Shown here: positions 1-64,000 of the stretch, piece after piece | Layout: each line of letters opens with the position of its first letter | Position numbering within the stretch: position 1 is the stretch's first letter | Origin: an uncultured Gilliamella sp. | Lineage (GTDB): Bacteria > Pseudomonadota > Gammaproteobacteria > Enterobacterales > Orbaceae | NCBI GenBank assembly: GCA_946480175.1 | Contig: CAMLIK010000003.1 | Coordinates: 16,145 to 80,144 of the forward strand | Direction: 5' to 3' | Length of the DNA: 64,000 bases | Notes under the pieces: generated by a model | What the model saw: only the letters and a program-made list of their open reading frames with translations | What the model was told of the DNA's origin: nothing | Database searches by the model: none | Made by a program: the position numbers and the translations under genes

Positions 1-2
1 AA

Positions 3-48
3 TTACGTCATCCTAGCCGATCTGATGTCCTTCGAAGCTTCTTAGAAT
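3..48 (+). CDS. 3' end of a CDS truncated by the window edge (…LRHPSRSDVLRSFLE*)
   Basis: Open frame ends at TAA 46-48 and is followed by a strong terminator at 68-93; identity not determinable. Confidence 0.4.
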
Positions 49-67
49 AAACTATTATTTCTTATAC

Positions 68-93
68 ATCGCCACTTTTGTGGCGATTTTTTT
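68..93 (+). terminator. Rho-independent terminator
   Basis: ATCGCCAC-TTTT-GTGGCGAT followed by a T tract. Confidence 0.8.
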
Positions 94-112
94 AATTAAT
101 CAAACTGATATC

Positions 113-1084
113 ATGAATATACTTCAACGCTTTAAAATTGATTCATTCTTGCTGATTTTGATTGGTATTGTGACTACGGCAAGTATTTTTCCATGTAAAG
201 GTGAAGCAAAGGTTATTTTTGAAAATCTTACTACTTTTGCTATTGGTCTATTGTTTTTTATGCATGGTGCAAAACTGTCATTTGATGCGATAATTATTGG
301 CATAAAAAATTGGCGGCTGCATTTATTAATATTCATTATTACCTTCTTAGTATTCCCTATTTTAGGGGTAATGATGCAAGTACTTGTCCCAACTTTCTTA
401 TCAGAAGAGTTTTATTTAGGCTTTGTTTATCTTTGTGTTTTACCGGCCACCGTCCAGTCTGCGATTGCTTTTACATCAATTGCAAAGGGTAATGTCGCCG
501 CTGCTATCTGTAGTGCTTCTGCCTCTACGCTATTAGGTGTCTTCATCACACCGGTATTAGTTGGATTACTCATGCATACTCAAGCTGCTTCTTCAATGAA
601 CATCGTAGATGCTATTGAATCTATCATGCTTAAACTGATGTTGCCGTTTATTATCGGTCATTTATCAAGGCGTTTTATCGGCAAATGGGTTGATAAATAT
701 AAAAGTGTGATTTCAAAAACCGATCGTATATCAATATTATTAGTTGTTTATGTTGCTTTTAGTGATGCAGTGGTTAATGGTATTTGGTCTAAAGTTAGCT
801 TTTTATCTCTTTTAGAAATCATTTTTTACTCAATAATTTTATTAACTATTGTGTTATTAATTACTACTTATAGTTCACGATTATTAGGTTTTAATAAAGA
901 AGACGAAATTACTATTGTATTTTGTGGTTCTAAAAAAAGTTTAGCCAGTGGTATTCCAATGGCGAGTGTAATTTTTCCTATATCTATAACCGGAATAATA
1001 ATTTTGCCGTTAATGATTTTTCACCAAGTACAATTAATGATCTGTGCTGTTTTAGCTTCTCATTACGCGAAACGAAAAATGTAA
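113..1084 (+). CDS. Bile acid:sodium symporter (SBF/YfeH-like) family transporter
   Basis: Multi-TM protein; SBF-like pattern ([43 protein letters not shown]). Start assigned to MNILQRF. Confidence 0.8.
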
Positions 1085-1152
1085 AAATTGTTTTGCTCAT
1101 TAGGTTATTCTCAAGGATAATAGAGCGGCTATTAACAACAGAAAGATATATT

Positions 1153-2667
1153 ATGTTTCATCTATTTGCTGATTTAGACTTTTCTACGATTATATTATTA
1201 GTTTTAGCGCTATTTTTTGTTCTTTTTTATGAAGCAATTAATGGATTTCATGACACCGCCAATGCTGTTGCGACAGTAATATATACTCGAGCATTAAAGG
1301 AACAGCTCGCTGTTTTTATGGCCGGTATGTTCAACTTTTTTGGGGTATTGCTTGGTGGACTTAGTGTTGCTTATGCAATTGTTCATCTTTTACCTACTGA
1401 TTTATTACTTAATGTAAGTTCAGCTCATGGATTGGCAATGGTATTTTCGATTCTATTTGCCGCTATTATTTGGAATTTGGGTACTTGGTATGTAGGTATC
1501 CCTGCTTCTAGTTCGCACACGCTGATTGGTGCCATTATTGGTGTTGCATTAGCTAATGCATTTATTATGGATACATCTATCATTGATGCACTTAATATTC
1601 CTAAAATGATACAAATCTTTCTATCATTAATCATTTCACCTATTGTTGGTCTTGTTATTGCTGGCTTAATGATTTTTTTATTACGAAAATATTGGACTCG
1701 TAAAGGACAAAGTAAAAAACGTAGTAAAAAAAGAGAGAGAATTTTTATGACACCTGAACAGCGTGAAAAGCTATATGGTAAAAAGAAACCGCCATTTTGG
1801 ATTCGTATAATGCTCATTATTTCAGCTGCCGGTGTAAGTTTTTCGCACGGAGCAAATGATGGGCAAAAAGGGATTGGTTTATTGATGCTAGTCTTAATGG
1901 GGATTGCACCGGCTGGCTTTATTGTTAACATGGGAGCATCAACCTATGAGATTACTAATACCAGAAATGCGATTCATAATATTGAAGAGTACTTTATCTC
2001 TCATAATGAAGATCTTAATTCAGTAATTGGTAAACAATCAGCGGTAGATACTGCAATCCCAGAAAATGATTTAAATAAATATCATTGTGATTATTCAAAA
2101 TCGTTTATCACCTTGGGTATTGCTAACAATCTATTTAACAAAATCAATGATTATGACTCGCTTAACGTAGACCAACGTTCACAAGCTAGACGTATTTTAT
2201 TATGTTTGTCCGATACCGTATCGCATGTAGCTAAACAACCCAATATATCTAATAAAGATAAGCAGTATTTAAAATCATTAAATAATGATTTATTAAAAAC
2301 AGTTGAATATGCACCAATTTGGATAATTATCGGCGTAGCTTCGGCACTTGCTGTTGGTACTATGATAGGTTGGCGACGAGTAGCCGTTACTATCGGTGAA
2401 AAAATTGGTAAAAAAGGGATGACTTATGCACAAGGTGTTTCGGCGCAAATAACTACGGCATTATCAATTGGTATAGCAAGTTATACTGGAATGCCAGTAT
2501 CGACAACTCAAGTTCTCTCTTCATCGGTTGCAGGTACAATGATTGTCGATGGTGGAGGCGTACAAAGTAAAACCATTAAAAACATCGCGTTAACTTGGAT
2601 TCTTACTTTGCCGATTTCAATTTTGTTATCTGGGTTGCTTTTTTGGCTTGCTCAAAAATTAATTTAG
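1153..2667 (+). CDS. pitA: Inorganic phosphate transporter, PiT family
   Basis: Repeated PiT signatures [15 protein letters not shown] and [15 protein letters not shown]; start assigned to internal MFHLFADLD. Confidence 0.9.
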
Positions 2668-2731
2668 TAGTAAAAAGGAAGTATAAAATTTTAATTTGAT
2701 TAGAGCGTCAAAATAGGAAGGAGTGAATATT

Positions 2732-3184
2732 ATGGCTTATAAACATATTTTAGTCGCAGTGGATTTAACACCTGAAAGTGAAGTTCTAGTTGAAAAAGCA
2801 GTCTCTATGGCTAGACCATATAATGCTCAAATATCACTCATTCATGTGGGTATAAACTATTCTGACCTTTATACCGGTTTAGTTGATATTAATATGAATG
2901 ATATGAAAGATCGAATCACTGAAGATGCCCATATTGCATTGAATAAATTAGCAACTGATGCAGGTTATCCAATTGCACATACTCTTTCTGGTAATGGTGA
3001 ATTTGGACAAGTATTAATTGAAGCTATTCACGAATATAGTGCGGATTTGGTTGTATGTGGTCATCACCAAGATTTTTGGAGTAAATTAATGTCTTCGGCT
3101 CGTCAATTAATCAACAATACCCATATTGATACGTTGATTGTCCCTTTAAAAGATGATGAGCCAACCGAAGAACCATCTAAATGA
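2732..3184 (+). CDS. Universal stress protein (UspA family)
   Basis: [16 protein letters not shown]… C-terminal DTLIVPL; typical Usp size. Confidence 0.88.
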
Positions 3185-3197
3185 AATATACGTTATG

Positions 3198-3222
3198 AAC
3201 CCGCTTCTTAGCGGGTTTTTTC
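3198..3222 (+). terminator. Rho-independent terminator after usp
   Basis: AACCCGC-TTCTTA-GCGGGTT plus T tract. Confidence 0.8.
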
Positions 3223-3362
3223 TGGGTTATGCAAAAAAATTTACCAATATTTAGGCTATCAAGCTAATTGAAATTATTTTGCCACTTCACTTATGGTTGT
3301 TTTCTTTCCATATCACAAAGGTATACTCATATAACTATCATGATTATAAAAGGAGATTAAAT

Positions 3363-4115
3363 ATGAATATTGTTTTGGTTACCGGCGCTTCATCTGGATT
3401 TGGACAAGCTATTTGTCGAAAACTTATTGCAGATGGTTATAAAGTAATTGGTGCAGCAAGACGACTTGATAAATTACAAAAACTGGCACAAGAGTTAGGG
3501 GCTAACTTTTTACCCTTAACTCTAGATGTTAGTAAAAAAGACTCTGTTGAAACAATTTTATTACAACTACCTAAAGAATTTCAGCCTATTAATATATTAA
3601 TTAATAATGCCGGATTAGCTTTAGGTTTAGAACCAGCATATGAAGCTGACTACAATGATTGGCAAACAATGATTGAAACTAATGTTATCGGGTTAGTTCA
3701 TTTAACCCATCAAATTTTACCGGGAATGGTTGAACGTAATAGTGGCTACATCATTAATCTTGGATCTGTCGCGGGCACTTATCCTTACAAAGGTGGAAAT
3801 GTTTATGGTGCTTCAAAAGCATTCGTTAAACAATTTAGCGCTAACCTCAGAACAGATTTATTAGGCAAAAAAATTAGAGTAACAAACATTGAACCAGGAT
3901 TGTGTGGAGGAACCGAATTTTCAAATGTGCGATTCCATGGTAATGCTGAACAAGCAGCTGCAGTGTATAAAGATGTGGATTTTATCACTCCAGAAGATAT
4001 TGCCAATACTGTGTCATGGTTAGTTAAAACACCAAATCATTTTAATGTCAATTCAATCGAAATTATGCCAGTGGCACAAGCTTCGGCAGGCTTATCAGTT
4101 TGCAAAGGAATTTAA
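3363..4115 (+). CDS. ydfG: SDR-family NADP-dependent oxidoreductase, YdfG-like
   Basis: VTGASSGFGQAI Rossmann motif, NNAGLALGLEPA, YGASKAFVKQF catalytic motif. Confidence 0.85.
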   Translation: MNIVLVTGASSGFGQAICRKLIADGYKVIGAARRLDKLQKLAQELGANFLPLTLDVSKKDSVETILLQLPKEFQPINILINNAGLALGLEPAYEADYNDWQTMIETNVIGLVHLTHQILPGMVERNSGYIINLGSVAGTYPYKGGNVYGASKAFVKQFSANLRTDLLGKKIRVTNIEPGLCGGTEFSNVRFHGNAEQAAAVYKDVDFITPEDIANTVSWLVKTPNHFNVNSIEIMPVAQASAGLSVCKGI

Positions 4116-4258
4116 GGTGAAATTAAATAGGCATTGAATGATATCAATGCTTTAAATAAAAAATATTAAAAAAATAGAATTGATAAACAAAATAGACTTG
4201 CACTTATGTTAATGGGTTGCTATTCTTTTTGCTTGTGATTTTGATTGAGGTTTTAGCA

Positions 4259-4588
4259 ATGACATTTTCTGAAGTAACAAAAATATTTGCGACAAGCTTG
4301 CCTGGTACTGATTCGTACGTAAAATTACGTAAGGCTATGAGAACATTAATCCAAGAAGATCCAAGTAACGCATCCGTTTACTTTTTGATATTTGGATTTG
4401 CACGCACTTATGTCATGTTATATGAAGATCAGGAAGTTTCACCACAATTTGCTGAGGACAATCAAAAATTAATGTTATCGTATCTCAATATACTTGATGA
4501 GGCTTTAAAAAAACAAGATGCCGAAAGTATCTATAAAGCATTAAATAAAGTAGTGAATGAATACGAAAACAGCAAAAAGGTATTTTAG
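4259..4588 (+). CDS. Small conserved-looking hypothetical protein (~109 aa)
   Basis: Complete ORF with a downstream terminator; no family recognised. Confidence 0.6.
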   Translation: MTFSEVTKIFATSLPGTDSYVKLRKAMRTLIQEDPSNASVYFLIFGFARTYVMLYEDQEVSPQFAEDNQKLMLSYLNILDEALKKQDAESIYKALNKVVNEYENSKKVF

Positions 4589-4595
4589 TTATTTA

Positions 4596-4629
4596 CAGCC
4601 TGACATGAAAATGTCGGGCTGTTTTATTT
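4596..4629 (+). terminator. Rho-independent terminator
   Basis: CAGCCTGACAT-GAAA-ATGTCGGGCTG then TTTTATTT. Confidence 0.85.
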
Positions 4630-4651
4630 AGAGTTTATTTTAGGAAAAATA

Positions 4652-4723
4652 ATGAATATTGTAATGATGATCTTAGGCATTATTAGTACCACCGGCACTA
4701 TTATTAATTATAGGGCGGGTTAA
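4652..4723 (+). CDS. thrL: thr operon leader peptide MNIVMMILGIISTTGTIINYRAG*
   Basis: 23-codon ORF with 3 Thr and 6 Ile codons, immediately 5' of an attenuator and thrA; not in the ORF track. Confidence 0.85.
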   Translation: MNIVMMILGIISTTGTIINYRAG

Positions 4724-4773
4724 TTTTTCCTTAAAAAAATATCAAAAAACCCGCCCCAAAAGGCGGGTTTTTT
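4713..4773 (+). promoter_or_regulatory. thr attenuator: antiterminator strand plus intrinsic terminator
   Basis: GGGCGGG (4713-4719) is exactly complementary to CCCGCCC (4750-4756), which also forms the terminator stem AAAAAACCCGCC/GGCGGGTTTTTT (4744-4755/4762-4773). Confidence 0.88.
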
Positions 4774-4901
4774 ACTTTGTAAAATAAAAAAGTTATAAAA
4801 TTAAAGTAAATAGATTTCAAAATATTGATTTTATGAGTTTTTCTTAAAATTATATTTTGAATTATCATTGGCATAAATTAGGAAATTAAATAAGGTGAGA
4901 T

Positions 4902-7358
4902 ATGAAAGTTTTAAAATTTGGAGGAACATCAGTTGCCAACGCAGAACGGTTTTTGCGTGTAGCAGAGATTATTGAAAATAATGCTAAACAAGAACAAACG
5001 GCAACAGTTTTATCTGCACCAGCTAAAATTACTAACCATTTAGTTGCAATGGTTGAAAAAACCGTTGCAAAGCAAGATATCCAAACCAATATCTACGATG
5101 CTGAAAAAATCTTTGCAGATTTATTAACTGGTATTGCAAAAGCGTTACCTAATTTTGCCTATGAAGAAATGAAAAAGTTTGCTCTAAACGAGTTAAATAA
5201 TGTCAAACAATTGTTAGAAGGTATTCGACTATTAGGTCAATGTCCTGATAGTATTAATGCCACAATCATTTGCCGAGGGGAAAAACTTTCGATTGCAATT
5301 ATGCAAGAATTGTTGAAGGCAAAAGGTCATGCTGTCACTGTTATTAATCCAGTAGCAATGTTAATTGCTACTGGGGATTATTTAGAATCAACAGTTGATA
5401 TCATCGAATCATCTCATCGAATCAGTGAAATGCGTATTCCTCCAGAAAATATGATTTTGATGCCAGGTTTTACCGCAGGTAACGAAAAGGGGGAATTAGT
5501 TGTTTTAGGACGTAATGGTTCTGATTATTCTGCTTCAGTATTAGCCGCGTGTTTACGCGCCAATAGCTGCGAAATTTGGACTGATGTGGATGGGGTTTAT
5601 ACGTGTGATCCTCGGATTGTTCCAGATGCCAAATTATTAAAAACGATGTCTTATCAAGAAGCAATGGAACTCTCTTATTTTGGTGCTAAGGTACTTCATC
5701 CAAGAACAATTTTACCTATAGCTCAATTCCAAATTCCATGCTTAATAAAAAATACTAATAATCCAGATGCACCAGGTACTTTAATTGGTGCTAATGTTAT
5801 TGATAGTTCAACGCCTGTAAAAGGTATCACTAACCTAAATAATATGGCTATGATTAATGTATCTGGTCCAGGATTAAAAGGCATGGTTGGTATGTCAGCT
5901 CGGGTTTTTTCCGCTATGTCTTATGCCGGTATTTCTGTGGTACTTATAACGCAATCGTCGTCTGAATATAGTATTAGTTTTTGTGTGCCTCAAACCGAAC
6001 TTTATCGGGCTGAAGAGGCATTAAGTGAAGAATTTTATTTAGAATTAAAAGATGGTTTACTTGAACCAATTGAAGTGATCGAAAAATTGGCAATTATCTC
6101 AGTGGTTGGTGATGGTATGCGTACATTACGTGGCTTATCGGCTAATTTCTTTACAGCATTAGCTCGAGCCAATATTAACATTGTGGCAATTGCGCAAGGT
6201 TCATCAGAGCGCTCAATCTCTGTTGTAGTTGATAATGATGTTGCTGTAATGGGTGTGCGTGTGACTCACCAAATGTTATTTGGTACTGACAAAATGTTAG
6301 ATGTGTTTGTTATTGGTGTTGGTGGTGTTGGTGGTGCATTGGTGGATCAAATCGGTCGTCAACAAAAATGGCTTAAAAATAAACAAATTGATCTGCGTGT
6401 TTGTGGTTTATTTAATTCCAAGCACTCTGTACTTAATCGTGATGGTATCAATTTAGATAATTGGCGTAATCAAATAAAACAAAGTGAAACCAATTATACG
6501 TTAAATAGTATTATTGAATTTGCTAAAAATAACCGGCTCCTCAATCCAATTTTAGTCGACTGTACTTCAAGTAGTGAGGTATCAGATAAATATGTTGATT
6601 TTCTTGCTAATGGTTTTCATGTTGTAACACCGAATAAGAAAGCCAATACTAGTTCAATGGCTTATTACCTTCGTTTACGCCAAGAGGCAGCAAATAGCAA
6701 GCGTAAATTCCAATATGATACTAACGTTGGTGCTGGGCTGCCGGTAATTGAGAATTTACAAAATTTGCTTAATGCCGGTGACGAATTAATTAAGTTTTCA
6801 GGTATTTTATCGGGTTCATTATCTTTTATTTTTGGTAAGTTAGATGAAGGTATGTCATTATCAGAAGCAACGAAGTTGGCCAAAGAAAAGGGGTTTACTG
6901 AGCCTGACCCTCGTGATGACTTATCAGGTACCGACGTAGCTAGAAAACTATTAATCTTAGCAAGGGAGGCTGGATTACAACTTGAACTTGATCAAATTAA
7001 AGTTGAATCAGTGCTACCTGCAGAATATTCTCAAGGCTCTATTGATGAGTTTATGGCAAAATTGCCACAATTGGATTTGCAATTTAAAGAAAAATCAGAA
7101 AAAGCAGCTAAACAAGGAAAAGTACTACGTTATGTCGGTAGCATTGATGGAAATCAATGTAGCGTCAAAATAGAAGCCGTTGATACTGATGATCCACTTT
7201 ATAAAGTTAAAAATGGTGAAAATGCCTTAGCATTTTATACTAGGTATTATCAACCAATTCCATTAGTATTACGTGGTTATGGTGCTGGTAATGATGTTAC
7301 TGCAGCTGGTGTGTTTGCTGATATTTTACGAACCACATCTGGAAAAATTGGAGGCTAA
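4902..7358 (+). CDS. thrA: Bifunctional aspartokinase I / homoserine dehydrogenase I
   Basis: [18 protein letters not shown]-terminus, ACT region, HSD domain [12 protein letters not shown], 818 aa. Confidence 0.97.
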
Positions 7359-8297
7359 ATGAGTCATAAATCATTAACTATTTATGCACCTGCATCAATG
7401 GCAAATATTAGCGTTGGCTTTGATATTTTAGGTGCAGCAATCAATCCAATTAGTGGTGCGATGTTAGGTGACTGCATAACCATTGAGTCTGCAACTGAGT
7501 TTCGCCTTACAAGCAGAGGTCAATTTGTTAAAAAACTACCGAAAGACCCAAAATACAATATTGTGTATCAATGTTGGCAACGTTTTTGTAAAGCTATGGG
7601 TAAAACATTACCGGTTAAAATAACGCTAGAAAAAAATATGCCAATTGGTTCTGGATTAGGTTCAAGTGCTTGTTCTGTTGTTGGCGCTTTTGTTGCGTTA
7701 AATAAGTTTTTTGATGAACCATTTAATGAATTTGAAATGCTTACCATGATGGGGGAACTGGAAGGTCGCATTTCTGGTAGTGTACATTATGATAATGTCG
7801 CTCCTTGTTACTTAGGTGGAATGCAACTTATCCTTGATGAAATGGGGGTGATAAGTGAAGCGATACCGCATTTTGACAATTGGTATTGGGTAATGGCTTA
7901 TCCAGGTATTAAAGTTTCTACCGCTGAAGCTCGAGCAATATTACCTGCTCAATACCAAAAAGCAGATTGTGTTGCGCATGGTCGTTATGTAGGTGGTTTT
8001 TTACATGCTTGTTATACTAAACAACCTAAACTTGCTTCGGCAATGTTGATTGATAATATTGCTGAGCCTTATCGTAAACAGTTGCTACCTAATTTTGATG
8101 CGACACAAAAAAAGGTAAAACAACTTGGTGCATTAGCCTCTGGTATATCAGGTTCAGGACCGACAATGTTTGTGGTAGCAGATAATCTTGAAACTGCACA
8201 GCAAATAGAGTCATTATTGAAAAGTTCTTATTTGCAAAATGAAGATGGTTTTACTCATATTTGTAAAATAGATCCACATGGTGCAAGAGAGATTTAA
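7359..8297 (+). CDS. thrB: Homoserine kinase
   Basis: GHMP kinase motif [15 protein letters not shown]; directly follows thrA. Confidence 0.97.
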
Positions 8298-8374
8298 GTT
8301 AATTGTTATTAAATAAAACAATAAGATTAAATCAAAAAGAAAACAATTAAAGTATAAAATTATTGGAAAATATT

Positions 8375-9664
8375 ATGAAACTGTATAACTTAAAAGATCA
8401 TTCCGAGCAGGTTAGTTTTGCGCAGGCGGTACAACAAGGATTAGGAAGAGGACAAGGTTTGTTTTTCCCAGAACAATTACCAAAATTTTCTGCGCAAGAA
8501 ATAGAAGCATTATTAAAAATGGACTTTATTACACGAAGTGCCAAAATCTTATCCGCTTTTATTGGCAATGAAATTAACGATAATGATATGCATCGATTAG
8601 TGCAAAATGCTTTCCAATTTCCTGCCCCCGTTAAATCGGTAGAAGATGATATTGGATCATTAGAACTTTATCATGGTCCGACATTAGCATTTAAAGATTT
8701 TGGTGGACGCTTTATGGCACAAGCTTTAGTCCAAGTTGCTGCCGATAAAAAAATCACCATTTTGACTGCAACTTCGGGAGATACTGGTGCTGCTGTTGCC
8801 CATGCATTTTATCACTTACCAAATATTCGTGTCGTGATTTTATATCCAGAAGGTAAAATTAGCCCATTACAAGAGAAGCTCTTTTGTACGTTAGGTGATA
8901 ACATTCACACCATCGCTATTCAAAGTGATTTTGATGCCTGCCAAGCTTTAGTTAAAAAAGCGTTTGATGATGAAGAACTAAAAACTACTATTGGTTTAAA
9001 TTCAGCTAATTCTATCAATATCAGTCGGCTTTTGGCGCAGATCTGCTATTATTTTGAGGCTTACGCGCAGCTTACCGCCAAACAACGTGAACAATTAGTT
9101 ATTTCCGTACCAAGTGGTAATTTTGGTGATTTAACTGCTGGTTTACTAGCAAAAACCATGGGACTACCTATCAAACGTTTTATTGCTGCGACAAATGCTA
9201 ATGATACTGTTCCTCGTTATTTAGAAACGGGTAAATGGGAGCCCCATAAAACTGTGGCAACATTATCTAATGCTATGGATGTTAGTCAACCAAACAACTG
9301 GCCAAGGATTGAAGAAATTTATCAGAGGGAAGATTGGATACTTAAATCATTAGGGCATGCAGCTGTTTCAGATGAAACTTCAGTAAAAACGGTTCAGGAA
9401 TTGGATAAAAAAGGTTATTTATCCGAACCTCATGGTGCTATTGCCTATCGGGCATTACGAGATCAGTTGCAAGAAGGAGAGTATGGTTTATTTTTAGGGA
9501 CAGCTCATCCAGCTAAATTTAAAGAAGTAGTTGAAGACATCCTTGGTCGATCAATTTCATTACCATCAGCCTTGGCTGAAAGAGCTGAGATGCCATTACT
9601 TTCTCACTATATGCCGGATAATTTTACTAAATTGCGTGATTTCTTAATCTCATTAACATGGTAA
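8375..9664 (+). CDS. thrC: Threonine synthase
   Basis: MKLYNLKDHSEQVSFAQAV; PLP motif GPTLAFKDFGGRF. Confidence 0.97.
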   Translation: MKLYNLKDHSEQVSFAQAVQQGLGRGQGLFFPEQLPKFSAQEIEALLKMDFITRSAKILSAFIGNEINDNDMHRLVQNAFQFPAPVKSVEDDIGSLELYHGPTLAFKDFGGRFMAQALVQVAADKKITILTATSGDTGAAVAHAFYHLPNIRVVILYPEGKISPLQEKLFCTLGDNIHTIAIQSDFDACQALVKKAFDDEELKTTIGLNSANSINISRLLAQICYYFEAYAQLTAKQREQLVISVPSGNFGDLTAGLLAKTMGLPIKRFIAATNANDTVPRYLETGKWEPHKTVATLSNAMDVSQPNNWPRIEEIYQREDWILKSLGHAAVSDETSVKTVQELDKKGYLSEPHGAIAYRALRDQLQEGEYGLFLGTAHPAKFKEVVEDILGRSISLPSALAERAEMPLLSHYMPDNFTKLRDFLISLTW

Positions 9665-9813
9665 ATATGGTTGCCGTCACTAGATTGGTGACAGTTTTTT
9701 AAAATTTATTTTGATTACAAATTTTTAGAGTATATATTACTTAGCTGAAATCTTGTTTAAATGGCTAATTTCGGCTATTGTAATATAAGTTAAAACGTTA
9801 TCAGGTTATATTT

Positions 9814-10266
9814 ATGCACTGTCCGTTTTGTAATGCAGATGATACAAAAGTTATTGATTCTCGCTTAGTAGGTGAAGGTTTTCAGGTTCGCCGTCGTCGA
9901 CAATGTGTCGAATGTAATGAACGGTTTACCACATTTGAAATGGCTGAATTAATTATGCCTAATGTTATCAAAAGCAATAAAGTTCGTGAACCTTTCAATG
10001 AAGATAAACTTCGCAATGGTATAAAGCGAGCTCTAGAAAAACGCCCTGTTAGTTTTGATGCAATAGAAGATGCAATTACTCGAATTAAATCAAAACTTAG
10101 AGTAGCTGGAGAAAGAGAAGTGCCAACCAAATTAATTGGTGATTTTGTTATTGAAGAACTTAAAAACCTTGATAAAGTCGCCTATATTCGTTTTGCATCG
10201 GTTTATTTCAGCTTTGACGACATTGAACAATTTAGTAATGAAATTGCTAAATTGCAGCAAAAGTAA
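9814..10266 (+). CDS. nrdR: Transcriptional repressor NrdR
   Basis: [17 protein letters not shown] zinc ribbon and ATP-cone. Confidence 0.97.
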
Positions 10267-10274
10267 TCTAAATT

Positions 10275-11384
10275 ATGATTATAGGTAAAGATCAATTTTA
10301 TATGCAGCAAGCTATTGAACTAGCTAAGCTTGGCCGTTTTACGACTACCCCAAATCCTAATGTGGGTTGTATCATTGTTAAAAATGATTGCATTATTGGT
10401 AAAGGCTTTCATATTAAAGCCGGTTTACCACATGCAGAAGTCTATGCATTGAAAATGGCAGGCAATCAAGCTAAGGATGCTACCGCTTATGTAACACTTG
10501 AACCCTGTAGCCATTATGGACGAACTCCTCCTTGTGCTGATGCCCTTGTTAAATCGGGAATTAAGCGTGTGGTTATTGCTATGCAAGATCCTAACCCCAA
10601 TGTAGCTGGACAAGGTATAAAACGATTGAATGATGCTGGTATAGAAGTCAGTGTTGGTGTATTAGCCAATCAAGCGGAAGCCATCAATCAAGCCTTTTTA
10701 AAACGTATGCGGACAGGTATGCCATTTGTACAATTGAAAATGGCAGTTTCGTTGGACGGAAAAATAGCCATGGCATCAGGCGAAAGTAAATGGATAACAT
10801 CGGCTGCTGCTAGACAAGATGTTCAACAATTTAGAGCTCAAGCAAGTTGTATTTTAAGTACCAGAAAAACAGTTCATGTAGATAATGCCAGTTTAACTGT
10901 TAGATATAATGAATTACCTAATTTAATAAAAACAATTTATCCTTTAGACGAAGTTCGTCAACCAGTTCGAGTGATAATTGATAGCCAAAATCAAATGATG
11001 GGTGATGAAAATATTTTTAACCAACCAGGTGAAACATGGCTAGTTAGAAAGAAAAACCTTTCAATATCATTCTCAAATACCAAATTAATCATTGTATCAT
11101 CAAGCAATAATCACATCAATTTATCAGAATTATTATCCATATTAGCCAAACAGCAAATTAATTCTATTTGGGTTGAAGCGGGAGCCCAGCTAGCTGGTGC
11201 ATTAATTGAACAGGATCTTGTTGATGAATTAATTCTATATTATGCACCTAAATTGCTGGGCCATAATGCACAAGATATGTGTGTATTACCTAATCTACAA
11301 AAACTCTCATTAGCGCCGCAATTTCGTTTTGAATCAGTTGAAATGATCGGTGATGATTTAAGGATTATTTTAAAAAGAAAGTAA
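10275..11384 (+). CDS. ribD: Riboflavin biosynthesis deaminase/reductase RibD
   Basis: CDA motif HAEVYAL…EPCSHYGRTPPC; reductase domain; after nrdR as in enterobacteria. Confidence 0.96.
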   Translation: MIIGKDQFYMQQAIELAKLGRFTTTPNPNVGCIIVKNDCIIGKGFHIKAGLPHAEVYALKMAGNQAKDATAYVTLEPCSHYGRTPPCADALVKSGIKRVVIAMQDPNPNVAGQGIKRLNDAGIEVSVGVLANQAEAINQAFLKRMRTGMPFVQLKMAVSLDGKIAMASGESKWITSAAARQDVQQFRAQASCILSTRKTVHVDNASLTVRYNELPNLIKTIYPLDEVRQPVRVIIDSQNQMMGDENIFNQPGETWLVRKKNLSISFSNTKLIIVSSSNNHINLSELLSILAKQQINSIWVEAGAQLAGALIEQDLVDELILYYAPKLLGHNAQDMCVLPNLQKLSLAPQFRFESVEMIGDDLRIILKRK

Positions 11385-11439
11385 ACCTCAATCTTGGCGA
11401 TAGTTTAATAACCTATTTTAAATAAGATTAAAACAGGAA

Positions 11440-11960
11440 ATAGAAAAGTGATTTAATTGATACAGTTGAAAAATTAAAATGTTCTATGCTCAATATTGAA
11501 CATTTTTTTAGATTAGATGAATATCAAACTATCGAAAATTTTAGTTATGCTGATATCTAAGAAGTAAAAAAAGTACGTGATTATCAAATTCTATTTTTTA
11601 TATTTTAGATCATGTTTAAGCGTTATCAATTGATAAAGTTATGGATAACAGGTTGTTAATTGATAAATCACATCACATTTCGAGTTACCTTGATTTTAAA
11701 ATTAGTTACCAATTCAAACTAACTGATGATTTCACTTGTAATTATAGGTTTAAAAATTATATCTATGAAGATTATATGCAGTATTATAATGATTTTGAAT
11801 GAATGCTAATTGTTTTAGGTATTAATTGGCAATGCATTTTAGTTTCATTTGAAATGATTAATAATAAAACAATTATCAATAATCGTTTGGAAGGTTTTAA
11901 TACCTAATATTCGGCGTAGTTTAAAAACTAACTTTATTTACCGATTTAATTGCTCCGTCG
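11440..11960 (+). pseudogene. Decayed coding region of unknown identity downstream of ribD
   Basis: Protein-like stretches in different frames (SDLIDTVEKLKCSMLNIEHFFRLDEYQTIENFSYADI*; MDNRLLIDKSHHISSYLDFKISYQFKLTDDFTCNYRFKNYIYEDYMQYYNDFE* at 11641-11802) broken by stops. Confidence 0.35.
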
Positions 11961-11976
11961 TTAATAAGACTAAGAT

Positions 11977-12019
11977 AAAAATCCCATGAGTTCACATATA
12001 TCATTTCTTCTCATGGGAT
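11977..12019 (-). terminator. Terminator of the minus-strand PTS operon
   Basis: Inverted repeat ATCCCATGAG / CTCATGGGAT; followed by TTTT on the minus strand. Confidence 0.7.
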
Positions 12020-12026
12020 GATAATA

Positions 12027-12464
12027 TTAGTTTCCTTGAAGGATTGTTAATAGTTCTTCTGGTTTTTTAACGGATTGAATTCGCTTTATTGTATCTTCAG
12101 CAATAACTGCTCTTGTTAATTGGCGCAAAATATCTAAGTGTTCATTACTTTTTGCCGCTATACCAATAACAACATAGGCAATATTATTATCTTCATCCCA
12201 ATTTATTCCATCAGGGTAATAGATGACTTTTAATCCTGTTTGTATAACACTATCACGTTTATCGGTAGTTCCATGAGGAATTGCTATACCATTACCCAGA
12301 AAAGTTGATATTTGCAGATCACGATCGAACATCGATTGAGTATAATCGGGCATTACTAATCCTGCTTTTATCATATTTTCTGATACCGCTTTTATTGCAT
12401 CTTGTTTAGTATAAAAGCCATTTATAATAGATATGTCTTCAACTTTTAATTGTATATTGCTCAT
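12027..12464 (-). CDS. PTS EIIA, fructose/mannitol type
   Basis: IAIPHGTTDKRDSVIQTG phospho-His motif; operonic with FruA-type IIBC. Confidence 0.88.
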   Translation of the reverse strand: MSNIQLKVEDISIINGFYTKQDAIKAVSENMIKAGLVMPDYTQSMFDRDLQISTFLGNGIAIPHGTTDKRDSVIQTGLKVIYYPDGINWDEDNNIAYVVIGIAAKSNEHLDILRQLTRAVIAEDTIKRIQSVKKPEELLTILQGN

Positions 12465-12532
12465 TTATTTTCCTTAAAAATTCATATATATTCAAAAGAT
12501 CAATTTATTAGCCATATTTAATAATTGACTTT

Positions 12533-13942
12533 TTATTTTTCAACAGTCGATTTTCGTTTTTCACGTATACGACATAAACCTAATAAAATTGCTCCGACTA
12601 ATGCACCTATAAAAATACAACCAACCCACATGAAAGGTTTATTGACTAAAGGTAGGACTAAAAATCCTCCATGAGGTGCAGGAACTTGGATTTGACTAAT
12701 AAAAGTTAATACTGAGGCAATAGCTGATGAAAACATCATAATTGGAATAACGTGTAATGGATCTTTGGCAGCAAATGGAATAGCGCCTTCGGTTATATGA
12801 GTTGAACCAAGTATATAATTTACAATGCCAGCAGCACGCTCTTCTTCAGTAAATGCTTTACTTCGGAAAATAGTAGTTGAAAAGGCAATAACAAAAGGAG
12901 GGACAATACAGGCAGCGGAAACACCAGCCATAAAATAGTAATTACCTTCTCCTAACAGCATTGTACCTGTTACATAAGCAGCTTTATTGATAGGGCCACC
13001 GAAGTCGAAAGAGCACATTGCACCAATAACAATTCCTAATAAAATAGGATTAGCAGATTGCAATGAGGCTAACCATTCTTTCATGCCATTATTAACAACA
13101 GCAATCGGTCCACCAAGTAAAAACATGCCTGCACCAATCACAAATACCCCTATTAATGGCATTATGAAAATTGATTTAAGTCCTTCAAATGCACGAGGAA
13201 GGCCATCTAAAAGTCTTTTAACAATCAGCATTAAATAACCAGCAGCGAATCCAGCAATAATACCACCTAAAAAACCTGCACCAGTTATATTAGCAATTAA
13301 ACCACCGACAAAACCAGCTACCATACCTGGTCGCCCACTTATTGAATAAGCTAAAAAACCTGTAAAAATAGGGACCATAATACCGAAAGCTTGGCCACCA
13401 ATTTTCATTAGTAATGCAGCAAACTCATTATATTGAGGATTGCTTTGATCTGCGGAATAAATACCCCATAGAAATGACAATGCAATTAATACCCCTCCAG
13501 CAACAACGAATGGTAACATATTTGAAACACCACTCATAAGATGCTTATATATTTGTCGACCAACAGATTCTTTTAATTCATTTTGATTTGGTAGTTCTGA
13601 TGAGTGACTGTTATTTTTTAAGTTTTTGCGAATAGGTACTGTTCCTGTGTTTATTTTTTCAATAAGTATAGTCGCTTTATGGATACCATCTTTTACAGGT
13701 ACTTCAATAACCGGTAATCCATTAAAACGATCAGGATTAACATCTTTATCAGCCGCAATAATCACACCAATTGCATCAGCAATATCTGCATCAGTAATTA
13801 GGTTTTCTACACCACTTGCTCCATTGGTTTCTACTTTAATTTCAATCCCAGCTTTTTGAGCTGCTGATTTCAATGCTTCTTCTGCCATATAAGTATGTGC
13901 TATACCTGTAGGACAACCTGTTACTGCTAGTATTTTTTTCAT
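12533..13942 (-). CDS. PTS fructose-family EIIBC (FruA-like)
   Basis: IIB motif AVTGCPTGIAHTYMAEE; IIC domain with MPFVVAGGVLIALSF, DFGGPINKAAY. Confidence 0.92.
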   Translation of the reverse strand: MKKILAVTGCPTGIAHTYMAEEALKSAAQKAGIEIKVETNGASGVENLITDADIADAIGVIIAADKDVNPDRFNGLPVIEVPVKDGIHKATILIEKINTGTVPIRKNLKNNSHSSELPNQNELKESVGRQIYKHLMSGVSNMLPFVVAGGVLIALSFLWGIYSADQSNPQYNEFAALLMKIGGQAFGIMVPIFTGFLAYSISGRPGMVAGFVGGLIANITGAGFLGGIIAGFAAGYLMLIVKRLLDGLPRAFEGLKSIFIMPLIGVFVIGAGMFLLGGPIAVVNNGMKEWLASLQSANPILLGIVIGAMCSFDFGGPINKAAYVTGTMLLGEGNYYFMAGVSAACIVPPFVIAFSTTIFRSKAFTEEERAAGIVNYILGSTHITEGAIPFAAKDPLHVIPIMMFSSAIASVLTFISQIQVPAPHGGFLVLPLVNKPFMWVGCIFIGALVGAILLGLCRIREKRKSTVEK

Positions 13943-13961
13943 AACAATTTTCCATTTAATT

Positions 13962-14882
13962 TTATTTTATTTGAGTCACTTCAAGTTGTTTGATATAGGT
14001 ACTAACTTTGTTTAATAATCCTAAACCATTTGATTCGGCAACATTGGCACCAGTTGCTGATGCTTTTTTCATTGCTAATTGACAATTGTTTTGAAAAGGA
14101 AGCCATTCACTGAGAAATGCAGCAAGCGATGCGTCCCCTGCGCAAGCTGAACTAACTTGTTTTATCGTTATTGCGTTGCAGAACCAAATATTTTTCCCGT
14201 TTGAAAAATAAAGTCCTTTTGAACCCATTGTTAGTAAAATATTTTGTGCTCCTTGCTGATGAACATTTTCTAATGCTGCAATTATTTGCTCTGTTGTATC
14301 AGTTGTAAAACCAAAAATATCTTTTAACTCTTCATTATTAGGTTTGATAAGTAAAGGTTTATAAATCAATAAATCTTTTAATTTAGTATGACTAATATCC
14401 AAAATTATTTTGATATTTTTGCTTATGCAAATTTTTAAAATTAATTCCAAATAATCAGGTTCAATGTTATTTGGCAAACTACCGCTTATAACTAAATAAC
14501 TGTTATTGTTGAGTGACTCAATAATAGTTAGCATTTCAGCTTTTTTGTTATCAGGAATAAAAGGTCCTTTAGAGACCAATTTATATTCATTTTGTTCATC
14601 ATTAATAAAAACATTAATTCTGGTAATATCATCGATCAAACAAGGGATAGTTTGAATTTGCATCTTAGTTAGTTCATCAATAATATATTTTCCCGAAAAA
14701 CCACCAAAAAATCCTAATGCACAAGTAGGTTTATCAAATTTATTTAATACAATTGAAACATTAACTGCTTTACCGTTAGGGCTATATTCTGTATGTAGTG
14801 TTCTATTTACTAAATTGGGTTTTAGCCCTTGGCAATGAATATTCATATCAATTGCGGTATTAAGTGTTAAAGTGTAAATCAT
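13962..14882 (-). CDS. PfkB-family 1-phosphofructokinase/hexose-phosphate kinase (FruK/LacC/TagK-like)
   Basis: MIYTLTLNTAIDMN start; C-terminal SSACAGDASLAAFL. Start moved to the internal Met. Confidence 0.85.
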   Translation of the reverse strand: MIYTLTLNTAIDMNIHCQGLKPNLVNRTLHTEYSPNGKAVNVSIVLNKFDKPTCALGFFGGFSGKYIIDELTKMQIQTIPCLIDDITRINVFINDEQNEYKLVSKGPFIPDNKKAEMLTIIESLNNNSYLVISGSLPNNIEPDYLELILKICISKNIKIILDISHTKLKDLLIYKPLLIKPNNEELKDIFGFTTDTTEQIIAALENVHQQGAQNILLTMGSKGLYFSNGKNIWFCNAITIKQVSSACAGDASLAAFLSEWLPFQNNCQLAMKKASATGANVAESNGLGLLNKVSTYIKQLEVTQIK

Positions 14883-14892
14883 ATGATTCCCC

Positions 14893-15747
<855 letters not shown>

Positions 15748-15855
15748 TTAACTACTCCTTAAATATAATAAACCTTACATACTTTTGTTTTTTCGAATTG
15801 AAAATTATTTCTATTAATTATGATTATAAAATGAAAGTTATTCTAGTATTAATAT

Positions 15856-15871
15856 TGTGAATTAGATCACA
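15856..15871. promoter_or_regulatory. Predicted CRP site
   Basis: TGTGA-ATTAGA-TCACA, both half sites perfect, in the divergent intergenic region. Confidence 0.75.
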
Positions 15872-16074
15872 AAAACTGACTTTTTATTAATAAATTAGAA
15901 ACATTATTAAGTATTATTTGTTAGATGTTCTTTATTGACCTAGAATATCAAATAAAAGTACATATAAATGAAAATCATATAGTCGCAGATTGGCACTATT
16001 ATTATTGATTATATGTATGATAAATTCTATGATAAGTGTTTCAAATTTTTTATTAGTAACATAGGAAGTGAAAA

Positions 16075-16890
16075 TTGGCTAAAGCATCTTCGACCCTATT
16101 AAAACGTCGACTAGATATCGCAAAAATTGTACGCCAAAATGGAGAAGTGAAAGTTGATGAATTGTCCGACCTATTAAAAGTTTCTCACGTAACCATCCGG
16201 CAAGATTTAAGTTATCTTGAGCAACAGGGATATTTAAAACGTTCCTTTGGTGGAGCTATTTATATTTCTCCAGAAGGTTTGGTTCATAATTCTATCTCTA
16301 TCAATCTTAGTAATACGAAAGGTAATTGTTACATAGATTTGGCAAAAGCCTGTTTAAGCTATATTAATGATGGTGATACTATTTTTTTAGGGCATGGTTT
16401 TTTAACTCGAAAACTGATCCCTTTTTTGCATGAAAAAAAATCATTGCGAATTATTATGAATGACATAAAAAATGCATTATTAATGCAGGAATTTTCAGAT
16501 TCGGAAGTCATCTTAATTGGTGGGCTTTTATGTGAAGGAAAAATTATCAAAAACTATAATGAAACTATTAATCTTAATAATTATTCTATTTCACACTTTA
16601 TTATTGAATTAGCAGCAATTAATGAAGATAACGAATTAATTATTGACGATAGTGGACAAAAAGAAATATATCAACAAATTTTAAAAAAGTCTAAACATAC
16701 AATTGGTCTTTTATTAGACCGATCTTTACATAAAGATAACCATAGTATTGGTAAATTAAAAAATATAGATGTTACCATTTTATCTAAAGCGGCAGTGTCA
16801 GAATACCATCACCAGTTATTAAATTCTAATTTTAAACAAATTTCGACGAATAAATATTGTATGATTTATCATAAACTATTGGGGACATAA
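16075..16890 (+). CDS. DeoR-family transcriptional regulator
   Basis: TTG start; N-terminal HTH RRLDIAKIVRQNGEVKVDELSDLLKVSHVTIRQDLSYLEQQGYLKRSFGGA. Confidence 0.88.
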   Translation: MAKASSTLLKRRLDIAKIVRQNGEVKVDELSDLLKVSHVTIRQDLSYLEQQGYLKRSFGGAIYISPEGLVHNSISINLSNTKGNCYIDLAKACLSYINDGDTIFLGHGFLTRKLIPFLHEKKSLRIIMNDIKNALLMQEFSDSEVILIGGLLCEGKIIKNYNETINLNNYSISHFIIELAAINEDNELIIDDSGQKEIYQQILKKSKHTIGLLLDRSLHKDNHSIGKLKNIDVTILSKAAVSEYHHQLLNSNFKQISTNKYCMIYHKLLGT

Positions 16891-16895
16891 TTAAG

Positions 16896-17861
16896 ATGGA
16901 ATTTAAAATTTGTACGTTAGGAGAATTACTTGTTGAATTTTTGGCGAAAGAGCATAATCAACGCTTTGATAAAACAGGTGAATTTATTGGCCCCTATCCG
17001 AGTGGTGCTCCAGCAATATTTGCCGATCAAGTAGCTAAATTAGGGTTTCGTGTAGTTTTTTTCAGTTGTGTGGGAAAAGATAGCTTTGGAAAAATGTGTA
17101 TTAACCGACTTAAACAAGATGGTGTAATTATTGATGGTATTATTTCTCGTAGTAGAGCCAATACTGGAAGTGCATTTGTTAGTTATCAAGACTATAATGA
17201 ACGAGATTTTATTTTTAATATTCCCAATAGTGCATGTGGTTTGTTATCTTTTAATCATATTGATGAAAAATTGCTGAAAGATTGTACTCATTTGCACGTT
17301 ATGGGCTCTTCGCTTTACTCTTTTAGGGCTATTGATGCGATGAGAAAAGCATTAGATATAATCAAAAATAAAGGTGGAACAATCTCGTTTGATCCTAATT
17401 TACGCAAAGAGATGTTTAATATTCAAGAAATGGAACAATCCTTTGGTTATATTATGGAGTATACCGATATATTTTTACCTAGTGAGAATGAAGTTTGTTA
17501 TTTCGCTCAGAATGATGAAAGTGAACAACAGACGATGTCAACTTTACTCAATAATGGTATAAAACATATCGTTGTAAAAGGTGGTGCTAAAGGCGCAAAT
17601 TATTATGGTTTGGATGAAAAAAATTGTCTTAAAATGATTCATGTAGATGGTTTTAATGTCGATGTAGTAGATCCAACCGGTGCTGGTGATTGTTTCAGTG
17701 CAACATTTGTGAGTTTATTGTTAGCTGGGTATTGCATTGAAACTGCACTAAAATTCGCTAATGTCAGCGGTGCCTTAGCAGTAACAAAACGAGGTCCGAT
17801 GGAAGGAACATCTTCACTTGTCGAAATTCAACAGTTTTTATCACAACATACAATGGTTTAA
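16896..17861 (+). CDS. PfkB-family sugar kinase, tagatose-kinase-like
   Basis: DPTGAGDCFSATF signature; N-terminal IGPYPSGAPAIFADQVAKLG block. Confidence 0.82.
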   Translation: MEFKICTLGELLVEFLAKEHNQRFDKTGEFIGPYPSGAPAIFADQVAKLGFRVVFFSCVGKDSFGKMCINRLKQDGVIIDGIISRSRANTGSAFVSYQDYNERDFIFNIPNSACGLLSFNHIDEKLLKDCTHLHVMGSSLYSFRAIDAMRKALDIIKNKGGTISFDPNLRKEMFNIQEMEQSFGYIMEYTDIFLPSENEVCYFAQNDESEQQTMSTLLNNGIKHIVVKGGAKGANYYGLDEKNCLKMIHVDGFNVDVVDPTGAGDCFSATFVSLLLAGYCIETALKFANVSGALAVTKRGPMEGTSSLVEIQQFLSQHTMV

Positions 17862-17896
17862 TTTGATAAGAAAAACTTGATTTATTTTTAATTTGT

Positions 17897-17930
17897 AAAA
17901 AACTCCCAATAACGATGTTATTGGGAAAAT
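17897..17930 (-). terminator. Terminator, probably for hemW
   Basis: TCCCAATAAC-GAT-GTTATTGGGA with a T tract on the minus strand. Confidence 0.6.
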
Positions 17931-18081
17931 ATAAGGAATAGGAAAACAATGAATTAATGCATTGTCCATATAGTATGCTCTCTTTTTGAATAAATGTAAG
18001 TAAAAATATGGATATATTTAATTAAATAATTGGTATTTATTTTGTTAATTTATAGTAAATATATATGTATTAATGATTTCG

Positions 18082-19215
18082 TTATAAGAATATTTCAAGT
18101 AATGAATTTAAAAATAACTTACCATGGTCTGTGATTTGCCAGCTTTGGTTATGCTCAACCAGATAATTTTTTTCGATAGCCAGTGAGATTGGTTTATCAA
18201 TGGATTTCAACGGTAAAAAAGTTCGTTGTTCAAATTCAGATTTAGGCGTAGCTTCAAATAGTCTAAATCTGTTCATAAAAAATTCAAAGGCTAACTCATT
18301 TTTTGCAACAGTATAAGAACGTTCTAAATAACGTCCTTCTAGATAGCCTTTAGGATGTTTGGTTTTTACCGTACGAATAATAGTTCCATCATTTTGGGTT
18401 AACTTTCCATGAGCGCCACAACCAATACCAATATAATCACCGAATCGCCAATAATTCAAATTATGTTGGCATTGATAATTGGATTTGGCATAAGCCGATG
18501 TCTCATATTGCTGGTAACCATATTTAGTTAATAATTGATGACCTTGTTGGTAAATATCCCAAAGCATATCGTCATCAGGCAAAATAGGTGGTTTAGAACC
18601 AAACAATGTGTTAGGCTCAATAGTTAATTGATACCAAGATAAATGTGGTGGTGCGATTGCAATTGCTTGTTTTAGATCATTCAATGCATCATCAATGGTT
18701 TGGTCTGGTAAGCCATGCATTAAATCTAAATTAAAACTTTTTAAGTTTAAATCATGAGCTAATTTTCCAGCATCTATCGCTTCTTGTTGGTTATGAACTC
18801 GCCCTAATTTTATAAGTTTATCTGCTTGAAAGCTTTGTATACCAATTGATATTCGATTTATTCCTGCTTGTTGATACTCTTTAAATCTTTCTACATCAAC
18901 GGAATTAGGATTAGCTTCAATAGTTATTTCTGCATTGTGATTTATTGGTATGATTTTATTTATAGCGACTAATAATTTATTAATTAACTCAGACGAGAAA
19001 AGGCTTGGGGTACCTCCACCAATAAAAATAGAGTGAATAGAGCGAGTATTATAAAGCGCAATATCTTGTTTTAAATCATTAATTAAATGGTCTATATATG
19101 CGGAATAATCGGGCGTTTTTTTCATTTTATGTGAATTAAAATCACAATATGGACATTTTTGTACGCACCATGGCATATGTATATATAAACTCAACGGGAT
19201 TTTATAATCAAACAT
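18082..19215 (-). CDS. hemW: Radical SAM heme chaperone HemW
   Basis: SLYIHMPWCVQKCPYCDFNSH; FIGGGTPSLF. Confidence 0.95.
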   Translation of the reverse strand: MFDYKIPLSLYIHMPWCVQKCPYCDFNSHKMKKTPDYSAYIDHLINDLKQDIALYNTRSIHSIFIGGGTPSLFSSELINKLLVAINKIIPINHNAEITIEANPNSVDVERFKEYQQAGINRISIGIQSFQADKLIKLGRVHNQQEAIDAGKLAHDLNLKSFNLDLMHGLPDQTIDDALNDLKQAIAIAPPHLSWYQLTIEPNTLFGSKPPILPDDDMLWDIYQQGHQLLTKYGYQQYETSAYAKSNYQCQHNLNYWRFGDYIGIGCGAHGKLTQNDGTIIRTVKTKHPKGYLEGRYLERSYTVAKNELAFEFFMNRFRLFEATPKSEFEQRTFLPLKSIDKPISLAIEKNYLVEHNQSWQITDHGKLFLNSLLEIFL

Positions 19216-19402
19216 ATGCCTTTCCTCAAATTTTAAAATAAAGTATGGGTACTAATAAGAAATAGCTGGCTATATTACTCCAATTTAGTAAAAAAAGCTT
19301 TTATTGCCTTTATTCCGTTTTTATAATTTGAATAACGCGCGTACAATTAGCATTAAATTATAGGCAATGTTCGCCATGTAAATTAAATATTTAGGAGTAA
19401 AT

Positions 19403-20275
19403 ATGAGTATCGTTAAACAGATTTTAGATAGCCAGGCTTCAGGAGCATCATTGAGTTCATCAGTCAATCAAAGTACATTTGGTGAATTACCTGTATTAGT
19501 AATTAAACATAAAACATGTTCAGCTGCAGTATCGTTACAAGGTGCTCATCTATTATTTTGGCAACCGTCAACAGAAACTACACCCGTGATTTGGTTAAGT
19601 CAAAAAGCTAATTTTAAAAAGGAAGTGGCAATTAGAGGCGGTGTGCCAGTTTGTTGGCCATGGTTTGGTAAATTAGGCGATCCAATGCATGGTTTTGCGC
19701 GTCTCGTTGAATGGCAATTAGATTCTTGCAAAGAAGATAATAATGGTGTGGATCTCACGTTATCATTAACCAATAATCAACAAACAGAACGTTTTTTCAC
19801 AAAATCTTTTCATGTATGGTTAACTATCCATGTTGGACAAACCTGTGAGGTAACACTATCTTGTCAAGGGGATTTTGAGGCAACCAGTGCCCTACATACT
19901 TATTTGGGTATTAATAATATTCATGATGTTATTGTTAAAGGTTTAGGTGATTCTTATCAAGAACGCTTACCGGTTGAAAATAAACCAACAGTTCAAGGAC
20001 AACTTACTTTTAATCAAGAAGTTGATCGCATTTATACCAATGCCGATGACGTAATAACTATCGCCGATGGTAAACGAACAATCAAATTAACCAATGTTAA
20101 TGCAAGTGATGTCGTGACTTGGAATCCTTGGATTGATAAAGCTAAAGCGATGGCTGATTTTGCCGATGAAGAATATCAATCTATGGTTTGTGTTGAATCA
20201 TGTCGTATTAATAAACCGTTAAAATTAACAGCAACACAAAAATCAGCCTATGGATTTAAGATTGAAGTTATTTAA
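19403..20275 (+). CDS. yeaD: D-hexose-6-phosphate mutarotase (YeaD-like)
   Basis: GGVPVCWPWFG, HGFAR, aldose epimerase fold signatures. Confidence 0.9.
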   Translation: MSIVKQILDSQASGASLSSSVNQSTFGELPVLVIKHKTCSAAVSLQGAHLLFWQPSTETTPVIWLSQKANFKKEVAIRGGVPVCWPWFGKLGDPMHGFARLVEWQLDSCKEDNNGVDLTLSLTNNQQTERFFTKSFHVWLTIHVGQTCEVTLSCQGDFEATSALHTYLGINNIHDVIVKGLGDSYQERLPVENKPTVQGQLTFNQEVDRIYTNADDVITIADGKRTIKLTNVNASDVVTWNPWIDKAKAMADFADEEYQSMVCVESCRINKPLKLTATQKSAYGFKIEVI

Positions 20276-20463
20276 TCATTAGTTTTTTTGATATTGTAAA
20301 TGCAATCCATATCTGACTTTATCTTTATTAAGCTGATTATTTGATTGCGTTTACTAGCATAACACTTTATAATCCCTAGCGCTTTTTAAAGCACTAATTT
20401 TATAGCCAACTACTGGGTCGCCTGTAATTGGTTTTTTATTTGAAATAAATAAGAGAAATCGAT

Positions 20464-20748
20464 ATGTTTACATTAAAAGCAGAAGTTAGAAAAGAGCATG
20501 GTAAGGGTGCGAGCCGCCGCCTGCGTCACGCTGGTCAGTTCCCAGCAATTGTTTATGGTGGAACAGAACCTGCAATTTCTATTGTGTTAGATCACAACCA
20601 AGTTTTCAATATGCAAGAAAAACCAGAATTTTATTCTGAATTATTAACTATTGATATTGACGGTAAAGCAGTTAAAGTTAAAGTCCAAGCAGTACAACGT
20701 CATCCATTTAAACCAAAATTAGTTCACATGGATTTTGTTCGCGCATAA
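20464..20748 (+). CDS. rplY: 50S ribosomal protein L25
   Basis: [33 protein letters not shown]; 94 aa. Confidence 0.97.
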
Positions 20749-20786
20749 CGACTTTTGTTGAAAACTATTCAACACCATCTTTAAAT

Positions 20787-20820
20787 AAAAGGTCACCAAA
20801 ATGGTGACCTTTTATTTTTT
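20787..20820 (+). terminator. rplY terminator
   Basis: AAAAGGTCACC-AAAAT-GGTGACCTTTT. Confidence 0.85.
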
Positions 20821-20939
20821 ATTATAGTCTAAAAATGATAAATATCTATTGTTATGATTTATTCTATTAACTTGATGTATACTGATAATCAAACAATAAT
20901 AAAAATAAATTGTAGATTACACCATTTTAGGAGAGCTCT

Positions 20940-22400
20940 ATGTCTGATATCCCAGCTTGCGATTTAGTTATTTTCGGCGCTAAAGGGGATTTAACAAGGC
21001 GCAAACTTTTACCGTCTCTATATCAATTAGAAAAATATGGAAAGTTGCCAGAGCAGACAAAAATTTTAGGTGTAGGCCGTGCTGATTGGGATCAAGCGGC
21101 TTACACGGAAGTTGCAAAAGATGCGTTAACCACATTTATACCAGAACCATTAGATGAACATATTTGGCAACGACTTAGCCAACGGCTTAACTTTCACAAA
21201 TTAGATGTAAATGACATAGTTGGTTTTAATTCATTAAAAGATAAGCTTGAAAAGTCACATCCTGCCATTTTTTATTTTGCGATGCATCCCAATGCATTTG
21301 GTACGATTTGTCAAGGGTTGGCTGAAGCAGGTTTAAATCAAGCTCAAAACAGAATCGTAATGGAAAAACCATTAGGTTTTGATCTACAATCATCAAAAGA
21401 AATTAATGATTCGGTTGCAAAGTATTTCAATGAATCACAAGTTTATCGTATCGACCATTATTTAGGAAAAGAGTCAGTATTAAATTTACTCGCCCTTCGT
21501 TTTGCTAACCCTGTGTTTGCTTCACTTTGGAATAGAAATTCAATCGATCATGTTGAAATCACAGTTGCAGAACAAGTTGGAATTGAAGGACGTTGGGGAT
21601 ATTTTGATAAAGCTGGTCAAATGCGTGATATGGTGCAGAATCATTTATTACAAATTCTGACGATGATAGCCATGTCGCCACCTGCAAATCTTGAAGATAA
21701 TAGCTTACGTAGAGAAAAAGTAGCTGTACTTAATGCTTTACGTTCAATTAATAAAGCAAATATCCGCGAAAAAGTTGTTAGAGGTCAATATACTACTGGA
21801 TTTGTTAATGGCATTAATGTACCTGGTTATTTAGAAGAAGATGGTGCAAATAAGCAAAGTAATACTGAAACATTTGTTGCTATTCGTGTTGATATTGATA
21901 ATTGGCGTTGGGCTGGTGTGCCTTTTTATTTACGAACTGGAAAACGCTTACCAAGTAAGTGTTCTGAAGTCGTAGTTTACTTTAAATCTTTACCTCTGAA
22001 TTTATTTAGTGAGTCTTATTCTCAATTACCTCAGAATAAATTAACTATCCGCCTACAACCAGATGAAGGCCTGGATATTGAAATTTTAAACAAGGTGCCG
22101 GGATTAGATAGTATGCATAATTTACAAACGACTAAGTTAGATTTAAGTTTTAATGAAACTTTTCATCAACAGAGTGCAGATGCATATGAGCGTTTGTTAC
22201 TTGAAGTGATGCGAGGACGACAAGCATTATTTGTTCATCGAGATGAAGTTGAGGCAGCTTGGAAATGGGTTGATTCAATTATTAGTGCGTGGAATTCAGA
22301 TAATGAATCACCAAAAACTTATCCTGCTGGTACTTGGGGCCCTGTAGCTTCTGTTGCATTGATCACTAAAGATGGTCACTCATGGCATGAATTTGAATAG
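20940..22400 (+). CDS. zwf: Glucose-6-phosphate 1-dehydrogenase
   Basis: IFGAKGDLTRRKLLPSLY; RIDHYLGKE active site. Confidence 0.97.
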   Translation: MSDIPACDLVIFGAKGDLTRRKLLPSLYQLEKYGKLPEQTKILGVGRADWDQAAYTEVAKDALTTFIPEPLDEHIWQRLSQRLNFHKLDVNDIVGFNSLKDKLEKSHPAIFYFAMHPNAFGTICQGLAEAGLNQAQNRIVMEKPLGFDLQSSKEINDSVAKYFNESQVYRIDHYLGKESVLNLLALRFANPVFASLWNRNSIDHVEITVAEQVGIEGRWGYFDKAGQMRDMVQNHLLQILTMIAMSPPANLEDNSLRREKVAVLNALRSINKANIREKVVRGQYTTGFVNGINVPGYLEEDGANKQSNTETFVAIRVDIDNWRWAGVPFYLRTGKRLPSKCSEVVVYFKSLPLNLFSESYSQLPQNKLTIRLQPDEGLDIEILNKVPGLDSMHNLQTTKLDLSFNETFHQQSADAYERLLLEVMRGRQALFVHRDEVEAAWKWVDSIISAWNSDNESPKTYPAGTWGPVASVALITKDGHSWHEFE

Positions 22401-22413
22401 AGGAATTATTAAA

Positions 22414-23112
22414 ATGTTTACATTAAATAAATACCCAAATAGTCAATCATTAATTGAAGATTTAGCTACTCATATTATCAATGAATTGAAAAAAGCTATT
22501 GATAAAAAAGGACATGCTTCTATTGCTGTATCAGGTGGGAAAACCCCTATTCCATTATTTAAACTACTCAGTCAACAAGATTTGGATTGGCATAATGTTT
22601 TTATCACATTAGTTGACGATAGATGGGTGGATGATACGGATGATGCAAGTAATGAGAAATTAGTATTAACGTATTTACTACAAAATAAAGCTAAATTGGC
22701 TAAGTTTGTTGGTTTAAAGAATAGTTGTGACAATCCATTTGATGGAGCAGAAATTACAGACAAAATATTAAATAAGATTCCTATGCCCTTTGATGTGTTA
22801 ATTTTGGGGATGGGAGAAGATGGTCATACAGCTTCGCTTTTCCCTGGTGCGGCTAATTTAATGGCAGGTTTAGATATGAAATCTGGTCAAAAAGTTGTCG
22901 GTATGACACCATTAACAGCACCGCTTGACCGTATTACCTTAACATTACCGACTATTTTAGATAGTCAAAATATCTATTTGCATTTAGTTGGAGAAAGCAA
23001 AATGCAAGTACTCGAACAAGCAGAAAGAGGGAATGATATTAATCAAATGCCAATTCGTGCAATTTTGCAGCAAAATAAAGTTGATGTAATTGGTTTTTGG
23101 ACCGCATCTTAA
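22414..23112 (+). CDS. pgl: 6-phosphogluconolactonase
   Basis: SGGKTPIPLFKLL; LGMGEDGHTASLFPG; adjacent to zwf. Confidence 0.95.
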   Translation: MFTLNKYPNSQSLIEDLATHIINELKKAIDKKGHASIAVSGGKTPIPLFKLLSQQDLDWHNVFITLVDDRWVDDTDDASNEKLVLTYLLQNKAKLAKFVGLKNSCDNPFDGAEITDKILNKIPMPFDVLILGMGEDGHTASLFPGAANLMAGLDMKSGQKVVGMTPLTAPLDRITLTLPTILDSQNIYLHLVGESKMQVLEQAERGNDINQMPIRAILQQNKVDVIGFWTAS

Positions 23113-23442
23113 CTAACTCAACTTTGCCAGCTAAACGGGCAAAGTTATCATCTTCAGTTTTGTATTAGTACTTATATACTAATTTTTATTAATAAATTAA
23201 AATTCAATATCTAATAATTACTATTAACAATTCTGTTTTATATTTTTTATCACTTTGCTATATTTGTTAGTATATACTTATATGTTGTATTAATTTTTGG
23301 AATTGTTAGAAATTAATTGATTAAATAACTATTATTTTAGTAATTTTTGTGGTAAAAAATGGGGGTCAAGTGGAAAAAAAAGGTTTTAATTAATAAATCG
23401 ATTTTTTAGTAATTTAAAAACAATAATAATTACGGTGATTTC

Positions 23443-23888
23443 ATGTTTATTGGTGCAATTTCAATCCAATTTGGATAGCAAAGGGTGAATAATAATTCTT
23501 ACTCGCTATCGTGAATTTTTGTTTCATGATTTAGTTTGTACAATTGGTTTACATCATCTTTTTTAACACTTTATTCAATGGCTGAATGGCAAAAGATTGA
23601 ATTACAGCTATCGGCATTATCAACAGTTATTGAAGTAGAACAAAGAATTAAAAAAACTATTATTAGGTTATGCAACGGAATGTAATTTAGATAATGCAGG
23701 ACGCATTTTACTTCCAGCAATTTCACGTACTTTTGCAAAACTAGAAAAACATTATGTTTGTGGGCCAATCTAATAAATTTGAGATTTGGGATGAAGCAAT
23801 TTGGTATCAACAAATTAGTGATGATATTGCAGCATTAGCAACAGATGTTGAAAACTTATCAGAAAATTTAAAAAGTCTAACAATTTAA
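23443..23888 (+). pseudogene. mraZ: mraZ pseudogene (several frameshifts)
   Basis: Pieces in shifting frames follow MraZ order: MFIGAISI / NLDSKG / ILTRYREF…LVCTIGLHHLFLTLYSMAEWQKIELQLSALSTVIEVEQRIKK / KLLLGYATECNLDNAGRILLPAISRTFAKLEKHY / MFVGQSNKFEIWDEAIWYQQISDDI…LSENLKSLTI*. Directly upstream of rsmH. Confidence 0.93.
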
Positions 23889-23903
23889 TAAGAGTAAACA
23901 AAT

Positions 23904-24839
23904 ATGGATTATCAACATAACACTGTTTTGTTAAATGAAGCTGTGGCTGCATTAAATGTAAAAAAAAACGGTTTTTATATTGATGGCACTTTTGGACGTG
24001 GTGGCCATTCTCGTTTAATTCTTGAGCAATTAGGAGAGCAAGGGAAACTAATTGCAATTGATCGTGATGAACGAGCCGAGCAGGCTGCACTTCAGATAAC
24101 TGACTCTAGGTTTACTTTTATTCGAGGAGAATTTTCGAATGTTTACCAATATGTTAATGATTTAGGATTATTGGGTAATATTAATGGTTTCTTATTAGAC
24201 TTGGGTGTTTCATCGCCTCAATTAGATGATGCGCAAAGAGGATTTTCTTTTATGCGAGATGGGCCACTTGATATGCGTATGAATAATCATAAAGGTTTAA
24301 CTGCAAATGAGTGGTTACTAAATAGTAATGAAAATGATATCGCATGGGTTTTAAAAACTTTCGGTGAAGAAAAGTTTGCTAAACGGATAGCTCGAGCAAT
24401 TGTGGAAGAAAATAAAGTTTCACCAATTACTCGTACTTTAGAATTAGCGAATTTAATTGAGAAAGTAACACCAAAAAAAGATAAAAATAAACACCCAGCA
24501 ACTCGCTCATTTCAAGCAATTCGGATTTATATAAATAGCGAACTTGAGGAAGTCGAACAAGCCTTAAATAGTAGTTTGTCAATCCTTGCTGACCAAGGAA
24601 GACTTGCTGTGATTAGTTTTCATTCTTTAGAAGATAGAATTGTAAAACAATTTATTAATAAACAAAGTAAAGGTCCAGATTTACCTGCAGGGTTACCATT
24701 AACAGAACAACAAATTAAACAATATGGTAATGCTAAATTAAAATCACTTGGCAAAATTAAGCCGAGTAATGATGAAATACATGGTAACCCGCGTTCACGT
24801 AGCGCGATATTAAGGATAGCAGAAAGGAAAAATGAATAG
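23904..24839 (+). CDS. rsmH: 16S rRNA (cytosine1402-N4)-methyltransferase
   Basis: [36 protein letters not shown]. Confidence 0.97.
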
Positions 24840-25206
24840 TAACAATGAAATTTATCAAAGAACAAGTGTAGATATACACAATCAAAAAAGATCGAGCAAA
24901 AGTTTATTTGGATTAATCCTTAGTGACTTGCTTGGCCATCAAAAAATTTCATTATTGCTATTGGTTCTTATAATTATTTCAGCTGGAGCTGTATTAGTTA
25001 TAACCCAGCAAGTCCGTAAACAATTATTTGAACGTGAACAACTATTACTCGAACAAGATGTTTTAGAAAGTGAATGGCGTAATTTAGTTATTGAAGAAAA
25101 TGTACTTGCTGATCCAAAACGTGTTGAAAATAAAGCTACAAACCAATTAGGCATGTCGTATGTGACACCGCAAAATGAAACCGTTATTGTGATAAAGAGT
25201 AAATAA
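24832..25206 (+). CDS. ftsL: Cell division protein FtsL
   Basis: Small bitopic coiled-coil protein between rsmH and ftsI. Confidence 0.9.
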
Positions 25207-26984
25207 TGAAGTTTACTAATATAACTAAAAAAAATAATGTAAAACAAATTACTAGTTTGAATAAAGGGAATAAACTCAATAGTAAAAAACAAGTTTATAC
25301 CCGAACTCGATTTTTTTTTGTTTATGGTTTAATTCTTTTAGCCATTATTAGTTTACTCGTACGCTTGGCTATTTTACAGATAATAGAACCTGATAAGTTA
25401 ATTGCTGAAGCTAATAAACGATCAATTCGTCATCAAGAAATGAGTGCTCCACGTGCTATGATTACAGATCGTAATGGTAGAGCACTAGCTGTTAGCGTAC
25501 CGATGTATGATGTTTGGGCCGATCCCAAAATAGTTGTGCAAAAAGGTGGTGTTGATGCCAATGATATTCGTTGGCAAGGATTAGCGAAAACGTTAAATAT
25601 TCCTATATCGACATTAGAACAAAAATTGAGTAATCCGTCGATGCGTTTTGTTTATTTATCTAAACAAATTACACCAACCATATCGGATTATTTAAAACAA
25701 TTAAAATTACCAGGAATATCGTTTGCAAAAACGTCTAAACGTTATTATCCGGCTACTGAAAATATAGCACAATTAATTGGTTTAACTGATATTGATGAAA
25801 ATGGTATAGAAAAAGGTTCTGAAGGTATTGAAAAAAGTTTTAATAAATGGTTGCTAGGTGAATCAGGACAACGTGTTGTTAGGCGAGATCGGATAGGTAG
25901 AGTTATAGAAGAATTAGAAAGAACCGAAAGTGAAGTTGCCTCTGATTTAACATTGAGTATTGATGAACGTTTGCAATCTCTTGTTTATAGTGAACTTAGC
26001 CAAGCTGTTGAATTTAATAAAGCTGATAGTGGTACAGCTGTTTTGATTGATGTTCATACTGGTGAAATATTAGCAATGGCTACTAGTCCATCCTATAACC
26101 CGAATAATCGATCTTCAATTGATTATAATTTGTTACGAAATCGAGCCGTTACGGATGCATTTGAACCAGGCTCAACAGTTAAACCTTTAGTTGTTATGGC
26201 TGCATTAGAAAAAAAGATAGCTGATTTAAATACGATTATTGATACTAGACCTTTTCTGGTAAATCGTTATGAAATTAAAGATGTATCTTATCAAAAAGCG
26301 CTCAATTTAGCTGGTATTTTAGAAAAATCAAGTAACGTCGGTGTGAGTAAGTTAGCGTTACAAATGCAAGCAAGTGATCTTGTTGAATTTTACAGCCGTT
26401 TTGGATTAGGACAACCAACAGAACTTGGTTTAGGTGGGGAAGTGAGTGGTTCTATTGCGGCTGATAGAACAAGAAAATGGGCTGATATAGAACGGGCGAC
26501 GTTTTCTTTTGGTTATGGATTAAGTGTTACCCCACTACAGTTAGCTAGAGCTTATGCAACTATTGGCAGTTATGGTATTTATCGACCGGTATCAATATTG
26601 AAAATTACTGAGCCAGTAGAAGGTAAACGCGTAGTAGCTGAAAAAACAGCTAAAACGGTTGTGAAATTGATGGAAGCGGTTGCTGTAACTGGTGGTGGTA
26701 CTAAAGCTTCGGTTCCTGGATATAGTGTAGCTGTTAAAACGGGTACTGCTAAAAAACTATCTGGTGGACGTTATGTTAATCAATATTTGGCTTATACCGC
26801 AGGTATTGCACCAGCAACTGAGCCTAAATATTCATTGGTTGTAGTTATCGATAATCCAAAAGCTGGGCAATATTATGGTGGCTCTGTTTCCGCTCCTGTT
26901 TTTAGCCGAATTATGGGAGGAGTTCTTAGAACCATGAATGTAAAACCAGACCGCCAAGTTGATGGCCAAATGATTGTATATTAG
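25206..26984 (+). CDS. ftsI: Peptidoglycan transpeptidase FtsI (PBP3)
   Basis: EPGSTVKPLV (SxxK), SSN, KTGTAKK motifs. Confidence 0.97.
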   Translation: MKFTNITKKNNVKQITSLNKGNKLNSKKQVYTRTRFFFVYGLILLAIISLLVRLAILQIIEPDKLIAEANKRSIRHQEMSAPRAMITDRNGRALAVSVPMYDVWADPKIVVQKGGVDANDIRWQGLAKTLNIPISTLEQKLSNPSMRFVYLSKQITPTISDYLKQLKLPGISFAKTSKRYYPATENIAQLIGLTDIDENGIEKGSEGIEKSFNKWLLGESGQRVVRRDRIGRVIEELERTESEVASDLTLSIDERLQSLVYSELSQAVEFNKADSGTAVLIDVHTGEILAMATSPSYNPNNRSSIDYNLLRNRAVTDAFEPGSTVKPLVVMAALEKKIADLNTIIDTRPFLVNRYEIKDVSYQKALNLAGILEKSSNVGVSKLALQMQASDLVEFYSRFGLGQPTELGLGGEVSGSIAADRTRKWADIERATFSFGYGLSVTPLQLARAYATIGSYGIYRPVSILKITEPVEGKRVVAEKTAKTVVKLMEAVAVTGGGTKASVPGYSVAVKTGTAKKLSGGRYVNQYLAYTAGIAPATEPKYSLVVVIDNPKAGQYYGGSVSAPVFSRIMGGVLRTMNVKPDRQVDGQMIVY

Positions 26985-26997
26985 TAGGTGATAAATA

Positions 26998-28545
26998 ATG
27001 GCAACAAGTACGTTTAAAACTTTATATAAATTATTAGGTGGGAATAAACTAGTAGTAGATGATTTTCCTCTTAATCGCTTAATAATCGATAGTCGAAAAG
27101 TAAAAAAAGATGATGTGTTTATTGCTATTAAAGGATATACCGTTAATGGTAGAGATTTTATCCCTCAAGCTATTGCGTCAGGTGCTACTTTAGTTTTAAC
27201 TGAAACAAATAGAAAAGCAAATGATTTGAAAATCAATTATTTGAAACAAAAAGATAAGAAAGTTATTCCACAAATAAATGTGTTTCAACTTTCTCAAAAA
27301 TTATCTAAAATTGCAGCCGATTTTTATCACTCTCCTTCTAAACATTTATCTGTAATTGGAGTAACAGGGACTAATGGTAAAACGACAGTTACACAATTGA
27401 TTGCACAATGTACAATATTGTTAAATAAAAAAGCCGCATTGTTAGGCACAATCGGTAATGGTATTTACAATCATCTTGAACCATCGGTAAATACAACTTT
27501 ATCTTCTGTTGAATTACAGTCATATCTAGCTGATTTTGTGGCAAAACGCGTTCAAGTTGTGGCAATGGAAATTTCTTCTCATGGTTTATCGATGAATAGA
27601 GTGAAAGAATTACATTGTGCTGCAACAGTTTTTACTAATCTAAGCCGAGATCATCTTGACTACCACAAAACCATGAATAGGTATGCTAAGGCAAAATGGT
27701 CATTATTTAGTTGTGATGAAAAAGAAAAGCAAGTAGCGAGTTCAGGTAAATCAATTGTTAATTATGATGATGCTTATGGACGACGTTGGATTAATAAATT
27801 ATCAAATGTTACGACTGTGTCATGTCAACCTAAATCATTGAGACGTTTGAAAACCTTGGATAAACCCTATGTAGGTGTGTCAATGATTGAATATCATGAT
27901 AAAGGCGCCCAAATTCATATGGAATCAAGCTGGGGTAATGCCATTATCCATAGCCGATTATTAGGTGAATTTAATGTATCAAATGTACTGTTAGCAATAG
28001 CAACTTTACTGACACTTGATTATCCATTTTTTGCGGTAGTCAATATGGCATCGTATCTTAAGCCAATTTGTGGCCGTATGGAAGTTATACATATAAAAAA
28101 TAGCCCAACGGTAATTATTGATTATGCTCATACTCCAGATGCCTTACAAAAAGCATTACAAGCTAGCCGTATTCATTGCAAAGGCAATTTATGGGTGATT
28201 TTTGGTTGTGGAGGCGATAGAGATACAGGTAAAAGACCATTAATGGCCGAAGTTGCCGAACAATTTGCCGATAAAATTGTATTAACAAATGATAATCCAC
28301 GTACTGAAGATGAAATGAAAATTATTCATGATATAGAGAAGGGATTAACTAACTTCAAAAATACGCAAGTTATTACTGATAGAGTTGAAGCTATCACTAA
28401 AACCCTTACTCAAGCTAAACCTAATGATGTGATTTTAATTGCAGGAAAAGGACATGAAGATTATCAAATCGTTGGTAAAACCAAACATCACTATTCAGAT
28501 CAAGAAACAGTAAAACAGATTTTGGGAGTAGAGAATCAATCATGA
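26998..28545 (+). CDS. murE: UDP-N-acetylmuramoyl-L-alanyl-D-glutamate—2,6-diaminopimelate ligase
   Basis: GVTGTNGKTTVTQL; DNPRTEDE DAP motif. Confidence 0.97.
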   Translation: MATSTFKTLYKLLGGNKLVVDDFPLNRLIIDSRKVKKDDVFIAIKGYTVNGRDFIPQAIASGATLVLTETNRKANDLKINYLKQKDKKVIPQINVFQLSQKLSKIAADFYHSPSKHLSVIGVTGTNGKTTVTQLIAQCTILLNKKAALLGTIGNGIYNHLEPSVNTTLSSVELQSYLADFVAKRVQVVAMEISSHGLSMNRVKELHCAATVFTNLSRDHLDYHKTMNRYAKAKWSLFSCDEKEKQVASSGKSIVNYDDAYGRRWINKLSNVTTVSCQPKSLRRLKTLDKPYVGVSMIEYHDKGAQIHMESSWGNAIIHSRLLGEFNVSNVLLAIATLLTLDYPFFAVVNMASYLKPICGRMEVIHIKNSPTVIIDYAHTPDALQKALQASRIHCKGNLWVIFGCGGDRDTGKRPLMAEVAEQFADKIVLTNDNPRTEDEMKIIHDIEKGLTNFKNTQVITDRVEAITKTLTQAKPNDVILIAGKGHEDYQIVGKTKHHYSDQETVKQILGVENQS

Positions 28546-29906
28546 TCCCTTTAGTTATTAAGCAAATTGAAAAAATAGTTAATGGTAACGCTTATCATAT
28601 TCAAGATGAGAGCTTAACTATTGATGAAATTTGTACAGATTCACGTAAAATTACAAATCAATCACTATTTATTGCATTAGTGGGTGATAAATTTGATGGT
28701 CATTTATTTGCTAAACAAGCTATTGAAGACGGTGCTAGCGCAGTAGTTGTTGACCATAAACTTGATGAAGATATTCCTCAAATAATAGTAAAGGATACCC
28801 ACTTAGCATTAGGTCAACTTGCTGCATTTGTACGAGATCAAAGTTCGGCTAAAATTGTTGCATTAACAGGCTCATCAGGCAAAACCTCAGTAAAAGAAAT
28901 GACTGCTACTATTTTACAGTTGTGTGGTGAAACACTTTATACTCAAGGTAATTTTAATAATGATATTGGTGTTCCATTGACATTATTAAGATTAACTAAA
29001 CAAGATAAATTTGCCGTCATTGAGTTAGGTGCAAATCATATTGGTGAAATTGCCTATACTACTCGCTTAGTTAGGCCAAACAGTGCACTAATTAATAATA
29101 TTGCTTTAGCTCATATTGAAGGTTTCGGATCACTTGAAGGTGTCGCAACAGCTAAAGGTGAAATTTTTGAAGGGTTGGTAGAAGATGGAATCGCAATTAT
29201 TAATTTAGATAATTTTTCTTATAAATGGCTAGATAATTTGGAAAATAAGATGGTTTGGACCTTTTCAATACATAATTCTTCTGCTGATTTTTATGCTAGT
29301 AATATAAAAATTATGGATAAGACTATTTTCACATTACATACACCAATTGGTGAGTGTGAAATTACTTTACCGTTAGTTGGCGAACACAATATATCTAATT
29401 CAATCGCAGCATCAGCTTTAGCAATATCAGTCGGTGCAAGTTTAACGCATGTTGAGAAAGGGTTAGCAACATCTAAATCAGTAAAAGGTCGGCTTTACCC
29501 AATTAGATTAAATCAAACCCAATTAATTTGGGATGACTCATATAATGCCAATGTTGATTCAATGTCGGCCGCTATTCATGTTTTAGCAACTCAACCAGGA
29601 TATCGAGTTTTAGTCGTTGGTGATATGGCAGAGTTGGGATGTGAGGCAAAAAGTTATCATCAGCAAATAGGTCAATTAGTTAAAAAACAAAAAATTGATT
29701 GTGTTGTTAGTGTTGGTAATTTAAGTGAATTGATTAGCCAGTTTAGTGGTGTTGGTCATCATTTTGTTAATAAACAAAAAGCAGTGGAATATTTGTTAAC
29801 GTTACTACGTCAACATCAAAGCTTAACTATGTTAGTTAAAGGTTCACGTAGTGCAAAAATGGAAGAACTAATCGCAGAAATTCAATTAAAAACAGGTCAG
29901 GATTAA
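28542..29906 (+). CDS. murF: UDP-MurNAc-tripeptide D-Ala-D-Ala ligase
   Basis: [26 protein letters not shown]. Confidence 0.97.
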
Positions 29907-29911
29907 AAATT

Positions 29912-30994
29912 ATGTTGGTGTGGATATCAGAATATTTAGTTAAATATTTTACTTTTTTTAATGTTATTTCTTATTTAACAGTGAGGGCTATTCTTGCATT
30001 ATTAACATCATTGACGATTTCGTTAATTATGGGGCAAAAAGTAATTGATTGGCTGCAAAAATTACAAATTGGTCAAGTTATACGCCACGATGGTCCAGAA
30101 TCTCATTTAAGTAAAAAAGGAACACCAACAATGGGAGGAACGCTTATATTAGCTTCCATTACAGTTTCTGTTTTTCTATGGGCAGATCTACGTAATCCTT
30201 ATGTATGGATAACATTATTTGTTTTAATTGGCTACGGCATCATTGGTTTTGCTGATGATTATTTAAAAGTGATACGCAAAAATACTGCGGGTTTAATTGC
30301 TAGATGGAAATATTTTTGGCAGTCAGTTATTGCACTAATTGTGGCTTTTGGTCTTTATGCATATGGCAAAGACAGTTCAATTACCGTATTGGTTGTTCCA
30401 TTTTTTAAAGATGTTATGCCGCAACTAGGTTTATGGTTCATTTTACTAACTTATGTAGTTATCGTCGGTGCGGGTAATGCAGTAAATCTAACTGACGGCT
30501 TAGATGGGCTTGCAATTATGCCGACTGTATTTGTTGCTGCTGGTTTTGCTCTTGTTGCTTGGGCGACAGGTAATGTTAATTTAGCTGGATATTTACATAT
30601 TCCGTATATTAAATTTAGTGGTGAACTGATGATATTTTGTACGGCAATTATTGGTGCTGGTCTCGGTTTCCTATGGTTTAACACCTATCCTGCGATGGTT
30701 TTTATGGGGGATGTAGGTTCATTAGCTTTAGGTGGCGTATTCGGAATTATCTCAGTACTACTAAGACAAGAGTTTTTATTATTAGTGATGGGTGGCATTT
30801 TTGTTATTGAGACATTATCTGTTATCTTACAAGTAGGTTCGTTTAAATTAAGAGGTAAACGAATTTTCAAAATGGCACCAATTCATCATCATTATGAGTT
30901 AAAAGGTTGGCCTGAACCAAGAGTCATAGTTCGTTTTTGGATTATATCATTAATGTTAGTGGTAATAGGTTTATTAACCTTGAAATTACGTTAA
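29912..30994 (+). CDS. mraY: Phospho-MurNAc-pentapeptide transferase
   Basis: [31 protein letters not shown]. Confidence 0.97.
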
Positions 30995-31019
30995 TTAAAA
31001 AATAGAGCGGGATTGAGTT

Positions 31020-32351
31020 ATGGTTGACTATCAAGGTAAAAAAATTGTTATTATCGGATTAGGTATTACAGGGCTTTCCTGTGTTGACTATTTCCTTGCT
31101 CAGAATGTTATTCCGAAAGTAATTGATACTCGTTTGTCGCCGTCTGGATTAGATCAATTAGATGATCGTGTTATTTATCATTTAGGTAATTTTGATGTAG
31201 ATTGGCTATTTCAAGCTGATCTAATTGTTGCAAGTCCGGGTATCGCCTTATCAACACCTGAGTTGAAAAAAGCGAGCGAAAAAGGTATTGAGATTATTGG
31301 TGATATTGAGCTTTTTTGCCGTGAGGTAAATCAACAAAAAAATAAAGAAGTTATTGCTATTACTGGTGCCAATGGAAAAACGACTGTCACTACCTTGGTT
31401 GGTGATATCGTCAAATCAGCTGGATTAAAAGTTGGTGTTGGTGGCAATATTGGTGAACCTGCTTTATCACTATTGAAACAAGATTATGATGTTTATGTGC
31501 TTGAATTATCGAGTTTTCAATTAGAAACGACATCAAGCTTACAAGCTTCAGTGGCGACGATTTTGAATATTTCTCAAGACCATATGGATCGTTATCCTCT
31601 TGGATTAATGCAATATACAGCAGCTAAGCAACGCATTTATCATAATGCCAAATGTTGTGTAATTAATCATGATGATAAATTAACTATACCAACTAATAAT
31701 CGTCACTGTGTCTCATTTGGAATGAAGGAGGGTGATTATCATTTAGATGCGAAATGTGAACATCTAATCGCGCAAAATCAGCCGGTTTTATCGACTAAAA
31801 CAATGAAATTAATCGGCTGTCATAATTATCTAAATGCTTTATCGGCATTAGCTATTGCCGATAATTTGAAAATTGCGCGAGATTCAAGTTTAAAAACCAT
31901 TGCTAATTTTCAAGGTTTACCTCATCGCTTTGAATTAGTATTTGAAAGTAATGATGTGAAATGGATTAATGATTCTAAAGCAACAAATGTAGGTAGCACA
32001 GAAGCTGCATTAAACAGTGTTATATGTAATGGAAAACTATTTCTATTGTTAGGAGGAGATGGAAAATCAGCAGACTTTTCATCCTTGATCCCTTATTTAA
32101 AAGAAAGAAATATTGAAGTTTTCTGCTTTGGTCGAGATCGGGATTTACTTGCTAATTTAGTTCCTGACCTCACAACCATTACAGAAACAATGTCTGAATC
32201 TATTGAATGTATAGCTAAAAAAGTGGCACCAAAAGATGTTGTGTTACTTTCGCCGGCTTGTGCCAGCTTAGATCAATTCAAAAACTATATTGAACGCGGT
32301 AATCTTTTTGCACAACTTGCTAAGCAATATACTCAGCGAGGTGAAAAATGA
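31020..32351 (+). CDS. murD: UDP-MurNAc-alanine D-glutamate ligase
   Basis: [24 protein letters not shown]. Confidence 0.97.
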
Positions 32352-33502
32352 CGCTCTTTGGGATAAAAAAACAAGTTAATCCAAATATACCGTTTGATAA
32401 CCAATTGCTATGGACGGTGATTGGTTTAATGATATTTGGCTTAATTATGGTGACATCCTCATCCATGGCATTTAGCGAAAATGATCCTTTCTTTTATACC
32501 CAACGTGAGTTAATCCAAATTGGGATGTCCCTATTTTTGATGTGTATCACTTTATATATTCCTATGCAACGTTGGCAACAATTTGGATCAGTTTTATTAA
32601 TCATTTCAATTATTATGTTGATAGTAGTTTTAGGAATTGGTTCTTCAATTAATGGTGCATCGCGTTGGATTCCATTGGGGGTTTTTAACTTTCAGCCAGC
32701 AGAGCTTTCTAAGTTATCTTTATTCTTATTTTTAGCTGGTTACTTAGCGCGTAAGTCAGAGGAAGTTCAAAGTGGATTTTGGGGTTTTTTTAAACCTATG
32801 GTCGTTATGGCTGTTTTGTCAATTCTGTTACTTAAACAACCTGACCTAGGTACCGTGATTGTATTATTTATGGTAACAATTGGTATCTTATTTATTGCTG
32901 GCGCTCAATTATGGCAATTTATTGCAATTTTACTAACAGGGGTTGGTGCAGTTGTTTGCCTTATTTTATATGAGTCTTATCGTTTAACTCGTTTAATGAC
33001 ATTCCTTGATCCATGGCAGGATGCCACAGGCGCTGGTTATCAGTTAGTTGCATCATTAATGGCTATTGGTAATGGTGGTGTAACTGGGCAAGGGATTGGT
33101 AACTCTATTTTCAAATTACGTTATCTACCCGAATGTCATACTGATTTTATTTTCTCAATTATTTCGGAGGAGTATGGATATGTCGGGGTTGTTGCTTTAT
33201 TGGCTTTGCTTTTCTTTCTAACTTTCAAAGCATTAGCAATCGGATATCGAGCATTAAATCAAGGTTCTCAATTTTCAGGTTATTTAGCGTGTGAAATTGG
33301 CATTTGGTTTGGTTTTCAGACTTTTGTCAATGTTGGCGTAACATCTGGTATGTTACCTACCAAAGGTTTAACCTTGCCATTTATCAGTTATGGAGGTTCA
33401 AGCCTTATTGTAATGAGTATTGCTGTTGCAATATTATTAAGAATAGATTTTGAGTTTAGGCAACAACAAGCTCAAGCAAGAGTAAGGTCAATTAAAAAAT
33501 GA
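32348..33502 (+). CDS. ftsW: Peptidoglycan glycosyltransferase FtsW
   Basis: SEDS protein: [28 protein letters not shown]. Confidence 0.96.
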
Positions 33503-34551
33503 AAAAGTTATTAGTTATGGCGGGTGGCACTGGTGGACATGTATTTCCTGGGATTGCTGTTGCTCATCATTTAATGAAACAAGGTTGGCAAGTAAGATGG
33601 TTAGGAACTGCTGATCGTATGGAAGCACACCTAGTACCTGAAAATGGAATCGAAATTGATTTTATCCAAATATCAGGTCTACGTGGAAAGGGTAAAATGG
33701 CTTTATTAAAAGCGCCTTATAAAATATTAAAAGCCGTTTTACAAGCTAGAAAAATCTTAAAAGCTTATCGTCCTGATGTCGTTTTAGGTATGGGTGGATA
33801 TGTTTCAGGACCCGGTGGAATAGCCGCTAAAAGTTTAGGTATTCCTGTTGTTTTACATGAACAAAATGGTATTGCAGGATTAACTAACAAATATTTGGCT
33901 AAAATTGCGACTAAAGTTTTACAAGCTTTTCCAACAGCATTTCCAAACGCTGAAGTAGTTGGAAACCCTGTTCGAAGCGATTTATTAACGATTGAAGAAC
34001 CCAGTAAAAGATTTAAAAATAGGCAAGGTCCAATTCGAATATTAGTTATGGGTGGGAGTCAAGGGGCTAAAGTAATCAATACTATTGTGCCTCAAGTGAT
34101 TTCAAAATTGTCTAATAATTTTGTTGTTTGGCATCAGACTGGTAAAGGAATGTTAGATGATGTAATTAAATCCTATCAGAATTGCGACATGACAAATAAC
34201 CAAGTGACGGAATTTATTACTGATGTTAAAGACGCCTATAGTTGGGCTGATATAGTAATTTGTCGAAGCGGTGCGCTAACAGTAAGTGAAATAGAAGTTG
34301 TTGGAATTGGAGCTATTTTCGTGCCATTTATGCATAAAGATCGTCAGCAATTTTGGAATGCAAAATCTTTAGCTGATATCGATGCTGCTAAGATTATTGA
34401 ACAGCAAGATTTTAATGTTAATTCATTATATCAATCACTTTCAAACTTAAGTCGAGAAGATTTAGTTGAAATGGCTGTAAAAGCGAAAAGTTTATCAATT
34501 ATAAATTCGACAGAAAGAGTGGCAGAAACACTGATTTCGATGGTAAAATAG
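33499..34551 (+). CDS. murG: UDP-GlcNAc transferase MurG
   Basis: [25 protein letters not shown]. Confidence 0.97.
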
Positions 34552-34681
34552 CGAATTTATTTATAATTTTAAATAATTATTTTTTTAGATTTTTTGAGAT
34601 CAAAAATGAATTTATTTAATAAATAATTACCTATTAACTTTTCAAGATCTAAACAAGAAATAAATAACTAGGGGTTTTAGA

Positions 34682-36130
34682 GTGAATACAAAGGAATTAG
34701 CAGAATTAAGAGCAATCATTCCTGAAATGAAACGTGTCAAACATATCCATTTTGTGGGTATTGGTGGTGCGGGTATGGGTGGTATTGCCGAAGTTCTTGC
34801 TAATGAAGGATATCAAATTAGTGGTTCTGATATTGCTGAAAATGCAGTAACTCAACATTTAGAAACATTAGGTGCAAAAATTGTTATTGGACATACTGCT
34901 GAAAATGTCCTTTGTGCAAGTGTTGTAGTTATCTCATCAGCGATTTCTCAAGATAACATAGAGGTCGTTGCTGCTAGAGAAGCTCGTATCCCCGTGATTC
35001 AACGAGCAGAAATGTTAGCAGAATTAATGCGTTTTCGATATGGTATTGCTATTGCAGGAACCCATGGTAAAACGACTACTACAGCAATGGTTACTTCTAT
35101 TTATGCTGAAGCGAAATTTGATCCAACTTTTGTAAATGGAGGTTTGGTTAAAGCAGCTGGAACTCATGCTAGGTTAGGTAGTAGTCGATATTTTATCGCT
35201 GAAGCCGATGAAAGTGATGCTTCGTTTTTACATTTACAGCCTATGGTGTCTATAGTCACTAATATTGAACCTGACCATATGGATACTTATCAAGGAAGTG
35301 TTGAAAATCTTAAGCAAACCTTTATCTCTTTTTTACGTAATTTACCTTTTTATGGCTTAGCTGTTATGTGTTACGACGATCCTATTAATCGTGAATTATT
35401 ACCAGTTGTAGGGCGTAAAATTATTACTTATGGTTTTAGTGAAGAAGCCGATGTTGTTATTAAAAATTACCGTCAGGAAAGAGGAGTTAGTTATTACACA
35501 GTTTGTCGACCAGACCATAATGATCTACAAATTGAATTAAATGCACCTGGCAAACATAATGCTCTAAATTCAGCAGCAGCAATTATAACAGCAACTGAAG
35601 ATGGGATTGATGATGATTCAATTATAAGCGCTTTAGCAAAATTTGCTGGCACTAGCCGTCGCTTCGATTTATTAGGTTTTTTTCCATATGGAAATGGAAA
35701 AGATATTATGATGGTTGATGATTATGGTCATCACCCAAGCGAAGTTAATGCCACAATTCAAGCTGCTCGAAATGGTTGGCCAGATCGTCGTTTAGTCATG
35801 TTATTTCAACCGCATAGGTATACGCGTACTCGGGATTTATTTGATGATTTTGCTCAGGTTCTTTCTCAAGTCGATGCGCTAGTTATGCTAGATGTGTATT
35901 CTGCCGGTGAACAACCTATTACTGGAGCAGATAGCCGATCGCTTTGTCGTTCAATTCGCAATCGAGGAAAGGTTGATCCAATTTATGTTTCTGATTTAGA
36001 TCTTTTACCTGAAATAATGCAAGAATTATTAAAAGGTGGGGATCTGTTATTAACTCAAGGTGCTGGAAGTGTTGGCCGAGTTGCTCGTCAGTTAGCCAGT
36101 AGCCAATTATTTTCAAAAGAGGTTTTATAA
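34682..36130 (+). CDS. murC: UDP-MurNAc—L-alanine ligase
   Basis: [30 protein letters not shown] start at 34682. Confidence 0.97.
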
Positions 36131-36132
36131 TA

Positions 36133-37041
36133 ATGGTTGATAAAGTTGCAGTGTTGTATGGTGGGACCTCTGCTGAACGAGAAGTATCATTAAAATCAGG
36201 CCGAGCTGTTCTTGCAGGATTACAAGCAAATGGTATTGATGCTCATCTTATTGATACTAAACACCATTGTATAACCAATTTGAAGCAAGAAGGATTTACT
36301 AAAGCTTTCATTATTTTACATGGTCGAGGTGGTGAAGATGGTATTACTCAAGCTATTTTAACTTATCAAAGCATTCCTTATACCGGTAGTGATGTTTTGT
36401 CATCAGCATTAACCATGGACAAGTTAAAAACAAAACTAGTTTGGAAATCACTTGGTTTACCCGTCGCAAATTATGTTATGGTTGATAAATCACAATCAAT
36501 TAATATTGATAATATTGTTAAAGAACTTGGATTACCGTTATTTGTTAAACCGAGTCATGAGGGTTCAAGTGTTGGTATGACAAGAGTCAATAAAGCTGAG
36601 GAATTAAAAGCCGCTATTGACATTGCATTCAAATATGATAATACCGTAATGGTTGAGTCATTTCTAGCGGGTCGTGAGTTTACTGTTGCGATTGTAGGTG
36701 AAGAGGTTTTACCTGCAATTTACATTAAACCAACTACCAATTTTTATGATTATGATGCAAAGTATTTGTCAGATAAAACCCAATACTTCTGTCCAAGCGG
36801 ACTATCTACTGAAAAAGAACAAGAGATTCGTAAATTAGCTTTAGATGCTTATAAAGCAGTTGGCTGTCGAGGTTGGGGTAGAGTCGATATTATGTTTGAT
36901 GAAAATGAAAAGCCATATTTACTAGAAGTAAATACAGCTCCAGGTATGACAGATCATAGTTTAGTACCAATGGCTGCAAAAGAGTATGGGTGGTCATTTA
37001 GTGAATTGGTTAAACGTATTTTACAACTAGCAATCATATAA
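36133..37041 (+). CDS. ddlB: D-alanine—D-alanine ligase B
   Basis: VLYGGTSAEREVSL; ATP-grasp; EVNTAPGMTDHSLVP. Confidence 0.97.
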   Translation: MVDKVAVLYGGTSAEREVSLKSGRAVLAGLQANGIDAHLIDTKHHCITNLKQEGFTKAFIILHGRGGEDGITQAILTYQSIPYTGSDVLSSALTMDKLKTKLVWKSLGLPVANYVMVDKSQSINIDNIVKELGLPLFVKPSHEGSSVGMTRVNKAEELKAAIDIAFKYDNTVMVESFLAGREFTVAIVGEEVLPAIYIKPTTNFYDYDAKYLSDKTQYFCPSGLSTEKEQEIRKLALDAYKAVGCRGWGRVDIMFDENEKPYLLEVNTAPGMTDHSLVPMAAKEYGWSFSELVKRILQLAII

Positions 37042-37055
37042 CTGGCTTTATTTTT

Positions 37056-37889
37056 ATGAAAAAAGTCCGACAAGCAGCGCACAAACGAGAAAATCAGAAT
37101 AGAAGAAAGCTGCTTGTTTTTCGAAATTCAGAACAAATGTTAGGTTTTTTGTTCTTTATTATAATAATTTGTATTAGTTTTTGGGCGATAAATTGTGTTA
37201 AAAACTGGATGGAAGATCCTGATCAGATGGTTTTATCACAATTGACCTTAAGTGGAGAGCATACTTACACAACTGAAGATGATATTCGACAAGCGATATT
37301 AGGGTTAGGTTTACCAAATACTTATATTGGACAGGATGTGGACGATATTCAGCAGGAAGTTATGCGATACCCTTGGGTTAAACAAGCAAGTGTACGTAAA
37401 CAGTGGCCAGATAGGTTGATTGTTTATATTGAAGAATTTAAGCCTGCATTTTATTGGAATGATTTATATTTACTTGATAATGCTGGAAATGTATTTAGTG
37501 TGCCGTTAGATCGTTTAGGTGAGTTATCGTTACCTAGACTTTATGGCCCTGAAGGTAAAGCAAAATCCATGTTAGAAACGTATGTTAAGTTAGAAGAAAT
37601 TTCTAGAAAGTCGGTTAATAATAAGTTTGCATCAGAAATTAAAGCTGCGATAGCTGATGATCGTAATGCTTGGCAATTGATGATTACACAATGTACAGCT
37701 GAATTATGTTCTGAAAGTCAGGATATAAAATTGATAATTGGTAGTGAAAAAATACAACAACGGTATCAAAAATTTATCAAATTATTTCCTGAAATACAGT
37801 CTAGAATGCCAGCTGATCAAAAAATAACGGCTGCTGATTTACGTTATGAAAACGGCATCTCAGTGCAACGAGAAAAAATATCGCAATAA
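37056..37889 (+). CDS. ftsQ: Cell division protein FtsQ
   Basis: Bitopic POTRA-domain protein (RYPWVKQASVRKQWPDRLIVYIEE) between ddlB and ftsA. Confidence 0.95.
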   Translation: MKKVRQAAHKRENQNRRKLLVFRNSEQMLGFLFFIIIICISFWAINCVKNWMEDPDQMVLSQLTLSGEHTYTTEDDIRQAILGLGLPNTYIGQDVDDIQQEVMRYPWVKQASVRKQWPDRLIVYIEEFKPAFYWNDLYLLDNAGNVFSVPLDRLGELSLPRLYGPEGKAKSMLETYVKLEEISRKSVNNKFASEIKAAIADDRNAWQLMITQCTAELCSESQDIKLIIGSEKIQQRYQKFIKLFPEIQSRMPADQKITAADLRYENGISVQREKISQ

Positions 37890-37910
37890 GGGATAAATAA
37901 AGGCTGAAGT

Positions 37911-39164
37911 ATGAAAGCAACAGAGAAAAAATTGGTTGTTGGACTTGAAGTTGGCACATCCAAAGTACTTGCCCTTGTCGGTGAGGTGCTGCCTGATGGC
38001 GTGATCAATATTATCGGTGTTGGACATAGCCCATCGAAAGGTGTTGATAAAGGCGGTGTAAACGACCTTGAATCAGTCGTTAAATCAATCCAACGTGCTA
38101 TTGACCAAGCTGAATTAATGGCTGATTGCCAAATCTCTTCTGTTTACTTGAGCCTATCAGGTAAACACATTTGCTGTCAAAATGAAATTGGCATGGTGCC
38201 AATTGCTGATGAAGAAGTGACTGCGGAAGATGTTGAAAATGTAGTCCATACAGCTAAGTCAGTTCGTATATTAGATGAACATCGTATTTTGCACGTTATT
38301 GCTCAAGAATATTCTATTGATTTACAAGAAGGCATAAAAAACCCTATTGGATTATCTGGTGTAAGAATGAAAGCAAAAGTTCATTTGGTCACCTGCCATA
38401 ATGATATGGCAAGAAATATCGTTAAAGCTGTTGAACGTTGTGGTCTAAAAGTTGACCAACTTATTTTCTCAGGGTTGGCATCTAGCTATGCGGTATTGAC
38501 CGATGATGAAAAAGAACTTGGTGTTTGTGTAATTGATATTGGTGGCGGAACAATGGATGTAACGGTTTATACCGGTGGTGCATTACGTCATTCCGTTGTA
38601 ATTCCTTATGCAGGTAATGTTGTCACTAGTGATATTGCTTATGCATTTGGTGCACCACCAATGGATGCTGAAAATATTAAAATTCGTTATGGATGTGCAG
38701 TTGGTTCATTAGTCGGTAAAGATGAAGTTATTGATGTTCCAAGTGTTGGTGGTCGTCCGTCCCGGTCATTACAACGCCAAACATTGGCTGAAGTTATTGA
38801 ACCGAGGTATTCAGAACTTTTATCGTTAGTTCAAAAAGAAATACTAGTTTTACAAGATGAGCTTAAGAAACAAAATGTGAAATATCAATTGGCGGCAGGA
38901 ATCGTTTTAACGGGTGGTGCTGCTCAAATTAAAGGTATGGTTGAATGTGCTGAAAAAGTATTTCAAAATCAAGTACGTATTGGCCAACCTTTGAATATTT
39001 CAGGATTAACTGATTATGTACAAAAACCATATTGCTCAACAACCGTGGGGTTATTGCACTATGGAAAACAAAGTTTATTAAATGATGATGCTAAAGATAG
39101 CAATAAATCATCATTAAAAGGGATAGCTAAAAAATTGACCAGTTGGTTTAAAAAAGAATTTTAG
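37911..39164 (+). CDS. ftsA: Cell division protein FtsA
   Basis: LVVGLEVGTSKVLALVGE; VIDIGGGTMDV; GIVLTGGAAQI; C-terminal amphipathic helix. Confidence 0.97.
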   Translation: MKATEKKLVVGLEVGTSKVLALVGEVLPDGVINIIGVGHSPSKGVDKGGVNDLESVVKSIQRAIDQAELMADCQISSVYLSLSGKHICCQNEIGMVPIADEEVTAEDVENVVHTAKSVRILDEHRILHVIAQEYSIDLQEGIKNPIGLSGVRMKAKVHLVTCHNDMARNIVKAVERCGLKVDQLIFSGLASSYAVLTDDEKELGVCVIDIGGGTMDVTVYTGGALRHSVVIPYAGNVVTSDIAYAFGAPPMDAENIKIRYGCAVGSLVGKDEVIDVPSVGGRPSRSLQRQTLAEVIEPRYSELLSLVQKEILVLQDELKKQNVKYQLAAGIVLTGGAAQIKGMVECAEKVFQNQVRIGQPLNISGLTDYVQKPYCSTTVGLLHYGKQSLLNDDAKDSNKSSLKGIAKKLTSWFKKEF

Positions 39165-39244
39165 CTAATATATTTAATAACTTCGTAGACATTGTAGCTG
39201 GATATCTGTACAATGTTCATAGATCTTAAATTTGGAGATAAGTT

Positions 39245-40390
39245 ATGTTTGAGCCTATGGTTGCGGATGATGAGTCAGCAGCAGTCATTAAAGTTATTGG
39301 TGTCGGTGGCGGCGGCGGTAATGCTGTTGAGCATATGATTGCTGAACATATTGAAGGCGTTGAATTTTTTGCAGCGAATACTGATGCACAAGCATTGAAA
39401 AGAATTAAAGTTGGTCAAACTATCCAAATCGGTAATAATGTAACTAAAGGACTTGGTGCTGGAGCTAATCCAGAAGTGGGAAGGAATTCAGCAGAAGAAG
39501 ATCGTGATATTATTCGTAGTGCGATTGAAGGTGCCGATATGGTATTCATCGCAGCCGGAATGGGGGGGGGGACTGGAACAGGAGCAGCTCCAGTTGTTGC
39601 AGAAATAGCTAAAGAACTTGGTATTTTAACTGTTGCAGTTGTAACAAAGCCTTTTGGATTTGAAGGTAAAAAACGTATGGCTTTTGCTGAGCAAGGCATT
39701 GCTGAATTAGCTAAACACGTTGACTCTCTTATCACAATTCCAAATGACAAATTATTAAAAGTACTAGGCCGTGGCGTTAAGTTATTAGATGCTTTTGCTG
39801 CTGCTAACGGTGTTTTAAAAGGTGCTGTACAAGGTATTGCCGAATTAATTACTAAACCAGGTCATATCAACGTTGACTTTGCAGACGTTAGAACGGTAAT
39901 GTCTGAAATGGGTTATGCGATGATGGGTTCTGGTTGTGCTAGTGGTGATAACCGTGCTGAAGAAGCCGCTGAAATGGCTATTTCAAGTCCACTACTTGAA
40001 GACATTGATTTATCCGGTGCTCGTGGTGTTTTAGTTAATGTCACAGCTGGTCTTGATCTTGGTTTAGAAGAATTTGAAACGGTTGGTAGCACGGTTAGAG
40101 CTTTTGCTTCTGACAATGCAACTGTAGTTGTGGGTACAACATTTGATCCTGACATGTCTGATGAAATTCGTGTTACAGTAGTTGCTACGGGTATCGGTAT
40201 GGATAAACGTCCTGAAGTTAAAATTACTAAACCAGCTACATCACATAGTTCATTATTTGGTCAGGCAAATCATATACCACAAGAACAAGAGGAACCAATG
40301 CCTAAGGTTGTTAATGAGCCAGCAGTTTCTCCTCTGGAAGAGCATAAAATTTTAGATATTCCTGCGTTTATTCGTAAGCAGGCCAATTAG
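39245..40390 (+). CDS. ftsZ: Cell division GTPase FtsZ
   Basis: [31 protein letters not shown]-terminal [12 protein letters not shown]. Confidence 0.98.
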
Positions 40391-40457
40391 TATAGAACTT
40401 ATTTGATTTTTTATTGTCTAACGTGTAATAAAAGCAAATAAAAACAGTAGGTGCGAA

Positions 40458-41372
40458 GTGAAACAAAGAACCTTAAAAAAGACAATTCAAGCAACGGGCG
40501 TCGGTTTACATACTGGCAAAAAAGTTACTTTGACATTACGTCCTGCGCCAGAAAACACAGGTGTTATTTATCGTCGTACAGATTTAAATCCGTATGTTGA
40601 TTTTCCTGTAAATGCTAAATCAGTGCGTGACACGATGCTTTGTACCTGTTTAGTTAATGAGGATAATGTTCGTATTTCAACTGTCGAGCATATTAATTCA
40701 GCATTAGCAGGGCTTGGTATCGATAATATTATTATTGAAGTAAATGCACCGGAAATTCCAATTATGGATGGTAGTGCAAGCCCATTCGTTTACTTGTTAT
40801 TAGATGCTGGTATTACTGAACAAAATGCGCTGAAAAAGTTCTTACGAATTAAAGAAACGGTTCGTGTTGAAAATGGTGATAAATGGGCAGAAGTAAGACC
40901 ATATAGTGGTTTTCGTTTAGATTTCACTATTGATTTTCGTCATCCAGCTATTGATAACAGTTCACAACGTTATCAATTGGATTTTTCTTCTGAGTCTTTT
41001 ATTCGCCAAATTAGCCGTGCAAGAACTTTTGGTTTTATGCGTGATATTGAAGCATTGCAATCTAAAGGTTTATGTTTAGGTGGTAGCTTAGACTGTGCAA
41101 TTGTTGTTGACGATTATAAAGTTCTTAATGAAGATGGTCTTCGTTTCGAAGATGAATTTGTGCGTCATAAAATGCTAGATACTATTGGTGACTTATATAT
41201 GAGTGGTCACAATATGATTGGTGAAGTTGTTTGTTATAAATCAGGACATGCCCTGAATAACCAACTATTGCAAGCGTTACTAGCTAAACAAGATGCTTGG
41301 CAATACGTTACCTTTGATGAAGAACAAAATGTTCCAGTTGCTTTAGGTACAAAACAACTTGTTTTAGCATAA
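40458..41372 (+). CDS. lpxC: UDP-3-O-acyl-GlcNAc deacetylase
   Basis: [43 protein letters not shown] start at 40458. Confidence 0.97.
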
Positions 41373-41400
41373 GCAATTAAAATTGTATAATAAATGTACT

Positions 41401-41428
41401 AACGCTTCCGGTTCGGAGGCGTTTTTTA
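41401..41428 (+). terminator. lpxC / dcw cluster terminator
   Basis: AACGCTTCCG-GTT-CGGAGGCGTT plus T tract. Confidence 0.85.
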
Positions 41429-41451
41429 TTTTATAATCATGAGATAGTTAT

Positions 41452-42045
41452 ATGAATAACAGTCATTTTTTTGCTCATTTATCACGTTTAAAATTGATTA
41501 ATCGTTGGCCCTTAATGCGTAATGTGAGAACTGAAAACGTATCAGAACATAGTCTTCAAGTTGCATTTGTTGCACATGCTTTATCGATAATTAAAAACAA
41601 ACGATTTAATGGCAATGTTAATCCAGAACGTATAGCGCTATTGGCGATGTATCATGATGCATCTGAAGTATTAACAGGGGATTTACCTACACCAACTAAA
41701 TATTACAATCCGCAAATCACCTGTGAATATAAAAAGATTGAAAAAATCGCTCAGCATAAACTGATTAATATGTTGCCAACAGAGTTGCAAGATGATTTTA
41801 AAATACTGATTGATGACGATTATTATGATGAAACTGAAAAAAGTATTGTAAAACAGGCGGATGCACTGTGTGCTTATCTTAAAACAATTGAAGAATTTAG
41901 TGCAGGTAATAATGAGTTTAGACTAGCAGAACAACGTCTGAAAAAAACATTGTCAGAACGAAATACCCCAGAAATGGATTACTTTTTAAAAGTATTTGTT
42001 CCAAGTTTCAGTTTATCTTTAGATGAAATTACGATGGATAAATAG
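41452..42045 (+). CDS. yfbR: 5'-deoxynucleotidase YfbR (HD domain)
   Basis: [51 protein letters not shown]. Confidence 0.95.
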
Positions 42046-42080
42046 TTTTATCCAATAGGTTAATTATTTTTTAATATCAA

Positions 42081-42752
42081 TTATTTTTGATAAATATAAC
42101 GTTTTACTGGACGACCAATTGGTAGATAAGTTAAATGACTTTCTATTTCACCTAATTCTTCCAAATAATCAAGGTATTTCTTAACCGATATCCTTGATAA
42201 GGGGATTAATTCAATGATATCGCTCATGGAAAAATCTTGTTGATAATTGATAATAACACCACGTACTGACTGTAAAGTTTTAGCATCGATGCCCTTGGGT
42301 AATCGATTTACAATATTAAAATTTTTAGTAAAAATACGATCATCTAATTGGTTTTGATCAAGTATTTCGGCAGATGATAATAGTCGAATTCGTTCTTGAT
42401 AAGAAATCAAAGCTGTACGAAACCTCTGAAAAGTGAAGGGTTTAACAATATAATCAATGACTCCTAAACGTAATGCTGTTTGGATGTCATTGGTATTGCA
42501 TGCGGCAGTCACCATAATGATATCTATTTTAGGGTAACTAATTCGAATATATTTGAGCAGATCAAGACCATTTAGTTTTGGCATAAAAACATCAAGCAAT
42601 AATAGATCAATATGATTATCATGAATAAAATGTAGTGCTTGTTCTCCATTAGTGACAGTTGTTGCTAAATTAAAGCCAGGAAGCATTTGCAAATATTTTT
42701 TATTGAGCTCAGCTACCATTGGATCATCTTCTACAATTAAAACTTCTACCAT
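42081..42752 (-). CDS. Response regulator, CitB/DcuR family
   Basis: Receiver domain VLIVEDDPMVAELNKKYL plus CitB-type C-terminal HTH. Confidence 0.9.
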   Translation of the reverse strand: MVEVLIVEDDPMVAELNKKYLQMLPGFNLATTVTNGEQALHFIHDNHIDLLLLDVFMPKLNGLDLLKYIRISYPKIDIIMVTAACNTNDIQTALRLGVIDYIVKPFTFQRFRTALISYQERIRLLSSAEILDQNQLDDRIFTKNFNIVNRLPKGIDAKTLQSVRGVIINYQQDFSMSDIIELIPLSRISVKKYLDYLEELGEIESHLTYLPIGRPVKRYIYQK

Positions 42753-42756
42753 ATGA

Positions 42757-44373
42757 CTATTTCTTCCTATAAATCTCTTTTAGTGGTAATAATACCTTAA
42801 AGCAAGTCCCTTTTTTATTATCAGAATCACATAATTGAATTTGTCCATCCAACTCATCAATACTAGCTAACACTAAATAAAGTCCAAATCCACGATTATC
42901 GCCTTTCGTTGAATAACCTTTTTGAAAAATATACTGAATATCATTTTCCGAAATACCTTCGCCATTATCATTAATTTCAATTTCGAAGTTGTTGTTATCA
43001 ATGACTAAACTCACTTTGATCTGTTTATCATCCAAAAATTGGACAGCATCAAGACCATTATCAATTAAATTGCCAAGTATTGTCACTAAACTATGTGTCA
43101 CAGACGTATCTGTTATTGGTGCTAGAGTACCATCAATATTGAATGCTAATGTTACATTTAGTTCACGTGCCCGACTAAATTTACTATTTAAAAATCCGGC
43201 AATAATTGGATCTTTAATATATTGACTAACTAGTTTAGATTCAGCTTGTTGATTACCGATAATTTCCTCAAGATAATCAATTAATTCTAATTTATTATCA
43301 TTAAATGCCAAACCATAAATAACATGTAATTTGTTATTAAATTCATGAGATTGTGAACGTAAAGCATCAGCATAACGATTAACACCAGTTAAATTTTCAG
43401 CCAGTTTACGAACTTCTGTCATATCTCTAAATGAGGCAATAGCACCAACTAAAGCATTGTTAACGAATAACGGGGTTCGATTGGTTAGTATTACAACACC
43501 ATTGATATTTTGTTCACAGTCATATTGAGCATTACCACTCATCATAACTTCATATAGTCGAGTATTTGGAATAAAGTCACCAACAGGAAAACCAATAATA
43601 TTTCCTTTATCTTTTTTGATGCGTAAAATTCTAATAGCTTCATCGTTGATTTGAGTGATTAAACCATCGCGATTGATTACCACAATTCCTTCTTTTACCG
43701 TTCGAATAATGGCATTTCGCTCTGCAAATAATTGCGCTATCTGAATTGGCTCAAGATCGTATAAAATCTTCTTTATATTGCGAGATAGCAAATAGGCTAA
43801 AAGAATGGCTATGGATAACGAAGCAAATAAAGATAACCAAATCGGCTGGCTTGTTCTTGACGCTAGATAATTAATTTTTTGTAAAGTCTGACCAACTAAA
43901 ACAGCACCAATTTGCTGATTTTTATCATTCATGATCGGCTTAAATGCTCGAACAGAATCGCCTAACGTACCTTTTGCAATGGAAGTATAAGACTCACCAT
44001 TTAATGCGCGTTGTTCATCACCACCTACAATAGTTTGACCGATTTTATTTTCATCGGGATGTGAATATCTTACTCCTTGCATATTGAAAATCACAATAAA
44101 ATCGGTTTGCGTTAATTCTCTGGATTGTTCTGTTTTTGCCTGAATGGAGGCGATATTTTGCGGCGTTGGGTTCTGTATTTCTTTGATAATAAATTGTGAT
44201 GTAGAGATAATATTGGCAATATTCTCGACTCGTTGGCGAGAATTAATTAGATATTCATTATTTACCACATGAACAATATAAATATTTTGGGCAATAACCG
44301 AAAGTATAAACACCAAGCAAATTAAACTTATCAACTTAACTTTAAGAGGTAATTTGTTAAATAAATATCTCAT
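42757..44373 (-). CDS. Sensor histidine kinase, CitA/DcuS family
   Basis: Periplasmic PASp-like region, PAS, SQSHEFNNKLHVIYGL H-box, HATPase GRGFGLYLV-like motif (DNRGFGLYLVLASI). Confidence 0.9.
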   Translation of the reverse strand: MRYLFNKLPLKVKLISLICLVFILSVIAQNIYIVHVVNNEYLINSRQRVENIANIISTSQFIIKEIQNPTPQNIASIQAKTEQSRELTQTDFIVIFNMQGVRYSHPDENKIGQTIVGGDEQRALNGESYTSIAKGTLGDSVRAFKPIMNDKNQQIGAVLVGQTLQKINYLASRTSQPIWLSLFASLSIAILLAYLLSRNIKKILYDLEPIQIAQLFAERNAIIRTVKEGIVVINRDGLITQINDEAIRILRIKKDKGNIIGFPVGDFIPNTRLYEVMMSGNAQYDCEQNINGVVILTNRTPLFVNNALVGAIASFRDMTEVRKLAENLTGVNRYADALRSQSHEFNNKLHVIYGLAFNDNKLELIDYLEEIIGNQQAESKLVSQYIKDPIIAGFLNSKFSRARELNVTLAFNIDGTLAPITDTSVTHSLVTILGNLIDNGLDAVQFLDDKQIKVSLVIDNNNFEIEINDNGEGISENDIQYIFQKGYSTKGDNRGFGLYLVLASIDELDGQIQLCDSDNKKGTCFKVLLPLKEIYRKK

Positions 44374-44426
44374 TATCATTTGCTATATAAAAAACGATCC
44401 GCAACTATCATAACTGATTAGTTAAG

Positions 44427-44462
44427 AAAACCTACTAATAAATTCCGTATTAGTAGGTTTTT
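44427..44462 (-). terminator. Terminator between malic enzyme and the sensor kinase gene
   Basis: AAAACCTACTAATA…TATTAGTAGGTTTTT; U-tracts on both strands. Confidence 0.75.
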
Positions 44463-44491
44463 AGTTGATTCAATAGATTATTAAACGTTCA

Positions 44492-45649
44492 TCATTGTTT
44501 AGCAGCATTTTTTACACTTTCGGCAACTACTTTAGCCACATTTGGTTCGAATGCGTTCGGCAATATACAATTAACCGACAGTTTCTCTGGCGTAATAATG
44601 TTGGCTAAGCCTTTGGCCGCCGCAAGTTGCATGGCTAATGTAATATTTTTGGCTCTAGCATCTAAAGCACCTCTAAATATGCCTGGAAATGCTAAGACAT
44701 TATTGATTTGATTTGGATAATCACTGCGCCCCGTACCGACAATATAAGCACCAGCTGCTTTAGCTTCATCTGGAAATATCTCTGGTGTTGGATTTGCCAT
44801 GGCAAAAATAATCGATTTTTCCGCCATCGTTTTAACCCAATCTGCTTTTAATACTCCCGGAGCCGACACACCAATAAACACATCAGCTCCGTTAACAGCA
44901 TCTTGTAGAGTGCCTTTTTGTTTATTCTTATTGGTTCTTTTTGCCATAGCTAAATGGTGTGGTGGCAAAGAAAGATCATCTTCGGATAATATTCCAATTT
45001 TATCGACAATTTTAAGATCATTTACCCCTGCGGCTAATAACATATCGGCGATCGCTAAACCAGCAGCACCACCACCATTAATTACCACTTTGGCCGATTC
45101 TATAGATTTACCTGCAACTTTAAGTGCATTATATAGTGCTGCTAATACCACTATTGCGGTGCCATGTTGATCATCATGGAATACGGGAATATCTAATAGA
45201 TCTTGCAATCGTTTTTCAATTTCAAAACATCTTGGCGCACTAATATCTTCCAGATTGATACCGCCAAATGAAGGTGCTAATGCGGCTATATGTTTGACTA
45301 ACTCATCTGGATCTTGTGTATTAATTGATAAAGGAATGGCATCTACATTAGCAAATTGTTTGAATAAAATTGCCTTACCTTCCATGACAGGAATAGCTGC
45401 TTCTGGTCCAATATTTCCTAATCCCAAAACAGCAGAACCATCCGTGATAACTGCAACCAAATTACGTTTACTGGTATATTCATAAACTGCTTCGGGATTT
45501 TTAGCAATTTCAGTACACACCGCTGCAACGCCTGGTGTATAAGCAACACTAAGATCTGCCATTGAATTAACGGGGACTTTCGAATGAGTCTCAAATTTAC
45601 CATGCATTTGTTTACTGATTGCTAACGCTTTTTCTTGTACTGTTGTCAT
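44492..45649 (-). CDS. NAD(P)-dependent malic enzyme, short form
   Basis: DLSVAYTPGVAAVCTEI; ITDGSAVLGLGNIGPEA; FHDDQHGTAIV; 385 aa without PTA domain. Confidence 0.93.
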   Translation of the reverse strand: MTTVQEKALAISKQMHGKFETHSKVPVNSMADLSVAYTPGVAAVCTEIAKNPEAVYEYTSKRNLVAVITDGSAVLGLGNIGPEAAIPVMEGKAILFKQFANVDAIPLSINTQDPDELVKHIAALAPSFGGINLEDISAPRCFEIEKRLQDLLDIPVFHDDQHGTAIVVLAALYNALKVAGKSIESAKVVINGGGAAGLAIADMLLAAGVNDLKIVDKIGILSEDDLSLPPHHLAMAKRTNKNKQKGTLQDAVNGADVFIGVSAPGVLKADWVKTMAEKSIIFAMANPTPEIFPDEAKAAGAYIVGTGRSDYPNQINNVLAFPGIFRGALDARAKNITLAMQLAAAKGLANIITPEKLSVNCILPNAFEPNVAKVVAESVKNAAKQ

Positions 45650-45758
45650 AATTCTTACCTTTTTATATATTTACTCTATGTTTGATATTTTGTGACATTA
45701 AATCAATGCTTATATTAAATTGTTTATCAATCGGCTAATTGATTCTTTTTTTATAAAA

Positions 45759-47054
45759 TTACATATGCAAATAACGCATTAGTGCTGTTGTGCATATCAC
45801 CATTAAGGCCCCGCCTAAACGTGTTGCAACTTGGGCAAAAGGCATTAAGTTCATTCTATTTGCTGTAGAAAGTATCGCTACGTCACCAGTTCCTCCCATA
45901 CCACTTTGGCAAGATGAAATAATGGATGCTTCAACTGGATACATTTTTAAAAAGAAGCTACAGACAAATCCAGTCATCGAAACTGTGAAAACAATCGCGA
46001 TAATGGTAATAAAATATGGGATAGTTAATACCTTAACCACACTTTCTAAATCAATGTAAAGTAGACCTAAACCAGCCATTAATGGGAAGGTAAAATTGCC
46101 GGAAATAAATTTGTACCATTGTTGACTGCCGCGTTCGACACTTGCTGGTAATAGACGAAAATACTTAACCACAGCGGTTGCAATAATCATCAAAACAGGG
46201 CCAGGGAAATGAGTTACTTTTTCTAAAATCATACCAAAAATAAATAGCGTCGATAAAGTCATTACCGCGCCACTCATTGCTCTTGCATCAAGTGGAGTCT
46301 TATCGTCTTTTAACGCTTCAGCTAAACCATCAAACTCAATTTTTACTAACTGACCATGACCACTCAAGTGTGGTTTAACTTCACCGATTCGGCTCATAAT
46401 CGCTGTAAAAGTGATTGCAAAAAAGTTACCCACGACAGTTGCAGGAATTAATGCACTAACAAAGGTATTATAATCTTGATTAAGAATGTTGCTGTAAGCA
46501 TTGGAAAGTTGTAAAACACCTTCACCAATTCCTCCCGCCATTACAGGTGAAACGGTATAAAAAAAGGCATGTTCCCAATCATCTCCAAAAGCGACAGCAA
46601 CAGAAACACCAACTAATGCAGCCAAGCACATACCTAATAACATCGGAATCATCATTCGAATAAAGCCTTGAACTAAAATGACTCGATGCATACCGAGAAT
46701 ACTACCACACACTAAACTGGCAATATAAAAGAGTAAAAAATTAGAATCCTTCATTAACATCTTGGCTGCTGATAAGGTATTTTCATCAAAAACATGGTAG
46801 TAAACCAATAATGAAGGAACAATAAGTGATAATATGGCAGGAGCACCAAATTTTTTAAAAAATGGAATATTCTGCCCTACAGTTCCTAAAAACCAACCTA
46901 AAGGTAATATCACTGCAAAACCACCAATTAGGGTTTTAGGTAGCATATCTAATTGCGCTGCAATAATAACGATAATGGAACAGACTAGAAATAGGGGAAG
47001 GGGGAGTGAACCTATATACATTTTGTTTTCTTTTATATCTTGAAGCATGCTCAT
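45759..47054 (-). CDS. 2-hydroxycarboxylate transporter family (CitS/MaeN/CimH) permease
   Basis: 11-12 TM protein; SPVMAGGIGEGVLQLS and SCQSGMGGTGDVAIL GGxG loops typical of 2-HCT. Confidence 0.92.
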   Translation of the reverse strand: MSMLQDIKENKMYIGSLPLPLFLVCSIIVIIAAQLDMLPKTLIGGFAVILPLGWFLGTVGQNIPFFKKFGAPAILSLIVPSLLVYYHVFDENTLSAAKMLMKDSNFLLFYIASLVCGSILGMHRVILVQGFIRMMIPMLLGMCLAALVGVSVAVAFGDDWEHAFFYTVSPVMAGGIGEGVLQLSNAYSNILNQDYNTFVSALIPATVVGNFFAITFTAIMSRIGEVKPHLSGHGQLVKIEFDGLAEALKDDKTPLDARAMSGAVMTLSTLFIFGMILEKVTHFPGPVLMIIATAVVKYFRLLPASVERGSQQWYKFISGNFTFPLMAGLGLLYIDLESVVKVLTIPYFITIIAIVFTVSMTGFVCSFFLKMYPVEASIISSCQSGMGGTGDVAILSTANRMNLMPFAQVATRLGGALMVICTTALMRYLHM

Positions 47055-47314
47055 AACTAAACCTCTTTATGTTTTTATAGTACATATGCAGTATAGTTAG
47101 GCTGATAGAAATCAGAAGAATAGGAAAGTTAACAAACTAATTATGTAATTAATGTAAGTTCATTATGAATTTTATTATTGATTTATAATGGTTTTTATAT
47201 TGAAGAGATCTTTAAAATGACAAAATTAGTAATGACTAATTTATAAGTATGATTTTTATAAAACACTATCGAAAAATGATTCAATAAGTCATTTTTGAAC
47301 GATTTTTAAACTCA

Positions 47315-47356
47315 AAAACCCCGTTCCTCAACTTTTTTATTGAGGAATGGGGTTTT
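47315..47356. terminator. Bidirectional intrinsic terminator
   Basis: AAAACCCCGTTCCTCAA…TTGAGGAATGGGGTTTT (one G·U). Confidence 0.75.
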
Positions 47357-47357
47357 A

Positions 47358-47942
47358 TTAACGTAATAAGCAAGCTTGAATTTTATCGACTTCTTTATTT
47401 AGTGCTTCAATAACTAAGTCTGGATGAGCTCTTTCTATGGTTTTTACATTTTCAAAACCGTCGTTTCCAATAGAGCTGGTATATTGTTGGGCTTGTTTAA
47501 TATTGCTAAATAAATAGTAGATATTTTTGGCCTTGCGCGTTGTTGTTAAGGTATAACTGACAAAATATTTAGATTGCGATTGATAATTGGTAACAGCATT
47601 GGCAACAATATTATTACCTTCAACTAATTTGATGGTATCTCCACCATTGATAGTAATAGCTTGTTGCATGGGCATATTATAATACGGCCACCATGCTGAA
47701 CCTAAATAGTTTTCACTGCTCAAAACTACTGGGCTATTATCAAGTTCTTGCGCAATACAGAGTGATAATGAAGAATGAAGTACGGTAATAGGTCGAGAAG
47801 TGCTATATTTATTTATAATATCTGTTCCAGAAGAGTTTTGTGTGATTTCTATATCTTTATTTTGATAGATTGACAGCATTTTGTGAGAAGCACAACCAGT
47901 AAGCAAGATGATTAAAACAGTAAAACCAATTAACTTTCTCAT
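47358..47942 (-). CDS. Putative lipoprotein of unknown function
   Basis: MRKLIGFTVLIILLTGCASHK lipobox. Confidence 0.75.
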   Translation of the reverse strand: MRKLIGFTVLIILLTGCASHKMLSIYQNKDIEITQNSSGTDIINKYSTSRPITVLHSSLSLCIAQELDNSPVVLSSENYLGSAWWPYYNMPMQQAITINGGDTIKLVEGNNIVANAVTNYQSQSKYFVSYTLTTTRKAKNIYYLFSNIKQAQQYTSSIGNDGFENVKTIERAHPDLVIEALNKEVDKIQACLLR

Positions 47943-48132
47943 AACTCATCCTTCTTTGTTTGACTAGTTTAATTCTATATGGTTGTACAAGGATTTACTA
48001 GTATTTAGAATAGAAGGATTTAAATATTTTTTCATTATAAAAAATATCAGAAAAAATACTATTTATTATGTCGAATTGGATATGATTTTGGCAGGAAAAT
48101 GAGAAAAGTTTATCCTTCTCTCATTATAATTA

Positions 48133-48837
48133 TTAATCTTCTTTACCACGAATTTTCCGTGATAATCGTTTAAATCCGTGCGTAAATTTTTTAATGGCCA
48201 TCGCCATAACGGGTACTTTTATTTTAATACCAAACCGTTCGCGTAATTCGATTGCATCATTAGCTTTAGTAAGCCAAATAAAACCAGAGTTGGTTAAGTC
48301 GATAGCTTTAATTTTGCCGTCTGGAGTTAAAATAAAGTTACCTCCGTGAACATCATTCGAAACTAGATTATAGCTATGTAACTTCTCAATACAGTTTTTT
48401 ATTTGTTCACTATAGGTTTTCATCTCTTCCCATTTTAAAGAGCGACCTTCAATAAAATTGAAAATCATATAATGACGTTTAGTCACTTTATCAAATGCAA
48501 CCAAATAAAGTTCATAAGCAATATCACAATTGTCTAAAGCGATTTTGGCTAACTTATGAATTAAATTGAAATAAAAATCACCAGTAAGTTTGGCTATCAA
48601 ACGACGCTCTAAACGGTGTTCAACTCCACCATCAATTTTAAAAATGAATTTGCTTTGACCATGATCGATTAAATAAGTATATCGCTCAATTCTATCACTT
48701 GGATCGAGTAATTCATGATGGCCTTCTTCCGCCAAAAATTGGTCGAAAAGGTCTAGATAATTGATTTCATCATTTTCTACGTAGGCAAATTTCATGTTGT
48801 CACGTTCAATTTCAATAATTTTTGCAAAGTTATTCAA
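48133..48837 (-). CDS. LPS core heptose kinase-like protein (RfaY/WaaY family)
   Basis: Kinase-like core SNDVHGGNFILTPDGKIKAIDL; start may be internal (MKFAYVENDE). Confidence 0.75.
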   Translation of the reverse strand: MNNFAKIIEIERDNMKFAYVENDEINYLDLFDQFLAEEGHHELLDPSDRIERYTYLIDHGQSKFIFKIDGGVEHRLERRLIAKLTGDFYFNLIHKLAKIALDNCDIAYELYLVAFDKVTKRHYMIFNFIEGRSLKWEEMKTYSEQIKNCIEKLHSYNLVSNDVHGGNFILTPDGKIKAIDLTNSGFIWLTKANDAIELRERFGIKIKVPVMAMAIKKFTHGFKRLSRKIRGKED

Positions 48838-49161
48838 ATTTTGTAGTCCTAAGCTAGATCAAAAAATTAAGTTATCTTAAACATTATGCCCATTAAAGTA
48901 AATCAATCAATCTTATTAAAACAAGCAACAAAGCTATATCTAAAGGTAGTTTTGAACAATATAAAGTTATTTATAAATTAATTGTATATTGACATATAAC
49001 TTTCGATTTTAAGTTATAAATATTTCATTAATAAAATTAACCAATACTTTTTAATTGCAAGATAAAGTTATTTCTTCAATAATTACATATTCTTATTGAA
49101 TAAGAATTATAGAAAAAACTTAATTTATCTAAGTTCCACAGATAACCATAAGATATAAAAA

Positions 49162-49177
49162 TGTGATACTTCTCACA
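49162..49177. promoter_or_regulatory. Predicted CRP site
   Basis: TGTGA-TACTTC-TCACA, both half sites perfect. Confidence 0.75.
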
Positions 49178-49190
49178 ATTTTAGTAATTT

Positions 49191-49230
49191 ATGGTTGTAT
49201 ATGGTTGTATATGGCTGTCTATAGATGTAT
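49191..49230 (+). repeat. Four 10-bp phased repeats (operator candidate)
   Basis: ATGGTTGTAT / ATGGTTGTAT / ATGGCTGTCT / ATAGATGTAT, 30 bp upstream of the GntR regulator start. Confidence 0.85.
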
Positions 49231-49260
49231 ATTTAACTTAACCAATATTTGAGGTAATAA

Positions 49261-49995
49261 ATGCATATAAATAAATTTTCTAGCACACCACTTTATGTAC
49301 AAGTAAAAGAATGGATCAGAAATCAGATATATCGAAAAGATTTAAAGTTTGGAGATAGAATCCCTTCTGAAAATGAAATTATGAATATCCTCTCTGTTAG
49401 TCGTGGCACGGTTAGAAAAGCGGTTGAATTACTTATTAACGAATCAGTCTTGGAACAGATTCAAGGCAAGGGGACTTATGTTAAAGCTGAGAATATATCT
49501 TATCAGTTAGGTTATGGTTTACAGTCATTTGCAGAATCACTAGAAATGCAACATGTTAAATTCACAACAGAAGTGATTACCAAACGAGTTGAGAAAGCAA
49601 ATGAATATATTAGTGGCAAATTACAAGTCCCAGTTAATTCTAATATTTTTTATATGGAACGAGTACGAAGCGTTAATGGCGAAAAAATTATGTTTATTGA
49701 AAATAGAATCAATTTGTCTTTATGTCCTGAAATAGAACATGTTGATTTTACAAAACATAGTTTATTTAGTGAATTAGAGCGAATTACTCAAAAGAAAATT
49801 GATCACTCGGAATGTCGTTATTCAGCTCGAGTGGTAGGCAAAGAACGGGCAGATATATTAAATATTAGTGATATATCTCCAGTTCTTCATTTAGAACAAT
49901 TAGTTTTCTTTGATGACGGTCATCCAATCGAATTTGGAAATGTCTGGTTAAAGTCAAATGTTAACTACTTGGGGACAACACTAAGACGAAAGTAG
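49261..49995 (+). CDS. GntR-family regulator with UTRA domain
   Basis: PLYVQVKEWIRNQIYRKDLKFGDRIPSENEIMNILSVSRGTVRKAVELL; UTRA C-terminus. Confidence 0.93.
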   Translation: MHINKFSSTPLYVQVKEWIRNQIYRKDLKFGDRIPSENEIMNILSVSRGTVRKAVELLINESVLEQIQGKGTYVKAENISYQLGYGLQSFAESLEMQHVKFTTEVITKRVEKANEYISGKLQVPVNSNIFYMERVRSVNGEKIMFIENRINLSLCPEIEHVDFTKHSLFSELERITQKKIDHSECRYSARVVGKERADILNISDISPVLHLEQLVFFDDGHPIEFGNVWLKSNVNYLGTTLRRK

Positions 49996-50004
49996 GAGTA
50001 AGTT

Positions 50005-50853
50005 ATGGCATTAGTCAATGGGTATACTTTAATAGGTGAAGCTAAAAAACAAAAAACTTTAGCTGGAGCGTTTAATACGACAAATTTGGAAACAACATTA
50101 GCCATATTAGATGCAATTGAGGAAAGTAATATTCCAAGTATGGTTCAAATTGCACCAACAAACATTGTGTTATCTGGTTACAAATATATTGTCGATATGG
50201 TACGAAATCGAGCAAGTACGATGAAAACACCATTTTGTTTACATTTAGATCATGGAAAAACCTTTGAAGATGTTAAACAAGCAGTTGAAGCCGGATTCAC
50301 TTCAATTATGATTGATGGTTCTCACTTGCCTTTTGAAGAAAATATTCAATTGACGAAAAAAGTTGTCGACTTTTGTGGCGGATATAATATTCCAGTCGAA
50401 GCTGAATTAGGTGCGATAACAGGAAAAGAAGATGATGAAGTTAATGAGGCAGATCGTAAAACCGATCCTAACCAAGTTCAAGAATTTGTCAAAAGAACAG
50501 GATGTGCAACTTTAGCTGTTTCTGTTGGTAATGTGCATGGATTTGAACAACAGCCTAAAATTGATTTTGATCTGTTAGGTAAACTCTCTGAGATTTCGCC
50601 AGTATCGCTTGTTATTCATGGTGGTTCAGGAATAGATGATAAAACTTTGCAAAAAATTAGCCAATACAACGTAGTTAAACTCAATATAGGCGGCGATCTA
50701 CGAAGAGCTTATATTAGTTCAATTGGTAAACAATATGTTGCTAATAATAATGAATACAATCTGATTAAAGTTCTGCTTAAAGCAAAAGGTGATGTTCAAC
50801 AAGTTGTTTATAACAAAATCCTATCTATGAATTTATTAAACATCCATCGTTAA
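50005..50853 (+). CDS. Class II ketose-bisphosphate aldolase, GatY/Fba-like
   Basis: AGAFNTTNLETTLAI; HLDHGKTFEDV; VIHGGSGIDD. Confidence 0.88.
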   Translation: MALVNGYTLIGEAKKQKTLAGAFNTTNLETTLAILDAIEESNIPSMVQIAPTNIVLSGYKYIVDMVRNRASTMKTPFCLHLDHGKTFEDVKQAVEAGFTSIMIDGSHLPFEENIQLTKKVVDFCGGYNIPVEAELGAITGKEDDEVNEADRKTDPNQVQEFVKRTGCATLAVSVGNVHGFEQQPKIDFDLLGKLSEISPVSLVIHGGSGIDDKTLQKISQYNVVKLNIGGDLRRAYISSIGKQYVANNNEYNLIKVLLKAKGDVQQVVYNKILSMNLLNIHR

Positions 50854-50875
50854 AATAACAATATAGGTGGTAATT

Positions 50876-51334
50876 ATGGAATTAGAGCAATTGGATGACA
50901 ATATTATATTTTTAAACCAAGAATTCGCAAATCGTGAAGATATGTTTAAGTATATAAGTCATGAATTATCAAAAAATAATTATGTGACAGATCAATATTT
51001 AGAAAAAGTTATTCAAAGGGAGAACAACCATCCAACAGGATTGAAATTGAAAACGCTAAATGTTGCTATGCCGCATGTAGATTGTGAATTTGTTAAAAAA
51101 AATGGCATGTTTATCGTAACCAGTAAAAAAGGAATTATTTTTAAAAATGCTGAAACTGATGAGGATTTACCTGTCAACATTGTTTTTGGACTATTACTTA
51201 AAGAATCAGACACGCATTTAACTTTTTTGATGAAATTAGCATCATCATTTGGCAATGACATGATCTTGCAAAAAATAGTTGAAAGTAATAACAAAATTGA
51301 AATCAAAAATATTTTAAAAGATATTTTGAAATAA
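50876..51334 (+). CDS. gatA: PTS EIIA, galactitol (GatA) type
   Basis: REDMFKYISHELSKNNYVTDQYLEKVIQRENNHPTGL…VAMPHVD; upstream of IIB/IIC. Confidence 0.8.
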   Translation: MELEQLDDNIIFLNQEFANREDMFKYISHELSKNNYVTDQYLEKVIQRENNHPTGLKLKTLNVAMPHVDCEFVKKNGMFIVTSKKGIIFKNAETDEDLPVNIVFGLLLKESDTHLTFLMKLASSFGNDMILQKIVESNNKIEIKNILKDILK

Positions 51335-51345
51335 GGAGATGTATT

Positions 51346-51633
51346 ATGAAAAAAAGAATTATTTTTGCCTGTACTAGTGGTATTGCAACTTCAACTATTG
51401 CTACAGAAAAAGTTAAAAATTATTGCGCGCAACATGGTATTGAAGTTGAAAATATTCAGTCTGATGTTGCAACCGTGCAATCTCAAGATGGAATGGCTGA
51501 TTTAATCATTGTGACATCTAAAGTTTCTTATAAATTGGAGAAAACACCGATTATTAATGGTGTACCATTGATTACTACTATAGGTGAAGAAAATGTTTTA
51601 GAAGAAATCGTTAGGATCCTAAAAGGAGATTGA
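51346..51633 (+). CDS. gatB: PTS EIIB, galactitol (GatB) type
   Basis: IIFACTSGIATSTIATEKV P-loop-like Cys motif. Confidence 0.85.
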   Translation: MKKRIIFACTSGIATSTIATEKVKNYCAQHGIEVENIQSDVATVQSQDGMADLIIVTSKVSYKLEKTPIINGVPLITTIGEENVLEEIVRILKGD

Positions 51634-51635
51634 TC

Positions 51636-52982
51636 ATGGCTGATAAATTACTTGAAATTGTTCAATACATATTAGGTTTTGGGCCTACAGTGATGTTACC
51701 TGTTGTAATATTTCTTATGGCGATTTGCTTAGGTGTTAAACTAGGTAGGGCAATGCGTTCATCTTTAACGATAGGTATGGGATTTGTCGGTATTTTTGTT
51801 ATTTTCGATTTATTAGGGACCAGTCTTGGTAGTGCAACAACTGATTTAGTTGAACATGCTGGAATTCATTTACCTGTTATTGATCTTGGTTGGCCACCAT
51901 TAGCTGCAATTGCATGGGCATCGCCAATTGCTCCATTTGTTATTCCAATGACGATTATCATCAATATTGTGATGTTAACACTCAACTGGACTAAAACGGT
52001 AGACATTGATCTATGGAATTTCTGGCATTTTACTTTTGTCGGAGCTTTAGTGTATAGCAGTACTGGTAGTTTTATGTATGGATTAATTATCGCTGGAGTA
52101 ACAGCTGTAATTACCTTTGTTTTGGCAGATTGGTGTGCGCCAATGATTCAAAAATATTTTGAACTTCCGGGTATTTCACTACCGACGCTATCATCTGTGA
52201 TTTTCTTTCCTATTGGTGTTTTAGGTAATCTTATTTTAAATAAAATTCCGGGATTACAGAAATTACATGCCGATCCTGAAACCATTCAAAAAAGATTTGG
52301 TATTTTTGGTGAGCCAATGATGATTGGTTTTGTTATTGGTGCCACAATTGGTATTGCTGCTGGTTATGATATTAAAGGTATTTTAAATCTAGCCATTAAT
52401 TTAGGTGCAGTGATGTTAATTATGCCAAGAATGGTCAAATTATTGATGGAAGGTTTACTACCTTTATCTGATGCCGTTAAGCAATTTTTAAATAAAAAAT
52501 TCCCTAATAGAAAAAATCTCTATATAGGTTTAGATATTGCAGTTGCTGTTGGACACCCATCTGTATTATCTACTGCGTTGTTACTTATCCCTGTAGGATT
52601 AATTTTATCAATTGTTTTACCGGGAAATCGATTATTACCTTTAGGTGATTTAACCAATATTTGGGTCCCTATTTCGATGGTAGTATTAGCTTGCCGAGGT
52701 AATATTGTTAGATCATTTATAATTGGTATACCTTGCTTAATTGTGAATCTTTATGTTGCTTCTTCAGTAGCGCCAATTATTACTAATATTGCAAGAAGTA
52801 TTAATTTTCCGGTTAAAACTGATGGTGAATTTTCAAGCCTCTTAGATGGTGGTAACCCGTACCGCTTTTGGGCAGTAAAAGTGTTTGAAGGAAACTATAT
52901 CGCCTTAGCATTAATTCCAATTATCTTTATTACTTGCTTCCTTTTATATCGTCATACTAAAAAAACATGGGATATAAGCTAG
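51636..52982 (+). CDS. gatC: PTS EIIC, galactitol (GatC) type
   Basis: LGFGPTVMLPVVIFLMAICLGVKLGRAMRSSLTIGMGFVGI typical of GatC. Confidence 0.88.
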   Translation: MADKLLEIVQYILGFGPTVMLPVVIFLMAICLGVKLGRAMRSSLTIGMGFVGIFVIFDLLGTSLGSATTDLVEHAGIHLPVIDLGWPPLAAIAWASPIAPFVIPMTIIINIVMLTLNWTKTVDIDLWNFWHFTFVGALVYSSTGSFMYGLIIAGVTAVITFVLADWCAPMIQKYFELPGISLPTLSSVIFFPIGVLGNLILNKIPGLQKLHADPETIQKRFGIFGEPMMIGFVIGATIGIAAGYDIKGILNLAINLGAVMLIMPRMVKLLMEGLLPLSDAVKQFLNKKFPNRKNLYIGLDIAVAVGHPSVLSTALLLIPVGLILSIVLPGNRLLPLGDLTNIWVPISMVVLACRGNIVRSFIIGIPCLIVNLYVASSVAPIITNIARSINFPVKTDGEFSSLLDGGNPYRFWAVKVFEGNYIALALIPIIFITCFLLYRHTKKTWDIS

Positions 52983-53182
52983 AAAAAAGAGCGCACTCAA
53001 TATAATTAACCCTATTTATGAAATGAAATAATCTGATAGCTACTGTTATCTAGATAAGGATAAAACTATCAAAAAATTGGTTACCAAAAAAATAAATGTA
53101 TGAATAAATGTAATTTTATTTGAGAGCGCTTTGGGTTTGTTTAAGTATGATAATTAAAATAAAAGTAAATAAGGAGGTTAAT

Positions 53183-54691
53183 ATGTACTCGATCGGCATT
53201 GATATCGGTACAACAAATTGTAAGTTATGCGTTTTTGAATTGCTATCACTAAAATTGATTGATAGCTACTCATTTGCGACACCAAAAATTAATAGCAAAT
53301 ATGGTTATGACTTTGATATTGAAGCATTATATAGTCAATTGGAACAGGGTCTTATTCAAACCATAAACTCTCTTTCATATTCAGAAAAAGTCAAAAATAT
53401 CGTAATTGCAAGTGTTGGTGAATCAGGTGTACTTATCAATGAAGAAGGTGAGGTTGTTGGTCCTTGTATCACTTGGTATGACACTCGAACACAGAAAAAT
53501 TTAGCAGATATTAATCAGAAATTTTCTGATGAAGAACTTTATTCTATTACTGGTATTCCTATTCATAGTAATTATAGTTTGACTAAAATTTTATGGATTA
53601 GAGAAAACTGTAATATCAATTTGCAACAAGTTAAATGGTTATGCATTGCGGAATATATTGCATATAAATTAACAAATCAAAAGCGAGCAGAGTGTTCATT
53701 AGCTTCGCGAACGCTTGCTTATGATTTAAAAAATCATTGTTGGTCTGAAAAAATTCAATCGGCTTTTGCTATCAACCATCTATTTGCTGATTTTACTCAA
53801 TCCGGCAAAAATATAGAAGTGTTAACCTCAACTATATCCGCTAAACTGAATTGTAATCAGCCTATTTTTGTTGCTATAGGTGGACATGATCACATGTGTG
53901 GTTCAATTGCTGCTGAATTAAAACCTGGTGAAATTCTAAACTCAACAGGTACAACTGAAGGACTCCTTTTATTACTTGAAAAAGTAAATTTCAATAAATC
54001 GTTTTTAACTAGTCAGTTATCGTTTGGCAAATATGTTAAAGATGATTTATACACCCTGTATGCATCACTTCCTTCTGCTGGATATAGCATAGAGTGGTTC
54101 AAACGCACTTTTTCGGTAACCGATGAAAATTTTGATTTATTAATTGAATCACTTTTAAACAAACTTGACGACATAAATTATATTAAAAATAGTCTGAATA
54201 TATTTATACCACACCTACGCGGAAGTGGTCCACCGAAACGAAATATTGACTCGAAAGGATTGTGGTATGGTTTTGGTGAAAACACGACTTTATCTGATAT
54301 TTTATTAGGTATTTTTCAAGGATTATGCTTTGAATTAAAAAATACACTTATAACTATTGAGCAATTAACGGTAACTCATCATCCTATTATAAAAGTAATT
54401 GGTGCCGCAGCTAAAAATCCACTCTGGTTACAGCTCAAAGCAGATATTCTTGGTAGAGAAATACTATCTTGTAATATTAAAGAAGCGGTTTGTAAAGGTG
54501 GTGTAATGTTAGCTGGGTATGAAAATCATTATCTAGATAAAAATGCGCATATTCAATTTGATAACCCAATAGCACGCTATATACCTAATCCAAAAATGAC
54601 GGAATATTATCATCAAATATTTGCAGATTATTACAAACCATTTTTTGAGTTTAAGACCAGTTTAGAGTTTAAATTAAAAAAGGATAATTAA
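53183..54691 (+). CDS. FGGY-family carbohydrate kinase
   Basis: MYSIGIDIGTTNCKLCVFE; ITWYDTRT; C-terminal FGGY ATPase (VIGAAAKNPLWLQLKADILGREI). Confidence 0.9.
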   Translation: MYSIGIDIGTTNCKLCVFELLSLKLIDSYSFATPKINSKYGYDFDIEALYSQLEQGLIQTINSLSYSEKVKNIVIASVGESGVLINEEGEVVGPCITWYDTRTQKNLADINQKFSDEELYSITGIPIHSNYSLTKILWIRENCNINLQQVKWLCIAEYIAYKLTNQKRAECSLASRTLAYDLKNHCWSEKIQSAFAINHLFADFTQSGKNIEVLTSTISAKLNCNQPIFVAIGGHDHMCGSIAAELKPGEILNSTGTTEGLLLLLEKVNFNKSFLTSQLSFGKYVKDDLYTLYASLPSAGYSIEWFKRTFSVTDENFDLLIESLLNKLDDINYIKNSLNIFIPHLRGSGPPKRNIDSKGLWYGFGENTTLSDILLGIFQGLCFELKNTLITIEQLTVTHHPIIKVIGAAAKNPLWLQLKADILGREILSCNIKEAVCKGGVMLAGYENHYLDKNAHIQFDNPIARYIPNPKMTEYYHQIFADYYKPFFEFKTSLEFKLKKDN

Positions 54692-54692
54692 G

Positions 54693-55727
54693 ATGAAAGC
54701 ATCTGTATGTTATAAAAAAAATGATCTTAGAACCGAAGATCTTCCTACTCCCGAAATTTCTGATAATGAAGTATTAATTAAAATGCTTGCATGTGGTTTA
54801 TGTGGAACGGATATACAAAAAATAAGGAGTGATTCGGTGACTAAACCTACTGTTCTTGGTCATGAGGTTGTAGGTCAAATCGTAAAAAAGGGCAAAAATA
54901 TAAATAATTACGAGTTAGGCGATAGGGTAATCACAGCAATACATGTACCTTGCTTTACATGTCATTATTGTAACAAAGGCCATTATACAATTTGTGAGCA
55001 ATTTAGAACAAATAATATCGATCCCGGTGGTTTTGCTGAGTTTATTCGTATTCCTGAATTACATTTAAAGCATCTCACTCATAAAGTTTCAGATAAGGTA
55101 ACCGATGAAGAAGCGACATTGATAGAACCTATTGCTTGTTGTTTGCACGGTTTAAAACAAGCTGATATTAGGCCAGATGATAGTGTACTCATTATGGGGG
55201 CTGGAACGATAGGAATATTACATGCTCAACTAGCGAAAATAAAAGGCGCTAATAAAGTTATTGTTAGTGATATGTCGGAATATAAATTACAAAAAGCACT
55301 TAAAGTTGGCTGTGATTATGCAATTAATATAACCGAAAAAGATATTATTAGTGAAGTAAATCAGATAACTAATGGACAAGGTGTAGATGTAATTGTTATT
55401 GCTGCTGGTGTTTCCTCTTTAGTTTCTGATGCCGTTAATATGGTAAGAAGAGCTGGTCGGATAATTGTATTTTCTGGTTTTGATAAAAATAAATTAGTAA
55501 CTCTTGATGCAAGTCGTTTCTTCAAAGATGAAATCTCAATAATTGGCACATATTCAGTTACACCTTATGAGTTTCCAGAGGCATTGGGTCTTCTTGAAAA
55601 AAGAAAACTCAATACCGATGAGATGATAACGCATGTATTTCCATTAGATAAATTAAGCGAAGCAATAGATTTATCAACAGACCCTAAACAATCCGTTTTA
55701 AAAGTGATTATTAAGTCTGAAATATAA
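54693..55727 (+). CDS. Zn-dependent medium-chain polyol(-phosphate) dehydrogenase, GatD-like
   Basis: CGLCGTDIQKI; GHEVVGQIVKKG; four-Cys structural Zn loop CFTCHYCNKGHYTIC. Confidence 0.9.
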   Translation: MKASVCYKKNDLRTEDLPTPEISDNEVLIKMLACGLCGTDIQKIRSDSVTKPTVLGHEVVGQIVKKGKNINNYELGDRVITAIHVPCFTCHYCNKGHYTICEQFRTNNIDPGGFAEFIRIPELHLKHLTHKVSDKVTDEEATLIEPIACCLHGLKQADIRPDDSVLIMGAGTIGILHAQLAKIKGANKVIVSDMSEYKLQKALKVGCDYAINITEKDIISEVNQITNGQGVDVIVIAAGVSSLVSDAVNMVRRAGRIIVFSGFDKNKLVTLDASRFFKDEISIIGTYSVTPYEFPEALGLLEKRKLNTDEMITHVFPLDKLSEAIDLSTDPKQSVLKVIIKSEI

Positions 55728-55801
55728 TAATACAAAGCGATTTTCAATTGTTACCTAAGTTCTATAGTTAGTAGAGTAAAATTTAAATTGAGGTGTTAAT
55801 T

Positions 55802-56167
55802 ATGAAAAAAATATCAATTAGTTTAATTTTAATCGTGTTAATTGTTAATTTTTTCTCAATTAGTTATGACTTATATTTAAATTTTACTCAATTTCAATTT
55901 GATCTATTTTCTACATTACTTTATATAAGTCTTTTATCTTTTATTAGTTTGCTTATCTTTTTTATTGTGACTAAAAATATTAAGACACCTATTTATTTGT
56001 CTTTTTATTTTATCTTATGTCTCATCACTACTATTGTTGAAATTGTTTATTTGTCTTCCTATAAAGTGGGAACCAAAATAAATATGGTTTATTTTCTGAT
56101 CTATTTTTCACTATTTATTTATGTAACTAAATCGATAAATATAAGAAAGTATTTCACCGATCAGTAA
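55802..56167 (+). CDS. Small hypothetical membrane protein
   Basis: ~4 predicted hydrophobic helices; no family recognised. Confidence 0.6.
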   Translation: MKKISISLILIVLIVNFFSISYDLYLNFTQFQFDLFSTLLYISLLSFISLLIFFIVTKNIKTPIYLSFYFILCLITTIVEIVYLSSYKVGTKINMVYFLIYFSLFIYVTKSINIRKYFTDQ

Positions 56168-56186
56168 AATTAGAGGTTATTGTCTT

Positions 56187-56825
56187 ATGTTGAAAAACTT
56201 GAGTATCTATTTTGTACGCCATGGAGAAACAGAATTCAATCAATTACAACTTTTTCAAGGTTCATCCGATTCACCTTTAACAGCAAAAGGAATTAAACAA
56301 GCCAAACAGACAGGAATTGCTTTGAAAAATATAGATTTTAATTTTGCTTATTCAAGTCCACAAAAAAGAGCGGTTGATACCGCTAACTATATTATTGCTA
56401 ATCGCAATATTAATTTAGATTTTCATGATGGATTAAGAGAAATTAGTTTTGGTAATTGGGAACAAAAATTTGTACCTGATTATTATTCAAATGAAGATTT
56501 TATCAATTTCGAACAGAATGCCCAAAAATATTCTACATTAGATAATAAAGGTGAAAGTTTTAAAGAGCTACTTGATCGCTCAACTTGTGTAATAAGGGAC
56601 ATAGTTGATCAACATTATCATGGAAATATCCTTGTTGTTTCACATGGTTCATTATTAAGGCAGCTTATATATGTTATTACAGGAGGCGCATGGCAAGATC
56701 ATCTAGAAAAAACAACTATATTAGGTAATTCAAGTATTAGTATCGTAAATTATCAACAAACTGATTTTGATGTACCAGGCATTTTTAGTATCGAAGTATT
56801 AAATCAGACGGATCATTTAGATTAG
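56187..56825 (+). CDS. Histidine phosphatase family protein
   Basis: YFVRHGETEFNQLQLFQGSSDSPLTAKG; VVSHGSLLRQL. Confidence 0.92.
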   Translation: MLKNLSIYFVRHGETEFNQLQLFQGSSDSPLTAKGIKQAKQTGIALKNIDFNFAYSSPQKRAVDTANYIIANRNINLDFHDGLREISFGNWEQKFVPDYYSNEDFINFEQNAQKYSTLDNKGESFKELLDRSTCVIRDIVDQHYHGNILVVSHGSLLRQLIYVITGGAWQDHLEKTTILGNSSISIVNYQQTDFDVPGIFSIEVLNQTDHLD

Positions 56826-56920
56826 TGTGAGATTTTTCTTGATTAATATAGTGAATTATCTCATTGTAGAAAAAATTAATACTATTATCCGGTTAGTTTA
56901 TTGGATTAACATCTATTTTT

Positions 56921-57229
56921 ATGGAAAACAACATTTCAATATGGTTCTTATATATCATCCGAACCACCAAACAATCATTGTATACCGGTATTACTACTGA
57001 TGTAGCCCGTCGATTACATCAACATCAGATGGGTAAAGGGGCGAAATATTTAAAAGGACATCAAGATTTTACCGTTGTTTACCAGCTTAGTGTAGAGGGG
57101 AGAGCTACTGCCTTGAAGTTAGAATATCGTATCAAGCAGTTATCTAAAATTCAGAAAGAAAAGCTGGTTTTATTATCGCCGAATTTAGATGAGTTATTCA
57201 CTTTTTTAAATCTAAAAAAGATTGAATAG
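56921..57229 (+). CDS. yhbQ: GIY-YIG nuclease family protein (YhbQ-like)
   Basis: [28 protein letters not shown]. Confidence 0.9.
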
Positions 57230-57239
57230 TATGTTAAGT

Positions 57240-58220
57240 TTACATTATTGATATTAACTTTAATGGTGGGGCTTTCATTGCTTCAATTTGTTGGTTAAAT
57301 TGCTTTAACTGTTGTTGCCAAACATCAATATCAGTTAACCAAGGAAAGGTTCGCGGAAAAGCCGGATCGTGCCAACGTTGAATAATCCATGCCAAGTGGT
57401 GAACCATTCGCATTGCTCTTAATGGTTCAATTAATTTCAATTGATTATTATCAAACAAGAAAAATTCTTCGTAAAGTTCAATAAAATTCGCTAACTGAAT
57501 TTGTTGGCGATCACCATTTAATAGCATCCAAATATCTTGAATTGCTGGACCGTTTCTTGCATCATCGAAGTCAAGCATGATAGCTTCATCCCGCCATAAA
57601 ATATTTCCGGGATGGCAATCGGCATGTAGTCGAATTGGTTGCCAATCGTTATGCCAATGTTGTTCAACAGTTTTAATTAAATCGCGGAGGATGATTTTAA
57701 GATCTGTTTGGATTTTATTCGGGATGATTGCGTTAGATAACAAAATTTCTTGAGGTTGGTAAAGATATTCTTGCAAACCTATGGTTGGACGGTGTTCAAA
57801 AGGTTGTTTTGCCCCAATTTGATGAATTCGACCGAGCATGGTTGCAACTGAATCAAATTGCTCTAAATTATCGATTTCATATTGTCTTGCGCCAACACTT
57901 GGAAATAATGCAAATAGATAGCCCTGATATTCATGTACAGTACTGTTGTTAATTACCAGAGGTGCAATAACTGAAATATCTGCCTGTGATAATTGTTGAG
58001 TAAATTGATGCTCTTCAATAATTTGTGAATTATTCCACCGATGTGGCCGATAATATTTAACGACATAACGAGTACGATTTTCGTCCGAAAATTGATATAC
58101 GCGATTTTCATAACTATTTAAAGCGGTAAGACCTGAATCGACGTAAATTCCGATGGTAGCTAAACTATCAAGAATAAGTTCTGGCGATAAAGTTTGAAAA
58201 GAAAATGCACTGTTATTCAT
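57240..58220 (-). CDS. srkA: Stress response Ser/Thr protein kinase SrkA (YihE)
   Basis: SFQTLSPELILDSLATIGI; LHADCHPGNILWRD; LDFDDARNGPAIQDIWMLL. Confidence 0.93.
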   Translation of the reverse strand: MNNSAFSFQTLSPELILDSLATIGIYVDSGLTALNSYENRVYQFSDENRTRYVVKYYRPHRWNNSQIIEEHQFTQQLSQADISVIAPLVINNSTVHEYQGYLFALFPSVGARQYEIDNLEQFDSVATMLGRIHQIGAKQPFEHRPTIGLQEYLYQPQEILLSNAIIPNKIQTDLKIILRDLIKTVEQHWHNDWQPIRLHADCHPGNILWRDEAIMLDFDDARNGPAIQDIWMLLNGDRQQIQLANFIELYEEFFLFDNNQLKLIEPLRAMRMVHHLAWIIQRWHDPAFPRTFPWLTDIDVWQQQLKQFNQQIEAMKAPPLKLISIM

Positions 58221-58229
58221 TATGTTCCT

Positions 58230-58841
58230 TTATTGCTGGCTAAACCATTTGTCTAATTTTTGTTTTAACGCATCTAATCCAACACGCTTTGGTGATGAGA
58301 ATGGTGTAACAGATATATCTCCTTGAAATGGTAAAATGGCTTCTTTAACCATATTTACTTGCTTTTTTTGGGCACCGGAAGCCAGTTTATCTGCTTTAGT
58401 TAGTAGCAGCATTACCGAAATATTGACGGACACTGCCCATTCAATCATTTGTTGATCCAAATCCTTTAGAGGGTGTCGAATATCCATCAATACAACCAAA
58501 CCTTTTAGACTCTCTCGTTTTTGCAAATATTCACCAAGAGATTTTTGCCATTTGCGTTTGATAGCCTCTGGTACTTGTGCATAACCATAACCTGGTAAAT
58601 CAACTAAGCGGCAGTTTTCCTCAACTTCAAATAAATTTATTAGTTGAGTGCGCCCCGGTGTTTTACTGGTTCTTGCTAAAGATTTTTGATTAGTTAATGT
58701 ATTAAGTGCACTTGATTTTCCTGCGTTTGAGCGTCCGGCAAATGCAATTTCAACGCCGGTATCAACGGGTAAATGAGTAATGTCTGGAGCACTTAAAATA
58801 AAATGCGTTTTCGCATAATTTAATGGTCGAATGTCGGTCAT
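58230..58841 (-). CDS. engB: Ribosome biogenesis GTPase YihA/EngB
   Basis: [31 protein letters not shown]. Confidence 0.95.
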
Positions 58842-58908
58842 AAACAATATCCTTTAAGTGCATTAACGGCACTTAATCACTTAAAATGCCGTTACTGTAT
58901 AGAAAAAC

Positions 58909-60123
<1,215 letters not shown>

Positions 60124-60311
60124 TCAATCCTTATATTAACCAACAATCTTTTTATATTCTATGTTATTTGCAGAGATAGTAAAGTAAATATTTATTCATT
60201 ATTATTGAATTTATATTCATTTAAGAAAGATAAATATTTTATTCTTTTCTGTAATTATTTTCGGGTATAATTAGCGGTTAATTAATGATCCTTACTAAAA
60301 TAGGAATAAAT

Positions 60312-60581
60312 ATGAGTCGTATTATTTATTGCCATTATCTAAAAGAAGAGTCCGAAGGTCTGGATTTTCAGCTTTATCCTGGAGAGCTAGGCAAGCGTAT
60401 TTATAATGAAATTTCCAAGTTAGCCTGGCAAGAATGGCTTAAAAAACAAACAATGTTAATTAATGAAAATAAACTTAATATGATGAATTTAGAACATCGT
60501 AAAAAAATTGAAACCGAAATGGTGAAGTTTTTGTTTGAAGGTGAAGATGTGATTATTGATGGATATAAACCTGAAAATTGA
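60312..60581 (+). CDS. yggX: Fe(2+)-trafficking protein YggX
   Basis: [31 protein letters not shown]. Confidence 0.96.
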
Positions 60582-60591
60582 GAGTCTAACA

Positions 60592-61662
60592 ATGAAAAAC
60601 AATTTTAAAATTCTTACATTACTCATTTCAGTAACTTTATTAACGGCCTGTCCCGGCTCAAATAACAAAAAAACTGACGAAGACTATTACGTAAAAGATA
60701 CCAACGCATTTAATATTTTAATAAGTCAGTACGCTAATAATATAGAACAGATTTGGGGACCTAAAGAGGTCCTAATTGCCGGACCTAAAGATTATGTTCA
60801 ATATGAAGATAATTTACAAACTCGAGTTCATATCAACTTTGTTTCAGGAGTAATTACCATTGAGACTTTATCTGATACACCTATTAATAATTTGAAGGAA
60901 GCGATTGTATCAACATTACTTATGCCTGAACCAGTTGATATCATAAGGCGAGATAAAATAAGTCAGAATTTATCTGAAGAGCCTTTTTTATACAATCAGG
61001 TTCTTGATCAGGAAAGACAACCAATTCGTTGGAGTGGAAGAGCAAATAGCTTTGCTGATTATTTGCTTGCCAACAATTTGAAAGTCCGCTCATCAGAATC
61101 TCATAAAATTACTTACATTGAAATTAAACTTGTTCCAAATCATATTAATCAACGCGCAAAAAAATTCTTACCTTTAGTTACTGAAGCATCAAATCGTTAC
61201 TTTATTGATGAACGATTGATTTTAGCGATTATGGAAGTCGAATCTGCATTTAACCCTTATGCTGTTAGTCGCACAGATGCATTAGGATTGATGCAAGTAC
61301 AACAACATACTGCTGGTCGTGATATCTTCAAGATGCGAGGTAAATCAGGCGAACCAAGTCGTCAATTTTTACTTGATCCTCGTAATAATGTCGATATGGG
61401 AACCGCTTATTTATCTCTTCTAAAAACGAAGTATTTAGCAGGTATAAATAATCCAATTTCATTACGATATGCGATGATAACCTCCTATAATGGTGGTGCA
61501 GGTAGTGTATTACGCACATTTTCTGATGATCGAAATGAAGCAATTAATATAATTAATTCGATGACACCTCAGCAAGTTTATCGAAAATTAGTGACTTCAC
61601 ATGTTTCTCAAGAGTCACGAAATTATCTTATCAAAGTTAGTAAAATTCTTGATAATAAGTAA
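60592..61662 (+). CDS. mltC: Membrane-bound lytic murein transglycosylase C
   Basis: Lipoprotein signal; SLT motif ILAIMEVESAFNPYAVSRTDALGLMQV; next to yggX. Confidence 0.93.
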   Translation: MKNNFKILTLLISVTLLTACPGSNNKKTDEDYYVKDTNAFNILISQYANNIEQIWGPKEVLIAGPKDYVQYEDNLQTRVHINFVSGVITIETLSDTPINNLKEAIVSTLLMPEPVDIIRRDKISQNLSEEPFLYNQVLDQERQPIRWSGRANSFADYLLANNLKVRSSESHKITYIEIKLVPNHINQRAKKFLPLVTEASNRYFIDERLILAIMEVESAFNPYAVSRTDALGLMQVQQHTAGRDIFKMRGKSGEPSRQFLLDPRNNVDMGTAYLSLLKTKYLAGINNPISLRYAMITSYNGGAGSVLRTFSDDRNEAINIINSMTPQQVYRKLVTSHVSQESRNYLIKVSKILDNK

Positions 61663-61855
61663 TTATGAAATAGATGATCATTAGTCACTTTGTCTAACCT
61701 AAATTAAAGTTTTTAAATTGTGGCTAACTTATTGGTGATTTATATAATTATTAATTTATGATTTTATAGTTTTAATGTTATTTAATAAAAAAAACGTGAT
61801 CTACTTCAATTTTTGAGTATACTATGCGTCTCATAAAAGCATAGTTTTTTTGAGG

Positions 61856-62713
61856 ATGTCAACATTGAGTAATGATAAGCTTGTGGACTCATTTTCTCCC
61901 GCACAAATGACCCAAATCGCCGAGGAACTTGGCAACTATAAAGTTAATAAACACCCTAGTAGTACTATCTTATCTGCTATTCTTGCAGGTGTTTTTATCT
62001 CTATCGCATTCGTTTTCTATATTACTGCTACAACCGGCACGGCAACGGTTGCTTTTGGCTTAGCTAAATTAGTTGGCGGTATCTGTTTCTCGCTTGGTTT
62101 AATGCTTGTTGTATGTTGTGGAACAGATCTTTTTACTTCAACCATTTTAACTATCTTACCTAAAATGACGCATAGAATTAGTTGGGTAAAGATGTTTCGT
62201 AACTGGATTTTTGTCTATATTGGTAACTTTATTGGTGCTATACTGTTTGTCGCAATTATTTGGTTTTCTGGGCAATATATGGTTGCCAATGGTTTATGGG
62301 GATTGAATGTATTACAAACCGCAGATCATAAATTACATCATACTTTTATCGAAGCTGTATTCCTTGGTTTATTAGCTAACTTAATGGTTTGTTTAGCCGC
62401 TTGGATGAGTTATGCTGGTCGCAGTTTGCTTGATAAAATGTTAATTATGGTGTTGCCCGTGGCAATGTTTGTTGCTAGTGGCTTTGAACATAGTATTGCA
62501 AATATGTTTATGATTCCTATGGGAATTGTAATTAACAATTTTGCGTCGCCTGAGTTTTGGACTGCTGTTGGGGTTTCTCCTGATGCATTTAAAGCATTAA
62601 CAGTTGAACATTTTATTGTGAATAATTTAATTCCTGTTACTATCGGAAATATTTTAGGGGGGCTGTTAATTGCTATCCCTAATTGGGCTTTACATTTACG
62701 TAAACCACATTGA
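61856..62713 (+). CDS. focA: Formate transporter FocA
   Basis: FNT family protein directly upstream of pflB; ATG start at 61856. Confidence 0.95.
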   Translation: MSTLSNDKLVDSFSPAQMTQIAEELGNYKVNKHPSSTILSAILAGVFISIAFVFYITATTGTATVAFGLAKLVGGICFSLGLMLVVCCGTDLFTSTILTILPKMTHRISWVKMFRNWIFVYIGNFIGAILFVAIIWFSGQYMVANGLWGLNVLQTADHKLHHTFIEAVFLGLLANLMVCLAAWMSYAGRSLLDKMLIMVLPVAMFVASGFEHSIANMFMIPMGIVINNFASPEFWTAVGVSPDAFKALTVEHFIVNNLIPVTIGNILGGLLIAIPNWALHLRKPH

Positions 62714-62778
62714 TTTTTATAATATTTACCCTTATGTAAGAGTAGATGGATATTTTTGTAAACCTGAGGTTAATAACT

Positions 62779-64000
62779 ATGAGTAATTTAAACGAAGTAC
62801 AAGCAAAGGCTTGGAAAGGATTTAAAGAGGGTGATTGGCAAAGTAATGTCAATGTTCGCGATTTCATTCAAAAAAATTACACACCTTATGAGGGTGATGA
62901 ATCTTTCTTAGCTGGTGCTACAGAAGCAACCACAAAATTGTGGGATAAAGTGATGGAAGGTATCAAATTTGAAAACTCCACTCATACGCCAGTTGATTTT
63001 GATACAAGTGTAATCTCTACTATTACTGCTCATGATGCAGGTTACATCGAAAAGGATTTAGAGAAGATTGTTGGTTTACAAACCGAAAAACCATTAAAAC
63101 GTGCGATTATCCCGTTTGGTGGTATCAAAATGATCGAAAATTCTTGTAAAGCTTACAATAGAACTTTAGATCCATTAGTCAAAAAAATCTTTACTGAATA
63201 TCGTAAAACTCATAACCAAGGTGTGTTTGATATTTATACTCCAGATATCCTTCGTTGCCGCAAATCAGGTGTAATTACTGGTCTTCCTGATGCTTATGGC
63301 CGTGGACGTATCATTGGTGATTACCGTCGTGTTGCTCTTTATGGTATTGATTACCTAATGCAAGATAAATTTGCACAATTTACTTCATTACAAGCTGACT
63401 TCGAAAATGGCGTTGATTTACCAATGACTATGCAACGTCGTGAAGAAATTGCTGAGCAACATCGAGCACTTGGTCAAATTAAAGAGATGGCTGCGAAATA
63501 TGGTTTTGATATTTCAGCACCGGCAACTACTGCACAAGAAGCTGTTCAATGGACTTATTTTGGTTATTTAGCTGCGGTTAAATCTCAAAATGGTGCAGCG
63601 ATGTCTCTTGGTCGTACCTCTACATTCTTTGATATTTACTTCCAACGTGATTTAGCAGCTGGTTTAATCACAGAAAAAGAAGCGCAAGAAATTGTTGACC
63701 ACTTTGTTATGAAATTACGCATGGTTCGTTTCTTACGTACTCCTGAATATGATGAGTTATTCTCAGGTGACCCAATTTGGGCAACAGAATCTATTGCTGG
63801 TATGGGTGTTGACGGACGTACACTTGTCACTAAAACATCTTTCCGTTTCTTAAATACACTTTATACAATGGGGCCTTCTCCAGAACCAAATATGACAATT
63901 CTTTGGTCTGAACAATTACCTGCTGGTTTTAAAGAATTTGCATCAAAAGTATCTATCGATACTTCATCTTTACAATATGAAAATGATGACTTGATGCGTC
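62779..64000 (+). CDS. pflB: Formate C-acetyltransferase (pyruvate formate-lyase), 3' truncated by window
   Basis: [48 protein letters not shown]… open to window end; absent from the ORF track because no stop is reached. Confidence 0.97.

Follow-up and report, generated by a model that had tools for sequence, protein, structure and literature searches.

The window, as we call the whole 64-kb stretch of DNA analysed (G+C 0.336), belongs to a genome of the Gilliamella group of Orbaceae and carries on its + strand a thr operon whose thrA has its nearest named relatives in Gilliamella apicola, G. apis and Gilliamella sp. (97% identity). thrA (4902–7358), the first gene under the proposed control, encodes an 818-aa bifunctional aspartokinase/homoserine dehydrogenase with Pfam Homoserine_dh, AA_kinase and ACT domains, and is followed on the same strand by a gene for a GHMP kinase in the position of thrB, homoserine kinase (7359–8297), and by thrC, threonine synthase (8363–9664), both assigned by domain search. 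Ahead of thrA, an upstream gene (4217–4588) is followed by a terminator-like hairpin (4595–4622; 12 pairs, a loop of 4 and a T-rich tail), a ribosome-binding site AGGA for the leader (4642–4645), read from the sequence, the leader peptide ORF (4652–4723) and an intrinsic terminator (4744–4773), the hairpin and all that follows it lying on the + strand. AGGAAA(A) precedes the leader ATG in most Gilliamella. Between terminator and thrA lies an A+T-rich gap of 128 nt (4774–4901); this gap is about 130–175 nt in other Gilliamella and about 25–65 nt in many enterics. Elsewhere in the window, an Rfam L25-Gammaproteobacteria ribosomal protein leader scores above its cut-off (20406–20431, + strand, 36.3 bits).

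The hairpin 3′ of the upstream gene is conserved in most Orbaceae and leaves no more than about 30 nt to the leader ATG, which means that the thr promoter must overlap or adjoin the hairpin. A scan of the + strand 5′ of the leader found no sigma-70-type promoter. CTGACA (4600–4605), in the 5′ arm of the hairpin, and TTTATT (4623–4628), separated by 17 nt, form a possible weak sigma-70 promoter. In two relatives without the hairpin (L126 and L128), TTGACA or TTGACT stands at a similar place, followed after 17 nt by TAAAAC.

The leader ORF begins with ATG at 4652, runs for 23 codons to a TAA stop at 4721–4723 and encodes MNIVMMILGIISTTGTIINYRAG*. Of the 22 residues that follow Met, 9 are Thr or Ile; the share of these two residues is 14.5% over five long ORFs elsewhere used for comparison from the window (binomial p=0.002). 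Modelled stall scans point to Ile10, Ile11, Thr13, Thr14, Thr16, Ile17 and Ile18 (4679–4705) as the control codons. The last codons before the stop, AGG GCG GGT, contain GGGCGGG (4713–4719), which is complementary to CCCGCCC at 4750–4756; each of these heptamers is unique on the window's + strand. Together with the T of the stop codon, the end of the leader supplies the antiterminator strand GGGCGGGTT (region 2, 4713–4721), which can form nine pairs, seven of them G-C, with AACCCGCCC (4748–4756) in the 5′ side of the terminator. The terminator, AAAAAACCCGCC-CCAAAA-GGCGGGTTTTTT, comprises regions 3 and 4 and has 12 perfect pairs, the loop CCAAAA and a run of six T. A sequence-only reading of this DNA had described the leader ORF, its GGGCGGG end, the complementary CCCGCCC and the terminator before thrA, all of them correct to the base. 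It had also proposed folding the RNA, and the region from 4630 to 4800 (+ strand) indeed folds much better than shuffled sequences, with an energy of −43.2 kcal/mol where these average −28.3 kcal/mol (z=−3.9; none of 200 shuffles as good).

The thr locus is present in 42 of 44 Orbaceae genomes, the two without a match being 59% and 74% complete, and a Thr/Ile-rich leader, an antiterminator strand and a terminator stand 5′ of thrA in all 42. Forty of these were found by one pattern, to which are added L017, from another scan and on the same contig as L109, and the variant L119. The leader and both pairings, on whose conservation in relatives the sequence-only reading had staked its case, are kept in every locus-bearing genome; because the element is conserved in relatives, a chance origin is untenable.

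Among Orbaceae, the leader peptide drifts in sequence, but its Thr/Ile positions and its -AG at the C terminus hold. The penultimate Ala codon is GCG in 39 of 40 leaders and the Gly codon is GGT in all 40, GCG being a minor Ala codon in the window (26 of 216 Ala codons in five genes). In the sole GCG exception, L097, GTG (Val) replaces Ala and a G-U pair is retained. In L119 (variant region at about 264–281, − strand), the leader stop codon, TAG, sits just 5′ of the antiterminator strand, and AGAGCGGGT is retained untranslated. To judge from these leaders, the conserved unit at the leader end is the RNA and not the amino acids. In the same order, the genome of about 1.1 Mb to which L138 belongs (G085 contig C1) retains a full-length thrA; the scan used found no leader with terminator 5′ of this gene, possibly reflecting their loss in a reduced genome.

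The Rfam Thr_leader model (RF00506) matches the locus end to end with 43.9 bits (E=4.5e-7), below the gathering cut-off of 55 bits, which none of the 44 Orbaceae genomes passes. Full-length matches at the right place are found in many Orbaceae genomes, with best E-values of 1e-7 to 1e-5, and indicate homology despite the sub-cut-off scores. The earlier description of the leader as unlike E. coli thrL stands insofar as the leader is divergent and scores below the cut-off, and falls insofar as it shares the -AG* end and matches Thr_leader from end to end. Two sets of further matches were rejected as attenuators: weaker RF00506 matches on contig C16 are ordinary terminator hairpins beside a ClpB-like chaperone gene (identity read from the ORF), and minus-strand RF00506 and Phe_leader matches at the leader site are a product of terminator symmetry.

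Attenuation in response to Thr and Ile through thrL is long established in E. coli. Like enteric thrL, the Orbaceae element stands before thrABC and combines a 20–25-aa Thr/Ile leader, last codons GCG GGY that encode -AG* and hold the antiterminator strand, a terminator 5′ arm A(A/G)CCCGC and a stop-to-terminator spacing of about 13–25 nt. The coding of the antiterminator strand by the last leader codons, which the sequence-only reading took for a compact departure from the enteric arrangement, is the enteric arrangement: in E. coli K-12 thrL, GGTGCGGGCT stands at −9 relative to the stop codon, and the leaders of all 56 sampled Enterobacterales end in GCG GGC, giving the peptide end -GAG*. Leaders of several other families in the GTDB order also have a C-terminal -GAG or similar. 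Unlike enteric thrL, the Orbaceae leader has fewer Thr codons and relatively more Ile, GGT where enterics have GGC, with a corresponding A instead of G in the terminator arm, and a weaker protector (1:2) hairpin.

The exchange between GGT and GGC extends to the pairing. GCG GGT T stands with AACCCGC in Orbaceae, and GCG GGC followed by T stands with AGCCCGC in the 56 Enterobacterales relatives; Orbus hercynius (L020/L120) has GCGGGTT with AGCCCGC, a G-U intermediate. At antiterminator pair 54/87, C-G is found in 20 rows (enterics) and U-A in 19 (Orbaceae), with both sides altered in 19 cells; 93.5% are paired, as opposed to at most 52.7% when slid, and none of 500 shuffles matches the covariation score. 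In most cases the terminator's 3′ arm follows this exchange. An alignment for covariation, suggested in the sequence-only reading, yields a compensatory U-A/C-G exchange between Orbaceae and Enterobacterales, which is essentially, for the most part, one old event separating two clades. Within the Orbaceae-only alignment, antiterminator covariation was not above shuffles, region 2 being near-invariant and gaps being misplaced in CCCGC. RNAalifold gives a weak consensus for the Orbaceae alignment (−2.2 kcal/mol) because mutually exclusive helices share columns.

We consider it very probable, at roughly 0.93, that this bee-gut Gilliamella-like locus is a ribosome-mediated transcription attenuator of thrABC, homologous to enteric thrL. 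Comparison supports this mechanism well, as far as sequences can speak to it, in the position before thrABC, the conservation in all locus-bearing Orbaceae, the nucleotide-level constraint on codons and the compensatory change. We infer leader translation and regulated termination, with Thr and Ile as the signals. A shortage of Thr- or Ile-tRNA would stall the ribosome within codons 10–18; region 2 could then pair with the terminator's 5′ arm, and with the antiterminator formed RNA polymerase would read into thrA.

In stalled-ribosome folding, a model that takes downstream RNA as free from A-site +14 and treats the footprint and folding kinetics crudely, the antiterminator forms whenever the A site is at one of codons 1–17 of this leader, with region 2 unoccupied, and is blocked at codon 18 and every later position as far as the stop codon. 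Across species, the modelled switch falls at codon −6, which is the downstream edge of the Thr/Ile run, and the Thr/Ile codons are concentrated between −6 and −14. The antiterminator is predicted, from sequence and model only, to be mutually exclusive with the terminator and to have its strand covered when a ribosome stands at the stop codon of the leader. Once the 3′ arm has been synthesized, the terminator is the more stable of the two in the folding model, and the choice between them must therefore be kinetic, in agreement with the general attenuation scheme (PMC1183508). The proposed switch resembles the enteric trp and his attenuators, in which stalling at control codons frees region 2 for region 3, and differs from them in its amino acids and operons; thr is itself listed among the known attenuators (PMC1183508). 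The trp leader has a clear I:II pause hairpin, whereas its Gilliamella equivalent is weak.

That weakness bears on a sub-version of the thr attenuator, possible but rather unlikely, in which the switch is two-state and default-on: the protector hairpin would be effectively lost, and an untranslated leader would lead to antitermination and not to superattenuation. The modelled ribosome-free probability of the antiterminator, in RNA reaching up to the 5′ arm, is 0.98 here and averages 0.94 over 36 Orbaceae leaders; for 49 enteric leaders the mean is 0.27, and for E. coli K-12 the value is 0.15. Most Orbaceae favour the antiterminator in this calculation, and most enterics do not, although these are equilibrium estimates and the 1:2 hairpin forms first in transcription. 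The leader-only fold, with a mean of −14.9 kcal/mol in Orbaceae against −23.7 in enterics, also favours a default-on switch. Most Orbaceae nevertheless keep a short 1:2 helix (GC.CU with AG.GC), where C-G and U-A are exchanged six times, and some enteric and other families are likewise modelled as default-on. The protector hairpin at this locus is weak, but those of some other families are equally so, and weakness is thus not unique to Orbaceae. Its pairing is not above that of codon shuffles, and the same holds for the E. coli K-12 hairpin. We rejected the codon-shuffle test as proof of protector loss: the observed pairing is reached by 42% of shuffles in Orbaceae and 3% in 12 enterics but by 55% in E. 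coli K-12, so that the test fails to tell E. coli K-12 and Orbaceae apart and is not diagnostic. Doubtful to a greater degree is the broader proposal that the protector hairpin has been largely lost from the thr leaders of Orbaceae, that these leaders are default-on when untranslated and that Ile-weighted control makes isoleucine a signal as important as threonine.

It is very improbable that a constitutive partial terminator sets basal thrA expression beside an unrelated small hydrophobic peptide with a role of its own, for although the leader peptide is short and hydrophobic and the terminator strong by itself, the last codons are kept as nucleotides complementary to the terminator arm and not as residues (L097, L119), the leader peptide drifts everywhere but at Thr, Ile and the -AG end, and E. 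coli thrL shows the same layout.

The ribosome-mediated attenuator is the reading that we retain. By every feature testable in sequence, the element fits a thr-operon leader-peptide attenuator, and the Gilliamella leader is, on the same footing, a homologous, divergent thrL, a switch of a well-known kind. A literature search returned no paper linking Gilliamella with leader-peptide attenuation; its results did not include Vitreschak et al., 2004, reportedly the main comparative survey of proteobacterial attenuators. The present Rfam model misses the Orbaceae copies at its cut-off. The comparison adds a whole insect-gut symbiont family to the range of the thrL-type attenuator and otherwise confirms established knowledge. 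The diverged Orbaceae leaders are useful natural variation, comprising the G-U intermediate of Orbus, a Val substitution that preserves pairing and a shift of the stop codon that keeps the RNA strand.
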